Source: Solirubrobacteraceae bacterium (lineage in GTDB: Bacteria > Actinomycetota > Thermoleophilia > Solirubrobacterales > Solirubrobacteraceae). From it: 64,000 nt of DNA. The notes under the pieces are model-generated. The model ran no database searches. It was given only the letters and a program-made list of their open reading frames with translations, and was not told where the DNA came from. The DNA lies in contig JANJTP010000002.1 in assembly GCA_024711025.1 (NCBI GenBank), positions 1 to 64,000 of the forward strand, read 5' to 3'. Below, one piece after another: positions 1 to 64,000 of the stretch. Every line of letters begins with the position of its first letter. Position 1 is the first letter of the stretch. Both the position numbers and the translations under genes were made by a program.

Positions 1-218
1 ATATCCGAGAGCGCCACGGCGTGATGCTCTCGCTCGGTCGCGGCTCGCTCAAAAGCGAGATCCTCTGCATCGGGCACATGGGCCTCTCGGCGCGCTCCTT
101 CTACCCGCAGGTCGCCGTGGCCGCGCTCGGCCGCGGCCTGGCCGATCTCGGTGTCGCCGTCGACGTCGGCGCCGGCGCCGCGGCGGTCGCACAGACGATG
201 ACCGAGCCGCTCGTCTGA
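1..218 (+). CDS. Class V aminotransferase, C-terminal fragment (alanine/serine-glyoxylate type)
   Basis: Only the last ~71 residues are in the window, read from base 3 to the TGA at 216-218; the start lies to the left. The stretch HGVMLSLGRGSLKSEI followed by IGHMG resembles the C-terminal domain of PLP-dependent alanine-glyoxylate or serine-glyoxylate aminotransferases, where an RIGHMG-type motif is typical. The PLP lysine is not in view, so substrate and completeness cannot be judged. It converges with the next gene across a strong hairpin. Confidence 0.7.
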   Translation, partial: IRERHGVMLSLGRGSLKSEILCIGHMGLSARSFYPQVAVAALGRGLADLGVAVDVGAGAAAVAQTMTEPLV

Positions 219-280
219 CGGTGCGGCGGAGGAGCCGCTGCACGGATCCTCCGTTCACCGGCCGAACGACGACGCCGGTG

Positions 281-304
281 GTGGGCGCCACCACGGGCGC
301 CCAC
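281..304. terminator. Hairpin between convergent genes, probable bidirectional terminator
   Basis: GTGGGCGCC (281-289) and GGCGCCCAC (296-304) form a perfect 9-bp stem with a 6-nt loop. It lies between the stop of the aminotransferase (218) and the stop of the minus-strand gene (338). There is no T-tract on either side, so its terminator role is inferred from position and stability. Confidence 0.5.
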
Positions 305-337
305 CCCCGCGGCCGGGAGCGAGCGTGGAGCTGCGCC

Positions 338-1696
338 CTATGGGCGCGGCGCCCCCACGTCTACGAGGTGGCGTACGAACCACCGCGCCGCCAGGCGCGA
401 GACCTCCTCGAGCGCGCCCGGCTCCTCGAACAGGTGGGTCGCCCCCGGCACGATCGCGAGCTCGCTCGGCGCACGCAGTCGCGCCAGCGCCTCGCGGTTG
501 AGCTCGAGGACGAGCGGGTCGTGACCGCCGACGATGAGCAGAACGGGGACGTCGACCATCGACAGCGCGTTCCCGGCGAGGTCCGGCCGCCCGCCGCGAG
601 AGACGACGGCGCGAATCGCGGCTCCCGCCCGGGCCGCCGCGACGAGCGCGGCTCCGCCTCCGGTGCTGGCGCCGAAGTAGCCGGCCGGGAGCCCGCGGGT
701 CGACTCGTGCGTCCCGGCCCAGCCGGTCGCCGAGACGAGCCGCCGAGCGAGCAGCTCGATGTCGAAGACGTTGCGCCGGTCGTGCTCCTCCTCGGGCGTC
801 AGCAGGTCGAGCAGCAGCGTCGCGAGCCCGGCCCGCCGGAGCGCGGCGGCGACCTGCCGGTTGCGCGGGCTGTGACGGCTGCTGCCGCTGCCGTGGGCGA
901 AGATCACGATCCCGAGGGCGCCGTCGGGGACGGTCAGGTCCCCCTCGAGCTCGGCGTCGCCGACCGGGATCCGGACCGCTTTCGTGATCGGCTGCGGATC
1001 ATTGTCCGGCGGATCGTCGGGGCGCCCGTCGAGCGCCGCGTGGGCGCGCTCCAGCAGGTCGACGACCTCGGCGTCGGTCGTCTGGCCGAAGTCCTCGTAC
1101 CAGGCGCCCACGGCGAGCAGGTGGGCCGGCGTCTGCACGCAGACGATCTCGTCGGCATCCGGGCGCAGTCGCTCGACGGCCTGCGGCGAGCCGACCGGAA
1201 CCGCGAGCACGAGCCGCGCGGCGCCGCGGGCGCGGGCGGCGCGCAGGGCCGCCGCGGCGGTGCCGCCGGTCGCCAGGCCGTCGTCGACGACGACGACCGT
1301 GCGCCCCTCGAGACTGGTCGCCGGCCGTCCGCCGCGATAGCGCTCGAGTCGTTCGGCGAGCTGACCACGTGCGCGCTCGAGCGTCTGCTCGAGCTCCTCG
1401 GCGCTGACGAGCAGCGCGCGCATCGCCTCATGGTCGAGCACGCGCACGCCGCCCTCGGCGATCGCGCCGATCCCGTACTCGGGGTTGCCGGGCGCGCCGA
1501 CCTTGCGTACGAGCAGCACGTCGAGCGGTGCGCCGAGCGCGCGAGCGACCTGGTAGCCGACCGGCACGCCGCCGCGCGGGAGGGCGAGCACGAGCGGATC
1601 GTCGAGCGAGAGCGGGAGCAGGGCCCGGGCGACGGCGCGCCCGGCCTCGCGACGATCGCGGAACACCCGCGGCGTTGATGTCGGGATGCTGCTCAT
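338..1696 (-). CDS. Phosphoribosyltransferase fused to a dienelactone-hydrolase-like alpha/beta hydrolase
   Basis: A 452-residue two-domain protein. Residues ~10-215 are a type I phosphoribosyltransferase with the PRPP loop VVVVDDGLATGGT at ~134-146. Residues ~240-445 are an alpha/beta hydrolase of the dienelactone hydrolase kind, with an oxyanion region FAHGSGSSRHS, nucleophile elbow GASTGGG, acid VGGHD and histidine GATHLF. Such fusions are known in bacteria but their substrates are not settled. The ATG at 1696 (MSSIPTSTPR) was chosen because the conserved region starts just after it; the frame stays open upstream without family similarity. No good ribosome binding site is visible. It is divergent from the ABC exporter genes. 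Confidence 0.85.
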   Translation of the reverse strand: MSSIPTSTPRVFRDRREAGRAVARALLPLSLDDPLVLALPRGGVPVGYQVARALGAPLDVLLVRKVGAPGNPEYGIGAIAEGGVRVLDHEAMRALLVSAEELEQTLERARGQLAERLERYRGGRPATSLEGRTVVVVDDGLATGGTAAAALRAARARGAARLVLAVPVGSPQAVERLRPDADEIVCVQTPAHLLAVGAWYEDFGQTTDAEVVDLLERAHAALDGRPDDPPDNDPQPITKAVRIPVGDAELEGDLTVPDGALGIVIFAHGSGSSRHSPRNRQVAAALRRAGLATLLLDLLTPEEEHDRRNVFDIELLARRLVSATGWAGTHESTRGLPAGYFGASTGGGAALVAAARAGAAIRAVVSRGGRPDLAGNALSMVDVPVLLIVGGHDPLVLELNREALARLRAPSELAIVPGATHLFEEPGALEEVSRLAARWFVRHLVDVGAPRP

Positions 1697-1741
1697 GGGG
1701 CGAAGACGCTCACGAAGGCGCTCGCGCGGGGTCTCCCGAAA

Positions 1742-1784
1742 GCGGCTGCAGCAACCGGGCGCATGCCTGAGAAGGTGCAGCCAC
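1742..1784 (-). repeat. 43-bp hairpin element, copy 1 (diverged)
   Basis: Arms GCGGCTGCAG (1742-1751) and GTGCAGCCAC (1775-1784) flank a 23-nt loop. Length and arm positions match the other three copies (4516, 9738, 47545) without gaps. The loop shares about 13 of 23 positions with the reverse complement of the 4516 copy, including CCTGAG. Flanks CCCGA (1735-1739) and TCGGG (1790-1794) are complementary and extend the structure. It sits between two divergent genes. Function unknown. Confidence 0.6.
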
Positions 1785-1884
1785 GTCGCTCGGGGTGCCG
1801 ACGGCGCGCCCGGACCATGTCGATCGTGACAGGCGCGCGCACGGCGCGCATCAGCAGTCGTCGCTGATCCGACCGCCGGCCGCC

Positions 1885-1918
1885 GACCGTCGACCGACCG
1901 ACGACCGACCGTCGACCG
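1885..1918. promoter_or_regulatory. Direct repeat upstream of ABC exporter, candidate operator
   Basis: GACCGTCGACCG occurs at 1885-1896 and 1907-1918, a 22-bp spacing (about two helical turns) on the same face of the helix, each containing the palindrome GTCGAC. It lies just upstream of the TAnnnT box at 1938, where a regulator could act. No regulator gene is adjacent. Confidence 0.3.
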
Positions 1919-1937
1919 CGCGCAGCTTCCTGGTCGA

Positions 1938-1943
1938 TAGCGT
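1938..1943 (+). promoter_or_regulatory. -10 box of a leaderless promoter (TAGCGT)
   Basis: TAGCGT is followed by 8 nt and then the ATG at 1952, with no Shine-Dalgarno sequence. The same TAnnnT arrangement recurs before many starts in this window. Confidence 0.45.
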
Positions 1944-1951
1944 GTCGCGCG

Positions 1952-2836
1952 ATGCCTGCGGTGATCGAGGCCTCCGGGCTGACCAAGCGCTTCGGCGCGA
2001 CGACCGCGCTCGAGGCGCTCGACCTCGAGGTCCGGCAGGGCGAGGTGTTCGGCTTCCTGGGTCCCAACGGCGCGGGGAAGACGACGACGATCCGGCTGCT
2101 GCTCGGGCTGATCCGGCCGAGCGCGGGCAGCGCGCGCGTCTTCGGCCGCGACGCATGGGCGCAGCCGGAGGCGATCCATCGGCGCCTCGCGGTGGTCACC
2201 GCCGATCCTGCGCTCTGGCCGCAGCTCACCGCCCACGAGACGCTCGACCTGCTCGGCGGACTGCACGGCGGCTACGACGCCGCCTACCGACAGGAGCTGA
2301 TCGAGCGCTTCGACCTCGACCCGGACAAGCGGCTACGTGCCTTCTCGACCGGCAACCGCCAGAAGGTCGCGCTGATCGCGGCGTTCATGACGCGCGCCGA
2401 GCTGCTCGTCTTCGACGAGCCGACAAGCGGCCTCGACCCGCTGCGCAAGGTCGTCTTCCGGGAGTGCCTGGCGGAGGCGCGTGAGCGCGGTCAGACGGTC
2501 TTCCTCTCCTCGCACCTGCTCGTCGAGGTCGAGGCGAGCGCCGACCGCGTCGGACTGCTGCGTCGCGGGCACCTCGTGGAGGTCGGGACGTTCGACGAGC
2601 TGCGCCATCTCTCGGCGATGCGGATCGAGGCGACGTTCGAGGGCGACCCGCCGGACCTCGACGGGATTCCGGGGGTCGAGGGAGTGCGCGTCGACGGCCG
2701 CCGGCTCAGCTTCCACGTCCACGGCTCGGTCGCCCCGGCGCTCGAGGCGTTGGCGGCCGCACGTCCCGTGCGGCTGACGAGCCGGGAGCCCTCGCTCGAG
2801 GACCTGTTCCTCGCCCGCTATGGCGCGGACGACTGA
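1952..2836 (+). CDS. ABC-2 type exporter, ATP-binding protein
   Basis: A 294-residue cytoplasmic ATPase of the drug/antibiotic export (DrrA/CcmA-like) group. Walker A GPNGAGKT is at residues 37-44, the signature loop at ~131-137 reads FSTGNRQ rather than LSGGQ, as is common in this subgroup, and Walker B LLVFDEP is at ~151-157, followed by the SSHLL switch region. The C-terminal ~75 residues are the extra domain typical of exporter ATPases. It overlaps the permease gene by 17 bp, so the two are surely cotranscribed and form one exporter. Export, rather than import, follows from the family; the substrate is unknown. Confidence 0.93.
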   Translation: MPAVIEASGLTKRFGATTALEALDLEVRQGEVFGFLGPNGAGKTTTIRLLLGLIRPSAGSARVFGRDAWAQPEAIHRRLAVVTADPALWPQLTAHETLDLLGGLHGGYDAAYRQELIERFDLDPDKRLRAFSTGNRQKVALIAAFMTRAELLVFDEPTSGLDPLRKVVFRECLAEARERGQTVFLSSHLLVEVEASADRVGLLRRGHLVEVGTFDELRHLSAMRIEATFEGDPPDLDGIPGVEGVRVDGRRLSFHVHGSVAPALEALAAARPVRLTSREPSLEDLFLARYGADD

Positions 2837-4502
2837 GTCCCCGGCGGCCCTGCCGCGGACGGCTCCCATCGCGAGCACGCGCACGACCGGCTCCCCGGCG
2901 GCGCTCGTCGGCCGGCTGGCGTTCCGTGAGCTCGTGCGCGGCGCGATCGTCTGGGGAGCGGTCTTCGCGCTGACCCTCGCGGCGTCGGTCTTCGCCTACG
3001 AGTCGACGTACGGCACGGCGGCCGAGCGCGCGGAGCTGCTGCGCGGGATCGGCTCGAACAGCGGCATCAGAGCGCTCTTCGGCCCGGCGCGCGAGATGGA
3101 CACGGTCGCCGGGTTCACCGCCTGGCGCACGCTCAGCCTGCTGCCGCTCGTGGCCGGCGTCTGGGGCCTGCTCGTCGCGACGCGCCTGCTGCGTGGCGAG
3201 GAGGATCGTGGGCGCTGGGAGACGATCCTTGCCAGCCCGCTCGGACGGGCACGGGCGACGATCGCGACGCTGGCCGCGATCGGCGCCGGGACCGGGGTGC
3301 TGTTCGCGCTGACGACCGGGGCCGTCGTGCTCACCGCGGCGGTCCAGGGCGGGATCCCGGTCGGCGGCGGCCTGTGGCTGGCGCTTGCGCTGTGCATCGC
3401 CGCGCCCGCTTTCGCGGCGGTCGGCGCGCTCACCGCGCAGATCGCGCCGACGCGCCGCGCGGCGGCCGCGCTGGCGGGAGCGGTGTTCGGCGCCGCGTAC
3501 CTCGTGCGCGTGGCCGCGGACGGGTCGAGCAGCCTCGGGTGGCTGCGCTGGCTGACGCCGCTCGGGTGGATCGAGGAGATGCGCCCGCTGACCGGCGCGC
3601 GGCCGATCGCGCTGCTGCCGCTGCTCGCGTGGATCGCCGTCCTCGTCGCCGCGAGCGCGTGGATCGCGCGCCGTCGCGACCTCGGCGCGGCGGCGCTCGC
3701 CCGCCGCGACGACCGCCCGCCGCGCCATGCCGGGCTGCGCTCGGCTGCGAGCTTCTCGCTGCGCGAGTCGCTCGGGGGGCTCGTCGGCTGGGCTCTCGCG
3801 ATGGCGCTCACCGGCCTGATCTTCGGCTTCGTCTCGAAGGCCGTCGCCGACCTCGCCCGGACCTCCGCCGGTCTGCGCGAGCACGTGCGCAGCACGACGT
3901 CGGCGCCCATCGACATCGCCAGCGCGAGGGGCTACCTGGCGCTCGTCTTCATCTTCCTCGCCGTCGCCCTGAGCCTCTATGCCGCCTCGCACGCCACGGC
4001 GGCGCGCGAGGAGGAGGCGACCGGCCGGCTCGACACGCTGCTCGGCCAGCCGGTGACGCGCCGGCGCTGGCTCGCCGGCCGCGTGCTGGTCGCCGCGACC
4101 TGCGTTGCCGTCGTGGCGCTCGTCACCGGGCTCGCCGCATGGGCGGGCGCAGCCGCCGGCGGCGCCGAGGCCGGGCTCGGCGACCTGCTGAAGGCCTCGC
4201 TCAACGCGCTGCCGGTCGTCGCGCTCTTCCTCGGGCTCTCGGTCTTGGGGTTCGCCGTCGCGCCCCGCCACACCGGTGCGATCGGATTCGGCCTCGTCGG
4301 CTTCGCGTACCTGTGGGAGCAGACCGGGGCGATCGTGCGCGCGCCGGAGTGGGTGCTGTCGATCTCGCCCTTCCACTGGCTCGCGCTCGTCCCGGCGGAG
4401 CCGTTCGACGTGAGCGCCTCGCTGGCGATGCTCGCGGCGGGGGCGACCGCGGCGCTCGTCGGGATCGAGCTGTTTCACCGGCGCGATCTCGTGAGCGCGT
4501 AG
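2820..4502 (+). CDS. ABC-2 type exporter, double-length permease
   Basis: A 560-residue membrane protein with two similar halves (about 30-280 and 310-555), each with around six hydrophobic segments, so one chain probably supplies both transmembrane halves. The motif RLLRGEEDRGRWE in the first half and AREEEATGRLDTLLGQPVTRRRW in part in the second mark the cytoplasmic loop typical of the polyketide-antibiotic exporter family. The start ATG at 2820 lies inside the ATPase gene; the preceding GCCCGCT gives no obvious ribosome binding site, consistent with translational coupling. Copy 2 of the 43-bp hairpin begins 14 nt after its stop codon. Confidence 0.88.
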   Translation: MARTTESPAALPRTAPIASTRTTGSPAALVGRLAFRELVRGAIVWGAVFALTLAASVFAYESTYGTAAERAELLRGIGSNSGIRALFGPAREMDTVAGFTAWRTLSLLPLVAGVWGLLVATRLLRGEEDRGRWETILASPLGRARATIATLAAIGAGTGVLFALTTGAVVLTAAVQGGIPVGGGLWLALALCIAAPAFAAVGALTAQIAPTRRAAAALAGAVFGAAYLVRVAADGSSSLGWLRWLTPLGWIEEMRPLTGARPIALLPLLAWIAVLVAASAWIARRRDLGAAALARRDDRPPRHAGLRSAASFSLRESLGGLVGWALAMALTGLIFGFVSKAVADLARTSAGLREHVRSTTSAPIDIASARGYLALVFIFLAVALSLYAASHATAAREEEATGRLDTLLGQPVTRRRWLAGRVLVAATCVAVVALVTGLAAWAGAAAGGAEAGLGDLLKASLNALPVVALFLGLSVLGFAVAPRHTGAIGFGLVGFAYLWEQTGAIVRAPEWVLSISPFHWLALVPAEPFDVSASLAMLAAGATAALVGIELFHRRDLVSA

Positions 4503-4515
4503 CACTGCCCGGGTT

Positions 4516-4558
4516 GTGGCTGCAGTAGCTCAGGTATGGGGTGTGTTTCTGCAGCCAC
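4516..4558 (+). repeat. 43-bp hairpin element, copy 2
   Basis: Perfect 10-bp arms GTGGCTGCAG (4516-4525) and CTGCAGCCAC (4549-4558) around a 23-nt loop that starts TAGCTCAGG and ends GGGGTGTGTTT. Flanks CCCGG (4508-4512) and CCGGG (4562-4566) are complementary. It lies directly downstream of the exporter operon, in the opposite orientation to copies 1 and 3 and the same orientation as copy 4. Confidence 0.85.
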
Positions 4559-4780
4559 GTTCCGGGCGCGGTGGCGAGGGCACGAAGGCGGCACGGTTCT
4601 GTCACGGAGCCGTGCGCCATCCGCGGAGCTTCGCCGCCGATCACGGGCTCCGCGTCGACGCCGGTCGCTGGGTGGCATGAGCGTGGCCGGCGCGCCGGCC
4701 GCGTCCCGCCTGGGCAGAAAGCCGGGCGATCGCGCACAATGGGGGTTGGCCCGCCTCTGCGGGATGGCCTCGAACAGGTG

Positions 4781-6613
4781 ATGCGTGCCGTGATGAACAC
4801 GACTGGTTCCGCCCAGACGCCAACCCGTACCGCCGCCGGTCCTCCGCCGGGTCGCCCGCGCAGCCTCGGGGCGATGGCGCTCGAGGCTGCCGCGCGCCGC
4901 AGCGGCGCGGCGCTGACGGTCGCCGGCGGCGAGCGCACGCTCTCGTACGACGAGCTGGGGCGGGAGCTGCGCGAGATCGCCGGCGGGCTGATCGCGCTCG
5001 GGGTCGCCGCCGGCGACCGCGTGTCGATCCTCGCCGAGACGCGTCTGGAGTGGGCGCTGGCGGACCTCGGCTCGCTCTGCGCCGGCGCGGTCGTCGCCCC
5101 GATCTACCACACGAACTCCCCGGACGAGTGCGCCTACGTGCTCGCCCACGCGGGCTCGCGCGTGGTCTTCTGCGAGGACGCGGCGCAGGTCGCGAAGATC
5201 GCGCAGGTGCGCTCGCAGTGCCCCGAGCTCGAGCACGTCGTCGTGATCGAGGGCGAGGCGCCGGGCGCGCTGACGCTCGGCGATCTCCGCTCACGCGCGG
5301 GCGCGCCCGATCTCGTCGACGAGCGCGTCGCGGCGATCCGCCCCGACGACCTGGCCACGCTCGTCTACACGTCGGGCACGACCGGTCCGCCGAAGGGCTG
5401 CATGCTGACGCACTCCAACGTCCTGGAGACGATGCGGCTCTACACGAGGCGGCTGGGCCTCGACCGCGAGCCCCCGTCGATCTTCATGTTCCTGCCGCTG
5501 GCCCACGTGCTGGCTCGCGTGACGCAGCTCGTGACGATCGACGTCGGCGGGACGTTGATCTTCTGGCGGGGCGACCCGAAGCTGCTGGCCGACGACCTCA
5601 AGGAGGCCCAGCCGACGCACGTCCCAGCTGTCCCACGCATCTACGAGAAGGTCCAGCGCGCGATCCTCGACCGCGTCGAGGCGGGCGAGCGCCTGAAGCG
5701 CGAGCTGTTCGGCTGGGCGCTGCGCGAGGGGCATGCGATGCGCGCCGTGGAGCGGGGCGGCGGCTCCCCCGGGCCCCTCCAGCGCGTTCGGCACGCGCTC
5801 GCCGACCGGCTCGTCCTGCGCCAGGTTCGCAGCGTCTTCGGCGGGCGGCTGCAGCAGGCGCTGGTCGGCGCGGCGCCGATCGGCGCCGACGTGCTCGAGT
5901 TCTTCGATGCGTGCGGCGTCGAGATCCTCGAGGGCTATGGGATGACGGAGAGCTGCGCCGCCGCGACGCTGAACCTGCCGGGCTCGCCGCGCTTCGGAAC
6001 GGTCGGCCCGCCGCTCGACGAGACGCAGGTCGCGATCGACGACGACGGCGAGGTGCTGCTGCGCGGCCCCAACGTGTTCCCCGGCTACTACCGCGACGAG
6101 GCGGCGACTCGCGAGACGCTGCGCGACGGCTGGCTGCTGACCGGCGACCTCGGTGAGCTCGACGCCGAGGGCTGCCTGCGGCTGACCGGCCGCAAGAAGG
6201 ACATCATCATCACTTCGTCGGGCAAGAACGTGACGCCGGTCAACATCGAGAACGCGCTGCGCGAGTCGCGCTGGGTGTCGGAAGCCGTCGTCTACGGCGA
6301 CAGGCGCCAGTACCTCGTCGCGCTGCTGACGCTCGATCCCGACCAGCTGGGCCATCTCGCCGAGCTGGTCGGCGCGCCGCCCGCGGCCGACGCCGCGACG
6401 CTGTCGGCCGATCCGCGCGCTCGCGCCGCGCTGCAGGCCGACGTCGATGCGGCGAACGCCCGCTTCGCGCGCATCGAGCAGGTCAAGCGCTTCGCGATCC
6501 TCGACCACGACCTGACCCAGGCCGCCGGCGAGCTGACGCCGACGCTGAAGATCAAGCGGGCGGTCATCTACGACCGCTACAAGGACCTCTTCGCCTCGCT
6601 CTACGACGACTGA
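4781..6613 (+). CDS. Long-chain acyl-CoA synthetase (AMP-forming)
   Basis: A 610-residue ligase that activates fatty acids with ATP and CoA for beta-oxidation or lipid synthesis. Visible motifs are the P-loop YTSGTTGPPKGCMLTH, the GYGMTE adenylate motif, the TGDLG motif and GRKKDIIITSSGKNVTP, the hinge/FACS signature of membrane-associated long-chain synthetases. The open frame reaches back to 4541, but that would start inside the 43-bp repeat and add an unrelated 80-residue extension. The ATG at 4781 is preferred because it gives the normal family length; ATG 4793 is possible. It stands alone, followed by a tandem-repeat spacer. Confidence 0.9.
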   Translation: MRAVMNTTGSAQTPTRTAAGPPPGRPRSLGAMALEAAARRSGAALTVAGGERTLSYDELGRELREIAGGLIALGVAAGDRVSILAETRLEWALADLGSLCAGAVVAPIYHTNSPDECAYVLAHAGSRVVFCEDAAQVAKIAQVRSQCPELEHVVVIEGEAPGALTLGDLRSRAGAPDLVDERVAAIRPDDLATLVYTSGTTGPPKGCMLTHSNVLETMRLYTRRLGLDREPPSIFMFLPLAHVLARVTQLVTIDVGGTLIFWRGDPKLLADDLKEAQPTHVPAVPRIYEKVQRAILDRVEAGERLKRELFGWALREGHAMRAVERGGGSPGPLQRVRHALADRLVLRQVRSVFGGRLQQALVGAAPIGADVLEFFDACGVEILEGYGMTESCAAATLNLPGSPRFGTVGPPLDETQVAIDDDGEVLLRGPNVFPGYYRDEAATRETLRDGWLLTGDLGELDAEGCLRLTGRKKDIIITSSGKNVTPVNIENALRESRWVSEAVVYGDRRQYLVALLTLDPDQLGHLAELVGAPPAADAATLSADPRARAALQADVDAANARFARIEQVKRFAILDHDLTQAAGELTPTLKIKRAVIYDRYKDLFASLYDD

Positions 6614-6661
6614 TCGCGACGCGCCCGGCCGGGTCGGACGCGGGCGCCGCGAGAGGCGCCG

Positions 6662-6801
6662 CCCCAGCCTCGTCTGGCGTCTCGGGCAGCGCCGCCCCAG
6701 CCTCGTCTCGCGCCTCGAGCAGCGCCGCCCCAGCCTCGTCTCGCGCCTCGAGCGGCGGTTCGCCCCAGCCTCGTCTCGCGCCTCGAGCGGCGGCTCGCCC
6801 C
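6662..6801. repeat. Tandem repeat, 33-35 bp unit, about four and a partial copies
   Basis: The block CCCCAGCCTCGTCT begins at 6662, 6695, 6728 and 6763, and a partial copy starts near 6798, giving periods of 33, 33, 35 and 35 bp. The rest of the unit is a CGCGCCTCGAGCGGCG-like segment with small changes. It fills most of the 234-bp gap between the acyl-CoA synthetase and the next gene and is not a plausible coding sequence. Confidence 0.8.
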
Positions 6802-6835
6802 GGGCGCCCCCTTGTCCCGCCGGTCGCGGCCTCCT

Positions 6836-6841
6836 TAGAAT
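6836..6841 (+). promoter_or_regulatory. -10 box of a leaderless promoter (TAGAAT)
   Basis: TAGAAT, then 6 nt, then the ATG at 6848; no Shine-Dalgarno sequence precedes the start. Confidence 0.5.
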
Positions 6842-6847
6842 CGCGCC

Positions 6848-7480
6848 ATGGCCGACATCGCCGTCCCGGCCTCAGCCGTCGCGGGGCCCGCGGGACAGCA
6901 GGGGCTCCCGCCGACAGCGGTCGAGATCCCGGACTTCGAGATCGTCCCGCTCAAGGGCCTGCCGATCGTCGGCGCCGTGTTCGCGGCGCTGATCGCCGCG
7001 ATCGCCGTCAACGAGCTCTGGCCGCTGGAGTTCCTGCACGTCGCCTTCGGAGCGGCGTGGACGATCATCGACCTGTTCCTCGGCTTCGTGCTCGGGCCGA
7101 TCATGGGACGCATGTCCGTCCCGGCGCGGGTGCAGTTCATCACGCGGCTGATGCCGAAGATGGTCCTGATCATGCCGACGGTCGTGACGGTCACGCTCGC
7201 GGCAGGCTGGCAGCTCGGGCACCTGCTCGGGACGGTCGACTCCTCGTACTACAACCACGGCTGGATCGTCGCGAGCTACATCGTCGTCGGCATCATGGCC
7301 GTGATCGCGCTCGGCCTCCTCGAGCCGGCGAACATCGCCGTGCTCGCCGAGCTCAAGAAGCCCCGGCCGAACCCGACGGTGATCGAGCGGCTGATGAAGC
7401 GGTTCATCTACACCGCGGCGATCACCGGCGCGATGCAGATCGCGACGCTCGTGATCATGACCAAGGTCGCGGTCGGATGA
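6848..7480 (+). CDS. Integral membrane protein of unknown function
   Basis: A 210-residue protein with a ~40-residue soluble N-terminus and about five hydrophobic segments (for example near 41-58, 65-82, 100-120, 140-160 and 188-208). I do not recognise a named family; the layout with a conserved FLHVAFGAAW segment is loosely like small DUF2269/CopD-type membrane proteins, but that is a guess. The start is fixed by the leaderless -10 box just upstream. Its stop overlaps the next start (ATGA at 7477-7480), so the two membrane proteins are made together and may form a complex. Confidence 0.75.
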   Translation: MADIAVPASAVAGPAGQQGLPPTAVEIPDFEIVPLKGLPIVGAVFAALIAAIAVNELWPLEFLHVAFGAAWTIIDLFLGFVLGPIMGRMSVPARVQFITRLMPKMVLIMPTVVTVTLAAGWQLGHLLGTVDSSYYNHGWIVASYIVVGIMAVIALGLLEPANIAVLAELKKPRPNPTVIERLMKRFIYTAAITGAMQIATLVIMTKVAVG

Positions 7481-7899
7481 GCGAGCGCCGGCTGCCGCCC
7501 GTCACCCAGGTCGGCATGGCCTCGCTGGCGCTGATCGTCGCCGGTGGGATCTACCTTGCGTCGCACCTGCCGAACGACGTGCCGCTCGGGCCCGCGGTGG
7601 CGCTGCTGGTCGCCTCCGCGCTGCTGCTCGCCGGCAACCTCCTCACGCTGGCGCGAGTCGAGGGCTTCGCCTGGGGGAGGTTCTTCGAGGTGGCCAAGTG
7701 GGCCGTGCTCGCCTACGCGATCACGGCCGGGCTGATCGAGTACGCCTTCGTGCGCAACCACCTCACCGGGGGCCCGCTCGTCGTGCTGACCCTCTCGCTC
7801 GTCGTCTACGCGCTCCACGTCCCCGTGCTGATCGCGTTCACCGTCGCGCGCTACCACGAGCCGGCCGGCTCGCCGGCGGCAGCCGGATCCGGGGAATGA
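7477..7899 (+). CDS. Small four-helix membrane protein of unknown function
   Basis: A 140-residue protein with about four transmembrane segments (roughly residues 12-28, 37-55, 68-90 and 97-120) and a short polar C-terminus. It starts at the ATG inside the stop of the preceding membrane protein (ATGA overlap). I recognise no family. The coupled start suggests it works with the upstream 210-residue protein. Confidence 0.7.
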   Translation: MSERRLPPVTQVGMASLALIVAGGIYLASHLPNDVPLGPAVALLVASALLLAGNLLTLARVEGFAWGRFFEVAKWAVLAYAITAGLIEYAFVRNHLTGGPLVVLTLSLVVYALHVPVLIAFTVARYHEPAGSPAAAGSGE

Positions 7900-7912
7900 C
7901 GGCGGCCGCGCG

Positions 7913-9547
7913 GTGCGGCGGCGTGGCCACCTGACCGCGCCGCTGATCGAACGCCGCCTGCGCCCCGCGCTAGGCGCGGCCATGGTCGTCGTCGCCGGGG
8001 CCCTCGCGGCGACGTGCGGCGGCGGCGACCGCGACCGCGACCTATCGCCCCCGGGCGCGACGGCCGTCGCGCAAGCCGCGACGCCTCGGCCGGCCGGCGG
8101 CGCTGACGCCGCCGTGCCCGCCGCGACGCCCGTGGCCCACCCCCCGATCGTGCTGATGATCTTCGACGAGCTGCCGATGGCCTCGCTGCTCGGCGAAGGC
8201 GGCCATGGCGTGGATCGCCGGCGCTACCCCGGGTTCGCCCGACTGGCCGTGCGCTCGACGCTGTTCCGGAACGCCACGACCGTCGCCGACGGCACGTTCG
8301 TCGGCGTCCCGCCGATCCTCAACGGCCGCATCCCGCGCGCCGACCTGAAGGGGCGCAGCTCCAGGCGCTTCAACGTCTTCACGCTGCTCGACCCCCGATA
8401 CGCGATCCGCTCCTACGAGCCGATCACGCGCGTCTGCCCGCCGCGGATCTGCGGGGCGAGCCGGCGGCTGCTCGCGATCGACCCCGCCGCGGCGGGCAGG
8501 GACCTACCGGCGCTGCGCCTGCGCGAGGCGCGCAAGCTGATCGATGCGATCGGGCGGGGCTCGCGGCCGTCCGCGACGATCGTCCACGTCGTGCTGCCGC
8601 ATGTGCCGTGGCGCTTCTTCCCCGACGGCCGCGAGTACGAGGTGGCCGGCTCGCAGATACCGGGGCTCGGCGCGAGGCAGGTCTGGAGCGCCAACCCGCA
8701 GCCCGCGCGGCTGGGTCTGCAGCGCCACCTGCTTCAGCTCGCCTACGCCGATCGCTTCGTCGCTCGTGCGATCGACCGCCTGCGGCGCCGCGGCCTCTGG
8801 GACCGCGCGCTGGTCGTCGTCACCGCCGACCACGGGGCGAGCTTCACGCCGGGCGTCCCGCGCCGCGCCGTGACACGCGCCAACTTCGCCCAGGTGGCGA
8901 ACGTGCCGATCTTCGTGAAGCTGCCCGGCCAGCGGCGCGGCGCGGTGAGCGACGCGCCGGCTCAGACGGTCGACATCCTGCCGACGATCGCCGCGGTCAC
9001 CGGGCTCGGCGGGGGATGGAAGCTCCAGGGCCACTCGCTGACCGAGCCGCACCCGGCCGTCACCCCGCAGGTGCGCAACGGCCGGCGGGCGGCGATCGTG
9101 CGCATGGGGCTCGCGCGGTTCACGCGTGAGCGCGACGCCTGGGTCAGGCGCCTGCAGGGCCTCTACCCGCCGGGCCGCGGCGCGCTCTATCGCGCGGGCC
9201 CGAACCGCGGGCTCGTCGGACGCCGGGAGGCCCGGATCGGCCACGTCAGCGCCGCCGGCCGATCGGCGACGATCGCCGGCGCCGGCGCGCTGGTAGCGGG
9301 GCGGACCGCCGCGGGGCGGCTGCCCGCCTACGTGAGCGGCACCCTGAGCGGGGTGCGCTCGGGGCGGCCGCTTGCGATCTCGGTCAACGGGCGGGTCGCC
9401 GCCGTCGGCGCCTCGTTCGTACAGGGCGGGCTCGTGTCCTACGCGATGATCGTGCCGCCCGGGAGCGTGAGCCACGCCGGCAACCGCGTTTCGGTCTTCG
9501 AGGTGGTCGGCCGCTCCAGGCTGCGGCGGCTGGCGAGCGCGGGGTGA
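7913..9547 (+). CDS. Sulfatase/alkaline-phosphatase superfamily protein, membrane-anchored or secreted
   Basis: A 544-residue protein. A hydrophobic segment at ~18-34 could be a signal or anchor, followed by a Pro/Ala-rich linker to ~75. The catalytic domain (~78-400) has the metal-site start IVLMIFDELP, HVVLPHVPWRFFPDG and VTADHGASFTPG, typical of the sulfatase/phosphoglycerol-transferase (LtaS-like) fold. The usual Cys/Ser-X-Pro-X-Arg formylglycine motif is not seen, so it is more likely a phosphotransferase or phosphodiesterase than a true sulfatase. Start GTG 7913 is tentative; ATG 7982 would remove part of the N-terminus. Confidence 0.75.
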   Translation: MRRRGHLTAPLIERRLRPALGAAMVVVAGALAATCGGGDRDRDLSPPGATAVAQAATPRPAGGADAAVPAATPVAHPPIVLMIFDELPMASLLGEGGHGVDRRRYPGFARLAVRSTLFRNATTVADGTFVGVPPILNGRIPRADLKGRSSRRFNVFTLLDPRYAIRSYEPITRVCPPRICGASRRLLAIDPAAAGRDLPALRLREARKLIDAIGRGSRPSATIVHVVLPHVPWRFFPDGREYEVAGSQIPGLGARQVWSANPQPARLGLQRHLLQLAYADRFVARAIDRLRRRGLWDRALVVVTADHGASFTPGVPRRAVTRANFAQVANVPIFVKLPGQRRGAVSDAPAQTVDILPTIAAVTGLGGGWKLQGHSLTEPHPAVTPQVRNGRRAAIVRMGLARFTRERDAWVRRLQGLYPPGRGALYRAGPNRGLVGRREARIGHVSAAGRSATIAGAGALVAGRTAAGRLPAYVSGTLSGVRSGRPLAISVNGRVAAVGASFVQGGLVSYAMIVPPGSVSHAGNRVSVFEVVGRSRLRRLASAG

Positions 9548-9573
9548 GCGAGGTCGAGGTTCCCGATGGCAGT

Positions 9574-9681
9574 GAGCGTCTCGGCAGCCGCGAGCGTCTC
9601 TACGGCAGCGAGCGTCTCTACGGCAGCGAGCGTCTCTACGGCAGCGAGCGTCTCTACGGCAGCGAGCGCCTCGACAGCCGC
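9574..9681. repeat. 18-bp minisatellite, six units
   Basis: The unit GAGCGTCTCTACGGCAGC occurs exactly at 9592, 9610, 9628 and 9646, with diverged units at 9574 and 9664. It lies in the 325-bp gap between the sulfatase-like gene and the GntR gene. Because 18 is a multiple of three all frames stay open, but there is no start signal or coding support, so I treat it as non-coding. Confidence 0.85.
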
Positions 9682-9737
9682 GCCCACCGGCCTCACCTCC
9701 GCGCAGGCCGCCGCGCGCCGGCGAGAGCCGCGAGAAA

Positions 9738-9780
9738 GTGGCTGCAGAAACACCAGCCCTACCTGAGCTACTGCAGCCAG
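9738..9780 (-). repeat. 43-bp hairpin element, copy 3
   Basis: Arms GTGGCTGCAG (9738-9747) and CTGCAGCCAG (9771-9780) pair over 9 bp around a 23-nt loop that is the reverse complement of the copy 2 loop with few changes (ends ACCTGAGCTA). The flanks GCCGCGAGA (9727-9735) and TCTCGCGGC (9784-9792) form a further 9-bp stem of quite different sequence from the flanking stems of the other copies. Confidence 0.85.
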
Positions 9781-9872
9781 GTCTCTCGCGGCGGCGTGTC
9801 GCGGCGCCCCGCCGGGCGCGTGGTCGAGGCGAGCCGCGGTGTCCGGCTTCACCCCGTCGGTATGGTGAGCCG

Positions 9873-11393
9873 GTGGATCAGCGTGTGCCGCCTCGACCGC
9901 TCGGGCCGCGGCACGCGCCGATCAGGAGCGTGACCGAGCAGGTCGCGTACGAGCTGCGCAGCCACATCCAGCGGGAGCGGATGCAGCCCGGCGACCGTCT
10001 CGGTCGCGAGGAGGACCTCGCCCAGGCGTTCGGCGTCAGCCGCCCGACGATGCGCGAGGCGCTGGGGCTGCTCGCCGGCGCCGGCCTGCTGCGTGCGAGC
10101 CGCGGCCCGGGCGGTGGGATATTCGTCGCACGCACCGTCGAGGACGGGATCAGCCACGCGGTGGCTCAGTCGATCGCCGCCATGCTCGACGTCGACGCGA
10201 TCTCGATGGGCGAGCTCGTCGACGCGCGCCTGTTGCTCGAGACCGCGATCGTACGGCTCGCCGCCGAGCACATCGACGAAGCCGCCTGCGCCGAGCTCGC
10301 CGAGGTCATGGTCGAGATCGAGCGAGAGCCGGAGGACGTCGTCTCGTTCCAGGCCGCCGATGCGCGCTTCCACCGCGCGGTCGCCCGCGCCTCTGGCAAC
10401 CTGATGCTCCAGGCGATCATCGACTGGGCGTTCGAGGTGCTCCAGCCGCGCGTCTACCAGCTCGCGCCTCCGGTGTCCGCAGGGGACCTGATACCCCAGC
10501 ACCACGCGGTCCTGGCCGCTCTGAAGGCGCACGATCCCGACGCGGCCGAGCGGGCGATGCGCGAGCACGTCCAGCACGTGGGCGGCGTCGTCGCCGAGGC
10601 CGAGAGGCCGCGCGGGCGATCCCGTTCGCGCAGGGGGAGCGCTTCCGACGCGGGCGCCACCCGCATCGAGCAGGAGCCCGCGACGAGCGGTGCCGAGCGC
10701 ACCGCCCAGGAGCTTCGCTCTCATATCCAGTCGGCTCTGCTGGAGCCCGGGGACCGTATCGGCCGCGAGGCCGAGCTCGCCACGCAGTTCGGCGTCAGTC
10801 GCCCCGTCCTGCGCGAGGCTCTCCGCCTGCTCGCGAGCTCGAACCTGGTCCGTACGAGCAGAGGCCCGGGGGGCGGCGTGTTCCTCGCCAACACCTTCGA
10901 GGGCGGCATGGGCCAGGCGCTGAGCGACTCCGTCTCGCTGCTCCTCGAGGCCGGTGCGATCAGCGTGGAGGAGCTGCTCGAAGCTCGCACCGCGATCGAG
11001 GTCCCGCTTGCCGGGGCTGCCGCAGCCGGCTCTGGCAACGAGTTGGTCGACGCCCTGCGCGACACCATGAACGGCGGGGGCGCGACGACAGAGGATCACG
11101 TCGACGTCGGTTCTCGCGCCCGCAGCTTCCACGGCGCCATCGCTCAAGCAACCGACAACCGGATAGTGGTCAGCGTCACCGACTGGATCTGGAATGCCCT
11201 CGAACCCGCCTTTGACGCTCTCGTCGGCTCCAGCATCAGCGACGAGGTGATCGCCGGCCAGCATGACGCGGTCCTGAACGAGATCGAGGCCGGGAACGTC
11301 GCCGGCGCCGAGCAGGCTATGCGGGAGCACCTGCTCTACCTGAGCGGTCTCGTCGACCAGGCCCGTGATCGTGAGCCGGCGACGCCCTCGTGA
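9873..11393 (+). CDS. Double-headed GntR/FadR-type regulator (two HTH-FCD modules in one chain)
   Basis: A 506-residue protein with two complete GntR winged-helix plus FCD modules in tandem. Module 1 has HTH ~20-85 (GVSRPTMREALGLL) and FCD ~95-235, with DARFH and later His residues fitting the metal-binding ligands. Module 2 has HTH ~275-335 (GVSRPVLREALRLL) and FCD ~345-500. In FCD2 the Asp of D-A-R-F-H is replaced (ARSFH), so one metal ligand seems lost. Both wings share RGPGGG. The start GTG 9873 is the first in-frame start after the 43-bp repeat; GTG 9930 is the alternative. It faces the catabolic genes and probably controls the promoter at 11557. GntR proteins bind as dimers, so one chain may act as a built-in dimer. 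Confidence 0.85.
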   Translation: MDQRVPPRPLGPRHAPIRSVTEQVAYELRSHIQRERMQPGDRLGREEDLAQAFGVSRPTMREALGLLAGAGLLRASRGPGGGIFVARTVEDGISHAVAQSIAAMLDVDAISMGELVDARLLLETAIVRLAAEHIDEAACAELAEVMVEIEREPEDVVSFQAADARFHRAVARASGNLMLQAIIDWAFEVLQPRVYQLAPPVSAGDLIPQHHAVLAALKAHDPDAAERAMREHVQHVGGVVAEAERPRGRSRSRRGSASDAGATRIEQEPATSGAERTAQELRSHIQSALLEPGDRIGREAELATQFGVSRPVLREALRLLASSNLVRTSRGPGGGVFLANTFEGGMGQALSDSVSLLLEAGAISVEELLEARTAIEVPLAGAAAAGSGNELVDALRDTMNGGGATTEDHVDVGSRARSFHGAIAQATDNRIVVSVTDWIWNALEPAFDALVGSSISDEVIAGQHDAVLNEIEAGNVAGAEQAMREHLLYLSGLVDQARDREPATPS

Positions 11394-11543
11394 GGTCGTA
11401 GCAACACCACACAAGATGGCCCCTGCGCGGGGACCCAAAGGCCGTCGGGCGCGGTCCTCGACATCCACATCACGCGTGCGGCAGCGAGCGGGGCGAGCGG
11501 CGGGACTCGCAGATCAAGAGGCAGCGAGCACGACCCCAGGGGC

Positions 11544-11585
11544 TTGATCAAATGGTTTGACATGTTGATCGTGCCTGCGTATGAT
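11544..11585 (+). promoter_or_regulatory. Strong sigma-70-type promoter with overlapping palindrome (aldolase operon)
   Basis: TTGACA (11557-11562) and TATGAT (11580-11585) are separated by exactly 17 bp. The inverted repeat TCAAA-TGG-TTTGA (11548-11560) lies on the -35 box, and the direct repeat TTGATC occurs at 11544 and 11565. This is a likely operator for the double GntR encoded just upstream. A roughly 95-nt leader follows to the GTG at 11689. Confidence 0.7.
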
Positions 11586-11688
11586 CGCCGCGTCACGGTC
11601 GCTTCGAGGCGATTCCGTCAGTTAAATGGCACGACCCCTTCACGGGGAAGGTGACAGCTTCTTTGGGATGTCGAACGGGAGGTACGAC

Positions 11689-12444
11689 GTGACCTCGACC
11701 CAGAGGGTTCTCGCACCCGAGCTGCAGCAACAGCTCGAGGGAGCGAAGTGGGACGTCAAGGAACGGCTCACCCTTGCGTGCCGCATGCTGGCCGCAGACG
11801 GGCATAGCACGTCGCTCGCCGGACAGGTGACCGCCCGCCTCGAAGACGACACTTTCTGGACCGCGCCTCTTGGCCTACTGTTCGACGAAGTCCGGCCTGG
11901 GGACCTGGTACGTATCGACGACTCGCTCGACGTTGTGGAAGGTGCGCGACGGCCGAACCCCGCAACCCAGTTTCACATGTGGGTCTATCGGCAGCGCCCC
12001 GACGTGAAGTGCATCATCCACACGCATCCGCCGAACGTATCGGCGCTGTCGATGATCGGCGAGCCGCTGGTGGTCTCGCACATGGACGCCACTCCGCTGT
12101 TCGACGACTGTGGATTCCTTGCCGACTGGCCGGGTCTGCCCCTCGCCGATCATGAGGGTCGGCTCATCGCCGACGCCCTTGGTGGGCGTCGTGCGGTGCT
12201 CCTCGCGCACCACGGGTTGCTCACGGCTGGGTCGAGCATCGAAGAGGCGGCGACGCTGGCCATCTTCATGGAGAACGCGGCGCGGCTGCAACTGCTCGCT
12301 CGCGCTGCCGGTGAGGTCAGGTCAATTCCCACAGGCCTCGCACAGGAGGCACACGACTTCCTGCTGCAGCCAAGCATCGTGAACGCCACCTTCGCGGCGT
12401 TTGCCCGTCGGGTCATGCGCAAGGACGCCACGTGCTTTGGATGA
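11689..12444 (+). CDS. Class II aldolase/adducin family protein
   Basis: A 251-residue Zn-dependent aldolase or epimerase of the AraD/FucA fold. The Zn ligands are visible as HTHP (H-x-H) and HHG later in the chain, and AAT...FMEN is the usual C-terminal helix. Start GTG 11689 is chosen because GGGAGG (11677-11682) stands 6 nt upstream; earlier ATGs at 11626 and 11668 lack a ribosome binding site. It is the first gene of the catabolic cluster, behind the 11557 promoter. Family members cleave or epimerise sugar-phosphate or hydroxy-acid aldols; some act as decarboxylases or demethylmenaquinone-pathway enzymes, so the substrate is open. Confidence 0.9.
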   Translation: MTSTQRVLAPELQQQLEGAKWDVKERLTLACRMLAADGHSTSLAGQVTARLEDDTFWTAPLGLLFDEVRPGDLVRIDDSLDVVEGARRPNPATQFHMWVYRQRPDVKCIIHTHPPNVSALSMIGEPLVVSHMDATPLFDDCGFLADWPGLPLADHEGRLIADALGGRRAVLLAHHGLLTAGSSIEEAATLAIFMENAARLQLLARAAGEVRSIPTGLAQEAHDFLLQPSIVNATFAAFARRVMRKDATCFG

Positions 12445-12466
12445 CGCGCCAGCGGGCGTCTGCAGC

Positions 12467-12495
12467 GAGCGTGCGCCACACGGTGGCGCACGCTC
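12467..12495 (+). terminator. Very stable 13-bp hairpin between aldolase and molybdoenzyme genes
   Basis: GAGCGTGCGCCAC (12467-12479) and GTGGCGCACGCTC (12483-12495) pair perfectly with a 3-nt loop (ACG), 22 nt after the aldolase stop. There is no T-run. It may end or attenuate transcription or protect the 3' end of the upstream message within the operon. Confidence 0.55.
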
Positions 12496-12558
12496 CGGCC
12501 GGCGACCGGATCGTGGTCCACCCGCGCGGGCGGCGCAGCCGTGGACAGAACCACGTCA

Positions 12559-14892
12559 ATGGCTGAGCCCCGGCAGACCGTCACCCATTGGGGCTCGTAT
12601 CACGCCGAGACCGAGGATGGGCGTCTCGTTGGCCTGCGCCCTGTCGGAGATGACCCCTACCCGTCCCCGATCGGGCGTTCGGTGGTCGACGCACGCGAGG
12701 CCCCATCGCGGCTGCTCACACCGATGGTGCGCCGTGGCTTCCTGGAGGACGGACCACGCAAGGGCGGCAACCGGCGCGGTGGCGAGCCATTCGTCCGGGT
12801 CTCGTGGGATCACGCGCTGGATCTCATCGCGCGGGAGCTCGCGCGGGTCAAGGACGAGCACGGTAACCAAGCCATCTACGGAGGGTCGTACGGTTGGGCG
12901 AGCGCTGGGCGGTTCCACCATGCACAGAGCCAGCTTTCCCGGTTCCTCAACCTGTTCGGTGGTCATACCGACAAGGTGAACACCTACAGCTTTGCGGCGG
13001 TGGAGGTTCTTCTACCCCGCGTGCTCGGCGAGACTGTTCTTGAGCATGGCAGGACGATCCCCACGTGGGACGAGATCGCCGCTCACACGGAGCTTGTCGT
13101 GTCATTCGGTGGGCTGCCCCTGAAGAACACGCAGATCAATCCGGGCGGTGTGAGAAGGCACCTCACCCGCGAGGGCCTGAAGTCCTGTCGAGACGCCGGT
13201 GTGGAGTTCGTGTCGATCAGCCCGCTCCGAGAGGATGCTGCGGACCTCGTCGATCCCGAGCGCATCACCCTGCGCCCCAACACCGATACCGCGGTGATGC
13301 TCGCATTGGCTCACACCATCGTCTCGGAGGACCGGCACGACAAGGACTTCCTCGAGGCGTGCTGCGTCGGGTTCGAGCGCTTCCGGCCCTACCTCATGGG
13401 CGAGAGCGACGGCCAGCCGAAGGACGCAGAGTGGGCTGCAGGCATCGCCGGTATCGAAGCCGACACGATTCGGGCGCTCGCTCGGCGAATTGCCTCCAAG
13501 CGCACGCTCATCACCGTCATGTGGTCCCTGCAACGCGCCGATCACGGCGAGCAGCCGTGCTGGATGGCCGTCGTCCTCGCCGCAGTTGCGGGACAGCTCG
13601 GCAAGGTCGGCGGGGGCGTAGGCATCGGCTACTGCGGTGACCACTACATGGGCACCGTCCAGTACGCGGTTCCTGTTGCAGCCATGCCTAAGGGGACGAA
13701 CCCCGTACGTACCCACATCCCCGTCGCCCGCATTGCCGACATGCTGCTGAACCCGGGTGAGACGATCGACTACGACGGTCAACGCATCGCCTACCCGGAC
13801 ATTCGTCTCGTCTACTGGTGCGGAGGAAACCCCTTCCATCATCACCAGGACGTCAATCGCCTTCTGCGGGCGTGGCAAGAGCCCGAGACGATCATCGTCC
13901 ACGAGCCGTTCTGCAATCCCGTGGCGCGGCACGCGGACATCGTCCTGCCCGCGACCCTGATGGTTGAGCGAAACGACTTTGCGGCTGGTCGCGCGGACGC
14001 CCATCTTCAAGCGATGCATCGCGTGGCTGCGCCCCCGGGCGAAGCATGGGATGACTTCGCTATCTTTGCCGCACTCGCGGAGCGGCTCGGACTGGCCGCG
14101 GAGTTCACCGAAGGACGCAGTGCTGACGAGTGGCTGCGGTACCTCTACGACCTCACTCAGCTTCGCGCCGCCGAGGTCGGCGTCGCGCTACCTGACTTCG
14201 AGGCGTTCTGGCGGACGGGGAGCGTCGAGTTCCCGATTCCGGAGGGCCATCACGAGCGCCCGTGGCAGTATCAGCGCCTGCGCGAGGACCCCGAGGCGAA
14301 CCCGTTGTCGACCCCTTCCGGCAGGGTGGAGATCTTCTCGGAGACCATCGATCGCTTCGGGTACGACGATTGCCCGGGCCACCCAGTGTGGCTCGAGCCA
14401 ATCGAGTGGCTTGGCTCCCCGGCAGCCGCGAGGTTTCCGCTTCACATGCTGTCGAATCAGCCCAAGACGAGACTGCACAGTCAGTACGACAACGGGATCA
14501 CGAGTCGCGAGAGCAAGATACGAGGGCGTGAGCCGGTCACGATCAACCCGCGCGACGCTGCGGAACGGGGCATCGTCGACGGCGACGTCGTGCGCCTGTT
14601 CAACGATCGTGGTGCCTGCCTAGCCGGCGCAATCGTGAGCGATGGGGTCGCGCCCGGGGTCGTGCAGATCGCGACGGGAGCCTGGTATGACCCCTTGGAG
14701 CCGGGAGCAGTGGGGAGTCTCGACCGGCACGGCAACCCAAACCTGCTCACGCGCGATGCGGGCACGTCGAAGTTGGCGCAGGGGCCGATCGCGCAGACGA
14801 CGTTGATCGACATCGAGCGGTACGACGGTGAGCCGCCACCGATCACCGCCTTCGACTACCTACAGACCAGCCCGAACGGCGCAGCAGCCTGA
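12559..14892 (+). CDS. Molybdopterin oxidoreductase, biotin sulfoxide/TMAO/DMSO reductase type (BisC-like)
   Basis: A 777-residue enzyme binding a bis-MGD molybdenum cofactor. The motif YGGSYGW near residues 107-113 carries the Ser that ligates Mo in this family (about residue 110), and there is no N-terminal Cys cluster, so no 4Fe-4S. No Tat signal is present, so it is cytoplasmic like BisC. The C-terminal cofactor domain has HMLSNQPKTRLHSQYDN. Known relatives reduce S- or N-oxides (biotin or methionine sulfoxide, TMAO). Here it sits between an aldolase and an amino-acid-type importer, so a role in a dedicated pathway is likely. Start ATG 12559 is preferred over GTG 12541. Confidence 0.9.
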   Translation: MAEPRQTVTHWGSYHAETEDGRLVGLRPVGDDPYPSPIGRSVVDAREAPSRLLTPMVRRGFLEDGPRKGGNRRGGEPFVRVSWDHALDLIARELARVKDEHGNQAIYGGSYGWASAGRFHHAQSQLSRFLNLFGGHTDKVNTYSFAAVEVLLPRVLGETVLEHGRTIPTWDEIAAHTELVVSFGGLPLKNTQINPGGVRRHLTREGLKSCRDAGVEFVSISPLREDAADLVDPERITLRPNTDTAVMLALAHTIVSEDRHDKDFLEACCVGFERFRPYLMGESDGQPKDAEWAAGIAGIEADTIRALARRIASKRTLITVMWSLQRADHGEQPCWMAVVLAAVAGQLGKVGGGVGIGYCGDHYMGTVQYAVPVAAMPKGTNPVRTHIPVARIADMLLNPGETIDYDGQRIAYPDIRLVYWCGGNPFHHHQDVNRLLRAWQEPETIIVHEPFCNPVARHADIVLPATLMVERNDFAAGRADAHLQAMHRVAAPPGEAWDDFAIFAALAERLGLAAEFTEGRSADEWLRYLYDLTQLRAAEVGVALPDFEAFWRTGSVEFPIPEGHHERPWQYQRLREDPEANPLSTPSGRVEIFSETIDRFGYDDCPGHPVWLEPIEWLGSPAAARFPLHMLSNQPKTRLHSQYDNGITSRESKIRGREPVTINPRDAAERGIVDGDVVRLFNDRGACLAGAIVSDGVAPGVVQIATGAWYDPLEPGAVGSLDRHGNPNLLTRDAGTSKLAQGPIAQTTLIDIERYDGEPPPITAFDYLQTSPNGAAA

Positions 14893-15079
14893 GTCAGCGC
14901 CTAGCTAGTGGCGCGACCCGCGAGATGAGAGCAACAGGCAAAGCGACGGGCCGCCACCGTGACGTCGTTGTCCCGCTGCGACGGATCCGACAAGGCGCCG
15001 TGCCTTTGAGCACGTCACGCAAGTGCAAAGAGGAGGACAAGACGGGCGAGGGATGAAAATCGAGGGATAGGAGAGAGAG

Positions 15080-15973
15080 ATGGAGCAAGTCACCCGCAAG
15101 GGTTTCCTGTGGCGTTCCGCGGCATCGACAACGGCACTGCTCGGCAGTGGCGCGTTCCTTGCGGCGTGCGGCGACGACAACGGTGCGGGCAATGCCAAGG
15201 CGGAGCCACGCAAGAGCATCACCATAGGCTTCGCGAACGTGGCGCCCTACTGCTTCGTGGGCGAGAACGGTGAGCCGAAGGGCCAGGCGCCGGAAGTGGC
15301 GCAGCGAGTCTTGAAGGATCTGGGCTTCACGGAAGTGCACGGCGTACTGACTGAGTGGGGCTCGCTCATCGGCGGACTGCTCGCCGACCGGTTCGACATG
15401 GTCGCCGCAGGGATGTTCATCACGCCGGAGCGCTGCACCCAGGTCCTCTTCTCGGATCCCGACTACGCGGCGCAGCAGGCGTTTGCGGTCGAGCGCGACG
15501 GTGCCTTCACGGGTCTCAGCAGCTGGCAGGACGTCGCCGGCAGCGACAAGCTGCGTCTGGGCCTCCTCGGAGGCTCGGTGGAGCTCGGCTTTGCAAAGGC
15601 GGTCGGCGTGCCCAAGTCGCGTATCTCGGTGTACCAGACGGGACCGGACGGCATGGAGGCGCTCAAGACGGGGCGTGTCGACGCGTTCGCTCTGCCCGCG
15701 GTCGGACTTCAGTGGGCCGTCAAGACGATGAAGGCCGATGACCTGGTGGTCACGACGCCGTTCTTCCCGGTGATCGATGGCGAGAAGAAGATCTCAGGGG
15801 GCGGATATGCCTTCAAGAAGAAGGACACGAAGCTTCGCGACGAGTTCAACACGAAGCTGCGAGCCCTGATGCAGGAGGGTGTGGTCGCTGAGATCGTCGA
15901 GCCCTACGGCTTTACGAAGGAGGCGGTGGACGCCGCTCAAGCGCTCACGGCGAGCAAGCTCTGCAGCGCCTAG
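15080..15973 (+). CDS. ehuB: Solute-binding lipoprotein, ectoine/hydroxyectoine (EhuB)-like
   Basis: A 297-residue family 3 binding protein. The signal ends with lipobox LAAC, giving lipidated Cys30. The mature part has the PBP fold (IGFANVAPYCFVGENG, later GGLLADRFDMVAAGMFITPERC), closest in my reading to ectoine-binding EhuB proteins. Strong ribosome binding site AGGAGAGAGAG before the ATG. It is followed by two permeases and an ATPase in the classical EhuBCDA order. Ectoine itself is uncertain because no ectoine-degradation (eutDE/doeAB) genes are in the window. Confidence 0.85.
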   Translation: MEQVTRKGFLWRSAASTTALLGSGAFLAACGDDNGAGNAKAEPRKSITIGFANVAPYCFVGENGEPKGQAPEVAQRVLKDLGFTEVHGVLTEWGSLIGGLLADRFDMVAAGMFITPERCTQVLFSDPDYAAQQAFAVERDGAFTGLSSWQDVAGSDKLRLGLLGGSVELGFAKAVGVPKSRISVYQTGPDGMEALKTGRVDAFALPAVGLQWAVKTMKADDLVVTTPFFPVIDGEKKISGGGYAFKKKDTKLRDEFNTKLRALMQEGVVAEIVEPYGFTKEAVDAAQALTASKLCSA

Positions 15974-16072
15974 CTGCTCGAGCGCCCAGATGCTTGCCGC
16001 TGTCGTCTACGTGGGCGGCGGGCCACCTCTGTTTGTGGCCCGCATCGCCTACCTCCGAGCGAAAGCAACGTG

Positions 16073-16786
16073 ATGGATGCCGTACTGAATGGCCTACCCC
16101 ATCTCTTTCGGGGGGCGCAGGTAACGGTGGAGATCACCATCCTCGCCGCGATCCTCGGCGCAGCGATGGCGTTTCCGATGGGAGTGCTCCGTCTGTCCAA
16201 GCGCAGGCTGGTCCGAACGTTGGCGGGCGCGTACGTCGAGTTCTTCCGAGGGACGTCTGCCCTCGTCCAGCTGTTCTGGCTCTTCTTCGTCCTACCGCTG
16301 GCAGGGATCAAACTAGACCCAATGACCGCCGGAGTCCTGGCCCTGGGCCTCAACATCGGTGCCTATGGGGCTGAGGTTGTGCGTGGTGCCGTTCAGTCGG
16401 TTCCGCATGGGCAGGTGGAAGCGGCGATAGCACTCAATATGACGGAGATGCAGCGCATGCGGCGAGTCGTGATCCCTCAGGCCCTGGTCGCCATGCTGCC
16501 GCCGTTGGGCAACCTCGCAATCGAGCTGTTGAAGCTGACGTCGCTCGTGTCGCTCATTACGCTCCATGACATCACGTTCAACGCCCAGACGCTGCGCGAG
16601 TCGGTCGGCCACACGACCGAGATATTTGCAGCAGTACTGCTGATGTACTTCGTCTTGGCTTCCGCGATCTCGGTAGGGATGCGCGCGTTGGAGCGACGCG
16701 TTGGGCGGTGGCGCGAAGCGCCGCTGGACCGAAGCCGCGCAGCGCTACGACAACTCGCGGACACCATGGGTGGCGTACCGGCATGA
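16073..16786 (+). CDS. ehuC: ABC importer permease, EhuC-like
   Basis: A ~237-residue polar amino-acid type (HisM) permease with about five membrane segments. FFRGTSALVQLFWLFFVLP is the conserved early region and EAAIALNMTEMQRMRR is the EAA loop that contacts the ATPase. GTG 16070 directly precedes the ATG 16073 and could also serve. The stop overlaps the start of the next permease gene (ATGA at 16783-16786). It forms the heterodimeric pore with the next protein. Confidence 0.88.
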   Translation: MDAVLNGLPHLFRGAQVTVEITILAAILGAAMAFPMGVLRLSKRRLVRTLAGAYVEFFRGTSALVQLFWLFFVLPLAGIKLDPMTAGVLALGLNIGAYGAEVVRGAVQSVPHGQVEAAIALNMTEMQRMRRVVIPQALVAMLPPLGNLAIELLKLTSLVSLITLHDITFNAQTLRESVGHTTEIFAAVLLMYFVLASAISVGMRALERRVGRWREAPLDRSRAALRQLADTMGGVPA

Positions 16787-17436
16787 GTTGGAGCTGGGAG
16801 TTCACCTGGGAGATCCTCCCCGAGCTCGCGAAGGCGGCCCTGGTCACGATCGAGGCCACACTGCTCGGATCAGTATTGGCCATGGTCATAGGACTGGTCG
16901 TGGCGCTGCTCCGACGGTCTCATAGCCGCCTCGTACGGGGTGCGACGATTGCAGTTACGGAGTTCATACGACGTACGCCGCTGCTGGTGCAGCTCTACTT
17001 CGTCTTCTTCGCTCTCCCCGCCTACGGTGTGACGTTGTCGCCCCTGGTGGCGGGCGTACTGACGCTTGGATTTCACTATGGCACCTACACCGCAGAGGTC
17101 TATCGAGCCGGCATCGATAGCGTGCCACGGGGGCAATGGGAGGCGGCGAAGGCGCTTAACCTGCCGCGGCGACGCATCTGGTCGATGGTGGTGCTGCCGC
17201 AGGCTATTCCAGCCGTCATCCCTGCTCTCGGCAACTACGTGATCGGGATGTTCAAGGAGACGCCGCTGCTCTCGGGGATTGCGGTGATCGAACTCCTCAA
17301 TCAGGCCAAGCTGATCAGTTCGGAGACCTACATCTTCCTCGAGCCGATCACGCTCGTTGGCGTGTTCTTCCTACTCCTCAGCTACCCGTCCGCAATCCTC
17401 ATCCGGCGCGCGGAGGCGCGAATCTCAAGGCGATGA
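16783..17436 (+). CDS. ehuD: ABC importer permease, EhuD-like
   Basis: A 217-residue HisM-type permease with the conserved [19 protein letters not shown] segment and EAA loop [18 protein letters not shown]. It is coupled to the upstream permease and the downstream ATPase by 4-bp overlaps on both sides. Together with the 16073 product it forms the membrane channel of the importer. Confidence 0.88.
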
Positions 17437-18284
17437 CGATCCTCAAGACGACGACCCTACAGAGCGATCCGGTAGAACGTCAGGCAGTGCCGGATCCCAC
17501 CCCTATGAAGGCCAGCGATATGGTGCGGTTTCGCCAGGTCAACAAGAGGTTCGGCGAGACGGTTGTGTTGCGGGACCTCGATCTTGATGTCGCCCCAGCC
17601 GAAAAGGTCGCGGTCATCGGGCCTAGCGGATCTGGGAAGACCACGATCCTGCGTCTTCTCATGACGCTCGAACAGCCGGATTCGGGAACGATCGAGGTGG
17701 ACGGAGAGCATCTCTGGCACAAGGCCAACAAGCGAGGGGAGCTAATCCCAGCCGACGAGAAGCACCTGCGGACGATGCGGACCCATCTGGGGATGGTGTT
17801 TCAGCACTTCAACCTGTTTCCGCACATGAGCGTGCTCCGCAATATCATCGAACCGCTGGTTCGAGTGCGTGGGATGTCGCGTGAGGAGGCCGCCACCCGC
17901 GGGCGCACCCTTCTGGACATGGTCGGGCTCGCGGAGAAGGAGTGTGCATATCCAGGCAGGCTGTCGGGTGGACAACAACAGCGAGTCGCGATCGCGCGAG
18001 CGCTTGCGATGGAGCCGAAGGTGATGCTGTTCGACGAAGTCACGTCGGCGTTGGACCCAGAGCTCGTGGGGGAGGTCTTGAGCGTGCTGAGGGAGTTGGC
18101 GCAGCAGACGGACATGACGATGATCTTCGTGACGCACGAGATGCGCTTCGCCCGAGAGGTAGCGGATCGGGTGGTGATGTTCGACCAGGGGCAGATAGTC
18201 GAGCAGGGCCCGCCGTGTGAGATCTTCAAGGATCCGACGAGTCCTCGGACAAGGGCCTTCCTCAAGGCCGTGCTGGAGCATTAG
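17433..18284 (+). CDS. ehuA: ABC importer ATPase, EhuA-like
   Basis: A 283-residue ATPase with Walker [10 protein letters not shown]-loop [11 protein letters not shown], signature LSGGQQQR and Walker [14 protein letters not shown]. The insertion DGEHLWHK...[10 protein letters not shown] after the first third is characteristic of ectoine/hydroxyectoine-type EhuA ATPases rather than GlnQ/HisP. The first ~25 residues (before [13 protein letters not shown]) are an extension; an internal start at ATG 17506 or 17521 is possible, but the 4-bp overlap at 17433 supports the longer form. Confidence 0.88.
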
Positions 18285-18452
18285 GAATGGGTTTGGAGAT
18301 TTGGCGAGGCGGGCGGGCGGCAGAGAGGGCGTCGTGCGGAGGGGCTGGGGGAAGGGCCAAGCCATCGGAGCGGCGCGAGAACGAGGGGGGCGCGAGTTGC
18401 GCGCTCGCGCGACGGTGCGCGATCACAGCGAGGCGGCGGGAGGGGTACCGCG

Positions 18453-18860
18453 ATGTGCGCTAGCGCGCGCAGGGCGATAGGTGGAATGGACGTCGCAGGT
18501 GCCTACTCGCCGGCGATCGTGGCGGCGGGAACGTTGGTGTTCGTGTCGGGACAGGTGCCCACGCGGGGCTCGCAGAGCGTGAGAGGCTCGATCGAAGAGG
18601 AGACCCTCTGCGTGCTCGAGAACGTGCAGCGGGTGCTCGAGTTCGCGGGGGCGGCGCTCGGGGACGTGGTCAAGTGCTGCGTCTATCTCGCAGACACCGC
18701 GGACTTCGGCGCGATGGACCGCGTGTATGGGGAGTTCTTTCCCGACCCGAAACCGACTCGCACCACCGTCGGCGCCGCGCTGGTCGGCGGTATCAAGATC
18801 GAGATCGACTGCATCGCGGTCGTCGCTGGAGACGCTGCTGGAGGGACTCCGGCGACCTGA
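18453..18860 (+). CDS. RidA/YjgF/YER057c family protein (imine/enamine deaminase)
   Basis: A 135-residue protein of the Rid family, which hydrolyses reactive 2-imino acids released by PLP or flavin enzymes. YSPAIVAAGTLVFVSGQVP is the usual N-terminal motif, and PTRTTVGA...IEIDCIAV contains the Arg that binds the substrate carboxylate in active RidA proteins. A GGGAGGGG ribosome binding site supports ATG 18453; ATG 18486 is an alternative. Its place next to an amino-acid-type importer hints that the pathway makes an imine or enamine intermediate. Confidence 0.88.
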   Translation: MCASARRAIGGMDVAGAYSPAIVAAGTLVFVSGQVPTRGSQSVRGSIEEETLCVLENVQRVLEFAGAALGDVVKCCVYLADTADFGAMDRVYGEFFPDPKPTRTTVGAALVGGIKIEIDCIAVVAGDAAGGTPAT

Positions 18861-18930
18861 GCCTGGTCGTAGGAGAAAACGAGCAGGGACGTGCTGGGGA
18901 TTGACGGTAGGCGCCCGCGGGTGGGGGCTA

Positions 18931-18952
18931 GCTCCCGAACCCGAACGGGAGC
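18931..18952 (+). terminator. Hairpin downstream of the RidA gene
   Basis: GCTCCCG (18931-18937) pairs with CGGGAGC (18946-18952) around an 8-nt loop, 70 nt after the RidA stop. No T-run follows. The rest of the 261-bp gap contains a TAGAAT (18996-19001) that could be a -10 box for the next gene, but no matching -35 is clear. Confidence 0.35.
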
Positions 18953-19121
18953 GCAAGGTGAATACCCGTACAAGGCAAAGAGCAAATGATCTGGATAGAA
19001 TCAACGGAGATGTTCGCGGGTGTCGGTCACGAGCTCGTCGTCAGCCAGCAAACGTCGAGATCCGGACTTGCAGGACGCGCGCCGGCTGTCCACACGACTC
19101 TGTACGACAGGAGAAGAGCCG

Positions 19122-20840
19122 ATGAAGGTCGTTGACGCGATCGCCGAGGCGATCATCGCGGAGCGTGTTGGTATGGCGTTCTGCGTTCCCGACGAGGTGA
19201 CGATCCACATCGGGCAGGCGCTGCGTGAGCGTGGCTTTCGCGTCGTTCGGGGGCGTCACGAGCAGAACGTCGTCGCGATGGCGGACGGCTACGCGCGCGC
19301 GACCGGGATGCCGGCCGTCTGCGCGGTCGGGCACGGTCCGGCGCTGGCGCAGACGGGGACAGGGATGATGACGGTCGCGCGCCGCCGCTCGCCGGTGCTC
19401 GTGCTGACACCCCAGGGCGATGAGAGTCGCGGCGGCGTCAAGGAGCTCGACGCGCGGCGGTTCGTCGAGAGCGTCGGGGCGCGTTACGTACAGATGCGCG
19501 GAGCCTCGTGGGTGTCGGAGGACGTACGCGAGGCGTTCCGGCTGGTGCGGCTGCGGCAGGGACCGGTGGTGCTCGCCGTCCCGCAGGTGTCCGGGATCGA
19601 GGCCGAGCTGCGCGGTCCGTGGCGGTACGAGCCGGCGATCGATCTGTTCCTGCGCCCGACGGCTCCGGATCCGGAGTCCGACGTGATCGACGAGGCGGCC
19701 GGGCTCTTGGCGTGGGCCCGCCAGCCGGTCATCGTCGCCGGGCGCGGGGCGGTGCTGTCCGGCGCGCGCGAGGAGATCGTGGTGCTCGCCGAGCGCACGG
19801 GCGCGCTGCTGGCCACGAGCCTGCAGGGGCGCGAGCTGTTCCGCGGGCATCCGCGCAACATTGGCATGATCGGCGCCTATGGGACCGACACGGCCGTCGA
19901 GCTGCTGGCCGAGGCCGACTGCATACTTGCCGTCGGCGTCGCGCTGAACGCCTATCAGACGGGGGGCGGCACGCTCGCGGCGAACGCCCGCGTGATCCAG
20001 ATCGACAGCGACCCGAGTCGCATAGGCGAGATCGCGCGCGTCGACGGCGCGATCGTGGCCGACGCGCGGGCGGCTGTACAGGCGATCAACCGCGCTCTGG
20101 AGCAGGCTGAGATCTCACCGTCGAGCGCTTGGACGACCGATGCCATGTGTGAGCGCGTGGCGTCCGCATCCCGACCGGTGCTCGGGTCGCCGCTCGCCGA
20201 GCCCGACGCCTCGGGGCGCATGCCGATGACGCCGGTCCTGCGCGGTCTCGAAGCGCTGCTGCCCAAAGAGCGGGTCGTCATCGCCGACGCCGGCGACTTC
20301 GTCCTCTACACGATCGACGAGATCTCCGTGCCGGATCCGGGCTCCTGGGTGTGGACGGCAGACTTCGGATCGATCGGCCTCGGGCTTGGCGTCGGACTCG
20401 GAACGGCTCTCGCCCGGCCGGATCGCCACTGCGTGCTCTTCGCGGGCGATGGCGGCTTCATGATGAACGTGCAGGAGCTCGAGACGGCGGTGCGGGAGCG
20501 CATACCGCTGACGATGGTCGTGCTCGACGACTGCGCGTATCGGCCCGAGGTGCGCTTCATGGAGGCGCTCGGCAAGCCGGGGGACGTGGGCCTCTTCGAC
20601 GAGGTCGACTTCGCCGCGGTCGCGCGCGCGTTCGGCATCCCGGCCGTGACGGTGCGCGCGCTCGAAGACCTCGACGCCGTGGCCGACCTGCTGGTCGGCC
20701 GCGAGGGCCCGGTGCTGATCGACGCCAAGGTCAGCGGCCTCGAGATCCACCGCTCGTTCGCCTCGTATGAGCCGGGCACACTGATCCCGGCTGCCAAGGG
20801 GTCACCGGTCGTAGCCGCTGAAGTGCCGTCGGCTCGCTGA
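19122..20840 (+). CDS. Thiamine diphosphate-dependent decarboxylase/lyase (acetolactate synthase-like)
   Basis: A 572-residue ThDP enzyme with the three standard domains. The catalytic Glu that activates ThDP is in RHEQNVVAMADGYARATG. The Mg/ThDP motif starts GDGGFMMNVQELE and ends with DD in place of the more usual NN (MVVLDDCAY). Relatives include acetolactate synthase, benzoylformate decarboxylase, sulfoacetaldehyde acetyltransferase and oxalyl-CoA decarboxylase; I cannot choose among them. Start ATG 19122 follows AGGAGAAGAG; the open frame back to 19020 has no family similarity. It sits between the importer operon and the HyuBA operon and likely cleaves a 2-keto acid made in the pathway. 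Confidence 0.88.
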   Translation: MKVVDAIAEAIIAERVGMAFCVPDEVTIHIGQALRERGFRVVRGRHEQNVVAMADGYARATGMPAVCAVGHGPALAQTGTGMMTVARRRSPVLVLTPQGDESRGGVKELDARRFVESVGARYVQMRGASWVSEDVREAFRLVRLRQGPVVLAVPQVSGIEAELRGPWRYEPAIDLFLRPTAPDPESDVIDEAAGLLAWARQPVIVAGRGAVLSGAREEIVVLAERTGALLATSLQGRELFRGHPRNIGMIGAYGTDTAVELLAEADCILAVGVALNAYQTGGGTLAANARVIQIDSDPSRIGEIARVDGAIVADARAAVQAINRALEQAEISPSSAWTTDAMCERVASASRPVLGSPLAEPDASGRMPMTPVLRGLEALLPKERVVIADAGDFVLYTIDEISVPDPGSWVWTADFGSIGLGLGVGLGTALARPDRHCVLFAGDGGFMMNVQELETAVRERIPLTMVVLDDCAYRPEVRFMEALGKPGDVGLFDEVDFAAVARAFGIPAVTVRALEDLDAVADLLVGREGPVLIDAKVSGLEIHRSFASYEPGTLIPAAKGSPVVAAEVPSAR

Positions 20841-21053
20841 CGTCGCGCCGGGCCCATTACGCCATCGATGGGTCGCCCGACGTACTCCCGTCGGGGTCCT
20901 CGTCGAAGCGTCCGCCTCCTCGAGCCGTTTCCCCGCCCGCCGTGAAGGCTCGCCGGCGTTGGGGGCAGGACCGTCGCCGATGGCGCTCAGAGGCGCGCCT
21001 GCGTGGCAAAGCCCCGATGACGAGCCGGCGAGTGGAGAACTTCGAGCAAGGAC

Positions 21054-21083
21054 TTGACAAGCGCATATTGCATACAGCATTCT
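21054..21083 (+). promoter_or_regulatory. Promoter with GntR-type palindrome in front of hyuB
   Basis: The 252-bp gap before hyuB ends in TTGACA (21054-21059) and a weak CATTCT (21078-21083) 18 bp further on. Between them ATTGCATACAGCAT (21067-21080) resembles the TTGTATACAA-type operators of FadR/FCD GntR proteins. Transcription would begin near the ATG at 21093, so the message is nearly leaderless. The cognate regulator could be the GntR at 39363. Confidence 0.5.
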
Positions 21084-21092
21084 TACGCGACC

Positions 21093-22808
21093 ATGACGAC
21101 CGAACTCCCGACCCCCGTGCGCGACAGCGCGTCGGGTGCGCCCCTCGCAGATCCCGTCACCGTGGAAGTCGTCCGCTACGGCCTCGTCGCCGCGGCCGAG
21201 CAGATGGCGACCTCGATCGAGCGTTCGGCTCGTTCGCAGGTGATCCGCGAAATGCTCGACTACTCGACCGCGCTGTTCGACCTGCAGGGCGGGATCGTCG
21301 CCCAATCGACGCGGATCCCGGTGCACCTCAACTCGATGACGCGCGCGCTGCAGACGATGCTGCGAGACCACTTCCCGCTCGACAGCTGGGGCGAGGGCGA
21401 CATCTACTGCACCAACGACCCGTACGCGGGCGGCCAGCACCTGCCGGACATCATGACCTTCTCGCTCGTCGTCGTGGACGGCGAGCCGGTGGCGATCTGC
21501 GGCTCGCTGGGCCATCACCTCGACGTCGGCGGTCGCGGTCCCGGAAGCTACGGCGCCGACGCGACCGAGATCTACCAGGAGGGCTTCCGCATCAGCCCGT
21601 GCCTGATCGCCCCCGGCGGGGAGCTCAACCCCCTCTTCTTCCAGCTCCTCGGGCCCAACATCCGCGTGCCGGTCAAGACGCTGGCCGACCTGCAGGCGCA
21701 GATCGCCTCCCTCGACATCGGGCGCGCGGAGGTCCTGCGCCTGGTCGACCGCTACGGCGCGGACCTCTTCATGGCCGCCATGACCGAGCTGGTGAACAAC
21801 TCCGAGCAGCGGATGCGACAGATCATCGCCTCGCTTCCCGACGGAACGTTCACCGCTGACGACTGGGTGGACGGCGACGGCCTCGACGACGAGCCCGTCC
21901 CGGTCAAGGTCGCGATCCACAAGGACGGCACGGACCTCGTCGTCGACTTCTCCGGCACCGCCGAGCAGACGCGCGGCCCGATCAACGCCCCGCTCGCGGC
22001 AACCGAGTCCTCGGTGTACTTCGCGATCCTCTCGATGCTCGCTCCGGACCTGTCGTCGAACCACGGCTGCTACAAGCCGATCAAGGTGATCGCGCCGCCG
22101 GGCAGCGTCGTCAACCCGGTCGAGCCGGCACCGGTCGTGGGCCGCAACGTGCTCACCCACAGGATCACCAACGTGGTGCACGCGGCGCTCGGCGACGCGC
22201 TGCCCGAGCGGGCCGTGGCCGCCTACTACGGCAACTCGAACGTCTACATCCTCCAGGCCAAGGAGGAGGATGGCACGCCCAACGTCCTCTTCGAGATCGA
22301 GGTCGGAGGCTGGGGCGGGCGGCCGGACCGTGACGGCAACGAGTGCCTGTCGGCCGGCATCCACAACCTCATGAACAACCCGATCGAGCTAGTCGAGCAC
22401 GAGTTCCCGCTGCGGGTGATGGAGTACAGCCTTCGCGCGGACTCCGGCGGGGCCGGTCGCCACCGCGGAGGCATGGGGATTCGCCGAGTCCTCGAGCTGC
22501 TCGAGGACTCGGAGTTCTCCTCGCAGTTCGACCGTGTCAAGTTCCCACCGCCCGGACGCGACGGCGGAGAGCCCGGAGCGACGGCCAGGATCTCGGTGAT
22601 CCACGACGGCGTCGAGACCGAGCTGCCCGGAAAGGTCCTGGCGTACCGGCTGACGGCGGGCGACCGCGTAGTGATCGAGACGCAGGGCGGCGGAGGCTTC
22701 GGTCCACCGTCGCAGCGAAGCGCCCAGGCGGTGCGGCACGACCTCGCGGAAGGCCGCACCACCGTCGGCGCCGCCCGATCCAACTACCCCCACGTGGAGG
22801 TCAAGTGA
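21093..22808 (+). CDS. hyuB: Hydantoinase B/oxoprolinase family protein (HyuB)
   Basis: A 571-residue protein of the HyuB family: the small-subunit partner of ATP-dependent N-methylhydantoinases, oxoprolinases and acetone/acetophenone carboxylases. CTNDPYAGGQHLPDI and the glycine-rich GGWGGRPDRDG and C-terminal TQGGGGFG are family landmarks. ATG 21093 is the start; the TTG at 21054 would lie on the -35 box. It overlaps HyuA by 4 bp (GTGA). The ATP-dependent ring hydrolysis or carboxylation reaction needs both subunits. Confidence 0.9.
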   Translation: MTTELPTPVRDSASGAPLADPVTVEVVRYGLVAAAEQMATSIERSARSQVIREMLDYSTALFDLQGGIVAQSTRIPVHLNSMTRALQTMLRDHFPLDSWGEGDIYCTNDPYAGGQHLPDIMTFSLVVVDGEPVAICGSLGHHLDVGGRGPGSYGADATEIYQEGFRISPCLIAPGGELNPLFFQLLGPNIRVPVKTLADLQAQIASLDIGRAEVLRLVDRYGADLFMAAMTELVNNSEQRMRQIIASLPDGTFTADDWVDGDGLDDEPVPVKVAIHKDGTDLVVDFSGTAEQTRGPINAPLAATESSVYFAILSMLAPDLSSNHGCYKPIKVIAPPGSVVNPVEPAPVVGRNVLTHRITNVVHAALGDALPERAVAAYYGNSNVYILQAKEEDGTPNVLFEIEVGGWGGRPDRDGNECLSAGIHNLMNNPIELVEHEFPLRVMEYSLRADSGGAGRHRGGMGIRRVLELLEDSEFSSQFDRVKFPPPGRDGGEPGATARISVIHDGVETELPGKVLAYRLTAGDRVVIETQGGGGFGPPSQRSAQAVRHDLAEGRTTVGAARSNYPHVEVK

Positions 22809-24865
22809 CCGTGTCACTCTGGCGAGTCGGTATCGACATCGGTGGCACGTTCACCGACCTGGTGGCCGGGGACACGGTCACAGGCGAGCGACTTCATCTC
22901 AAGGTCCTGACGACACCGGGCAACCCGGCCGAGGGCTTCCTCGAGGCGGTCAACACCCTCAAGCAGCGGGCCGGCCTGGACGCCGGGGAGATCGGTTTCA
23001 TCTTCCACGGGACCACCCTCGCGACCAACGCGATCATCCAGCGGCGCGTGGCGCCGACCGCGCTGGTCACCACCGAGGGCTTCCGGGACATCCTCGAGAT
23101 CGGGCGCCACTGGCGCACCGACCTGTACGACCTCGACCTCGAGCGTCCCGACCCGCTCGTCGGGCGTACCCTGAGGTTCGAGGTGGCCGAGCGCATCGGC
23201 GCCGATCAGGAGGTCATCGCCGGGCTCGACGCGGCAAGCGTGGACAGCGTCATCGAGCAGTTGCAGTCGAGCGGCGTCAAGGCGGTCGCAGTCGTCCTGC
23301 TGCACTCCTACGGCAACCCCGCGCACGAGCAGGAGCTCGCCGAGAGGCTGCGCGCGTCGCTCGGCGACGTCTACGTGTCGGCGTCCTCGGAGCTGACCCG
23401 CGAGCCGCGCGAGTTCGAGCGCGCTTCGACGACGGTGCTCAACGCCGCGCTGATGCCGCTGATCGACGACTACCTCTCGAAACTCGAAGCGGCGCTCGGC
23501 GACGACGGGGAGACCACCCGCCTGTACCTGACGCACTCCAACGGCGGTGCGCTCTCCCCCGAAGCCGCGCGCTCGCGCCCGGTCGGCCTCGCGCAGTCCG
23601 GACCCGTCGCGGGCGTGCACTCGTGCGTGCGGATCGGCGAGGCGCTCGGCTATCCGAACGTCATCGGCTTCGACATGGGTGGCACGAGCGCCGACATCGC
23701 CCTGATCGAGGGCGGTCAGCCCCGCCTGACCAACGAGCTTGACGTCGGCGGCCTGCCGGTCCGGCTGCCATCGGTCCACGTGCTGTCGATCGGAGCGGGC
23801 GGCGGCTCGGTCGCCTGGCTGGACGCGGTCAACGCGCTTCGCGTCGGCCCGGACAGCGCCGGCGCGGCCCCCGGCCCGGCCTGCTACGGGCGGGGCGGCG
23901 ACCGGCCGACCGTCACCGACTGCAACCTGATCCTCGGGCGCCTGCCCGCCGAGCATCCGCTGGCGGGATTCCTCTCACTGGATCTGGACGCCGCAAAGCG
24001 CGCCGTCCGCACGATCGCGGAGCCCCTCGGCCTGAGCGTCGAGGAGGCCGCCGACGGGGTGATCGAGGTGGTCAACGCCGGCATGGAGGGCGCGATCCGC
24101 GTCGTCCTGCGCGAGCACGGCAACGACCCGCGCGACTTCGCCCTGGTCGCGTTCGGCGGCGCCGGTGCGCTGCACGCCGTCGAGCTTGCGGCTCGCCTGG
24201 CGATCGGGACGGTCATCGTCCCGCAGCACCCCGGGACCTTCTCGGCGCAGGGCCTGCTGGCGAGCGACGTGCGGCACGACTTCGGTCTCAGCCAACCGCT
24301 TCGCAGCGACGAGCCCGATGCGGCCGCGAAGCTGAGCGAGGCGTTCGGTGAGCTGGAGCGCATCGCCGCGGAGCAGCTCGCGGACGACCCCGACTTCGCG
24401 CGCGACGTGACGCGCGAGCGCCGCTGCGAGGTCCGCTACCTCGGCCAGGCATACGAGGTCGGCGTGCCGATCGAGTTCAACGGGGAGGTGGACCAGACCG
24501 TCTTCGATCGACTCGTTGCCGACTTCCACGACCAGCACGAGCGCGCCTACGCGTTCGCCAACCGCGACGAGCCCTGCGAGATCCGGATCCAGCGTCTCTT
24601 CGTCACCGCCACCGTCGGAGAGCAGCTCGCGGCGGCGGATGCCGACGAGGTCGGTGAGCGGAGCTCGCGTCGGGACAGGGTCGTCTACCACGGCGAGGAG
24701 CTCGACTGCCTCGTCGTCGATCGCAGCGGCCTGCGTCCCGGCGACGAGGTCGTCGCTCCGGCGGTCGTCCTGCAGGAGGACGCGACGACCTTCATTCCGC
24801 CGGGCGTTCGCGCCCACGTGGCTGCGACCGGCGACCTGCTGATCACCGACATCCCCCCGGCATGA
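22805..24865 (+). CDS. hyuA: Hydantoinase A/oxoprolinase family protein (HyuA)
   Basis: A 686-residue protein with the N-terminal Hydant_A_N domain (GIDIGGTFTDLV, the phosphate-binding motif of the actin/ASKHA fold) and the hydantoinase A core (GFDMGGTSADIALI). It pairs with HyuB. Family members hydrolyse hydantoins or 5-oxoproline, or carboxylate ketones, with ATP; the sequence does not say which. Start GTG 22805 overlaps the HyuB stop; GTG 22811 is equally possible. The next gene start overlaps its stop by 4 bp. Confidence 0.9.
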   Translation: MTVSLWRVGIDIGGTFTDLVAGDTVTGERLHLKVLTTPGNPAEGFLEAVNTLKQRAGLDAGEIGFIFHGTTLATNAIIQRRVAPTALVTTEGFRDILEIGRHWRTDLYDLDLERPDPLVGRTLRFEVAERIGADQEVIAGLDAASVDSVIEQLQSSGVKAVAVVLLHSYGNPAHEQELAERLRASLGDVYVSASSELTREPREFERASTTVLNAALMPLIDDYLSKLEAALGDDGETTRLYLTHSNGGALSPEAARSRPVGLAQSGPVAGVHSCVRIGEALGYPNVIGFDMGGTSADIALIEGGQPRLTNELDVGGLPVRLPSVHVLSIGAGGGSVAWLDAVNALRVGPDSAGAAPGPACYGRGGDRPTVTDCNLILGRLPAEHPLAGFLSLDLDAAKRAVRTIAEPLGLSVEEAADGVIEVVNAGMEGAIRVVLREHGNDPRDFALVAFGGAGALHAVELAARLAIGTVIVPQHPGTFSAQGLLASDVRHDFGLSQPLRSDEPDAAAKLSEAFGELERIAAEQLADDPDFARDVTRERRCEVRYLGQAYEVGVPIEFNGEVDQTVFDRLVADFHDQHERAYAFANRDEPCEIRIQRLFVTATVGEQLAAADADEVGERSSRRDRVVYHGEELDCLVVDRSGLRPGDEVVAPAVVLQEDATTFIPPGVRAHVAATGDLLITDIPPA

Positions 24866-26064
24866 CGCTTCCCATCGACACGATCGAGACGTTCACGGTC
24901 CGGCTCCCCACACGGACGGATTTCCGTTGGAACGGCCTCGAGCGCCCGCTCGGCGAGGTCTTCGTCGTACGGGTCGGGAGCGGAACGCTCGTCGGCTACG
25001 GCGAGACGGTTCCGCTCCCGGATTGGGGCGGACCCAGCGGAGCGCCGTTCGGCGAGACGCCGTCGATCGACGAGCTCGTGATCCACGAGCTGGTCGCGCC
25101 GCAGGTGCTCGGGCAGGACGCCGAGCGGCTCGGCCCGCTGCTCGCGCGGGCCGCGAGCGGCGTGATCGGCTACCCCTACGCGCTCGGCGCGCTGGACGTC
25201 GCGCTGCACGACCTGCTCGCGCGCAGCCGCGGGATCCCGGTCTACGAGCTGCTCGGCGGGCTGCGCCGCAGCGCGATTCCGATCGCCCACATGATCGGCC
25301 TGATGGCGACCGACGCGGCGGAGCGGGAGGCGGCGCAGGCTCTGGAGGAGGGCTGCCGGGCCTTTCAGATCAAGGGAGGCCAGGACGTCGAGCGCGACGT
25401 GGACCTGGTCGCGCGGCTCCGTGCGCTCGCCGGCCCCGGAGTGTCGCTGCGGCTCGACGCGAACTGCGGCTACGGCCCGTGGAAGCGCGGGCTCGACGCG
25501 GTGCGCCGGCTCACCGACGCAGGCGTCGATCTCGTCGAGCAGCCCGCGTCGACCGTCGACGGGCTGAGGCGGATCACCGAGCGGTCCTCGGTGACGATCG
25601 TGGCCGACGAGCTCTGCTGGTCGCCGGCCGACGCGCTCGCGCTCGCGGCCGATCGCTCCGCGGACGCGCTCTCGGTCTACGTAGCGAAGGCCGGAGGGCT
25701 CGCACCGGCGGCCGCCATCACGCGGATCGCGGCCGCCGCCGGCATGTCGCACGACCTCAACGGCTCGCTGGAGGCGGGAATCGGCAACGCCGCGAGCCTG
25801 CACGTCGCCGCGGCCAGCGGAGCGGAGCTGCTGCCCTGCGTCGTGCCGATCAACGGGCCCGCGCACGACCTGCCGAGCGCGATCTTCGGGCGCTACTTCA
25901 CCGACGACGTCGTCGCGTCGGCGTTCGAGCTCGTCGACGGCGCCGTCGTCCTCGGCGACGAGCCGGGCCTGGGCATCGACGTCGACGAAGAGAAGCTGGA
26001 GCGCCTGGCGGTCGCTCATCGGACCACCCGTGCGGAAGCGCGTGACCTGGAGGTCAACCTGTGA
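24862..26064 (+). CDS. Enolase superfamily, mandelate racemase/muconate lactonizing enzyme-like
   Basis: A 400-residue (beta/alpha)7-beta barrel enzyme. Metal ligands appear in order as LRLDANCGY (Asp), DLVEQP (Glu) and IVADELC (Asp/Glu), and the acid/base Lys of the second half in YVAKAGG. The first catalytic pair, usually K-x-K, reads QIK (FQIKGG), so the first Lys is Gln while the base Lys remains. This fits the MLE/dipeptide epimerase side of the family rather than mandelate racemase itself. It is coupled by 4-bp overlaps to HyuA and to the LLM gene. Lactone/lactam formation, epimerisation or dehydration are all possible. Confidence 0.85.
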   Translation: MTLPIDTIETFTVRLPTRTDFRWNGLERPLGEVFVVRVGSGTLVGYGETVPLPDWGGPSGAPFGETPSIDELVIHELVAPQVLGQDAERLGPLLARAASGVIGYPYALGALDVALHDLLARSRGIPVYELLGGLRRSAIPIAHMIGLMATDAAEREAAQALEEGCRAFQIKGGQDVERDVDLVARLRALAGPGVSLRLDANCGYGPWKRGLDAVRRLTDAGVDLVEQPASTVDGLRRITERSSVTIVADELCWSPADALALAADRSADALSVYVAKAGGLAPAAAITRIAAAAGMSHDLNGSLEAGIGNAASLHVAAASGAELLPCVVPINGPAHDLPSAIFGRYFTDDVVASAFELVDGAVVLGDEPGLGIDVDEEKLERLAVAHRTTRAEARDLEVNL

Positions 26065-26996
26065 CGCAGATCGGCTTGACGTGCGGCGGAGTCTGGTGGG
26101 AGCCCGACCTCTTCCAGGAGATCGAGCGGCTGGGCTTCGACTCGATCTGGACCGGCGAGCACATCGTCTTCCATCGGCCGATCCTCGACGCGATCTCCGT
26201 CGTCGCCGGCCTTGCGGCCGTCACCGAGCGGGTCGAGATCGGCCCCGCGGCGATCATGGTCCCGCTGCGCCATCCGACGCTGCTCGCGAAGGAGCTCGCG
26301 TCCATCGACATCATGTCCAATGGTCGCCTGATCGTCACCGCGGGCGTCGGCGGCGAGTATCCCAAGGAGTTCGAGGCGTGCGGCGTGCCGCACCCTCGCC
26401 GCGGTCGGCGCACGACCGAGATGGTCGAGATCATGCGCAAGTACTGGACCGAGGAGCGCTTCTCCTACCACGGCGAGCTGCTCGAGCTGGACAACGTCTG
26501 GATGGAGCCCAAGCCCGTCTCGCCGGGCGGCCCGCGCATCTGGATGGCGGGGCGGTCGAACGCCGCGATCGAGCGCGCGGTGCGCCACGGCGACGGCTAC
26601 ATGCCCTACATGTTCACGCCCGAGCAGTGCGCCGACTCGATGCGGCGGATCCGGGAGACCTCCGAGCGCCTCGAGCAGCCGCTGCGCCCGAACTTCACCC
26701 TTTCGGCGTTCATCTACACGAGCCTCCACGACGATCGCGAGTACGCGAGGCGACTTGCGGTCGAGGATCTCGGCTGGCGCTACAACCAGCCGTTCGACCG
26801 GCTCGTCGACAAGTACTGCGTGTACGGGACCGCCGAGCAGGTCAACGAGCAGCTGCAGGCGTTCGTCGATGCCGGGGTCACACATTTCGTGCTCGCGCCG
26901 GTGCAGGAGAAGGGAGGAGAGCGCGAGGTGGTCGCGCGCTACGCCGAAGATGTGCTGGGGCCGATGAAGGCGTCGGCTGCCGTGAAGGCCGCATGA
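26061..26996 (+). CDS. LLM-class, probably F420-dependent, oxidoreductase
   Basis: A 311-residue luciferase-like TIM-barrel protein. The N-terminal GFDSIWTGEHIVF motif, GVGGEYPKEFEACGV and the C-terminal GTAEQVNEQLQAFVDAGVTHF are typical of F420-dependent LLM enzymes of actinobacteria. The start is a GTG overlapping the stop of the enolase-like gene. F420H2 or flavin use cannot be decided from the sequence alone. In this cluster it could reduce or oxygenate a ring intermediate. Confidence 0.88.
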   Translation: MTQIGLTCGGVWWEPDLFQEIERLGFDSIWTGEHIVFHRPILDAISVVAGLAAVTERVEIGPAAIMVPLRHPTLLAKELASIDIMSNGRLIVTAGVGGEYPKEFEACGVPHPRRGRRTTEMVEIMRKYWTEERFSYHGELLELDNVWMEPKPVSPGGPRIWMAGRSNAAIERAVRHGDGYMPYMFTPEQCADSMRRIRETSERLEQPLRPNFTLSAFIYTSLHDDREYARRLAVEDLGWRYNQPFDRLVDKYCVYGTAEQVNEQLQAFVDAGVTHFVLAPVQEKGGEREVVARYAEDVLGPMKASAAVKAA

Positions 26997-27060
26997 TGCG
27001 CGAGCCGCTGACGATCACGCGCGAGATTGCCGGCGGAGCGTGGCCCCGGAGGAGCGGGAC

Positions 27061-27885
27061 GTGATCCCGGGCCGCAGACGATCCCGAGCGGTCGCGCCCG
27101 GCGACGCGTCCGGCGCTGTCGGTCTCGTCGTCGAGGACGTCGTCTCCGGCTACCGCGGAGCGCCGTCGGTGGTCCACGACATGTCGCTGTCCGTGGCTCC
27201 CGGCGAGGTCGTCGCGGTGCTCGGGCGCAACGGCGCGGGCAAGACCACGCTGCTGTCGACGATCTCCGGGGTGCTTCGCTGCCGGCGCGGGAGGGTCGCG
27301 CTCGGCGACGAGCAGCTCAGCGGCATGCCCGCTCCGCGCATCGCCGCCGCAGGCGTCGCGCACGTCCCCGAGGGACGGCGCGTCATTCCCGGGATGAGCG
27401 TCGACGACAACCTCCGGCTCGGCGGCTACTCGCTGCGCTCGCGCACGGTGATCGAGGAGCAGCTCCGCAGCGTCATCGGGCTCTTCCCGATGCTCGAGCC
27501 ATGGCGCCGGCGGGTCGCGGGAAGCCTCAGCGGCGGCGAGCAGCAGATGCTCGCGATCGCGCGCGGGCTGATGGGCAAGCCGCGCGTCGTCCTGCTGGAC
27601 GAGCCGTTGACCGGGCTGGCCCCGATCCTGCGCGCCGAGGTGCTCGGCGTCGTCGACGCGATGCGCACGGCGGGCCACGCGATTCTGATCGTCGAGCAGA
27701 ACGCGGCGGAGACGTTGCCGTTCGCGGATCGCGTGCTGGTCATCCACGAGGGACGGATCACCCTCAGCGGCTCGGCCGCCGAGATGGCGAGCAGCTCCGC
27801 CATCCAAGAGGAGTACCTGGGACTGCCCATCGGACGTACGGCAGGGGAGCCATGTCCAACTAGGGAGGAGAGCAGAAGATGGTGA
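27061..27885 (+). CDS. livF: Branched-chain amino-acid type ABC transporter ATPase (LivF)
   Basis: A 274-residue ATPase with Walker A GRNGAGKT, signature LSGGEQQM and Walker B VVLLDEPLTGLAP, the LivF hallmark. GGAGGAG (27048-27054) 6 nt upstream selects GTG 27061 over the earlier GTG 27040. The C-terminus ends over the binding-protein start (27879). With LivG (31079) it forms the ATPase heterodimer of the importer. Confidence 0.9.
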   Translation: MIPGRRRSRAVAPGDASGAVGLVVEDVVSGYRGAPSVVHDMSLSVAPGEVVAVLGRNGAGKTTLLSTISGVLRCRRGRVALGDEQLSGMPAPRIAAAGVAHVPEGRRVIPGMSVDDNLRLGGYSLRSRTVIEEQLRSVIGLFPMLEPWRRRVAGSLSGGEQQMLAIARGLMGKPRVVLLDEPLTGLAPILRAEVLGVVDAMRTAGHAILIVEQNAAETLPFADRVLVIHEGRITLSGSAAEMASSSAIQEEYLGLPIGRTAGEPCPTREESRRW

Positions 27886-29039
27886 GTCATATCAAGTGGG
27901 CCGGCGCCGCGATGGTCGGCGCAGCGGCGCTCGCTGCCGTAGGGTGCGGAGGCTCGGACAAGACGAGCAGCGCGTCCGACGCGGGCTCGGCCAACGCGGT
28001 GAAGGTGGCGATCGTCCAGCCGTACAGCGGCGACTCCGCGTATTACGGCGAGTACGCCGACCAGGCGTTCAAGCTGGCGATGGAGGAGCTCGGCAGCACG
28101 CCGGGCGGGCACGCGATCACCTTCGTCCGCGGTGACAGCAAGTGCGTCCCGACGGCCGCCGTGCAGGCGGGCAACCAGGTTCTCGCGCAGTCGCCGGTCG
28201 CCGTGATGGCCCCGGCGTGCTCCGGTGACACGCTGGCGCTCAAGCCGCTGCTGAAGGCGCGCAACGTCTCGGCGTGCTCGATCAACCTGCATCCCGAGAT
28301 CACCGAGGCCAACGGGAAGATCGTCCGCGCTGCTCCGAGTGACGCCTTCACCAACGAGCTGTTCGCCAAGTACATCGCCGACAAGGGCGTCAAGAAGATC
28401 GGGATCCTCCACGACACGAGCGGCTACGGCCAGGGCAACGTCGACACGCTGGTGTCCTCGCTGGAGAAGAACGGCGTCAAGGTCGCCGTCAACGCGACGT
28501 ACGACTTCGCCGACACCGACTACTCCGGGCAGATCGTGAAGCTCAAGAAGGCGAAGGTCGACGCGGCGTACTTCGAGGGCTACGACCTCGCCGCGGGGAA
28601 CCTCGTCAAGCAGGCCAAGCAGCTCCAGCTCGACGTTCCCTACTACGCCAACACCAACGCGGGCAACGACACCGCCGAGAAGGCCGCCGGCAAGTCGCTC
28701 GACGGCGTGCTGTTCGCGACCGCGTTCCTCGCGGACTCGTCGGACGCGACGCGGAAGTTCACCGCGACCTGGCAGCAGAAGTTCAACCAGGCGCCGAACT
28801 CCGACAGCGTCGACCTCTACCAGTGCGCGGTCGTGATCCTCAAGGCCATCGAGGCCACCGGCAAGAACGCGACGGGCGCGACGGTCGGCGAGCAGATGGC
28901 CAAAGTGTCGGCCCCGGGCGTGACGGTCGGGACGATGGCGTTCGACGCCAGCGGCGACCTCAACGACCCGCCGGTGCTGATCGGCACCTGGAAGGACGGC
29001 AAGGCGGTGCTCGTCGACCGGCTCTCCGGAGCCGAGTAG
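27879..29039 (+). CDS. livK: Branched-chain amino-acid type substrate-binding lipoprotein (LivK)
   Basis: A 386-residue periplasmic-binding-protein-like lipoprotein. The signal peptide ends in lipobox AVGC (Cys23). The mature protein has VAIVQPYSGDSAYYGEYA and the hinge region ILHDTSGYGQGN, as in the Leu/Ile/Val-binding family that also binds aromatic and other carboxylates in catabolic clusters. GGGAGGAGAG before the ATG is a strong ribosome binding site. The gene overlaps livF by 7 bp. Confidence 0.92.
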   Translation: MVSHIKWAGAAMVGAAALAAVGCGGSDKTSSASDAGSANAVKVAIVQPYSGDSAYYGEYADQAFKLAMEELGSTPGGHAITFVRGDSKCVPTAAVQAGNQVLAQSPVAVMAPACSGDTLALKPLLKARNVSACSINLHPEITEANGKIVRAAPSDAFTNELFAKYIADKGVKKIGILHDTSGYGQGNVDTLVSSLEKNGVKVAVNATYDFADTDYSGQIVKLKKAKVDAAYFEGYDLAAGNLVKQAKQLQLDVPYYANTNAGNDTAEKAAGKSLDGVLFATAFLADSSDATRKFTATWQQKFNQAPNSDSVDLYQCAVVILKAIEATGKNATGATVGEQMAKVSAPGVTVGTMAFDASGDLNDPPVLIGTWKDGKAVLVDRLSGAE

Positions 29040-29076
29040 GCAGCGCCGCGACATCGCGTGAACCCGGTCTCCGAGC

Positions 29077-29955
29077 ATGAGCACCTTCATCCAGGCAGTG
29101 GTCGCCGGAATCGCGGCGGGAGCCGTGTACGGGCTCCTCGGGGCCGGGTTCTCGCTGGCGTACAAGACGACGGGCATCATCAACTTCGCCCATGGCGACA
29201 TCGCGATGCTCGGGGCGTACGTGACGTTCAGCGTCTTCGGCTGGGGGGCGCCGCTGTTCGTGGCGGCGCTCGCCGGCGTCGTCGCCGGAGGGCTTGCGGG
29301 GGCCGTGATGGAGCGGGGCGTGCTGCGTCCGCTCTACAAGCGCCCGCTCGTCGCGGGAATCCTGGCCACGGTCGGCGTGTCGGTCGTCCTCCAGAGCGTC
29401 ATCCAGCTCGTCTGGGGGAGCCTGCCGTTGACGCTTCCGTCCTTGGCCTCTTCGACGCCATGGCGGATCGGGTCGGTGGCGTTCTCCCCGGCGCAGGCGG
29501 TGCTGCTCGCCGTCACGATCATCGTGAGCACCGCGCTGATCTTCGCCGTGGACCGCACGCGCGTGGGGCGGGGCATGCGCGCATGCGCCCAGGACAGCGG
29601 CGTGGTCGTCCTGTTCGGGATATCGCCCGAGCGGCTGTACCTGACCGCGTTCGCCATCGCGGGGATGCTCGCCGGCCTTGCGGGCGCCCTTATCACGCCG
29701 ACGATCGGCCTGACGCCGAGTCGCGGGGTGAGCCTGAGCGTGCTCGGGTTCGCCGCCGCGGTGCTCGGCGGGCTGGGGAGCGTCACCGGGGCGATCGTCG
29801 GCGGGATCGCGATCGCGGTCCTGCGCAACCTCGCGTCCGTCTACGTGAGCGCGGGGTATGCCGACGCCGTCGCGTACCTCGCGATCGTGCTCGTCCTGCT
29901 CGTCCGCGTCCGCGGGCTGCTGGGCGACGATCTCGAAACGGTGAGGAGCGTCTGA
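29077..29955 (+). CDS. livH: Branched-chain type ABC permease (LivH)
   Basis: A 292-residue permease with about eight membrane segments. GAVYGLLGAGFSLAYKTTGI at the N-terminus and INFAHGDIAMLGAY are LivH signatures. It pairs with the LivM protein encoded directly downstream. Confidence 0.92.
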   Translation: MSTFIQAVVAGIAAGAVYGLLGAGFSLAYKTTGIINFAHGDIAMLGAYVTFSVFGWGAPLFVAALAGVVAGGLAGAVMERGVLRPLYKRPLVAGILATVGVSVVLQSVIQLVWGSLPLTLPSLASSTPWRIGSVAFSPAQAVLLAVTIIVSTALIFAVDRTRVGRGMRACAQDSGVVVLFGISPERLYLTAFAIAGMLAGLAGALITPTIGLTPSRGVSLSVLGFAAAVLGGLGSVTGAIVGGIAIAVLRNLASVYVSAGYADAVAYLAIVLVLLVRVRGLLGDDLETVRSV

Positions 29956-29957
29956 CC

Positions 29958-31082
29958 GTGCCCGCCACCGGCTCATCGCAGAGGTCCGAGGAAGCCGCCG
30001 CGCCGGCGGCGGCTCCGCTCGCCGAAGAGCACGCCGCGCGCCATGCGCGGGCCGCTCGGCGCGGCCTGGCGACCATCCTCGGGGATCGGGGCGTTCCCGG
30101 CCGGCAGAGGCCGCTGCTCACGCGCCTGATCGCCGTCGCGCTGCTCGTGCAGGTCGTGCCCGGCCTCGTCTCCGGACCGAACCTCCTGACCCTGAACCTG
30201 GCCTGCGTGTACGCGATGGCCGCCATCGGCCTGTCGATCGTCTTCTCGCTCGGGGGTTTCGTCTCCGTCGCCCAGGCGGCGGTCATGGCGGTCGGTGGCT
30301 ACATCCTCATCCTCCTGTTCGGCCCGACCGTCGGCTTCCCGGTGGCGCTGCTGCTGGCCGGTCTCGGAGGTGCCCTCGTCTCCGCGCTCACGGGCATCGT
30401 CGGCGCGCGGGTCAAGTCGCACTACTTCATCCTCATCTCGCTGGCGCTCGCCGAGACGATCCAGCTCGTCATCACCAACGCGACGAGCGTGACGGGCGGG
30501 GCGAACGGCGTCGGGCTGAAGGCGCCCGCGAGCGTCCTCGGCCTCGACCTCGGGCTGCCCACCGACTACTTCCGCTTCATCACGATCCTGACGTTCGTCG
30601 TCATCTACCTCGCGGACTCGCTGCGCGCCTCGCGCGCGGGGCTGGCGCTACGGGCGCAGACCGTCGACGGATACCTGGCCCTCGCCGCGGGTGTGGCGAT
30701 CGGCCGCTACCGGATCATGGCGACGGCCATCGGCGGCGTCTTCGCGGGGCTCGCCGGCGGCATGGTCGCGATCCGCGACGGCTACCTGGGCCCGCAGAAC
30801 TTCGGCCTCGACACGTCGATCCTGCTCCTGCTGATGGTCGTCATCGCCGGCACCGGCAGGGCGGGCAGCGTCGTCGTGAGCGCCCTGATCCTGACCTTCC
30901 TCTCCCAGGGCCTGCTGACGCTCACATCGACCGGCACGCTCATCTACGGCATGGGCCTGATCGTTCTGATCATCTTCGCTCCCGAGGGCCTTGGAGGGCT
31001 TCCGCGCCTGGCTCGGGGCGCGCTCGGCAGGCTCGGCGCGCGCAGAGCGGGCACTGCGTCCGACGACGGGGGTGAGCGATGA
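29958..31082 (+). CDS. livM: Branched-chain type ABC permease (LivM)
   Basis: A 374-residue permease with a ~55-residue Ala-rich soluble N-terminus and about nine membrane segments (AIGLSIVFSLGGFVSVAQAA is the LivM motif). GAGGAG (29943-29948) 9 nt before GTG 29958 supports the start. The stop overlaps the livG start (ATGA). Confidence 0.9.
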   Translation: MPATGSSQRSEEAAAPAAAPLAEEHAARHARAARRGLATILGDRGVPGRQRPLLTRLIAVALLVQVVPGLVSGPNLLTLNLACVYAMAAIGLSIVFSLGGFVSVAQAAVMAVGGYILILLFGPTVGFPVALLLAGLGGALVSALTGIVGARVKSHYFILISLALAETIQLVITNATSVTGGANGVGLKAPASVLGLDLGLPTDYFRFITILTFVVIYLADSLRASRAGLALRAQTVDGYLALAAGVAIGRYRIMATAIGGVFAGLAGGMVAIRDGYLGPQNFGLDTSILLLLMVVIAGTGRAGSVVVSALILTFLSQGLLTLTSTGTLIYGMGLIVLIIFAPEGLGGLPRLARGALGRLGARRAGTASDDGGER

Positions 31083-31900
31083 GCGCGGGCGAGATCGGCC
31101 TCGAGCTGCGGGACGTCAGCGTGCAGTTCGGCGGCATTCACGCCGTCCAGGGCGTCGACTTCTCCGTAGCTCCGTCGCGGGTGCACGGGCTCGTCGGCCC
31201 CAACGGCTCGGGGAAGACCACGATCCTGAACGCGATCTGCGGGTTCGTCGGCTCGGACGGCGAGATCGAGGTCGGAGGGGCGCGCATCGACGGGATGGGC
31301 TCCTACGGCAGGATGAGGCGCGGTCTCGGGCGAACCTTCCAGAATCCGCGGCCGGCCCGAGAGCTCACCGTGCGCGACCTCCTGAGGATCGGTGAGCACG
31401 ATCGCAAGGCGCAGCCGTGGTGGCAGGTCGCCCTCACGCCGCGCGCGGCCGACCGTGCCCTGCGGGAGTCCAACGAGCGGGCGAGCAGGCTGCTCGCGAT
31501 GGTCGACATCGGTCCCGGGCTGCTCGAGCAGCAGCTCGTCAACCTGCCGGCGGGCGTCCTCAAGATGGTCGACATCGCGCGAGCGCTGATGGGCGCCCCC
31601 AGGGTGCTGCTGCTCGACGAGCCGACGTCGGGGATGAACGACGTGGAGATCGACCTGCTCCACGCAGCGCTTCGAGAGCTGAGCGGCGACTCGCTGACCA
31701 TCCTGCTGGTCGAGCACAACCTGCGGTTCATGTTCGACATCTGCGATTCGATGACGGTGCTCGCGACCGGGCGGGTCGTCGGGCACGGGACGCCGACCGA
31801 GGTGTTCCAGCGCGAGGAGGTCATCCACGCCTACATGGGCAGCTCGACCGCCTCCGTTCACGAGTCCAGGCCCCATCCGGTGGAGCCGTCGGCCGGTTAG
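31079..31900 (+). CDS. livG: Branched-chain type ABC transporter ATPase (LivG)
   Basis: A 273-residue ATPase with Walker A GPNGSGKT, GRTFQNPRPARELTVRD (Q-loop region) and Walker B LLLDEPTSGMN. The signature position reads LPAGVLKM, a departure from LSGGQ that also occurs in some LivG proteins (LSYGQ/LPYG forms). It completes the five-gene Liv importer. Confidence 0.9.
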   Translation: MSAGEIGLELRDVSVQFGGIHAVQGVDFSVAPSRVHGLVGPNGSGKTTILNAICGFVGSDGEIEVGGARIDGMGSYGRMRRGLGRTFQNPRPARELTVRDLLRIGEHDRKAQPWWQVALTPRAADRALRESNERASRLLAMVDIGPGLLEQQLVNLPAGVLKMVDIARALMGAPRVLLLDEPTSGMNDVEIDLLHAALRELSGDSLTILLVEHNLRFMFDICDSMTVLATGRVVGHGTPTEVFQREEVIHAYMGSSTASVHESRPHPVEPSAG

Positions 31901-31938
31901 GACAACGTCTCTTGTACACACCTGAAGAGGAGTCCGCG

Positions 31939-33393
31939 ATGGAGTTCCAGTCCCTTCCATCCGTCGTCGTCGACGGTGATCGCGAGGTTTCGGCCGGCGA
32001 GCTGTCGGCGGATGTGCTGCGCGTCGCCGCCGGTCTGCGGGATCGCGGGGTCGGGCCTGGGGATCGCGTCGTCGTGTCGTTGGCGAGCTCGTATGAGTTC
32101 GTGGCGGTGCACCTGGCTCTCGACGCGCTTGGTGCGGTGACGGTGAATTTGCCGGCGGGCTTTCGTCGTGAGGTGGGGCAGGTCGTGCGGATGGTGGATG
32201 CGGTGTTGTGCGTGATGGGACTCGTCGAGGACGCCCGTGTTTACGGGGACCTGCGGCGGGTCGTCTCGGTGGCCGACGGGCTCGATGCGCTGAGCGGCGA
32301 TCCGTCGGGGTTGGTGCTCGCGCCCCGCGCTGGGGGTGAGCGTGCTTGGCTGGCGTTTACGTCCGGCTCGACAGGGACTCCCAGGGCGGCTGTCCACACC
32401 CGCCGGTCGCTGGCGGCGAGCACGCGCGCGATGGCCGAGCGCTACGGCGTGGGCGCGGACGACAGCGTCCTGGTCGCGGCGCCCGTGGGACACGCGATCG
32501 GTTTCTGCTACGGAGTGCGGCTGGCGTGCGACGTCGGAGCGCGGATGGTTCTGCAGCGCTCGTGGAGCGCGGACAGGGCGATCGCGTTGATCGACGAGCA
32601 GGGCTGCACGTTCGCGGCGGTTCCTGCGCCGTTCCTCGCGGACCTGGTCGATGCGGGGGTGCGGCCCGCGGGCGGGACGCTGCGCCACCTGCTCGTGGGC
32701 GGCGCGCCGGTTCCACGCGATCAGCTCGTCGAGGCCGATGCGCTGTTCGGGCCGGGCGTCGCGAGCAGGTACTTCGGCGCCAGTGAGTGCGGCGCGGTGC
32801 TGTCGTGTCCGCCCGGCGCCGCGGACGCGCAGCGGCTCTCCAGCGATGGGGTCGTGATGGGTGGTCTGGAGGTGCGGGTCGTCGACGAGGCGGGGCTGGA
32901 CGTCGCGGTCGGGGTGCAGGGCGAGATGCTCGTGCGCGGCGAGCAGGTCGCGCTGGGTTACTGGGCGAGCAATGACAGCGACGAGCAGTTCGGCGTCGAC
33001 GGCTGGTTCGCCACGCGCGATCGTGTGGTGGTCGATGGGGCGGGTTATGTCTGTGTGACCGGGCGGCTGAAGGATCTTGTGATCAGCGGCGCGGTGAACG
33101 TCGTGCCGCGGGAGGTTGAGGAGGCTGTGGCGAGCCATCCGGCGGTCGGTCACGTGATCGTGTTCGGGCGCCCGGATCGGCGGATGGGTGAGCGGGTCGT
33201 CGCGGCGTTCACCGCGGTCGGTGAGCCGCCGGGTCTTGAGGCGATCCGCGAGTGGCTGGCGTCGTCGGGGTTGGCTCGCGCGAAGTGGCCGGCTGAGGTC
33301 GTCGTGATCGACGAGCTCCCGCGGACCGGGTCGGGGAAGATCGATCGTGAGCGGGTTCGCGGCGAGCTGCTGGGCGGTGAGCTGGCATCGTGA
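31939..33393 (+). CDS. AMP-dependent acyl-CoA/aryl-CoA ligase
   Basis: A 484-residue ANL-family ligase. AFTSGSTGTPRAAVHT is the P-loop, YFGASECG the adenylate motif, the hinge is VTGRLKDLVISGAVNV, and the C-terminal Lys is in PRTGSGKIDRERV. The short length fits benzoate- or small-carboxylate-type ligases more than fatty-acyl ones. AAGAGGAG precedes ATG 31939. It probably activates the imported carboxylate as its CoA thioester. It overlaps the CoA-transferase gene by 4 bp. Confidence 0.88.
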   Translation: MEFQSLPSVVVDGDREVSAGELSADVLRVAAGLRDRGVGPGDRVVVSLASSYEFVAVHLALDALGAVTVNLPAGFRREVGQVVRMVDAVLCVMGLVEDARVYGDLRRVVSVADGLDALSGDPSGLVLAPRAGGERAWLAFTSGSTGTPRAAVHTRRSLAASTRAMAERYGVGADDSVLVAAPVGHAIGFCYGVRLACDVGARMVLQRSWSADRAIALIDEQGCTFAAVPAPFLADLVDAGVRPAGGTLRHLLVGGAPVPRDQLVEADALFGPGVASRYFGASECGAVLSCPPGAADAQRLSSDGVVMGGLEVRVVDEAGLDVAVGVQGEMLVRGEQVALGYWASNDSDEQFGVDGWFATRDRVVVDGAGYVCVTGRLKDLVISGAVNVVPREVEEAVASHPAVGHVIVFGRPDRRMGERVVAAFTAVGEPPGLEAIREWLASSGLARAKWPAEVVVIDELPRTGSGKIDRERVRGELLGGELAS

Positions 33394-35555
33394 GCCGGGG
33401 CGTTTCGCGGCTGCGTGTCCTGGAGCTGTGTGAGGGGATCGCGGGGCCGTTGTGCGGGCGGCACCTGGCGCTGCTCGGGGCCGATGTGGAGCGCGTGGAG
33501 CCTGCGGGCGGGGATCGTGCGCGGGCGTGGGGGCGTCATGCGCCGGGCGCGCTTTATCGGCTGCTCGCCGGCGGCAAGCGGGTCTTGGCGGGCGATTTGC
33601 CGGTGGGGGCGGACGTCGTTCTGGCTGATGAGGGCCGGATCGATCCTGGGGAGCTCGTCGCCGGTGGGCGGGCGCGGCTCGTTGTGCTGTTCGAGCGTGA
33701 GCGGCTCGAGGACGGCGCGCTGGTGGGCAGCGACAGTGCGGTGCAGGGGCTGTTGGGGATGATGGACTACGTGGGTGATCGCTGGGAGGGGCCGGCGCGC
33801 ACCGGCGCTGATTTCGCGTCGGTGTGCGCGGGGCTGTGCGGGGCTCATGCGGTGCTCGCCTGGCTGCTCGGGCCGCGACCGGCCGGCGTCGAGGTCGTGC
33901 GGGTCTCGGCGCTGCGTGCGCTGGCGGCTTTGAAGAGCGTGATCTGGGCGGCGCGCACGGCGCCCGACGAGTGGAGCGGCAGCCATGTCGTCGCGCGTGA
34001 TCGGCGGGTGGACGGCGGCTATCGCGTCGAGGACGGCTGGGTCACGATCGACTTCCCGCACGACGCGCGCGGGGAATGGTCGCGGTTCTGCGTGGAGCTG
34101 GGCCTCGAGGGGCTCGTCGAGCGGGCCGGTGATCGCTGGTGGGAGACGGTCGGCTGGGGCGATGACGTGGACGACGCGCGCGGGCTGTTCGAGGCGGCGC
34201 TGCGCGGGCTGACGCGCGAGCAGGCGAGCGATCTGGTGCGCCGCTTCGGTGGCTCGTCGGTTGCGTTCAACGCGCCTTGTGAGGCGCTCGGCCACGACCA
34301 GGCTCGTTCGCTGGGGGTGAGGGTCGGGGGGCTGGGGTGGCGCGTGCTCGCCGGCGGCGGCGAGAGCGTCCTCGGCGCCCCGGAGCCCGGTGCGGCGCCC
34401 GCGTTGCCGCTTGGCGGGGTCAACGTCGTCGATTTCGGCGTCGGTGGTGTCGGTCCGTTCGCCGGTTCGCTGCTCGCCTCGCTCGGCGCGCAGGTGATCA
34501 AGATCGAGGCGCCGAACGAGTTCATACACGCGGTGCGTCCGCTGTCCGGTGGGCTCGCGAGCACCTATTCGGCGCTCAACGTCGGTAAGCGATCGATCGA
34601 GCTGAACCTCAAGGACCCGGCTGATGGGGCGACCGCCCGCGCGCTCGTCGGCGAGGCGCACGTCGTCCTGGAGAACTTCCGCGCCGGCGCGATGGATCGC
34701 CTCGGGTTCGGCTACGCGCAGCTGAGCGAGCTCAACCCGGGGCTGGTGTATGTGTCGGCGTCGGGCTTCGGCTCGGTCGGAGCGATGGCGGGCCTGCAGT
34801 GCACCGACCCGCACATCCAGGCGTTCGCCGGCTGGGCAGCGGCGAACGCCGGCCCGCAGGGCGCCCCCAGGCGCACCCGCTACTACGCGCTGCTGGACCT
34901 CGTCAGCTCGCTGGTCATCGTCGAGGGCGTGCTCGCCGCGCTCGCGGGGCGCTGCGGTGTCGATCGCGGCTCGCATGTCGAGGTGTCGATGCTCGAGGCG
35001 GTCGTCGGCGCGCACGTCAGCCGCTGGGCCGGCCTGGAACGGGGCGCGCAGTGGAGCTGCGAGCGTCTCTACGCCCCCGACGGCATCTTCGCGACCGCTG
35101 ACGGCGCGATCGCGCTGAGCGTCGAGGACGACGAGCAGTGGGCCGCGCTGCTGCGTGCCCTCGGCGAGCCGCGCGAGCTGCTCGCGGCGCGCTGGCAAGC
35201 GAACGCCGGGCGCCTCGCCCACGAGCCGGCGCTCGACGCGGCGCTCGGCGCGATCCTCGCACGACGCTCCTCCCAGGGCTGGCTCGCCACGCTGTCCGCC
35301 ACCGACGTCAGCGTGGCGCGCGTGACAGGAGACGACGACGCCGTGCTACGACGCGACCTCTGGCAGCGCGACTACCTGCGGCCCCTGCTGCGCCACGGCC
35401 GCGCACCGCTACGCGGCGGCGGACCGCCATGGGCGTACGAGCCACCACTACCAACCCTCACCTCACCACAACCCGGCGGCGACAGCCCCTTCTTCGAAAG
35501 GCACGCCGGCGAGGATGGCGTCCGCACCGGCGAAGTCGATCGGATCGGCGCATGA
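33390..35555 (+). CDS. Double-length family III CoA-transferase (CaiB/BaiF-like tandem)
   Basis: A 721-residue protein formed of two CaiB-like halves. The N-half (~1-330) is shortened; the C-half (~345-715) is complete, with LGAQVIKIEAP, LNVGKRSIELNLKDP and ENFRAG. By hand alignment, the catalytic Asp of the C-half is in YYALLDLVSS, while the N-half has Ser at that place (GADFASVCAG), so only one active site seems functional. Family III enzymes work as interlocked dimers; this chain may be a built-in heterodimer. It follows the CoA ligase with a 4-bp overlap, so both supply CoA thioesters to the same pathway. Start GTG/ATG-type overlap start at 33390. Confidence 0.85.
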   Translation: MSRGVSRLRVLELCEGIAGPLCGRHLALLGADVERVEPAGGDRARAWGRHAPGALYRLLAGGKRVLAGDLPVGADVVLADEGRIDPGELVAGGRARLVVLFERERLEDGALVGSDSAVQGLLGMMDYVGDRWEGPARTGADFASVCAGLCGAHAVLAWLLGPRPAGVEVVRVSALRALAALKSVIWAARTAPDEWSGSHVVARDRRVDGGYRVEDGWVTIDFPHDARGEWSRFCVELGLEGLVERAGDRWWETVGWGDDVDDARGLFEAALRGLTREQASDLVRRFGGSSVAFNAPCEALGHDQARSLGVRVGGLGWRVLAGGGESVLGAPEPGAAPALPLGGVNVVDFGVGGVGPFAGSLLASLGAQVIKIEAPNEFIHAVRPLSGGLASTYSALNVGKRSIELNLKDPADGATARALVGEAHVVLENFRAGAMDRLGFGYAQLSELNPGLVYVSASGFGSVGAMAGLQCTDPHIQAFAGWAAANAGPQGAPRRTRYYALLDLVSSLVIVEGVLAALAGRCGVDRGSHVEVSMLEAVVGAHVSRWAGLERGAQWSCERLYAPDGIFATADGAIALSVEDDEQWAALLRALGEPRELLAARWQANAGRLAHEPALDAALGAILARRSSQGWLATLSATDVSVARVTGDDDAVLRRDLWQRDYLRPLLRHGRAPLRGGGPPWAYEPPLPTLTSPQPGGDSPFFERHAGEDGVRTGEVDRIGA

Positions 35556-35574
35556 ACGGGAGGAGAGCACCGAG

Positions 35575-36447
35575 ATGAAGCCCGCACAGTTCCAGCTGCT
35601 GCAGCCGACGACCCGAGCCGAGGCGCTAGCGGTCCTTGCCGAGCAGCCGGACGAGACCGTGATCCTGGCCGGCGGCCAGAGCCTCGTCCCGCTGATGAAC
35701 ATGAGGTTCGTCACCGCCGAGCGGATCCTCGACCTCAACCGGGTCTCCGGGCTCGGGGGCGTCGAGGTGCGCGGCGACCGGCTGGTCGTGGGGGCGATGA
35801 CGCGCCACCGCGAGGCGGAGCTGTCGCCGGTCGTGCTCGACGCGTGCCCGCTCCTCGCCCACGCGGAGCGTCACGTCGGCTACGTCTCGATCCGCAACCG
35901 CGGGACGGTGGGCGGCACGATCGCCCACGCCGACACCGTCGCCCAGGTGCCGTGCGTCGCCGTGGCGCTGGACGCGCGGATCGTGCTCGAGAGCGTTCGC
36001 GGCCGACGGGAGCTCGCCGCGGGCGACTTCTTCGTCGGCAACCTGATGAACGCGCGCGAGCCCGACGAGGCCGTGACCGAGGTCCACTTCCCCGTCCGTC
36101 CCGTCGGCTCGCTGTTCGGCTTCGCCGAGTTCGCCAGGAAGGTCGGGGACTTCCCGCTCGTCACGGCCGCGGTCCGGCTCGAGCAAGGAGCCGGCCTGTC
36201 CAGGTCCGCCCGGATCGCGGTCGGCGGGGCGGGGCCGACCCCGGTCCGGCTCGCGGAGTGCGAGAGCGCCTTGGAGGGCCGGGAGCTGACCGGCGCGCTC
36301 GCCGAAGAGGTCGGTCGGCTCGCCGCCGAGTCCGTGTCGCCGGCCGACAGCCCATTCGTGTCAACCGACTATCGACGCAACCTGGTCCGCGTCGTGGTGC
36401 GCCGGGCGCTCGAGCAGGCGCTGGATTGCGGGGAGGAGCTCAGGTGA
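35575..36447 (+). CDS. FAD-binding subunit of a molybdenum hydroxylase (CoxM-like)
   Basis: A 290-residue medium subunit. AGGQSLVPLMNMR and GTVGGTIAHAD are the two FAD-contacting motifs of the xanthine dehydrogenase/CO dehydrogenase family. GGGAGGAGAG upstream of ATG 35575 selects the start. It passes electrons from the 2Fe-2S subunit to its acceptor. GTGA overlap with the next gene. Confidence 0.92.
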   Translation: MKPAQFQLLQPTTRAEALAVLAEQPDETVILAGGQSLVPLMNMRFVTAERILDLNRVSGLGGVEVRGDRLVVGAMTRHREAELSPVVLDACPLLAHAERHVGYVSIRNRGTVGGTIAHADTVAQVPCVAVALDARIVLESVRGRRELAAGDFFVGNLMNAREPDEAVTEVHFPVRPVGSLFGFAEFARKVGDFPLVTAAVRLEQGAGLSRSARIAVGGAGPTPVRLAECESALEGRELTGALAEEVGRLAAESVSPADSPFVSTDYRRNLVRVVVRRALEQALDCGEELR

Positions 36448-36923
36448 GGGAGATCGAGATCACGGTCAACGGCGAGCGACGGCGTGAGGCGGTGGAGGAT
36501 CGCAGGCTCCTGCTCGACTTCATCCGCGAGGACCTGTGCCTCACCGGCACGCATGCCGGGTGCGAGCACGGCGCCTGCGGGGCCTGCACGGTCCTGCTCG
36601 ACGGCCAGGCGGTCCGCTCGTGCCTCATGTTCGCCGCGCAGGCCGACGGGAGCGAGCTCACGACGATCGAGGGCGTCGGCAGCTACCCCGACCGGCTGCA
36701 TCCGGTCCAGGAGGGGTTCTGGGAGGAACACGGCCTCCAATGCGGCTACTGCACGCCGGGCATGATCATGGCGAGCATCGACCTGCTCGCCGAGAACCCG
36801 AGCCCCAGCGACGAGGAGATCCGCGAGCGCCTCGCCGGCAACATCTGTCGCTGCACCGGGTACGTCAACATCGTCAGAGCCGTCCACCACGCGGCGGCCG
36901 CCGGTCGGGAGGACCAGTCATGA
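36444..36923 (+). CDS. 2Fe-2S subunit of a molybdenum hydroxylase (CoxS-like)
   Basis: A 159-residue iron-sulfur protein. The plant-type ferredoxin cluster uses CEHGACGAC plus a later Cys in VRSCLM; the second cluster uses CGYC and CRC(TG). GTG 36444 overlaps the CoxM stop and has GGAGGAG upstream. It relays electrons from the Mo site to FAD. Confidence 0.93.
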   Translation: MREIEITVNGERRREAVEDRRLLLDFIREDLCLTGTHAGCEHGACGACTVLLDGQAVRSCLMFAAQADGSELTTIEGVGSYPDRLHPVQEGFWEEHGLQCGYCTPGMIMASIDLLAENPSPSDEEIRERLAGNICRCTGYVNIVRAVHHAAAAGREDQS

Positions 36924-39358
36924 GGGATCTCTCCGCCTACTCGGTCGACCACGGCATCGAGATCGCCTCGCCGAACATGCTCGGCGCGAGCGTCAAGCGC
37001 GTCGAGGATCCCCGGCTCATCGGCGGCCACGGCCGGTACGTCACCGACGTCGAGCGTCCCGGGATGTTGCACGCGACGTTCGTCAGGAGCCCCGAGGCGC
37101 ACGCGCTGATCCGCGCCGTCGACACCACGGCCGCGCGTGAGCTCCCGGGGGTGGTCGCCGTCTTCACCGGGGAGGACCTCCGCGAGGCGACCTCGGCGAT
37201 CCGCGCGGACGCCGGCTATCCGACCTGGCAGACGTCCGCGCGCCCGATCCTGGCGGTGGACCGGGTCCGCTTCGTGGGGGAGCCGATGGCCATGGTCGTC
37301 GCCGTCGATCGCTACGTCGCCGAGGACGCGGCATCGCTCGTGATGCTCGACCTCGAGTCGCTGCCGCCGATCATGACGGTCGACCAGGGTCTCGCCCCGG
37401 ACGTCGAGCCGTTCCACGACGGCTGGGAGACCGGCTGCTACGTGACCCGCTCGAAGGAGTCCGGCGACGTCGACGGGCTCTTCGCGCAGGCCGACCACAC
37501 GCTCAAGCTGCGGATGACGACCCAGCGCTACGCGGCCGTCCCGATGGAAGGGCGCGCCGTGGTGGCCGAGCTCGACCCGCACGACGAGGTCCTCACGATC
37601 TGGGACTCCACCCAGGTGCCGCACCTCGCCCGGACGGGCATCAGCCAGCACCTCGGTCACCCTGAGCACCGGGTGCGGATCATCGCCCCGGACGTCGGCG
37701 GGGGATTCGGGCTCAAGTGCATGGTCTTCCCCGAGGAGATCGCCATCCCCTTCGCGGCGCGCGCGCTTCGCCGCCCCGTCAAGTGGGTCGAGGACCGCGT
37801 CGAGAACCTGACGGCCTCGGCCCACGCGCGCGATGCCCGTGACGACCTCGAGATCGCCTTCAACGACGACGGCGAGCTCCTCGCCCTCAAGGCGCACGTC
37901 GTCATCGACTCGGGCGCCTACTCCGTGTGGCCCTACACGGCGAGCATGGAGCTGGGAACCGCGGTCAACCAGATGCCCGGCCCGTACCGCTTCCGCGCCT
38001 ACCGCGGGGAGGGGGCGGCCGTGGCGACGAACAAGACCCCGCACGGGCCCTTTCGCGGCGTCTCTCGCGTCGCGGCCACGTTCGCCCTCGAGCGCGTCGT
38101 CGACGAGGTCGCGCGCTTCCTCGACATGGACCCGATCGAGCTGCGCAAGCGGAACCTCATCCGCAGCGACGAGTTTCCGTGGGAGTCGCCGGGTGGGTAC
38201 GTCTTCGACAGCGGGAGCTACATCGAGTCGCTGGAGAAGCTCGCCGAGATGAGCGACGTCGCCGAGCTGCGCCGCCGTCAGCGCGACCTGCGCGAGCAGG
38301 GGCGCTACATCGGCATCGGGGTGAGCTGCTTCAACGAGCAGACGGCGCACTCGTTCGCCGAGTACGCCGAGCGGGGCACCCCGGTCGTCGTCGGCTACGA
38401 CAAGGCGCACGTGCGGATGGACGCCGACGGCAAGGTGACCGTCTTCGTCGACACGCACGCCCAGGGCCAGGGGCACGAGACCTCCTACGCGCAGCTGGTC
38501 GCCGCCCAGCTCAGCATCCCGTTCGAGGACGTCCGCGTGAGCTTCGGCGACACCGAGACGGCCCCCGCGGGGATGGGCACGTTCGCCAGCCGCAGCATGG
38601 CGATGGGGGGCGGGTCGATCCAGCTAGCCACCCGCGACCTGAAGGCCAAGCTCGTGCGGCTGGCCGCGCACATGCTCGAGGCCTCGCCGGAGGACGTCGA
38701 GCTCCGGGAGGGGATGTTCTTCCCGGCGGGGGCGCCGGCGAGGTCGGTCTCCGTCCGGGAGATCGCGCGCATGGTCCATCTGCAGTCCAACAAGCTCCCG
38801 CCGGGCGAGGACCCGCTGCTGGAGACCTCGTACTCCTACCGCGGAGACCCGGGGACCGGGACCTTCCCCAACTGCGCTCAGCTCGTCGTCGTCGACGTCG
38901 ATCCCGACACCGGCAAGGTGACGCTCCTCGACTACTTCGTCGTCGAGGACTGCGGGCCGGTGATCAACCCGATGCTCGTCGAGGGGCAGATCCACGGCGG
39001 GGTGGCGCAGGGCATCGGCGGCGCCCTCTTCGAGCACTCGCTCTACGACGAGGAGAGCGGCCAGCCGCTTGCCACGACGTTCCTCGACTACCTGATGCCA
39101 GGAGCGACGGACGTTCCCGACATCCGGCTGGAGCATCTCTACACGCCGTCCCCGTGGACGCCCGGGGGCGTGAAGGGCGCCGCGGAGGCCGGGACGACCG
39201 GCTCGCCGGCCGCGATCGCGAACGCGGTCGCCGACGCGCTGAGGGGCTTCGGCGACGTCCTCGTCGACGAGCTGCCACTGACTCCCGAGCGCGTCTACGC
39301 TCATATCCTGGCGGCGCGGGCGGCCCAGGCCACGCCGGCCACGCCGGACCCACGCTGA
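36920..39358 (+). CDS. Molybdopterin-binding large subunit of a xanthine dehydrogenase-family hydroxylase (CoxL-like)
   Basis: An 812-residue catalytic subunit. The Mo-proximal loop reads HGPFRGVSR, not the Cys-containing AYRCSFR of true (form I) CO dehydrogenase, and the catalytic Glu is in GVKGAAEAGTTGSP. It therefore hydroxylates an organic substrate (aldehyde, purine or N-heterocycle type) with water as oxygen source. ATG 36920 overlaps the CoxS stop (ATGA). Needs MCD/MPT cofactor and probably the downstream CoxG-like protein. Confidence 0.92.
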   Translation: MRDLSAYSVDHGIEIASPNMLGASVKRVEDPRLIGGHGRYVTDVERPGMLHATFVRSPEAHALIRAVDTTAARELPGVVAVFTGEDLREATSAIRADAGYPTWQTSARPILAVDRVRFVGEPMAMVVAVDRYVAEDAASLVMLDLESLPPIMTVDQGLAPDVEPFHDGWETGCYVTRSKESGDVDGLFAQADHTLKLRMTTQRYAAVPMEGRAVVAELDPHDEVLTIWDSTQVPHLARTGISQHLGHPEHRVRIIAPDVGGGFGLKCMVFPEEIAIPFAARALRRPVKWVEDRVENLTASAHARDARDDLEIAFNDDGELLALKAHVVIDSGAYSVWPYTASMELGTAVNQMPGPYRFRAYRGEGAAVATNKTPHGPFRGVSRVAATFALERVVDEVARFLDMDPIELRKRNLIRSDEFPWESPGGYVFDSGSYIESLEKLAEMSDVAELRRRQRDLREQGRYIGIGVSCFNEQTAHSFAEYAERGTPVVVGYDKAHVRMDADGKVTVFVDTHAQGQGHETSYAQLVAAQLSIPFEDVRVSFGDTETAPAGMGTFASRSMAMGGGSIQLATRDLKAKLVRLAAHMLEASPEDVELREGMFFPAGAPARSVSVREIARMVHLQSNKLPPGEDPLLETSYSYRGDPGTGTFPNCAQLVVVDVDPDTGKVTLLDYFVVEDCGPVINPMLVEGQIHGGVAQGIGGALFEHSLYDEESGQPLATTFLDYLMPGATDVPDIRLEHLYTPSPWTPGGVKGAAEAGTTGSPAAIANAVADALRGFGDVLVDELPLTPERVYAHILAARAAQATPATPDPR

Positions 39359-39362
39359 GGAG

Positions 39363-40082
39363 ATGCTCGAGAAGATGCCAAACCAGAGCCCGACCGCCGT
39401 CGACGGGAGCCGGATGCCGGCCGTCGAGCGGCCGCTGTCGCTGGCCGAGCACGTCCGCGCCGTCGTTCGCGACGACATCATCTCGGGTCGCCTCCTTCCC
39501 GGCGATCGGCTGAGCGAAGCCTTCGTCACCGAGCGGGCCGGTGTCAGTCGCACCCCCGTGCGCGAGGCGATGCGGCTGCTGCAGGCCGAGGGGCTGATCC
39601 ACGCCGAGCGCGGCCGCGGCGCCTTCGTCGCCTACCAGCTCTCGTTCGAGGAGGCGCTGCTGATCTACCGCTGCCGGCTCGTCATCGAGCCGTTCATGGC
39701 GAAGCTCGCGGCGGAGCGCGCGACGCCCGCCGACGTACGCCGCTGCGAGGAGATCCTCGAGCGCTTCACCGCGGCGGTCGATCAGCACGAGGACACCCTG
39801 AGGATCATCTCGGTCGACGGCGAGTTCCACAGCGCGATCTACGACGCGAGCAACAGCGAGCTCGTCGCCATCTTCCGCTCCTACTGGGCCAAGCTGCAGT
39901 TCCAGCTCTCGGCGCGCGTCTACGGCCGCGAGCTTCCCGCCCGCTTCGGCAAGGAGCACGAGGCGATCCTCGCGGCGATCCGCGAGGGCGACGGGCGCGC
40001 CGCGAGCAGCCTGATGACGGACCACATCAAGCACGGCCAGCGCCGGATCAAGGAGTCGTTCGCCGAGAGGGGCGCGCAGTGA
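39363..40082 (+). CDS. GntR/FadR-family (FCD) transcriptional regulator
   Basis: A 239-residue regulator with an N-terminal winged helix (GVSRTPVREAMRLLQAEGLI at ~60-80) and a C-terminal FCD ligand domain with DGEFHSAIYDAS and EHEAI/DHIKHG His residues for metal and ligand binding. It lies within the operon, 4 bp after CoxL and overlapping CoxG. GAGGAG touches ATG 39363 directly; ATG 39375 would have better spacing. It likely senses a pathway acid and controls the hyuB promoter. Confidence 0.88.
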   Translation: MLEKMPNQSPTAVDGSRMPAVERPLSLAEHVRAVVRDDIISGRLLPGDRLSEAFVTERAGVSRTPVREAMRLLQAEGLIHAERGRGAFVAYQLSFEEALLIYRCRLVIEPFMAKLAAERATPADVRRCEEILERFTAAVDQHEDTLRIISVDGEFHSAIYDASNSELVAIFRSYWAKLQFQLSARVYGRELPARFGKEHEAILAAIREGDGRAASSLMTDHIKHGQRRIKESFAERGAQ

Positions 40083-40795
40083 AGCTCGACAACAGGTTCA
40101 CGATCGACGCGCCGGCCGGCGAGGTCTGGACGACGATGCTGGACTTCGAGCGGGTCGCCGGCTGCGTTCCCGGCAGCCAGGTGATCGGGCCGGCGCAGGG
40201 CGGCGGCCTCGAGGCCGACATCCGCGTCAAGGTCGGCCCGATGTCGATGACCTACCGGGGCGTGGTGGCGATCGTCGAGCAGGACGAGAGCGCGCGGCGC
40301 GCGGTGATGGAGGCCAAGGCCCGCGAGAGCCGTGGCCAGGGCACCGCGACCGCCTCGATGGTCATGGAGGTCCACGAGGGGAGCCCCGTGACGGTGTCGA
40401 TCGCGACCGAGCTCGACGTGACGGGCCGCGTCGCGCAGATGGGCCGCGGGGTGATGCAGGACGTCGCCGGGCGGATCGTCGAGGACTTCGCGAGGAACCT
40501 GCAGGGCATCATCGTCGTCGCCGGCGACGGCTCGGCCGCCGAGACGCTCGCGCCGGACACGGTCGACGCGGCGGCCGTCGCGGCTGCGCCGTCCGCGGCG
40601 CACGGGCCCGACGGCGCTCGCGTCGATGCGCTCACGCGCGGGACCGGGGCTGCGCGGCCGTGGCCCGGCGAGCCCGCGAGCCGCGGGGGCGCGAGCGCCG
40701 AGCTCAGCGCCCGCGCGCTCCTGGTCGTCGTGGTCCGTGGGCGGCTTCGGGCGCTCGGCGCCTGGATCCGTGCGCGTCTGCACCGCCGCGGGTGA
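40079..40795 (+). CDS. CoxG-like SRPBCC protein with C-terminal membrane helix
   Basis: A 238-residue protein. Residues ~1-150 are a CoxG/SRPBCC fold (FTIDAPAGEVWTTMLDFERVAGCVPG), followed by an Ala/Pro/Gly-rich linker and a C-terminal hydrophobic segment (SARALLVVVVRGRLRALG). In CO dehydrogenase systems CoxG recruits the enzyme to the membrane, and the same is likely here. GTG 40079 overlaps the GntR stop. It ends the supercluster, converging on the next gene. Confidence 0.85.
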   Translation: MKLDNRFTIDAPAGEVWTTMLDFERVAGCVPGSQVIGPAQGGGLEADIRVKVGPMSMTYRGVVAIVEQDESARRAVMEAKARESRGQGTATASMVMEVHEGSPVTVSIATELDVTGRVAQMGRGVMQDVAGRIVEDFARNLQGIIVVAGDGSAAETLAPDTVDAAAVAAAPSAAHGPDGARVDALTRGTGAARPWPGEPASRGGASAELSARALLVVVVRGRLRALGAWIRARLHRRG

Positions 40796-40870
40796 GTTGC
40801 GCTGCCTCCGGAACGTGCTGGCGGATCGGAGCGTCGCTACGAGCCCTGCACTACCCGCAGGTGAGCCGCG

Positions 40871-41614
40871 CTACATGCGCCGCAGGGTGAGCGTACGCCG
40901 CTCGTAGGGCGCGGCGCCGAGCGCCGCGTGCAGAGCGGCCTCGTCGTCGAAGCGCTCGGCGAGCGTGCGGGCGGGCACCGTCAGCTCGACCCGCCGGGCC
41001 GCGAGCGGCCACGGGTCGAGCGTCGCCGAGCCGCCGTCGAGCGGCAGATAGCGGACGATCGTGCCGTCGACCTCGGGCAGGTCGCGCTCGGGCCAGCCGT
41101 GGCAGAGGCTCAACGAGAGGGCGTCGAGGCAGAAGAGCAGGTTCGCCTGGCGTTCGGCCTGGGCGCGCCGGGCGGCCACTGCCGCGAGCAGCTCGTCCTG
41201 TAGGGCTCGCTGCTCGGTCAGGTAGCCGCGCACGAGCGCGGCGTCCTCGGCGGGCAGTCGATCCGCGCGGATGTACCGGGTGTGGATGTTCGTGCCGTGG
41301 AGCGAGACGAGCAGCGCCGCCCACGGGCTCTGCGCGAGCACGCGCCGCGGCGCGTCGTGCCAGATCAGGTGGCGCTCGCGGAACGGCGCCTCGACGAAGC
41401 TCGCGGCCCGTCCGGCGCCGGCGAGCAGCGACGGCCGGCGGTCGTAGTCGCTCCAGCCGACATCGTGCTGCTCGACACCGAGGCAGACGTCCTCGAACGG
41501 CTCCGCGCGAGCGAAGCGCCCGTTCCCCCAGGCGTGGGCGATCTGGCCCGAGAGCCAGGCGTGAGCGGGCTGGGTGATCGCCGTCCAGGCGTCGCCGCGG
41601 TCGATGATCAGCAT
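40871..41614 (-). CDS. DUF3891 family protein
   Basis: A 247-residue protein with a HD-like look: many His residues (AHAWLSGQIAHAWG, VEQHDVGWSDYD, SLHGTNIHTRY, CHGWPERDLP), as in the DUF3891 family of unknown function. The start ATG 41614 (MLIIDRGDAW) was chosen at the onset of family similarity. It is monocistronic, convergent with the catabolic cluster and divergent, across 272 bp without recognisable features, from the HdeD-like gene. Confidence 0.8.
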   Translation of the reverse strand: MLIIDRGDAWTAITQPAHAWLSGQIAHAWGNGRFARAEPFEDVCLGVEQHDVGWSDYDRRPSLLAGAGRAASFVEAPFRERHLIWHDAPRRVLAQSPWAALLVSLHGTNIHTRYIRADRLPAEDAALVRGYLTEQRALQDELLAAVAARRAQAERQANLLFCLDALSLSLCHGWPERDLPEVDGTIVRYLPLDGGSATLDPWPLAARRVELTVPARTLAERFDDEAALHAALGAAPYERRTLTLRRM

Positions 41615-41886
41615 CGCTCGATGATCGCGGGGGGCGTCACCCCGTGCCTCGCTCCTTCCCGCGCGAGCCGACGCCCGGCGCGCGTGCACGAGCTGCGCGG
41701 TGATGCGCACCCCACCTCGGAACGCCCGCAGGCGCCGTTGTCGGTCGGACGCGGACTCGGGAGAGTCGAGCAAGCTACGCGGGCCGGCGGCCGGGGGGCT
41801 GTTCGCGGGCGCGAAGAACGCGGCTCTCCAGCGGTGCCTGGAAATCGGACGCCAGCCTCGCCGGCGCTCAACCAAAGGAGCACACC

Positions 41887-42486
41887 ATGACCAGCTCAGC
41901 CGCCACCCCGGGCTTCGGCGGTTCCGCGATCGGTGAGCCGGACGCCATGGAGGCGGCGCGAGGCGTTGCTCGCCTCTGGTGGCTCTGGCTCATCGTCGGC
42001 ATCGCCTGGATCGCCGCCTCGCTTGTGATCCTGCAGTTCGACCAGGCATCGATCACGACCATCGGAGTCATCGTCGGGATCATGTTCGTGTTCGCGTCCG
42101 CCCAGCAGTTCGTTCTGGTCGTCGTCGCGGACTCGCTGCGCTGGCTCTGGGCGATCTTCGGCGTCCTCTTCCTGATCGCCGGCGTGATCTGCTTCATCAA
42201 CCCGAAGAACACGTTCGCCGGCCTCGCCGACATCCTGGGCTTCCTGTTCCTGCTCGTAGGCGTCTGGTGGACGATCCGCGCCTTCATCGAGAAGGAGGTC
42301 AACCCCATCTGGTGGCTCGGGCTGATCGCGGGCATCCTGATGGTGGTGCTGGCGTTCTGGACGAGCGGCCAGTTCTTCATCGAGAAGGCCTACACGCTGC
42401 TCGTGTTCGCCGGGATCTGGGCGATGATGCAGGGCATCACCGACATCGTCCGCGCGTTCCAGATCCGCAGCCTCCGCAAGGTCTGA
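41887..42486 (+). CDS. DUF308/HdeD-like membrane protein
   Basis: A 199-residue protein with six closely spaced membrane segments, matching the HdeD/DUF308 family of small stress-associated membrane proteins. AAAGGAG gives a strong ribosome binding site before the ATG. It is 11 bp upstream of the holin-like/phosphodiesterase fusion and probably cotranscribed. Confidence 0.85.
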   Translation: MTSSAATPGFGGSAIGEPDAMEAARGVARLWWLWLIVGIAWIAASLVILQFDQASITTIGVIVGIMFVFASAQQFVLVVVADSLRWLWAIFGVLFLIAGVICFINPKNTFAGLADILGFLFLLVGVWWTIRAFIEKEVNPIWWLGLIAGILMVVLAFWTSGQFFIEKAYTLLVFAGIWAMMQGITDIVRAFQIRSLRKV

Positions 42487-42497
42487 CGGGGAGTTGG

Positions 42498-44585
42498 ATG
42501 GCGCCGGACGCGACCCCCGTCCCGGTGTGGAGTCCGGAGCGCCCCCGCCTGCGCCCCCTGCGGCTGGCGGGGGCCTGGCTCGCATCGGCGCTGGCCCTGC
42601 TGCTGTCTGCCGGGCTCGTCCCGGGGGCCGAGATCAGGGGCCTCGACGGGGCCGTCGTCGTCGCGGCCATAGTGGCCGCCCTGAACGCCGTCCTGCCGCC
42701 GCTGATCGCCGCGCTCCGGCTGCCGTTCACCGTTGCCGTCGGCTTCCTGCTCGTGCTGGCCGTGGACGCGGCGATGCTCCTGCTCGCCGCGGAGATCGCG
42801 CCGAACGAGCTGCACGTCGATGGCTTCGGCTCGGCGCTCGCGGTCGCGCTCATCGCCTCGGCGGTCAGCACCGCCGTGGGGGCGGTGGCGGGCATCGACG
42901 ACGACACCGCCTACACGCTGCGCGTCGCGCGACGCGTGGCCCGCCGCGCCGGCGAGCCGATCGCCGGCGACGCGTCCGGGATCCTCTTCCTGGAGATCGA
43001 CGGGCTCGCGCTGCCGGTCCTGCGCCGGGCCATCCGCGACGGCACCACGCCCAACATGGCGCGCTGGCTCGCCGAGGACACCCACCGGCTTGTCGAGTGG
43101 GAGACCGACCTGTCCTCGCAGACCGGAGCCAGCCAGGCGGGGATCCTGCTCGGCGACAACGACGACATCCCCGCGTTTCGCTGGGTCGACAAGCCCTCCG
43201 GGGCGATCGTCACCTGCTCCAGCCCCGACGACTGCCGGGCGATCGAGCGGCTGCACGCGAGCGGCGACGGGCTCCTCGTCGGCGGCGGCACGAGCCGCGG
43301 CAACCTGCTCTCCGGCGAGGCCGACGCCGCCATTCTCACGGTCAGCCGGATGGCCGACGAGAAGCGCGCCAACCCCGGCTATCGCGCCTTCCTGGCCAAC
43401 GGTTCCAACGTCACGCGGACGCTCGTGCTCGTGGCCTGGGAGATCTCGCTCGAGCTGGTCGCGGCGGCACGTCAGCGCCGCCGCGACGTGCGTCCCCGCG
43501 GCCACCGCGGCGGCGTCTACCCGCTGCTGCGCGCCGGGATGTGCGTGTTCGTCCGCGATCTGATCGTCTTCTCGGTGCTGCAGGACATGTTTCGGGGCGT
43601 ACCGGCGGTCTACGCGACGTTCGCCAGCTACGACGAGGTCGCGCACCACTCCGGCCTGGAGCGCCCCGACACGCTCGAGGCGCTGCGCAAGCTCGACCAG
43701 CGCTTCGGGATGATCGAGCGCGCGCGCCGGTACGCACCGCGGCCGTACGAGATCGTCGTGCTCTCCGACCACGGCCAGACGCAGGGCGCGACCTTTCGCC
43801 AGCGCAACGGCTACGGGCTCGACGACCTGGTCGAGAGGTCGCTGTCCGCTGGGCGAGTGGGCGGCGTGGATGCGGGCGACGAGAACGCGACGGGTGTCCA
43901 GCGGGCCCTGGACGAGGCGACTGGGCGAAAGGACGGGACCCAAGACGGGGAGAGCGTCGACGTGCGCGAACGCGACGCCGTCGTGCTCGGCTCGGGCAAC
44001 CTCGGCCTCGTCTACCTCACGAGAGATGCTCACCGGCTGACGCTCGAGGAGATCCGCGAACGGCACCCCGCACTCGTGCCCGCGCTGTGCGCTCATCCTC
44101 ACATCGCGTTCCTCCTGGCGCGCTCCGCGGCGGACGGCGCGGTCGCGCTCGGGCCCGGCGGCACGCACCGGCTCGCCGACGGCGTGGTGAGCGGCACCGA
44201 CCCGCTGGCCGGCTTCTCGCCCAACGCGGCGCGCCACCTGCTGCGCGCCGACGGGTTCCCGCACGTCGCCGACCTCGTCGTCAACAGCTTCTACGACCCG
44301 GTGACGGAGGAAGGGTGTGCGTTCGAGGAGCTGATCTCGTTCCACGGGGGGATGGGGGGACCGCAGACGCGGCCGTTCCTCCTGTACCCGACGGGCCTGC
44401 CTGCGCCGGTCGGCCCGCTTGTCGGCGCCGAGTCCGTCCACCGGCTGTTGCGGGCGTGGCGGGCGGCCTGCAACGCGCCCTCGAGCCCTCGTTCGCCGAG
44501 CGGGGGCGCCGGCACGACGGCGGATCCGGATGCCCACGCCCTGGTGCGCGTCTCCTCCGCGGGGAACACTCGCCGCGACGGCTGA
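42498..44585 (+). CDS. Membrane protein: phage-holin-4-like domain fused to alkaline-phosphatase-superfamily domain
   Basis: A 695-residue two-part protein. Residues ~20-135 contain four hydrophobic segments like the Phage_holin_4_2 family. Residues ~155-650 form a phosphodiesterase/nucleotide pyrophosphatase-type domain, with metal motifs ILFLEIDGLA, TGASQAG (Thr/Ser nucleophile region), SYDEVAHHSG, VLSDHGQTQG and a final ELISFHGGMGGPQT. The fusion recurs in actinobacteria (from memory) but its substrate is unknown; cell-envelope phosphodiesters are likely. Start ATG 42498 after GGGGAG. Confidence 0.82.
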   Translation: MAPDATPVPVWSPERPRLRPLRLAGAWLASALALLLSAGLVPGAEIRGLDGAVVVAAIVAALNAVLPPLIAALRLPFTVAVGFLLVLAVDAAMLLLAAEIAPNELHVDGFGSALAVALIASAVSTAVGAVAGIDDDTAYTLRVARRVARRAGEPIAGDASGILFLEIDGLALPVLRRAIRDGTTPNMARWLAEDTHRLVEWETDLSSQTGASQAGILLGDNDDIPAFRWVDKPSGAIVTCSSPDDCRAIERLHASGDGLLVGGGTSRGNLLSGEADAAILTVSRMADEKRANPGYRAFLANGSNVTRTLVLVAWEISLELVAAARQRRRDVRPRGHRGGVYPLLRAGMCVFVRDLIVFSVLQDMFRGVPAVYATFASYDEVAHHSGLERPDTLEALRKLDQRFGMIERARRYAPRPYEIVVLSDHGQTQGATFRQRNGYGLDDLVERSLSAGRVGGVDAGDENATGVQRALDEATGRKDGTQDGESVDVRERDAVVLGSGNLGLVYLTRDAHRLTLEEIRERHPALVPALCAHPHIAFLLARSAADGAVALGPGGTHRLADGVVSGTDPLAGFSPNAARHLLRADGFPHVADLVVNSFYDPVTEEGCAFEELISFHGGMGGPQTRPFLLYPTGLPAPVGPLVGAESVHRLLRAWRAACNAPSSPRSPSGGAGTTADPDAHALVRVSSAGNTRRDG

Positions 44586-44598
44586 CGAGGAGCTTGGC

Positions 44599-45468
44599 AT
44601 GTGTCGCTGGATGGCATGGGTGGGGCAGCCGGTTCTCATCGAGGAGCTGCTTTTCAAGACCCAGCACGGGATCGTGGATCAGAGCCTGCATGCCCGCATG
44701 GGCGCGGAGCCGACCAACGGCGACGGGTTCGGGCTCGGCTGGTACGGCACCGGCGAGGGCCCGGGCCTGTACCGCAGCGTCTCGCCTGCGTGGGCGGATC
44801 CCAACCTGCGTGAGCTGTCGGCGCACATCGAGTCGCCGCTGTTCCTGGCGCATGTGCGAGCGGCCATCGGCTCGCCCGTCCAGGAGACGAACTGCCATCC
44901 GTTCCGCCGTGGTCGCTGGCTGTTCGTGCACAACGGGTTCGTCGCGAACTTCCACGCGCTTCGCCGGGATCTGATGCTCGCCGTCGATCCGGCGCTGTTC
45001 CCCGAGGTCGAGGGCTCCACCGACTCGGAGGTCATCTTCCATCTCGCGCTCACGTACGGGCTCGCGGAGGATCCGATCGGGGCGCTCGAGCGCACCGTCG
45101 GCACCATCGAGGCGACCGCGCGCCGGCATGGCAAGCCCGGGAGCGTGCAGGCCAGCTTCGGCGTCTCCGACGGCATCCGTCTCTGGGCGGTGCGCTATGC
45201 GACCGAGGGACCCGCCCGATCGCTCTTCGCATCGGAGGACGCCGAGTCGATCCGACGCCTGCACCCCGACAACCCGCGGCTGCAGCGCCTCGCCCGGGAA
45301 GATCGCCTCATCGTCTCCGAGCCGTTCGCCGACCTCCCGGGCCTCTGGCGAGAGATACCGCAGGGCTCGGCGGTCGTGGTGAGCGGCGACGGTCTCGAGC
45401 ACCGTCCGTTCGTGCCCGTCGATCCGTCCGCTGCGCCGGGTCGCGTCGCCGGCACCGTGGATGCCTGA
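44599..45468 (+). CDS. Class II glutamine amidotransferase (YafJ/EgtC-like)
   Basis: A 289-residue Ntn-hydrolase. Met is followed directly by Cys2 (MCRWMAWVG), the nucleophile after Met removal. NGDGFGLGWYG, HVRAAIGSPVQETNCHPF and VHNGFVANF are the glutaminase motifs. Known relatives include EgtC and YafJ. GAGGAG precedes the start. It overlaps the next (YbdK-like) gene by 8 bp, suggesting joint action on a gamma-glutamyl compound. Confidence 0.88.
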   Translation: MCRWMAWVGQPVLIEELLFKTQHGIVDQSLHARMGAEPTNGDGFGLGWYGTGEGPGLYRSVSPAWADPNLRELSAHIESPLFLAHVRAAIGSPVQETNCHPFRRGRWLFVHNGFVANFHALRRDLMLAVDPALFPEVEGSTDSEVIFHLALTYGLAEDPIGALERTVGTIEATARRHGKPGSVQASFGVSDGIRLWAVRYATEGPARSLFASEDAESIRRLHPDNPRLQRLAREDRLIVSEPFADLPGLWREIPQGSAVVVSGDGLEHRPFVPVDPSAAPGRVAGTVDA

Positions 45469-46606
45469 GCGCCTCCCCGCGTGGGCCTGGTGGAGCGCGC
45501 GGGCGCGCGAGCGCGCGTGGACCGTCGGCGTCGAGGAGGAGGTGATGCTGCTAGACGCCCGGACCTGGTTGCCGGCCAACCGCGTGGAGGACGTGCTCGC
45601 GGCGCTGGCCCCGTCGATGGCCGCGCGCGCTTCGGCGGAGACGCACGCGTGCGTCGTCGAGCTAAAGACCGACGTGCACGGCCACGTCGCCGCGCTCGCC
45701 GCCGAGCTGGCCGCGCTGCGCCGGACGCTGGACGCCGTCGCGCGCGACCGCCTGGGCCTGCGCGTCGCGGCGGCGGGTACGCACCCTCTCGCGAGCGGCT
45801 CCGAGGTGAGGGTGTCCTCCGGCCCCCGCTACCGGAAGATCGCCTCCACGACGCGCGCCCTGGCCCATCGCGAGCCGACGATGGCACTCCACGTCCACGT
45901 CGGCGTGCCGGATGCCGGGCAGGCCGTCCGCGCGCTGGACGGCCTGCGCGGCGACCTTCCGCTGCTGCTCGCGCTGTCTGCGAACTCGCCCTACTGGCGT
46001 GGGCGTGACTCCGGCTTCGCCTCCGTGCGGACCCCGCTCTTCTCCATGTTCCCTCGCGTCGGCATACCGCGGCGATTCGGCACGTACGTCGAGTACGTGC
46101 GCGTCGTGGAAGCACTGCTCCGATCGGGCGCGATCCCCGAGCCCACATTCCTCTGGTGGGACGCGCGGCTGCAGCCGCGGCTCGGCACCGTCGAGGTGCG
46201 CATCATGGACACCCAGTCGCGCCTGGGCGACACGGCCGCGCTGGCTGCGGTCGTGCAGTGCCTCGTGCGCCGCCGCGCCGAAGGCCCGCCCGCGTCCGCG
46301 CTCGATCCGGAGGTGCTGTCCGAGAATCGCTTCCTAACGGCTCGCGACGGCATGCGCGCACGGACTATCGACGCGTTCGGGACCCTGCGCCCGGTGCGCG
46401 CGGCGCTCGCCGAGGCCCTGACGGCGTGCCGTCCGATCGCGGCGAGCCTCGACTGCGCCCGCGAGCTCGCGGGCGCGGCGCTGCTCGCCGCCGATCCCGG
46501 CTACGTACGCCAACGCCGCCTCGCGGCGCAGAACGGGCTGGCCGCGCTGCCGGCGTGCCTGGCCGCGGACTTCGTCACCGAGGGCCGCTGCGTGTCAGCG
46601 GTCTGA
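45461..46606 (+). CDS. Carboxylate-amine ligase, YbdK/GCS2 family
   Basis: A 381-residue protein of the glutamate-cysteine ligase type 2 superfamily: TVGVEEEVMLLD near residue 22 is the signature, with HVHVGVPD and RFGTYVEYV further on, and a C-terminal RQR motif (VRQRRLAAQNG). YbdK-type enzymes form gamma-glutamyl bonds with weak specificity. It is translationally coupled to the amidotransferase. Confidence 0.88.
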   Translation: MPERLPAWAWWSARARERAWTVGVEEEVMLLDARTWLPANRVEDVLAALAPSMAARASAETHACVVELKTDVHGHVAALAAELAALRRTLDAVARDRLGLRVAAAGTHPLASGSEVRVSSGPRYRKIASTTRALAHREPTMALHVHVGVPDAGQAVRALDGLRGDLPLLLALSANSPYWRGRDSGFASVRTPLFSMFPRVGIPRRFGTYVEYVRVVEALLRSGAIPEPTFLWWDARLQPRLGTVEVRIMDTQSRLGDTAALAAVVQCLVRRRAEGPPASALDPEVLSENRFLTARDGMRARTIDAFGTLRPVRAALAEALTACRPIAASLDCARELAGAALLAADPGYVRQRRLAAQNGLAALPACLAADFVTEGRCVSAV

Positions 46607-46674
46607 CGGCCGGCGATGCGAGTCGAGTGCGGGCGGACGTGGCGGGCCGCCGATCGGCGAGCGCCGGAGCGTCG

Positions 46675-47463
46675 ATGAGCTCGGCCCCGGGCGCTCGCGC
46701 GCAGCGGCTCACGTGGATCGGGCACGCCACGGTGCTGCTCGAGGTCGACGGCGTGCGACTCATGACGGATCCGCTGCTCCGCGACTGGATCGTGCTCCTG
46801 CGACGGCACGGACCGTCCCCGGCTGCGGGACTACTCGAGAACCTCGACGCAGTGCTCGTCTCCCATCTGCACCTGGACCACCTGGACGTCCCGTCGCTTC
46901 GGCGGCTCGGCGCCGACGTCCCTCTCGTCGTCCCGAAGGGTGCCGGGAGCTTCGTCGGAGGACTCGGCTTCCGCGACGTCGCAGAGCTCGGGGTCGGGGA
47001 GGCGATCGCGATCGGCGACGTGCGGATCACGGCCGTCCCGGCCGTTCACGACGGGCGTCGCCGCCCACTGGGGCCGGTCGCCCCGGCGCTCGGCTACCTC
47101 GCCTCCGGTACGCGCCGGATCTACTTCGCGGGCGACACCGCGCTGTTTGCGGAGATGGCCGCGATCGATGACGCGCTCGACGTCGCGCTGCTGCCGATCT
47201 GGGGCTGGGGCCCGACGATCGGCCCCGGCCACATGGGCCCGCAGGACGCCGCTCGGGCCGCCGCGCTGCTCCGCCCCGCTGTGGCCGTTCCCATCCACTG
47301 GGGCACGTTCCTGCCGTTGGGCCTCGGGCGGCTTCGGCGAGCGGTGCTCGTCGATCCACCCGGGATCTTCGTGCGGGAGGCCGCCCGCCTCGCGCCCGAC
47401 GTCGGTGTCCGAGTCCTCGCCCCCGGCGGCGAGCTGCCGCTGACGTCGTCGACACCGCCCTGA
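46675..47463 (+). CDS. MBL-fold metal-dependent hydrolase (UlaG-like)
   Basis: A 262-residue metallo-beta-lactamase fold protein. The metal motif SHLHLDHLD, GDTALF and the final VPIHWGTF give the Zn-binding set. WIGHATVLLEVDG and TDPLL at the N-terminus place it with UlaG/N-acylphosphatidylethanolamine phospholipase D-like hydrolases. Start ATG 46675, 68 bp after the ligase gene. Substrate unknown. Confidence 0.88.
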   Translation: MSSAPGARAQRLTWIGHATVLLEVDGVRLMTDPLLRDWIVLLRRHGPSPAAGLLENLDAVLVSHLHLDHLDVPSLRRLGADVPLVVPKGAGSFVGGLGFRDVAELGVGEAIAIGDVRITAVPAVHDGRRRPLGPVAPALGYLASGTRRIYFAGDTALFAEMAAIDDALDVALLPIWGWGPTIGPGHMGPQDAARAAALLRPAVAVPIHWGTFLPLGLGRLRRAVLVDPPGIFVREAARLAPDVGVRVLAPGGELPLTSSTPP

Positions 47464-47544
47464 CGCCGGGCGGTGTTCGCCGGGTCCTTGGTATTGCTCC
47501 GAGGGCGGTGGCCCCGAAAGGAGAGCGGCGCGCCTACGAGGGTC

Positions 47545-47587
47545 GTGGCTGCAGAAACTCTCGTATGGGGTGTGTTCCTGCAGCCAC
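47545..47587 (+). repeat. 43-bp hairpin element, copy 4
   Basis: Perfect 10-bp arms GTGGCTGCAG (47545-47554) and CTGCAGCCAC (47578-47587). The 23-nt loop ends GTATGGGGTGTGTTC, almost as in copy 2. Flanking CCTA...GGG on the left can pair with CCC...TAGG on the right. It lies between two convergent genes, 7 nt past the stop of the SHOCT gene. Confidence 0.85.
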
Positions 47588-47593
47588 GTTCCC

Positions 47594-47863
47594 CTAGGAG
47601 CCGAGGATCTTCGCCTTCTGAGCCGCGAACTCCTCGTCCGTGAGGATGCCTTGCTCGTGCAGCTGCCCGAGGTCGCGGAGCTGGGCGATCGGATCCGCGG
47701 GCGCCTGGGGCTCGGGTGCGCCGGCCGGCTGCTCCTGCTCGCCGGGGGGCGCTCCCTGCCGAGCCCAACGCTCGCCCTGTCGGCGCGAGACGCGGTTGCT
47801 GACCGCCGTGGCGGTCCCGGCGACGGCGGCGGTGCGGGCGACCCCGCGGAGCAGGCCTGGCAT
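47594..47863 (-). CDS. SHOCT-domain small protein
   Basis: An 89-residue protein with an N-terminal Ala/Arg-rich stretch (LLRGVARTAAVAGTATAV, maybe membrane-associated) and a C-terminal SHOCT domain (QLRDLGQLHEQGILTDEEF, ending with KAKILGS). AAGGAGAG lies 6 nt before ATG 47863. It is 14 bp downstream of the DUF6325 gene, a common actinobacterial pairing. Confidence 0.85.
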   Translation of the reverse strand: MPGLLRGVARTAAVAGTATAVSNRVSRRQGERWARQGAPPGEQEQPAGAPEPQAPADPIAQLRDLGQLHEQGILTDEEFAAQKAKILGS

Positions 47864-47877
47864 CGTGACTCTCCTTC

Positions 47878-48333
47878 TCAGGCGGCGGTTTCGATCGCGT
47901 CGAGCGAGGCGAGGATGGCTTGGACGGGGATGCGCCCGCTGGCGACGAGCTGGCCCCCGGACCGACGCAGCGCGATCGCCACCGGTGCCGCCCAGCGGTT
48001 CTCCCAGACGATGACGGCCGCCGACGTGCCGGGCTCGAGCGCACCGCCGGCGTCCTGGACGTCCTGGAGGTCCAAGAGCCCGGACGAGGCGCCCTCGAAG
48101 TCGGCGAAGGCCCCGGCGGAGCCACCGAGATGGGCCAGCTCGAGGGTCGTGACCGCGCCGTCCTCGTCCTTCGCGAGGTAGGCGATGTCGAGGATCCTGA
48201 TGATGCCGCGGTCCACGAGGTCGAGGAGGAGGGGGGCGACTTCGCCCGCCTCCGGGCGCTCGCCGGCCCACTCCAAGACGACGTAGTCGATCGGCCCCAT
48301 CTCGTCGTACGGCCCGAGGTCTTCGTGGCTCAT
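47878..48333 (-). CDS. DUF6325/DUF1269-like protein
   Basis: A 151-residue protein: GPIDYVVLEWAGERPEAGEV at the N-terminus and LLDLVDRGIIRILDIAY are typical of the DUF6325 (former DUF1269-like) family. Function unknown. The ATG 48333 has GGGAGC upstream. Upstream lies a 259-bp gap to the end of hipA in which I see only a GGGCGG/CCGCCC hairpin (48542-48561). Confidence 0.8.
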   Translation of the reverse strand: MSHEDLGPYDEMGPIDYVVLEWAGERPEAGEVAPLLLDLVDRGIIRILDIAYLAKDEDGAVTTLELAHLGGSAGAFADFEGASSGLLDLQDVQDAGGALEPGTSAAVIVWENRWAAPVAIALRRSGGQLVASGRIPVQAILASLDAIETAA

Positions 48334-48592
48334 CGATGCTCCCTGGTTCGTCGCGCGCGGTCCCGCGTAGCCCCGGCCGATCGCCACCGGTCCCCGAGCA
48401 AGCGCTCCCAACGGAGGGCGCCGGCCGGGGCGCAGGGCTCGCGTATCTCGCCACGGACGCTAGGCCCGGACACCGCCGCCCGGCATCGTCCGAATCGGGT
48501 GATGTGCGCGGGCCCTGCACCGCTTCCGTTCCCCGGAGGCGGGGCGGGAGGCGAACCGCCCGCTCAGGTCGCCCAAAGCGCAGCGGCGCGCG

Positions 48593-49873
48593 TCAAGCGG
48601 TCCGTGCCGTCGGCATCGTGAGGTCGACAAGCCACTCCGCGCGGCGGTCGACGATATCGACGATCCGTTCCAGGACCGGCGCATCCCAGCCGGTGTCGGC
48701 CATCGCCGCCCGGGCGGTGCGCGCCGCGGTCGGCGCCGCGATTGCGTGCGCGCGCAGGCGCCGCCGGGCGGCGGCCGCACCAAGGCCTGCCTCGCCCAGC
48801 ATGCGGTCGAGGTGCCGCGGGCGCACGTAATCGGGCCGGTACTCACCTCCGATGCTCATCGCCATCCTGCGCGAGAGGTTGTGCGAGGCCCGGTAGGCAA
48901 ACGTGCTGAGGACGTCGTAAGCCGGCGCGAGCACCACACCGGACGGCGCGTAGAGCAAGGAGAAGTCCTTGCCGTGGGCATCGTGGTTGCCCAGGAGGAA
49001 GCTCAGCGCCACGTAGTCCACGAGCTTGACGATCTCTCGGGCGGGCACGTCGGTCGCGCGGCGCAGCAGCGCGAAGCAGTCGGCAAGCGACGGGCCGGCC
49101 TCGGACTGGTACTTGCGCGAGGTCGGGATGCCGAGCGCCTGGCAGAAGTCCTCCTGGTGCAGGCGCTCGATCGTCGACGCGGTCTTCCGGCGGTCGTAGC
49201 GGGGCACGAGCAGGAACTCGAGCCCGGCGATGCGGCGTGGTGTGCCCTCGGCCACGTCGATTCCCAACGTGCGGCCGACCGCCGGGCAGAATGCCTCGTT
49301 GACAACGGTGTGATCGAGGCGCTCGATCGGCGTCTTGAGGATGTGCGTCGACGGCGTCTGACCCTTCGTCAGGCCGATTCGCCCGCCGTCGTCGACGACG
49401 ACGGGCAGCTTGTCCTGGGCGCCGGCGAGGGACAGCCGGTACTCACCATCGTCGTCGGCATGCATCGGCCGCTCGGGCAGCTCCGCGACGAGGGCCGCGA
49501 GCGCGTGGTCGTCGAGCCAAGCCACCTCGCCCGATGACGTCGTCGACGGCTCGTCGCCAGGCGTCAGCGTTATCGCTCCGGCCGTATCGCCGGCTACGGC
49601 GGCCAGCAGTCCGAAGTCGTTGCTTGTGCTGAGCCCGAGGCGCCGGGCGAGCAGCTCGCGCGGCGCGCCTTCGGGCAGCAGCCCACCGAAGAACGCCGTC
49701 GCCTCGGCGACGCCGAAGCTGCCGTCCAGCGGCAGGGATTGCGACAGCGGCGGCATGGCGTCGCTCAGCCACACCGCGTCATAGATGAGCTCCATCCCGG
49801 GCGGAGTGTCCACAAGCGTCCCGGCGCGCCGGTCGAAGCACCAGACGCCCAGCGTGCGCTCAGCCATGCGCAT
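48593..49873 (-). CDS. hipA: HipA-family serine/threonine kinase toxin
   Basis: A 426-residue HipA-type kinase. The N-subdomain has SLAGAQDKLPVV, and the catalytic region LLGNHDAHGKDFSLLY (Asp base and Asn/Asp metal ligands) with the DFG-like PAYDVLST. These match functional HipA. Known HipA toxins phosphorylate glutamyl-tRNA synthetase and arrest growth; the target here is unknown. The gene overlaps hipB by 14 bp (8 bp if ATG 49867 is used), and both are controlled from the hip operators. Confidence 0.9.
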   Translation of the reverse strand: MRMAERTLGVWCFDRRAGTLVDTPPGMELIYDAVWLSDAMPPLSQSLPLDGSFGVAEATAFFGGLLPEGAPRELLARRLGLSTSNDFGLLAAVAGDTAGAITLTPGDEPSTTSSGEVAWLDDHALAALVAELPERPMHADDDGEYRLSLAGAQDKLPVVVDDGGRIGLTKGQTPSTHILKTPIERLDHTVVNEAFCPAVGRTLGIDVAEGTPRRIAGLEFLLVPRYDRRKTASTIERLHQEDFCQALGIPTSRKYQSEAGPSLADCFALLRRATDVPAREIVKLVDYVALSFLLGNHDAHGKDFSLLYAPSGVVLAPAYDVLSTFAYRASHNLSRRMAMSIGGEYRPDYVRPRHLDRMLGEAGLGAAAARRRLRAHAIAAPTAARTARAAMADTGWDAPVLERIVDIVDRRAEWLVDLTMPTARTA

Positions 49874-50087
49874 CCTCCAGCATCAGGCGGACCCCGAGCG
49901 CTGCAGCAACCCGAAGCGTCTCGGCCATACGGGCCGTCGGCTTGCCGCGCTCGAGCTCGCTGAGAAACCGGATCCCAACGCCCGCCGCAAGCGCAACGTC
50001 CTCGAGGCGCAGGCCGCGCGCCTTGCGCGCACGGCGCAATGCGGCCCCGAGCTCATCCGGCGTGGTGACGACCATCCGATCGTTCAT
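49860..50087 (-). CDS. hipB: HipB-family antitoxin, helix-turn-helix repressor
   Basis: A 75-residue XRE-type HTH protein (LGAALRRARKARGLRLEDVA, then GVGIRFLSELERGKPTARM), matching HipB. ATG 50087 lies inside operator O1, and the message is nearly leaderless behind TATTTT. ATG 50075 (MVVTTPDEL) is an alternative start. It should bind HipA and repress hipBA. Confidence 0.9.
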   Translation of the reverse strand: MNDRMVVTTPDELGAALRRARKARGLRLEDVALAAGVGIRFLSELERGKPTARMAETLRVAAALGVRLMLEDAHG

Positions 50088-50089
50088 TG

Positions 50090-50150
50090 TCCCGAGCGGG
50101 AAAATAGCACGCCGGAAGCCGTCCGCGCAAGCCGATTTGCCCGAGCGGGA
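50090..50150 (-). promoter_or_regulatory. hipBA promoter with two palindromic operators
   Basis: O1 TCCCGAGCGGGA (50090-50101) and O2 GCCCGAGCGGGA (50139-50150) are near-perfect palindromes 49 bp apart, each with ACAAT or ATTGT on its outer side. Between them on the minus strand lie TTGCGC and, 18 bp on, TATTTT (+ strand 50101-50106). O2 is upstream of the -35 box and O1 overlaps the start, the usual HipB arrangement. Confidence 0.8.
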
Positions 50151-50167
50151 CAATGACCGGAATCCGG

Positions 50168-50323
50168 GCCGGCGTCGATGTCGCGCGTCGGGGTGATCGC
50201 GACGTCGTGGCCGTCGAGCGCGACGCGGACGGCGCTGGCGTCGATCACGACGACGTCCCCACGCACGTGGGCGAGCACGTCGGCTGCCTCGCGCAGCATC
50301 GGGTCGGGCTCGATGACCTTCAT
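50168..50323 (-). pseudogene. 5' remnant of a nucleotidyltransferase gene
   Basis: About 52 codons (from MKVIEPDPML) look like the N-terminus of a nucleotidyltransferase-fold protein (VVVIDASAVRVALDG and TPTRDIDAG, the start of the D-x-D motif). Family similarity then stops, and the frame runs on into the hip operator region. Its start overlaps the stop of the fragment at 50320 (ATGA), so the pair once formed an operon. Confidence 0.55.
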
Positions 50324-50652
50324 CGCTGCAGGATCCGGCGGCGGAGCATCTCGGTGGTGTCGATCGCCCGCTCTCCTGCGGCGTCACAGTCGACGTAGAG
50401 CTGGACGAGGTCGGCGACGCGTAGGCCGTCGATCGTGTCCGCCCAGTCGAGGACAACGGGGTCCGGCGTGATGCGGGCGCTGAGGCGCCCGGTGGCTGGG
50501 GATGCCGGCTCGGCGAGCAGCGCGTCCTGCCAGGTCGCTAGGTCCTCGCTTGCGAGCCACATCGCGACGGTCGCCGGCTCGGCCAGGCGCTCGACGTGCA
50601 GCAACGCCGCGGCCAGCGGTGTTGTCCGGTGCCGCGCCCGACGCGCTGTGGG
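50320..50652 (-). pseudogene. C-terminal remnant of an AbiEi-like antitoxin gene
   Basis: About 110 codons, open from the stop of the abiEii gene, end with VADLVQLYVDCDAAGERAID and TTEMLRRRILQR, which resemble the C-terminus of AbiEi-type antitoxin/regulators (...DPVQLWLDL...ALRRRIL). The N-terminal winged helix is missing. It is followed by the nucleotidyltransferase remnant, the normal order of a type IV pair. The nearest start (TTG 50604) would give 94 residues. The identification is from memory of the family and is moderate. Confidence 0.5.
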
Positions 50653-51617
50653 TCAGAGCAGGTCGCGGATGCTCAGGAGCCGTTCGAGCACGGCCTCGAA
50701 CGGCGGGTGTGGGCGGAAGAACAGCCGCTGGCACTCTCGCTCGTAGTCGGGCTCGATCTGCGCGCGCAGTGCATCAGGCGGGAACAGCGCGTCGCTGGGG
50801 GCGAAGCGCAGACCCTCGGGCGGCCGGTGGACGGCGGGGAGGAACGCGCGGCTCTTCTCGTCGTAGTCGGCGCAGATCAGCGCGTACTCCGGCGAGCGCA
50901 GCATCTCGAGCACCTCGGGCTGGCCGGCGAGGACGTGGATGTCGGCGTAGTGGCGCGCGTCGCGGCCGAGCGGGTGACCCTCGCTCTTGAGGCGCTCGAT
51001 CTTGCCGTGAATCGCGAACAGCTTCTCGACGAACGTTCGGCGGAAGTGCAGCAGTGTCATCGCGAACGGCTCGAGACCCTCGACGCCGAGGTCGGCGACG
51101 ACGCCGCGTGCACTCAGGAGGTCGCCGACGATCGAGCAGATCGGCACGGTCGCGGTCGGTTGCTCGCCGCTCTGCACGCCGGGCTCCAGGCGCACCGTCG
51201 TCGGGAACCCGGCGATCGACGGGTAGCACGACAGCGGAACGTGTCGATCCGCCCGAAGCCACCGATCGTGTTCGACTCTTCGGCGACGAACTCCAGGCCG
51301 CCGAGCCCCGCAACATCCGTCTTGAGCTGCTTGAGCGTGCGATCGATCGCTCGGCCCTTCAGGGCCGGCTCGACCGCGGGGCTGACGAACAAATCGATGT
51401 CCTCGGAGAAGCGGTCGAGCAGCCCCCAGCCCTTCGACAGGCTCGTCCCGCCCTTGAAGATCGCACGATCGGGAAGTGTGCGCGCGACGACCTCGAGGAT
51501 CTGGGTGATCCAGTAGTCCTTCTCGACGAACTGCTCGCTGAGGTCGTTCTCGGCTGCGGCGGCGGTCAGGAACGCGGCGAAGTCGCGGTGCTCGTGGAGT
51601 CTCACCGCGCCTGCCAT
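50653..51617 (-). pseudogene. abiEii: Frameshifted AbiEii/AbiGii-type nucleotidyltransferase toxin
   Basis: The first ~125 codons from ATG 51617 encode the N-terminal half with FKGGTSLSKGWGLLDRFSED (GG motif and D-x-D region, IDLFV next), the nucleotidyltransferase active site. Around 51235-51248 the family similarity jumps to another frame, which carries PLSCYPSIAGFPTTVRLEPG and on through LEPFAMTLLHFRRTFVEKLF to the TGA at 50653. A one-base indel explains this; it could be a real inactivation or a sequencing error. It overlaps the antitoxin by 16 bp. Confidence 0.8.
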
Positions 51618-52342
51618 TCACGGGCGTACCGGAGCGCAGCGAGCGCGCCGAAGTCAAAGCGACTCAGCGGGTTGAGACTCTCGCGAAGCCGTCGCAGGGC
51701 GTCCGGCGGGGCGCCGGCCTGCTGGCCCAGCGCTCCGAGCATCGCTCGAACGCGCGGCGGCTCGACCAGCGCGGCGTCCGCCAGTCGGCGGAAGTCGGCG
51801 GGATCGTTCACGAGCGCCAGCAGCCGCCGCACCGTCTCCCGTGGCGGAAGGTCGCTGGCCTGCGCGCGCTCACGGAGGGTCTCGAGCAGCGCGCCGTCAC
51901 GCGTGCTCAGCCCCGTGCGGGTGTGCGGGCGCCGGGTGTGCACGAGCGCGCCGGCAAGCGCGCCGGGCGGCGCGGCAGCCGGCGTCGCGAACTCGCCCCG
52001 CGCGGGGTTCTGCGTGCTCAGCCCGAGCGTGTTGGCGGCGCTCAGCCCCGCGGGGTGCAACGGCGCCCGGAAGGTCTGCGCGAGCACGGAGGTCGCGCTC
52101 GGCATGCTCGGCCCGATCGCGGTCGGCTTCGGCCGGTAGTAGAGCCCCCTGCGCACGCGCTGAAGCTCGCCATCAGCGGCCAGGCGTGACAGCGCATGAG
52201 CCGCGGCATTGGCGCTCAGGTCGCGAAAGTCCGAGAGCTGCCAGTGGCGCTCACCGCCGGCGACCACGCGGCGGCGCACCTCGGAGGCGTCGCTCCCCGG
52301 GCTCGGGCCGCGCCCACGTCGGCTGTCGGAGGTCGTTGACAC
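51602..52342 (-). CDS. abiEi: AbiEi-type antitoxin (type IV toxin-antitoxin regulator)
   Basis: A 246-residue protein with an N-terminal winged-helix (LSANAAAHALSRLAADGELQ and RVRRGLYYRPK) and a long C-terminal domain, typical of AbiEi/DUF6088 antitoxins. It starts at GTG 52342, 7 nt after TACGCT on the minus strand (a leaderless promoter). Encoded before and overlapping the toxin, as in type IV systems. It seems intact while its toxin partner is broken. Confidence 0.8.
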   Translation of the reverse strand: MSTTSDSRRGRGPSPGSDASEVRRRVVAGGERHWQLSDFRDLSANAAAHALSRLAADGELQRVRRGLYYRPKPTAIGPSMPSATSVLAQTFRAPLHPAGLSAANTLGLSTQNPARGEFATPAAAPPGALAGALVHTRRPHTRTGLSTRDGALLETLRERAQASDLPPRETVRRLLALVNDPADFRRLADAALVEPPRVRAMLGALGQQAGAPPDALRRLRESLNPLSRFDFGALAALRYAREWQAR

Positions 52343-52375
52343 GGCTTCCAGCGTATCGGCTCGCGGAACGTATTA

Positions 52376-52403
52376 GGCAAGTGTTTCTGCTGTGGAACTT
52401 GCC
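52376..52403. promoter_or_regulatory. Hairpin/inverted repeat upstream of abiEi, candidate operator
   Basis: GGCAAGT (52376-52382) and ACTTGCC (52397-52403) flank 14 nt, about 34 bp upstream of the abiEi start. AbiEi antitoxins repress their own promoter through inverted repeats, which fits this position. The rest of the 383-bp gap to the tRNA shows no recognisable gene; open frames there run through the tRNA and I do not trust them. Confidence 0.4.
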
Positions 52404-52678
52404 AGATGCTCTGGAGTCCGTTGCCGGAGCGCCTCGAGCCCACGGTCATGTGCCCGCAGCGAGCCGCGCGCGCTTCGTTGTCGCCCTCTAAGCCGAACAT
52501 GAGGCGGGTGTCGATGAGGTTGTCGAGTTCGCCGGTGTCGCAACCTGAGGACGGCCTGGCCGATGCGCTCGTCCTCGGAGAGGTCGGCGCGAGGGGTACC
52601 CGCCCGAGGATCGCATCCCGATCGAGGACCAGATCCGGCGCGCGCGTGGTGAGCACGTACCCGTTTCGTACCTCACAG

Positions 52679-52702
52679 AAGAGCCGCCTGGCGGCGGCTC
52701 TT
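52679..52702 (-). terminator. Terminator hairpin of tRNA-Thr
   Basis: AAGAGCCGCC (52679-52688) pairs perfectly with GGCGGCTCTT (52693-52702) with a 4-nt loop, 23 nt past the tRNA 3' end. It lacks a long T-tract (TCTT then CTGTG) but is very stable. Confidence 0.65.
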
Positions 52703-52725
52703 GGAAAATCCCTGCAAATGCCGGA

Positions 52726-52798
52726 AGCCGACGCCCGGACTCGAACCGGGGACCCCTTCATTACGAGTGAAGTGCTCTACCAGCTGAGCTACGTCGGC
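52726..52798 (-). tRNA. tRNA-Thr (anticodon CGT)
   Basis: The acceptor stem GCCGACG pairs fully with CGTCGGC; the D-arm TAGCTCAGC, anticodon arm CTTCA-CTCGTAA-TGAAG (anticodon CGT) and T-arm GGTTCGAGTCC are all canonical. CCA is not encoded. It reads the Thr codon ACG. Its 3' end faces the toxin-antitoxin island, the side on which integrative elements usually insert. Confidence 0.96.
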
Positions 52799-52900
52799 GA
52801 GGTCGCGCCGGGTCGGAGTAGAGGCCCCCGGCCCGGACGCGACGACGAAGGATAGGGGCTCCGCTGCGAGCGCGCGCGGCGCTCGATCCGGGCTGCGCCG

Positions 52901-54343
52901 TCAGCGACCGCGCGAGCGCTGGCCGCGGCCCGTGGGCCGCGCGGAGGCGACGTTCGCTCCCGAGGTACGCCGCGGCTTGGAACCGGCGGGTCGTCCACCG
53001 GTGTGGCTCGACCCGCCACCCGCGTGCCCGCTGCCGGAGCGCCCGCCATGCCCGGCGCTTCCGCGTCCGCCGGCCGGGCGCCCGTCCTGCCCGCCGCCGC
53101 CGTCCCCGCGTCCGCTGTCGGGACGCCCACCGCGTCCACCGCCGGGGCTTGCGCTAGGCCGGCCGCCGGAGCGCCCGCCGCCCCCGCGCACCGAGCCCTT
53201 GACCGGTCCCGATCGCCGCGTCGTGACGACGTGTCCCGATGCCTCGAACTCGCGCTCGAGCCCGAGCGCGCCGGCGATCACCGCCACGTCCGGCGCGTGC
53301 TCGCGACTGACGAACGTGACGCCGACGCCGTTGCGCCCGGCGCGGCCCGTGCGCCCGACGCGGTGCACGTAGCCCTCGCGATCCTCGGGCGGGTCGAAGT
53401 TGATGACGTGGGAGACGTCGTCGACGTGGATACCGCGCGCGGCCACGTCGGTCGCGACGAGCGTGCGCACGTGACCGGACTCGAACGCGGCGAGCGCGCG
53501 TTCGCGCTGGCGCTGGCTCTTGTCGCCGTGCATCGCGACGGCGTCCTCGCCCTCGCTCAGGAGCTTCTTGACGAGCCGGTCGGCGTAGCGCTTGGTCCGC
53601 ACGAAGACGAGCGTGCGCTCCCGCTCGGCGCGCAGCTCGCGCAGCAGCGCGTCGACGCGATCGTCGCGCTCGACCGCGTGGAAGCGGTGCTCGACGTCAG
53701 CGGCTCGCTGCGCCGGCGGGTTGTGCTCGTGGCGCACCGCGTCGTCGCGCGTGTACGCGTGCGCGACCCGTCCGGCCTCGCCGTCGAGCGTCGCGGAGAA
53801 GAAGAGCGTCTGACGGTCGGCGCGGCACTGGTCGACGATCCGGTCGACCGCCGGGCGGAAGCCCATGTCGAGCATCCGGTCGGCCTCGTCGAGGACGAGG
53901 ATCTGCACGTGCTCGAGGGTCAGGTCGCCGCGGCGCAGGTAGTCCTCCAGGCGCCCGGGGGTCGCGACGAGGATGTGCGCCTTGCGCGCCTCGCGGGCCA
54001 TCTTCTCGAGGCCGACGCCGCCGTAGACCGCGCGAACCTTGAGCGCCCGCGCGTGGGCGATCGGGTAGGTGGCTTCGACGATCTGCGTAGCGAGCTCGCG
54101 CGTCGGCGCGAGCACGAGCGCCGCGGGGCGCCGGTCGGTCGCCTCGATGCGGTCGATCAGCGGGACCATGAAGGCGAGCGTCTTGCCCGACCCGGTCGGC
54201 GACTTGGCGAGCACGTCGCGGCCGGCGAGGACGTCGCCGATCACCTGGCGCTGGATGGCGAAGGGCTCCTCGAAGCCGCGCTCGGCGAGCGCACGCGCGA
54301 CGGCGGTTGACACGCCGAGGTCGGCGAAGGACTGCTGGGACAT
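52901..54343 (-). CDS. DEAD-box RNA helicase (RhlE/DbpA-like)
   Basis: A 480-residue ATP-dependent RNA helicase. Motifs in order: Q-motif (FEEPFAIQRQVI), I AKSPTGSGKT, Ia PTRELA, II DEAD (VLDEADRMLDMGF), III SAT, IV/V VATDVAARGIHVDDV, VI HRVGRTGRAGR. The last ~110 residues are a low-complexity Gly/Arg/Ser-rich RNA-binding tail with repeated GGR/GGG elements. AGGAG precedes ATG 54343. Confidence 0.93.
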   Translation of the reverse strand: MSQQSFADLGVSTAVARALAERGFEEPFAIQRQVIGDVLAGRDVLAKSPTGSGKTLAFMVPLIDRIEATDRRPAALVLAPTRELATQIVEATYPIAHARALKVRAVYGGVGLEKMAREARKAHILVATPGRLEDYLRRGDLTLEHVQILVLDEADRMLDMGFRPAVDRIVDQCRADRQTLFFSATLDGEAGRVAHAYTRDDAVRHEHNPPAQRAADVEHRFHAVERDDRVDALLRELRAERERTLVFVRTKRYADRLVKKLLSEGEDAVAMHGDKSQRQRERALAAFESGHVRTLVATDVAARGIHVDDVSHVINFDPPEDREGYVHRVGRTGRAGRNGVGVTFVSREHAPDVAVIAGALGLEREFEASGHVVTTRRSGPVKGSVRGGGGRSGGRPSASPGGGRGGRPDSGRGDGGGGQDGRPAGGRGSAGHGGRSGSGHAGGGSSHTGGRPAGSKPRRTSGANVASARPTGRGQRSRGR

Positions 54344-54544
54344 GAATACTCCTGTGCAGCGGCTTGGGCCGCGTGGTTCGGGAGGCTGCGGCTGACCCGA
54401 ACCGCCCTCCGGCGGGACCCAAGTGAGAAGCTGCCTCGCGGCCGGCGGAACGCCGGACGCCGCAGGCAAGGGTAGCGCCCTGCCGTCGACGCCCTTCGGC
54501 GGGCACGCCGCGACGTGCGTCGCGCGGCGTCGGAGCCGCCGTCG

Positions 54545-56113
54545 TCAGGCGGTGGCGCCGCGGGGCAGCTCGGCGCTCTCGGGCAGCGCCGGGCCGAGCT
54601 CCTGCCGCCCCGCGACGCGGCGGCGCTGCTGGCGCCACATCGCCAGCGCGGGGACGATCGCCAGGGCGACGAGCGCGAGCGACCACCAGTACGCGTGGCC
54701 GAAGGCCGCCGCGATCGGGTCCGCGAGACGCTCGCGTGCCGCCGGGGGGAGAGCCTGGACGGCGCTCTCCGGGTCCGCGCCCACCGAGGACGCCGCGCCG
54801 CCGAGCTGCGTGGCGGCGCTGCTCACCTGCGAGTCGATCGCGCGTTGCAGCACGACGGCGAGGACCGCGGTGCCGACCGCGCCGCCGACACGCTGCAGCA
54901 CGTTGAGCATCGGCGTCGCGCGCGGCACCTGATCTGTCTCCAGCAGCGCGAAAGCGCTCGCCATCGCCGGCATCATCGTGAAGCCCAGGCCGATGCCGCG
55001 CACGAACAGGCCCACGACGAGCAGCCAGTACGGCGTCGAGCCCGTCACCTGCGTGAAGGGGAGCGTTCCGAGGCACAGCACGAGAAGGCCCGCGGTGACG
55101 ATCGGACCGCCGCCGATGCGGTCGGTCAGCCGCCCCGACCAGTGCATCGCGATCGCCGCGCCGATGCCCTGCGGGGCGAGCAGCAGGCCGGCGTCGAGCG
55201 CCGTCAGGCCGCGGGCCATCTGGTAGTAGAGCGGCAGCAGCAGCATGCCGCCGAACAGCGCCGCGCCGGCGAGCACGATCGTCACCGCCGACGCGCTGAA
55301 GCCGCCGGCACGCAGAAGCCGCACGTCGACGATCGGGAACTCGACCCGCCAGGCGTGCAGCGCGAAGAGCGCGACGAGGATCAGCCCCGCGAGCGCCGGC
55401 ATTAGCGCGCCCGGCGCCAGCGCATCGCCGGTCGCCGCGATCTCGCTCAGCCCGTAGACGACGAGCGCGATGCCTGGGGAGAGCAGCAGCAGCCCGCGCA
55501 CGTCGAGCCTGCCCGAGTCGCCTGCCGCGCCCCTGGCGGCGCCGCGCGGCAGCAGTCGCGATGCCATCACGAGGCCGACCGCGCCGATCGGGAGGTTGAC
55601 GAAGAACAGCCAGCGCCAGTCGAGTCGCTCGATGATCAGCCCGCCGATCACGGGACCGAAGACCGGTGCGAGCAGCATCGGCACGCCGACGATCGACATG
55701 ACGCGCCCCATGTTCCGGGGCCCGGCCGCCTGGGCGAGCGCGATCATGCCGACCGGCATGACCATGCCGCCGGCGAGCCCCTGCAGCACGCGGAAGGCGA
55801 TCAGCGAGTCGGCGCTCCAGGCGAGGCCGCAGAGGCCGCTCGAGACGACGAAGCCGCCGACGACGAGCATCCAGACGCGGCGCGCTCCGAGGCGCTCGGA
55901 GGCCCAGCCCGTCAGCGGGATCACGGTCGCGAGCGCGAGCAGGTAGCCGGTCGCGACCCACTGGATCGTCGACAGCGGCGCGTGCAGCTCGCGGGAGAGG
56001 GCGTCGAGGCCGACGTTGATGATCGTCGTGTCGAGGATCGACATGATCGCGCCGACGATCACGACGGCGGCGATCGCGCGGACTTCGGGCCGTAGACGCC
56101 CGTCGCCGTTCAC
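54545..56113 (-). CDS. MFS multidrug exporter, DHA2 (EmrB/QacA) family
   Basis: A 522-residue proton-coupled exporter with about 14 membrane segments. LDTTIINVGLDALSREL and the motif WASERLGARRVWM (motif A) mark the DHA2 group. Its GTG start overlaps the stop of the MarR gene (56110-56113), so it is expressed from the MarR promoter and probably repressed by it. Confidence 0.92.
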   Translation of the reverse strand: MNGDGRLRPEVRAIAAVVIVGAIMSILDTTIINVGLDALSRELHAPLSTIQWVATGYLLALATVIPLTGWASERLGARRVWMLVVGGFVVSSGLCGLAWSADSLIAFRVLQGLAGGMVMPVGMIALAQAAGPRNMGRVMSIVGVPMLLAPVFGPVIGGLIIERLDWRWLFFVNLPIGAVGLVMASRLLPRGAARGAAGDSGRLDVRGLLLLSPGIALVVYGLSEIAATGDALAPGALMPALAGLILVALFALHAWRVEFPIVDVRLLRAGGFSASAVTIVLAGAALFGGMLLLPLYYQMARGLTALDAGLLLAPQGIGAAIAMHWSGRLTDRIGGGPIVTAGLLVLCLGTLPFTQVTGSTPYWLLVVGLFVRGIGLGFTMMPAMASAFALLETDQVPRATPMLNVLQRVGGAVGTAVLAVVLQRAIDSQVSSAATQLGGAASSVGADPESAVQALPPAARERLADPIAAAFGHAYWWSLALVALAIVPALAMWRQQRRRVAGRQELGPALPESAELPRGATA

Positions 56114-56595
56114 CCGATGTCCTCCACGGCCTCGGCGAGCCGGCGCAGGAGCCGCGCCGCCTGGCGCCGCTCGCCGTCCGGGAGCGAGGCGAAGAGCTCG
56201 CGCCGCCATGCCTCGACGCGCGCTCGCTTGGCCGCCACGCGCTCGCGCCCGAGGTCGGTCAGCTCGACCCGCACGACGCGCCGGTCGTCGGCGCAGCGCC
56301 GGCGCACGACGAGTCCCGCGACCTCGAGCTGGCCGAGCATCCGGGTCGCCGTCGGCCCGGCCACCCCGGCGCCGAGCGCGAGCTCGCTCACCGGCAGCGG
56401 CCGTCCCGCCGTGGCGATCGTCTCGAGGAGCTGGAGCTGCGAGAGCGAGAGCTCGCCGGCGGGGCGCTCGGCGGCGAACCGGCCGCGCGCCCGGCGTATC
56501 GCGCGCATGAAGTCACCGAGGGCGTCGGAGAAGGCGTCGAGCTCGGCGGCGTGACGGGCGTCGGGCGCCGGTGGGCTCGGATGGGTGGAGGGCAC
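56110..56595 (-). CDS. MarR-family transcriptional regulator
   Basis: A 161-residue winged-helix protein. LSLSQLQLLETIATAGRPLP and VAGPTATRMLGQLEVAGLV are the recognition region, and RRRCADDRRVVRVELTDLGR the wing. The GTG 56595 lies 7 nt after a TAGGCT -10 box. It is coupled to the exporter gene and likely represses both through the palindrome at 56605. Confidence 0.9.
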   Translation of the reverse strand: MPSTHPSPPAPDARHAAELDAFSDALGDFMRAIRRARGRFAAERPAGELSLSQLQLLETIATAGRPLPVSELALGAGVAGPTATRMLGQLEVAGLVVRRRCADDRRVVRVELTDLGRERVAAKRARVEAWRRELFASLPDGERRQAARLLRRLAEAVEDIG

Positions 56596-56602
56596 CCGCC
56601 CA

Positions 56603-56630
56603 AGCCTAGCAAGCTAGCTAGCTGGCTAGG
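56603..56630 (-). promoter_or_regulatory. Autoregulatory MarR operator overlapping a leaderless promoter
   Basis: CCTAGC...GCTAGG (56605-56630) is a 26-bp near-perfect palindrome (one pair mismatched) with internal CTAGCTAG repeats. The -10 box TAGGCT (minus strand, + 56603-56608) overlaps its edge and sits 7 nt before the GTG. Binding would block the promoter. Confidence 0.75.
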
Positions 56631-56666
56631 AGCTTTGCCGCCACCTACCCCGTCACCGGTCGCAGA

Positions 56667-56672
56667 TACCGT
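56667..56672 (+). promoter_or_regulatory. -10 box of a leaderless promoter (TACCGT) for the PHP gene
   Basis: TACCGT, 6 nt, ATG 56679; no ribosome binding site. Confidence 0.5.
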
Positions 56673-56678
56673 GCCGCC

Positions 56679-57575
56679 ATGGCGCCGCCGGTCTTCGATC
56701 TGCAGTCCCACTCGACGATGAGCGACGGCGAGCTCTCGCCGGCGCAGGTCGTGGCCCACGCGCGCGAGGCCGGAGTCGAGCTGCTCGCACTGACCGACCA
56801 CGACACCGTCGCGGGCGTCCAGGAGGCGCTCGACGCGGCCGCCGCGAGCGGGGGCGCGATCCGCGTCGTCCCGGCGGTGGAGATCAGCGCGCTCGACGAG
56901 TCGGGCCGCGACCTCCACATCTGCGGCTACCTGATCGATCACCGCGACCCGGCGCTGCTCGCCGCGCTCGCCTCGTGGCGCGCCGACCGGCACACCCGCG
57001 CGCGGGGGATGGCCGCGGCGCTGCGCGAAGTCGGCTGGCGACTCGAGCGGATGCCGAGCCGGCCCGGCGAGCCGGGGCACGCCGACGCGCCGATCGGCCG
57101 TCCGCACCTCGCGCGCGCCGTCTTCGAGGACCCGGCGAACGCGGAGCGGCTGGCCGCCGAGGGGCTGGGCGACGCCGGGTCGGTGCTCGAGGCCTACCTC
57201 GTGCCCGGTGCCCCCTGCTACCGAGCTCGCTCGACGCCGTGCGTGGCCGAGGCGATCGAGGCGATCCACGGCACCGGAGGCGTCGCCGTCTGGGCGCATC
57301 CGTTCTGGGACATCGACGACCCCGCCGCCGTCGCGGCGACGCTCGACCGGCTCGTCGCGCTCGGACTCGACGGCGTCGAGGCGTTCTACGCCTCGCACAG
57401 CCGCGAGCAGACGCTCATCGCCTACGAGGCCTCGCGCGCACGCAACCTGCTGACGACCGGCAGCGCCGACTTCCACGGCCCGGGCCACCGGCTCTTCAAC
57501 GCCTTCCGGGCGTTCGACCTGCACGGGCTCGAGCCCGATCTCGGCCCGATCGCGGTCGGGGCCCGCCCCGCGTAG
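56679..57575 (+). CDS. PHP-domain phosphoesterase (TrpH/RNase AM-like)
   Basis: A 298-residue PHP protein. Metal ligands appear as LQSHSTMSDG, LTDHDTVAG, PAVEISA and WAHPFWD, ending with GSADFHG. The family comprises 3',5'-nucleotide phosphatases and 5'-3' RNases/oligonucleotidases. The start is fixed by the leaderless box. It is monocistronic, followed 29 bp later by uppP with its own promoter. Confidence 0.88.
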   Translation: MAPPVFDLQSHSTMSDGELSPAQVVAHAREAGVELLALTDHDTVAGVQEALDAAAASGGAIRVVPAVEISALDESGRDLHICGYLIDHRDPALLAALASWRADRHTRARGMAAALREVGWRLERMPSRPGEPGHADAPIGRPHLARAVFEDPANAERLAAEGLGDAGSVLEAYLVPGAPCYRARSTPCVAEAIEAIHGTGGVAVWAHPFWDIDDPAAVAATLDRLVALGLDGVEAFYASHSREQTLIAYEASRARNLLTTGSADFHGPGHRLFNAFRAFDLHGLEPDLGPIAVGARPA

Positions 57576-57590
57576 CGCCGCCGCACGGGT

Positions 57591-57596
57591 TACCGT
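57591..57596 (+). promoter_or_regulatory. -10 box of a leaderless promoter (TACCGT) for uppP
   Basis: TACCGT, 8 nt, then GTG 57605. The same hexamer precedes the PHP gene. Confidence 0.5.
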
Positions 57597-57604
57597 CCCG
57601 CGCC

Positions 57605-58429
57605 GTGTCGACGCTCGAAGCGATCGTCCTGGGGATCGTCCAGGGCCTCACCGAGTTCCTGCCGATCTCGAGCTCGGGCCACCTGCTGATCGTTCCCGCG
57701 CTGGCCGGCTGGGACGACCCGGGCGCGGCGTTCACGGCGGTCGTCCAGCTCGGCACGATGGCCGCCGTCCTCGTCTACTTCCGAACCGACCTGTGGCGGA
57801 TGGCGCTCGCGTTCGTCGCCTCGCTGACCGGTGAGCGACCGCTGTGGCGCACCGCCGACGCCGATGGCCGCACGGGCTGGCTGCTCGTCCTGGGAACGAT
57901 CCCGATCAGCATCGTCGGGCTGGCCTTCGCCGACCAGATCGAGACGAGCGTGCGAGCGCTGGAGCTCGTCGCGACCGTGCTGATCCTGTTCAGCGCCGTC
58001 ATGTGGGCCGCGGATCGCTACGGCTCGCGCACGCGCGCGATCCGCGAGCTGAGCGTCCGCGACGGCATCGTCATCGGCCTCTTCCAGACGCTCGCGCTGA
58101 TCCCCGGCGTCAGCCGCTCGGGATCGACGATCTCGGGCGGGCTGCTGCTCGGCCTCGACCGAGAGGCCGCCACGCGCTACTCGTTCCTGCTCTCGGTGCC
58201 GGCGGTCGTGCTCTCCGGGCTCTTCCAGCTCAAGGACATCGGCGGCGAGGGCGCCGTCGGCCTTGCGCCGACCGCGCTCGCGACGGTCTTCGCCTTCATC
58301 TCCGGCTACGCGGCGATCGCCTTCCTGCTGCGCTACGTGCGCAGCCACAACTTCGACGTCTTCGTCGCCTACCGCGTGATCGTCGGCGTGCTCGTCCTCG
58401 CCCTCGCGGTCGGCGGCGTGATCGAGTAG
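57605..58429 (+). CDS. uppP: Undecaprenyl-diphosphatase (UppP/BacA)
   Basis: A 274-residue membrane enzyme that recycles undecaprenyl diphosphate for cell-wall synthesis. GLTEFLPISSSGHL near the N-terminus and PGVSRSGSTISGGLLLGL in the middle are the two catalytic motifs. About eight membrane segments. Start GTG 57605 is set by the motif distance and the TACCGT box. Confidence 0.96.
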   Translation: MSTLEAIVLGIVQGLTEFLPISSSGHLLIVPALAGWDDPGAAFTAVVQLGTMAAVLVYFRTDLWRMALAFVASLTGERPLWRTADADGRTGWLLVLGTIPISIVGLAFADQIETSVRALELVATVLILFSAVMWAADRYGSRTRAIRELSVRDGIVIGLFQTLALIPGVSRSGSTISGGLLLGLDREAATRYSFLLSVPAVVLSGLFQLKDIGGEGAVGLAPTALATVFAFISGYAAIAFLLRYVRSHNFDVFVAYRVIVGVLVLALAVGGVIE

Positions 58430-58486
58430 CCCCGGGGCGGCTCGCCGGCGCACCCGGCCCGCGCGCGGAGATCCGGCCCCCGTCCG

Positions 58487-59608
58487 TCAGCTGCGCCGCA
58501 GACCGCGGGCGAGGCGGTAGCCCAGCGCCTCGAGGGCGAGCTCCTCGCCGACGTTCACCCGCAGCGCCGAGCGCGTCTCGTCGACGACCTCGACCCCGCG
58601 ACGCAGCCGGTGGACGTCGCGGCCACGCGAGTCCTCGCGCAGCGCATCGAGGCGGTCGGTCGCGTGGACCACGTCCTCGGCGCCGTCGACCGCGCACGCG
58701 ACGTCGCGCAGCCACAGGCCGACGAGGCGCAACGCCTCGTCCAGCGCCACGGTCCGTGCGCCGCGGGCGGCGCGCTTCCCCGCCTCTGCGCCCTCGCGCT
58801 CCGCGCGGCGGCGCTCGCGATCCGGCAGCGACTCGGCCTCCTGCGCGACGCGCGCCTCGAGCTCCCGCTGCGCGGCCGCGCCCAGCTCCTTGGCGCGCTC
58901 GACGAGCGCCTCCCACGGCCGGCCGCCAAGCTCGTCGCCCAGCGCAGCGCGGGCGAACGCCTCGGCCGCGGCGCGCAGCGCCGGCCCATCGCCGAGCGCC
59001 AGCGCGAGCGCCCGGTCTCCATCCCCGAGCGCGAGCCGCGCGCACGCGAGCGCCTGCTCGGCGGGAACGCGCGCCGCGAGCCGTCGCTCCAGGTCCTCCA
59101 CGCTCGGCGCGTCGAAGCGCACCTGCTGGCAGCGGCTGAGGATCGTCGGCAGCAGCTCGCCCGGCCGCTCGGCGAGCAGGATCAGGTGCGCGTAGGCGGG
59201 CGGCTCCTCCAGCGTCTTGAGCAGCCGGTTGGCGGCCTCCGGGCTGCGCTCGCCCAGGAGGTCGGCGTGCTCGATCACGAAGACCCGCCGACGCGCCTCG
59301 AACGGCGTGCGCGAGGCCGCGGAGACCACCGGCTCGTCCACGTCCGCGACCCGCATGAGCGTCGCGCCGCTCGGCCGGACCCACGTCAGGTCGGGGTGCG
59401 TGCCGCGCAGCGCCCGCTCGCGTGCGCGCTGCTCGTCGGCCGCGCCCTCCGCGAGCAGCTCGGCGGCGAACGCGCGTGCCGCGGTCGCCTTTCCCGCTCC
59501 CGCGGGCCCGTGGAACAGATACGCGTGAGACGGCGCGCCGTGCGGTGGCAGCGCCCGCGTCAGGATGGCGCGGGCATGAGCGTGGCGGTCCAGGACCTTG
59601 AGCGACAT
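58487..59608 (-). CDS. holB: DNA polymerase III delta' subunit-like (clamp loader)
   Basis: A 373-residue AAA+ protein. HAYLFHGPAGAGKATAARAF carries the P-loop, VIEHADLLGERSPEAANRLL and KTLEEPP the Walker B/sensor region. The zinc-binding Cys cluster of tau/gamma is absent, as in delta'. It diverges from tmk, its usual partner. ATG 59608 lies 8 nt from TACGCT. Confidence 0.9.
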   Translation of the reverse strand: MSLKVLDRHAHARAILTRALPPHGAPSHAYLFHGPAGAGKATAARAFAAELLAEGAADEQRARERALRGTHPDLTWVRPSGATLMRVADVDEPVVSAASRTPFEARRRVFVIEHADLLGERSPEAANRLLKTLEEPPAYAHLILLAERPGELLPTILSRCQQVRFDAPSVEDLERRLAARVPAEQALACARLALGDGDRALALALGDGPALRAAAEAFARAALGDELGGRPWEALVERAKELGAAAQRELEARVAQEAESLPDRERRRAEREGAEAGKRAARGARTVALDEALRLVGLWLRDVACAVDGAEDVVHATDRLDALREDSRGRDVHRLRRGVEVVDETRSALRVNVGEELALEALGYRLARGLRRS

Positions 59609-59616
59609 CCGCGTCG

Positions 59617-59645
59617 AGCGTACCGGCGCGCGCCGCGGGTATCGT
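59617..59645. promoter_or_regulatory. Back-to-back leaderless promoters for holB and tmk
   Basis: On the minus strand TACGCT (+ 59617-59622) is 8 nt from the holB ATG; on the plus strand TATCGT (59640-59645) is 8 nt from the tmk ATG. Both fit in the 45-bp gap, so the two promoters share one short GC-rich region. Confidence 0.55.
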
Positions 59646-59653
59646 CGCGCCCG

Positions 59654-60274
59654 ATGCGCGGGCGGCTCATCACGATCGAAGGACTCGACGGCGCCGGCAA
59701 GACGACGCTCTCCGGCGGCCTCGTCGACGCCCGGCGCGCGCGGGGCGTCGGCGTGGTCCCGCTGCGCGAGCCCGGCGGCGTCGAGCTCGCCGAGCGGCTG
59801 CGCGCCATCGTCAAGGATCCCGCGCTGCGGATCGGCGCGCGCGCCGAGGCGCTGATCTACGCGGCGGCTCGGGCTCAGCTGGTCGAGGAGGAGCTGCGCC
59901 CTCGGCTCGGCTCCGGCGCCTGGGTGCTGCTCGATCGCTTCGTCGACTCCTCGCTCGCCTACCAGGGCGCCGCCCGCGGGCTTGGCATGGCCGAGGTCGC
60001 CGAGCTCAACCGGTTCGCCACCGGCGGCCTGCGAGCCGACCGCACGCTCTACCTGCGGATCGACCCGACGCTCGGCCGCAGGCGGCAGGGCGGCCGTGGA
60101 GACGGAGCCGACCGACTCGAGCGGGAGGACGCAGGCTTCTTCGAGGCGATCGCCCGTGCCTACGACGAGCTCGCCGCCCAGGAGCCGGAGCGGATCGCGG
60201 CGATCGACGCGAGCGGGCCGCCCGAGGCCGTGCTACTCGACGCGCTCGACGCGCTCGCCGACCTGCTGCCCTAG
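59654..60274 (+). CDS. tmk: dTMP kinase
   Basis: A 206-residue thymidylate kinase: P-loop EGLDGAGKTT, LREPGGVELAERLR (DRX-type substrate region), LLDRFVDSSLAYQG and RRRQGGRGDGADRLE (LID). Converts dTMP to dTDP. Adjacent to holB, as often. Start ATG 59654 by the leaderless box. Confidence 0.95.
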   Translation: MRGRLITIEGLDGAGKTTLSGGLVDARRARGVGVVPLREPGGVELAERLRAIVKDPALRIGARAEALIYAAARAQLVEEELRPRLGSGAWVLLDRFVDSSLAYQGAARGLGMAEVAELNRFATGGLRADRTLYLRIDPTLGRRRQGGRGDGADRLEREDAGFFEAIARAYDELAAQEPERIAAIDASGPPEAVLLDALDALADLLP

Positions 60275-60344
60275 CCGGCCCCGAGCCACGCCGGCCGCCG
60301 GCGTCCCCGCCGGGTCGAACGCTCTAGCCTTCGCGTCGACTCGC

Positions 60345-60833
60345 ATGCCGCTCCGCCGATCGATCACGCTTGCCGTCGCGCTGCTCGCGACGCTCGGCCC
60401 GGGCGTCGCGACCGCACAGACCACGACCGGCAACGACCAGCCGCAGGCCGTCGAGCCCGTGCCCGGCAAGGTAGCGCCCGCGCCCGCTCCGGACGCCAAC
60501 GAGCTCCTGCCGACCGTGACCGAGCCCGCGGCCCCGACCACGACCGCTCCTCCCACCACCCAGACGCAGGCCACGCCGCCGACCCAGCCGCAGGCCGCGA
60601 CGCCCGCGGAGAAGCCGGCCGCCGATCAGCACCGCGGGGTCGGCTGGCCGACCCTCGCCGCCATCGCGCTCGCCGCCGTCGCATCGGCGCTGCTCGTCCT
60701 CGTCGTGCTCTGGCGCTGGCGTGGCTGGGACCCCCGCTGGATCAGGCGCTGGCGCCACGCGACCGGCGAAGCCGGCCTGCGGCTGTCGCTGGGGTGGGCG
60801 GAGTTCCGGGACTTCATCCGCCTCGGCCGCTGA
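60345..60833 (+). CDS. Secreted/anchored Pro-Thr-rich small membrane protein
   Basis: A 162-residue protein: signal peptide to ~24 (ending GVATAQ), a Pro/Thr/Ala/Gln-rich low-complexity segment (~25-95), one membrane segment (~100-122) and a basic cytoplasmic tail (WRWRGWDPRWIRRWRHATGE). No family recognised. TAGCCT (60325-60330) lies 14 nt upstream of the ATG. Confidence 0.7.
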   Translation: MPLRRSITLAVALLATLGPGVATAQTTTGNDQPQAVEPVPGKVAPAPAPDANELLPTVTEPAAPTTTAPPTTQTQATPPTQPQAATPAEKPAADQHRGVGWPTLAAIALAAVASALLVLVVLWRWRGWDPRWIRRWRHATGEAGLRLSLGWAEFRDFIRLGR

Positions 60834-60976
60834 CCATCCGCGCGGCGCCGCACGGCGCCTGAGCCCGCCCGCTGCCGGCCGCCGTGCCGGCGCACTGTCG
60901 GCCGGCCGCGTTCGGCCTCATCCATCCGTGCGGCATCCGCGCGGCGCGTGGCTTCGCGGCATCCGCGCGATACGCC

Positions 60977-60982
60977 TAGGAT
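60977..60982 (+). promoter_or_regulatory. -10 box of a leaderless promoter (TAGGAT)
   Basis: TAGGAT, 9 nt, then GTG 60992; no ribosome binding site. Confidence 0.5.
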
Positions 60983-60991
60983 CGGCGGGTC

Positions 60992-61768
60992 GTGACGCTC
61001 GTCGTCGCCGACATCCTGAGCATCCATCCGTTCCGCGGGGACCTCGAGCCGGGACGCGATGCGGCGTTCCTCGTGCTGCTCGCGTTCCTCGTCTCGTTCG
61101 CCTTCATCCGGACGAGCGCCCGGCTGATGCGCATGCAGGTGAGCTGGTGGCCGGGGAGCGTGAAGACCAGCTCCGGCGTGCACCTGCATCACCTGGTCTG
61201 GGGTATCGCGCTGATGGCGCTCTGCGGCTTCCTCGCCTTCGCAGTGCCGCCGCAGGCGCCGTGGTTGCAGCTGCTGGCGATCGGGTTCGGGGTCGGCGCC
61301 GGGCTTACGTTCGACGAGTTCGCGCTGTGGGTCCACCTCGACGACGTCTACTGGGCCCAGGAGGGCCGCGTGTCGCTCGACGCCGTGGTCCTCGTCACGG
61401 TGTTCATGGCCCTCGTGGTCGTCGGCACGCGCCCGTTCGGGCTCGACGAGCCGGTGTCGATCGGGGGCACCGCGCTCGTCGCGGCGCAGGCCCTGGCGCT
61501 GGCCGTCGTCTCGCTCCTGAAGGGCCGGCTCGCGGTCGGCCTCATCGCGCTCTTCCTGCCGCTGTTCGGCCTGGTCGGAGCGCTGCGCCTGGCCCGTCCG
61601 GGATCGCCGTGGGCTCGCCGGCGCTACGTCGGGGCGCACGAGGAGCGCCTCGCGCGGGCAAGCGCCAGGTTCGGCCCGGGCTCACGCCACGAGAGGCGGC
61701 GCGAGCGGCTGCTGAACCTGATCGGCGGCGCGCCGACAGAGCCCCGTCCGCCGGCCGAAGGCGGCTGA
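60992..61768 (+). CDS. Conserved integral membrane protein
   Basis: A 258-residue protein with about seven hydrophobic segments and a basic C-terminus. HLHHLVWGIALMALCG and LTFDEFALWVHLDDVYW carry conserved His/Glu/Asp residues that could bind a metal or be catalytic in the membrane, but I recognise no named family. Start GTG by the leaderless box. Confidence 0.72.
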   Translation: MTLVVADILSIHPFRGDLEPGRDAAFLVLLAFLVSFAFIRTSARLMRMQVSWWPGSVKTSSGVHLHHLVWGIALMALCGFLAFAVPPQAPWLQLLAIGFGVGAGLTFDEFALWVHLDDVYWAQEGRVSLDAVVLVTVFMALVVVGTRPFGLDEPVSIGGTALVAAQALALAVVSLLKGRLAVGLIALFLPLFGLVGALRLARPGSPWARRRYVGAHEERLARASARFGPGSRHERRRERLLNLIGGAPTEPRPPAEGG

Positions 61769-61787
61769 CCGCCGCCGTCCCGACCCC

Positions 61788-61933
61788 TATCCTTGAAGGG
61801 TCGTCGCCGTCGTCCGACCGACGCCCAGAGGATCCGTCCGACGTTCCTGAGACAGTTCGCTGTTACCCCTTGAGGGCAGCGAAAGAGGCCGCAAACACCG
61901 GGTTTCGGCGACTGGCAGAGGAGAAAAGAGTCG
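61788..61933 (+). promoter_or_regulatory. Promoter and ~135-nt 5' leader of the ribonucleotide reductase gene
   Basis: TATCCT (61788-61793) would start a leader of about 135 nt before ATG 61934, which has AGGAG (61918-61922). This is the only core gene here with a long leader. A class II reductase is often under a cobalamin riboswitch, but I see no B12 box, and the space is short for one. Confidence 0.35.

Positions 61934-64000
<2,067 letters not shown>

Follow-up and report, generated by a model that had tools for sequence, protein, structure and literature searches.

The window analyzed here is a 64,000-nucleotide stretch from the genome of a Solirubrobacteraceae bacterium (3.14 Mb, 97% complete, 72 contigs). 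It carries a regulator gene of the double-headed GntR/FCD type at 9873-11393 (+), on a 145-kb contig, which encodes 506 amino acids from the start codon GTG 9873 and contains a terminal stop only. The open frame around this gene spans 9738-11393 (+). GTG 9930 is an alternative start in the same frame, and the first wHTH is intact from either start. Both halves of the 506-residue frame look coding, because the GC content is biased by codon position (0.80, 0.48, and 0.91 at positions 1, 2, and 3 in the module A half and 0.73, 0.51, and 0.85 in the module B half). In addition, the two halves of the protein showed 41% identity over 229 residues (E = 2e-52), which is far beyond chance. The source genome contains 17 FCD matches, and the only frame with two of them is that at 9873-11393. 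An ordinary single-module FCD regulator is located at 39363-40082 of the same window. The opposite strand of the regulator gene contains a 539-codon open frame (9849-11468), which is most likely a side effect of codon bias at high GC content. The gap that separates the regulator gene from a sulfatase-family gene holds a tandem array (9568-9672) in which an 18-bp unit is repeated 5.8 times with 90% matches; its copy number could be variable.

In the 506-residue protein, Pfam recognized GntR (PF00392) twice, with a total E of 1.7e-31, and FCD (PF07729) twice, with a total E of 5.3e-44. The wHTH of module A covers approximately residues 20 to 85 (9930-10127 (+); model elements H20-33 to E82-85), and its FCD domain lies at 10212-10574 (+) with the site residues D163, H167, H210, and H232. 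An Arg/Ser-rich linker, visible in the sequence and modeled with low confidence, occupies residues 246 to 270 (10608-10682 (+)). It is followed by module B, with a Pfam GntR wHTH at residues 274 to 333 (10692-10871 (+)) and an FCD domain at 10971-11333 (+), in which the corresponding residues are A416 (Asp lost), H420, H464, and H486. Both FCD domains were placed by profile match and alignment, and both pass the profile cutoff of 24.3 bits (95.7 bits for A and 66.5 bits for B). An earlier note, made from the sequence alone, had described two complete HTH-FCD modules in one 506-residue chain. This description was borne out by the Pfam matches, the open frame, and the alignment of the halves, and no stop separates the modules, the frame being continuous from 9873 to 11393. 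The protein belongs to the FCD (FadR) subfamily of the GntR superfamily, as it has both the GntR wHTH and the FCD domain, and it departs from the usual one module per chain of this family in having two.

We also examined structure models of the protein. The whole-chain model drew seven FCD helices after the wing in both A and B, one A helix being drawn in two pieces, and by this number the predicted fold matches the FadR group. Module B modeled alone formed a wHTH and a seven-helix FCD domain with a mean pLDDT of 80.2. The single-chain model of all 506 residues had a pTM of 0.42, which left the mutual arrangement of the modules unfixed, and it was rejected as proof of a pseudo-dimer because it was too uncertain. 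Clade-conserved columns, defined as those common to at least 20 of the 24 single-module relatives described below, were kept at 28/30 positions in the wHTHs of both modules and at 26/34 (A) and 25/34 (B) positions in the FCD domains. Module B also retains the DNA-reading helix. Because both modules keep the conserved columns of the wHTH and the FCD domain, a split of roles between a sensing module and a DNA-binding module, as had been suggested, is not supported.

The genes after a promoter at 11557 all run in one direction, with the regulator gene just upstream. They encode a class II aldolase (11626-12444 (+); PRK07090, 348 bits against a cutoff of 261), a molybdopterin S/N-oxide reductase (12541-14892 (+); bisC family, 975 against a cutoff of 1018), and an ABC transporter consisting of a binding protein, two permeases, and an ATPase (15080-18284 (+)). 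Scans of the transporter genes covered all but the second permease (16708-17436) and gave matches to the EhuB, EhuC, and EhuA models over their cutoffs. All three are likely targets of the regulator. Such a combination of aldolase, bisC-family S/N-oxide reductase, and EhuABC-type transporter genes in a single run (11626-18284) is unusual. Judging from the model matches, the transporter substrate may be ectoine-like or amino acid-like. Ectoine regulators (EnuR) are described as being of the MocR type (PMC8739950).

Single-module relatives and the metal sites

Within the order, 28 of 232 genomes had a match at an E value of 1e-25 or better, the source genome being counted. The retrieved loci of the order contained no second two-module frame, with three weaker matches lying outside this set, and no second genome with this double-module gene was found, so that the gene is known from one assembly. 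The closest relatives are all single-module proteins, comprising 24 loci with 40 to 47% identity in the same clade (SH-aLRT 99). Some relatives have long frames (524 aa, 537 aa, and others), which were considered as doubles and rejected because one module was matched. The module tree, with 78 rows, put both A and B in a clade of 26 rows whose other members are the 24 single-module proteins (SH-aLRT 99); the other double proteins fell outside it. The single-module relatives share this clade and kindred operator sites (CAAA-N3-TTTG) with the window's protein, whereas they differ in having one module, all with the Asp, and other neighboring genes. Inference of the regulon, and with it the ligand, from gene neighborhood was abandoned because the window's neighboring genes are not common to the relatives, save for weak likenesses of a TPP enzyme, an AMP ligase, an ABC ATPase, and one aldolase.

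At the aligned site positions, module A reads D, H, H, H and module B reads A, H, H, H (motif DARFH versus ARSFH). All 24 single-module relatives of the clade read D, H, H, H. The first position in 46 other single modules is D in 36, N in 9, and Y in 1, and the three His are all kept in 41 of them. Asp or Asn is therefore found at this position in 69/70 single modules (24/24 and 45/46). The loss of Asp in module B is thus a real exception, with the histidines remaining. The second metal site had earlier been called decayed. The Asp-to-Ala change in B was confirmed, but "decayed" is too strong a word for module B because the three His, the helical FCD domain, and the DNA-reading helix remain.

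Published descriptions of this site offer points of comparison. A D146A mutation of the equivalent Asp in E. coli DgoR is reported to reduce ligand binding and not DNA binding, and a Pseudomonas FCD protein is reported to have Asn at the Asp position (PMC7674646). The TM0439 site is described in one source as three His plus acetate (PMC7674646), while Asn or Asp is counted among the ligands in TM0439 and PS5454 in another (PMC7797058); these two accounts disagree on TM0439. FadR itself is described as being without a metal site (PMC7674646), and the site is thus not family defining. Because Asp is present in 24/24 single-module relatives and lost in B, and because of the reported effect of DgoR D146A, an unequal pair of sensor sites in one chain appears plausible.

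Promoter and candidate operator

A pattern search identified the promoter-like sequence TTGACA-17-TATGAT at 11557-11585 (+), which was the only promoter-like match in 2.3 kb (shuffle mean, 0.0). The window contains no other match to this pattern at two or fewer mismatches, and at least one was obtained in 20 of 100 shuffles. The palindrome CAAATGGTTTG (11549-11559; extended form TCAAA-TGG-TTTGA, 11548-11560) overlaps the -35 box. It forms the core (CAAA-TGG-TTTG) of the likely operator ATCAAATGGTTTGAC at 11547-11561, which had the top matrix score in the window. In the whole genome, CAAATNNTTTG has one exact copy, which is the one at the promoter. The region proposed in the earlier note for footprinting (11540-11590) therefore contains both the leading candidate for the operator and a promoter close to consensus. 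The operator matrix, which was built from ten sites of relatives that were themselves chosen by likeness to the pattern, gave 23.1 for the site at 11547 and 15.9 for the next site, and the best scores of 20 shuffles were 9.5 to 16.2. The next site (18981-18995), upstream of a TPP-enzyme gene (19020-20840), is a possible weaker second operator with a score that falls inside the shuffle range.

In the neighborhoods of the 24 single-module relatives, CAAA-N3-TTTG with one mismatch or none gave 21 hits, of which 16 were at promoter-like positions. Such positions make up 13.4% of the DNA, and the share of 16/21 was the highest among 40 control palindromes. The corresponding binomial P of 1e-10 is overstated because AT-rich words favor promoter-like positions; CAAA-N4-TTTG gives 9/13. 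Several of the hits have informative neighbors. At two relatives' loci (L092 and L093) they lie between a regulator and a benzoylformate decarboxylase-like TPP gene, and at a third (L049) a site separates a TPP gene of that kind from a gene for lactate/malate dehydrogenase, a layout that is alike at L088. L049 also has two operator-like sites 23 bp apart (8355-8390) upstream of an aldo/keto reductase gene. Of 23 regulators (19 genomes), 3 had exact sites within 2 kb, versus a chance expectation of 0.04 (31 sites in 93.4 Mb); two of the three are near-copies. By exact-hit count, the operator pattern tied for second among 72 control palindromes. These tests are not fully independent because the window and some of the tested loci were where the pattern was first recognized. 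Taken at the level of sequence patterns, CAAATGGTTTG is likely to be the operator of the double regulator.

Other signals in this region were considered and dropped. The first reading was a site with one mismatch to the FadR consensus TKGT-N3-ACMA, TGGTTTGACAT (11553-11563), with a nested outer repeat GATCAA-N13-TTGATC. It was abandoned for CAAA-N3-TTTG because the consensus is at chance level in the window (12 sites versus 13.0 by chance) and is not conserved beside the relatives. The GATC-rich character of the promoter was rejected as a signal; with 626 copies of GATC across the window, those near the promoter mean little. A generic palindrome count in the relatives' promoters returned GC-rich words only.

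Other double FCD proteins

The earlier note had called for an architecture search, and GntR-FCD-GntR-FCD proteins were indeed found elsewhere; the architecture is not unique. With a profile of double proteins, 9 double loci were detected in 7 of 396 genomes of the phylum, or 8 loci in 6/396 genomes when the source genome is excluded. They include a 490-aa protein on a plasmid of Streptomyces sp. NBC_00080 (WP_142270206.1, annotated as an FCD-domain protein) and a 477-aa protein on a plasmid of Rhodococcus jostii RHA1 (WP_011600154.1, annotated as a GntR regulator). Among ten other doubles scanned, two FCD stretches each passed alone in nine, and the second GntR domain passed alone in two. In the R. 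jostii double, Pfam sees one GntR and one FCD domain, and the second module was located by BLAST. The Streptomyces and Rhodococcus doubles resemble the window's protein in having two wHTH-FCD modules per chain (477 to 490 aa) but differ in forming a separate clade, in lacking the Asp in both modules, and in having acyl-CoA and oxidoreductase genes as neighbors. Asp was found in 0/20 modules of the other doubles and the three His in 19/20. The contrast with the 69/70 single modules that have Asp or Asn is striking, but it comes from two lineages and from an alignment column with gaps in several rows.

A second tree of 59 rows contained A, B, two neighboring genes of Mycobacterium branderi, all 20 modules of the ten other doubles, and subsets of the single modules (15 of 24 from the clade and 20 of 46 from outside it). 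The first modules and the second modules of the other doubles formed two groups, a pattern expected from a single ancient duplication passed on intact, with A and B at other positions. A constraint that put all 22 double modules together in one clade cost 40.75 log units, and a single origin of all double FCD proteins was rejected (p-AU 0.0133). On the evidence of these trees, the window's double has an origin separate from that of the other doubles. The best trees do not place A and B as sisters; because their sisterhood was not rejected (p = 0.199), the pair may have come either from internal duplication or from fusion of two paralogues.

The M. branderi genes are two adjacent unfused FCD genes on a plasmid (L116:2501-4132) that branch next to the other doubles. 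This match, which covers 100% of the query, was considered as a fusion and rejected because it consists of two genes. The pair, which lies outside the 70 singles, reads H at the site position in one gene and D in the other, and it is possible that it represents a prefusion state.

We also compared the protein with known systems. The best matches in the PDB are single-module regulators that form dimers, and E. coli NanR (PDB 6on4 and 6wfq) ranks first among them by both sequence (E = 8.5e-21 to module A) and fold. NanR has the same wHTH-FCD module and differs in having one module per chain. It is described as having a metal-assisted ligand site with Asp172 and His176 and a GGTATA repeat as its operator (PMC8012715). 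The window's protein scored 207 bits against the NanR equivalog NF003011, below the cutoff of 260. The 14 PDB sequences matched include no tandem FCD protein, the longest having 265 aa and one module. Rv3060c of Mycobacterium tuberculosis, which we take to be approximately 490 aa, would fit a double module and is a possible double. Its size was not found in the literature looked through, in which it is listed as a FadR-family GntR regulator (PMC9927256). No paper on a tandem FCD protein was found, as judged by titles and the starts of abstracts and with subscription papers outside the scope. The domain family is well known, and public records contain the double architecture, of which the window's protein is a separate variant.

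Proposed mode of action and its alternatives

Our main reading, to which we assign a probability of about one-half, is that the protein is a covalent pseudo-dimer repressor that binds the palindrome of the ancestral dimer and senses mainly via module A. Two protomers of a FadR-group FCD regulator would have merged into one chain, whose two wHTHs would pair in cis and read the two halves of the single palindrome CAAATGGTTTG. The bound protein would cover the -35 box at 11557 and thereby deny RNA polymerase access to the aldolase/reductase/Ehu-type transporter operon. A small operon substrate and a divalent metal would bind to module A, with its Asp and three His, and the protein would be released. 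Module B, with its Ala and three His, would fold and bind DNA, but its ligand binding would be weak, altered, or absent, and the pseudo-dimer would respond unequally. One chain per palindrome is the simplest arrangement because two DNA heads pair elsewhere in FCD regulators and because a kindred palindrome lies over the -35 box. The overlap with this box is the one observation that points to repression rather than activation. One-sided ligand binding has a precedent, since in the reported crystals of the NanR dimer just one of the protomers carries Zn and ligand (PMC8012715).

Alternatively, two chains could pair via their FCD domains, and the resulting four DNA heads would occupy two sites simultaneously, in a tandem or looped complex, such as 11547 together with 18981 or with weaker half-sites near the promoter. 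Atu1419 of Agrobacterium fabrum is described as a tetrameric FCD regulator with two palindrome-binding dimers (PMC7797058), and it thus has four heads per functional unit, although on four separate chains and in the VanR group with six FCD helices. The weaker site at 18981, the six-base repeat TTGATC at 11544 and 11565, and the paired sites of L049 would suit such an assembly. However, the promoter has a single strong site, the genome contains a single exact site, and the 18981 score does not exceed the shuffles, and we consider this arrangement unlikely. More doubtful still is the idea that one module does the DNA and ligand work, the other being a passenger or inhibitory appendage from a recent duplication or fusion. 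Module B would be the candidate, as it is without the Asp, has a weaker FCD score than A (66.5 versus 95.7 bits), and has a longer branch (1.02 versus 0.65). Nevertheless, it retains its DNA-reading helix and its conserved columns (28/30 and 25/34) and folds well alone in the model, and although A and B diverged long enough ago for a loss to be visible, the frame has stayed open. It is very improbable that two separate genes were joined by a sequencing or assembly error. The gene is present in one genome only, and the M. branderi plasmid demonstrates that unfused pairs exist, but there is no in-frame stop, the base bias is of the coding type in both halves, and the modules differ at 59% of positions, which speaks against a collapsed repeat.

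Beyond the pseudo-dimer repressor itself, we tentatively raise a broader possibility. Single-chain FCD dimers may have arisen at least two times, with the fused copies each time losing the acidic fourth metal ligand, in B alone here and in both modules in the other lineage. Fusion might free a site from inducer binding and fix an unequal pseudo-dimer, thereby making permanent the ligand-induced one-sided state of NanR.

FCD regulators make up a very large family in bacteria and function as dimers. Because both protomers are identical, the weight of each protomer's ligand site is hard to test. In a natural chain with one complete and one altered site, each half can be changed on its own, and the window's protein is a clear test case because close single-module relatives with kindred operator sites exist. 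If the broader possibility is true, the fusion arose twice with loss of the same residue on both occasions, and nature would in effect have repeated the experiment.
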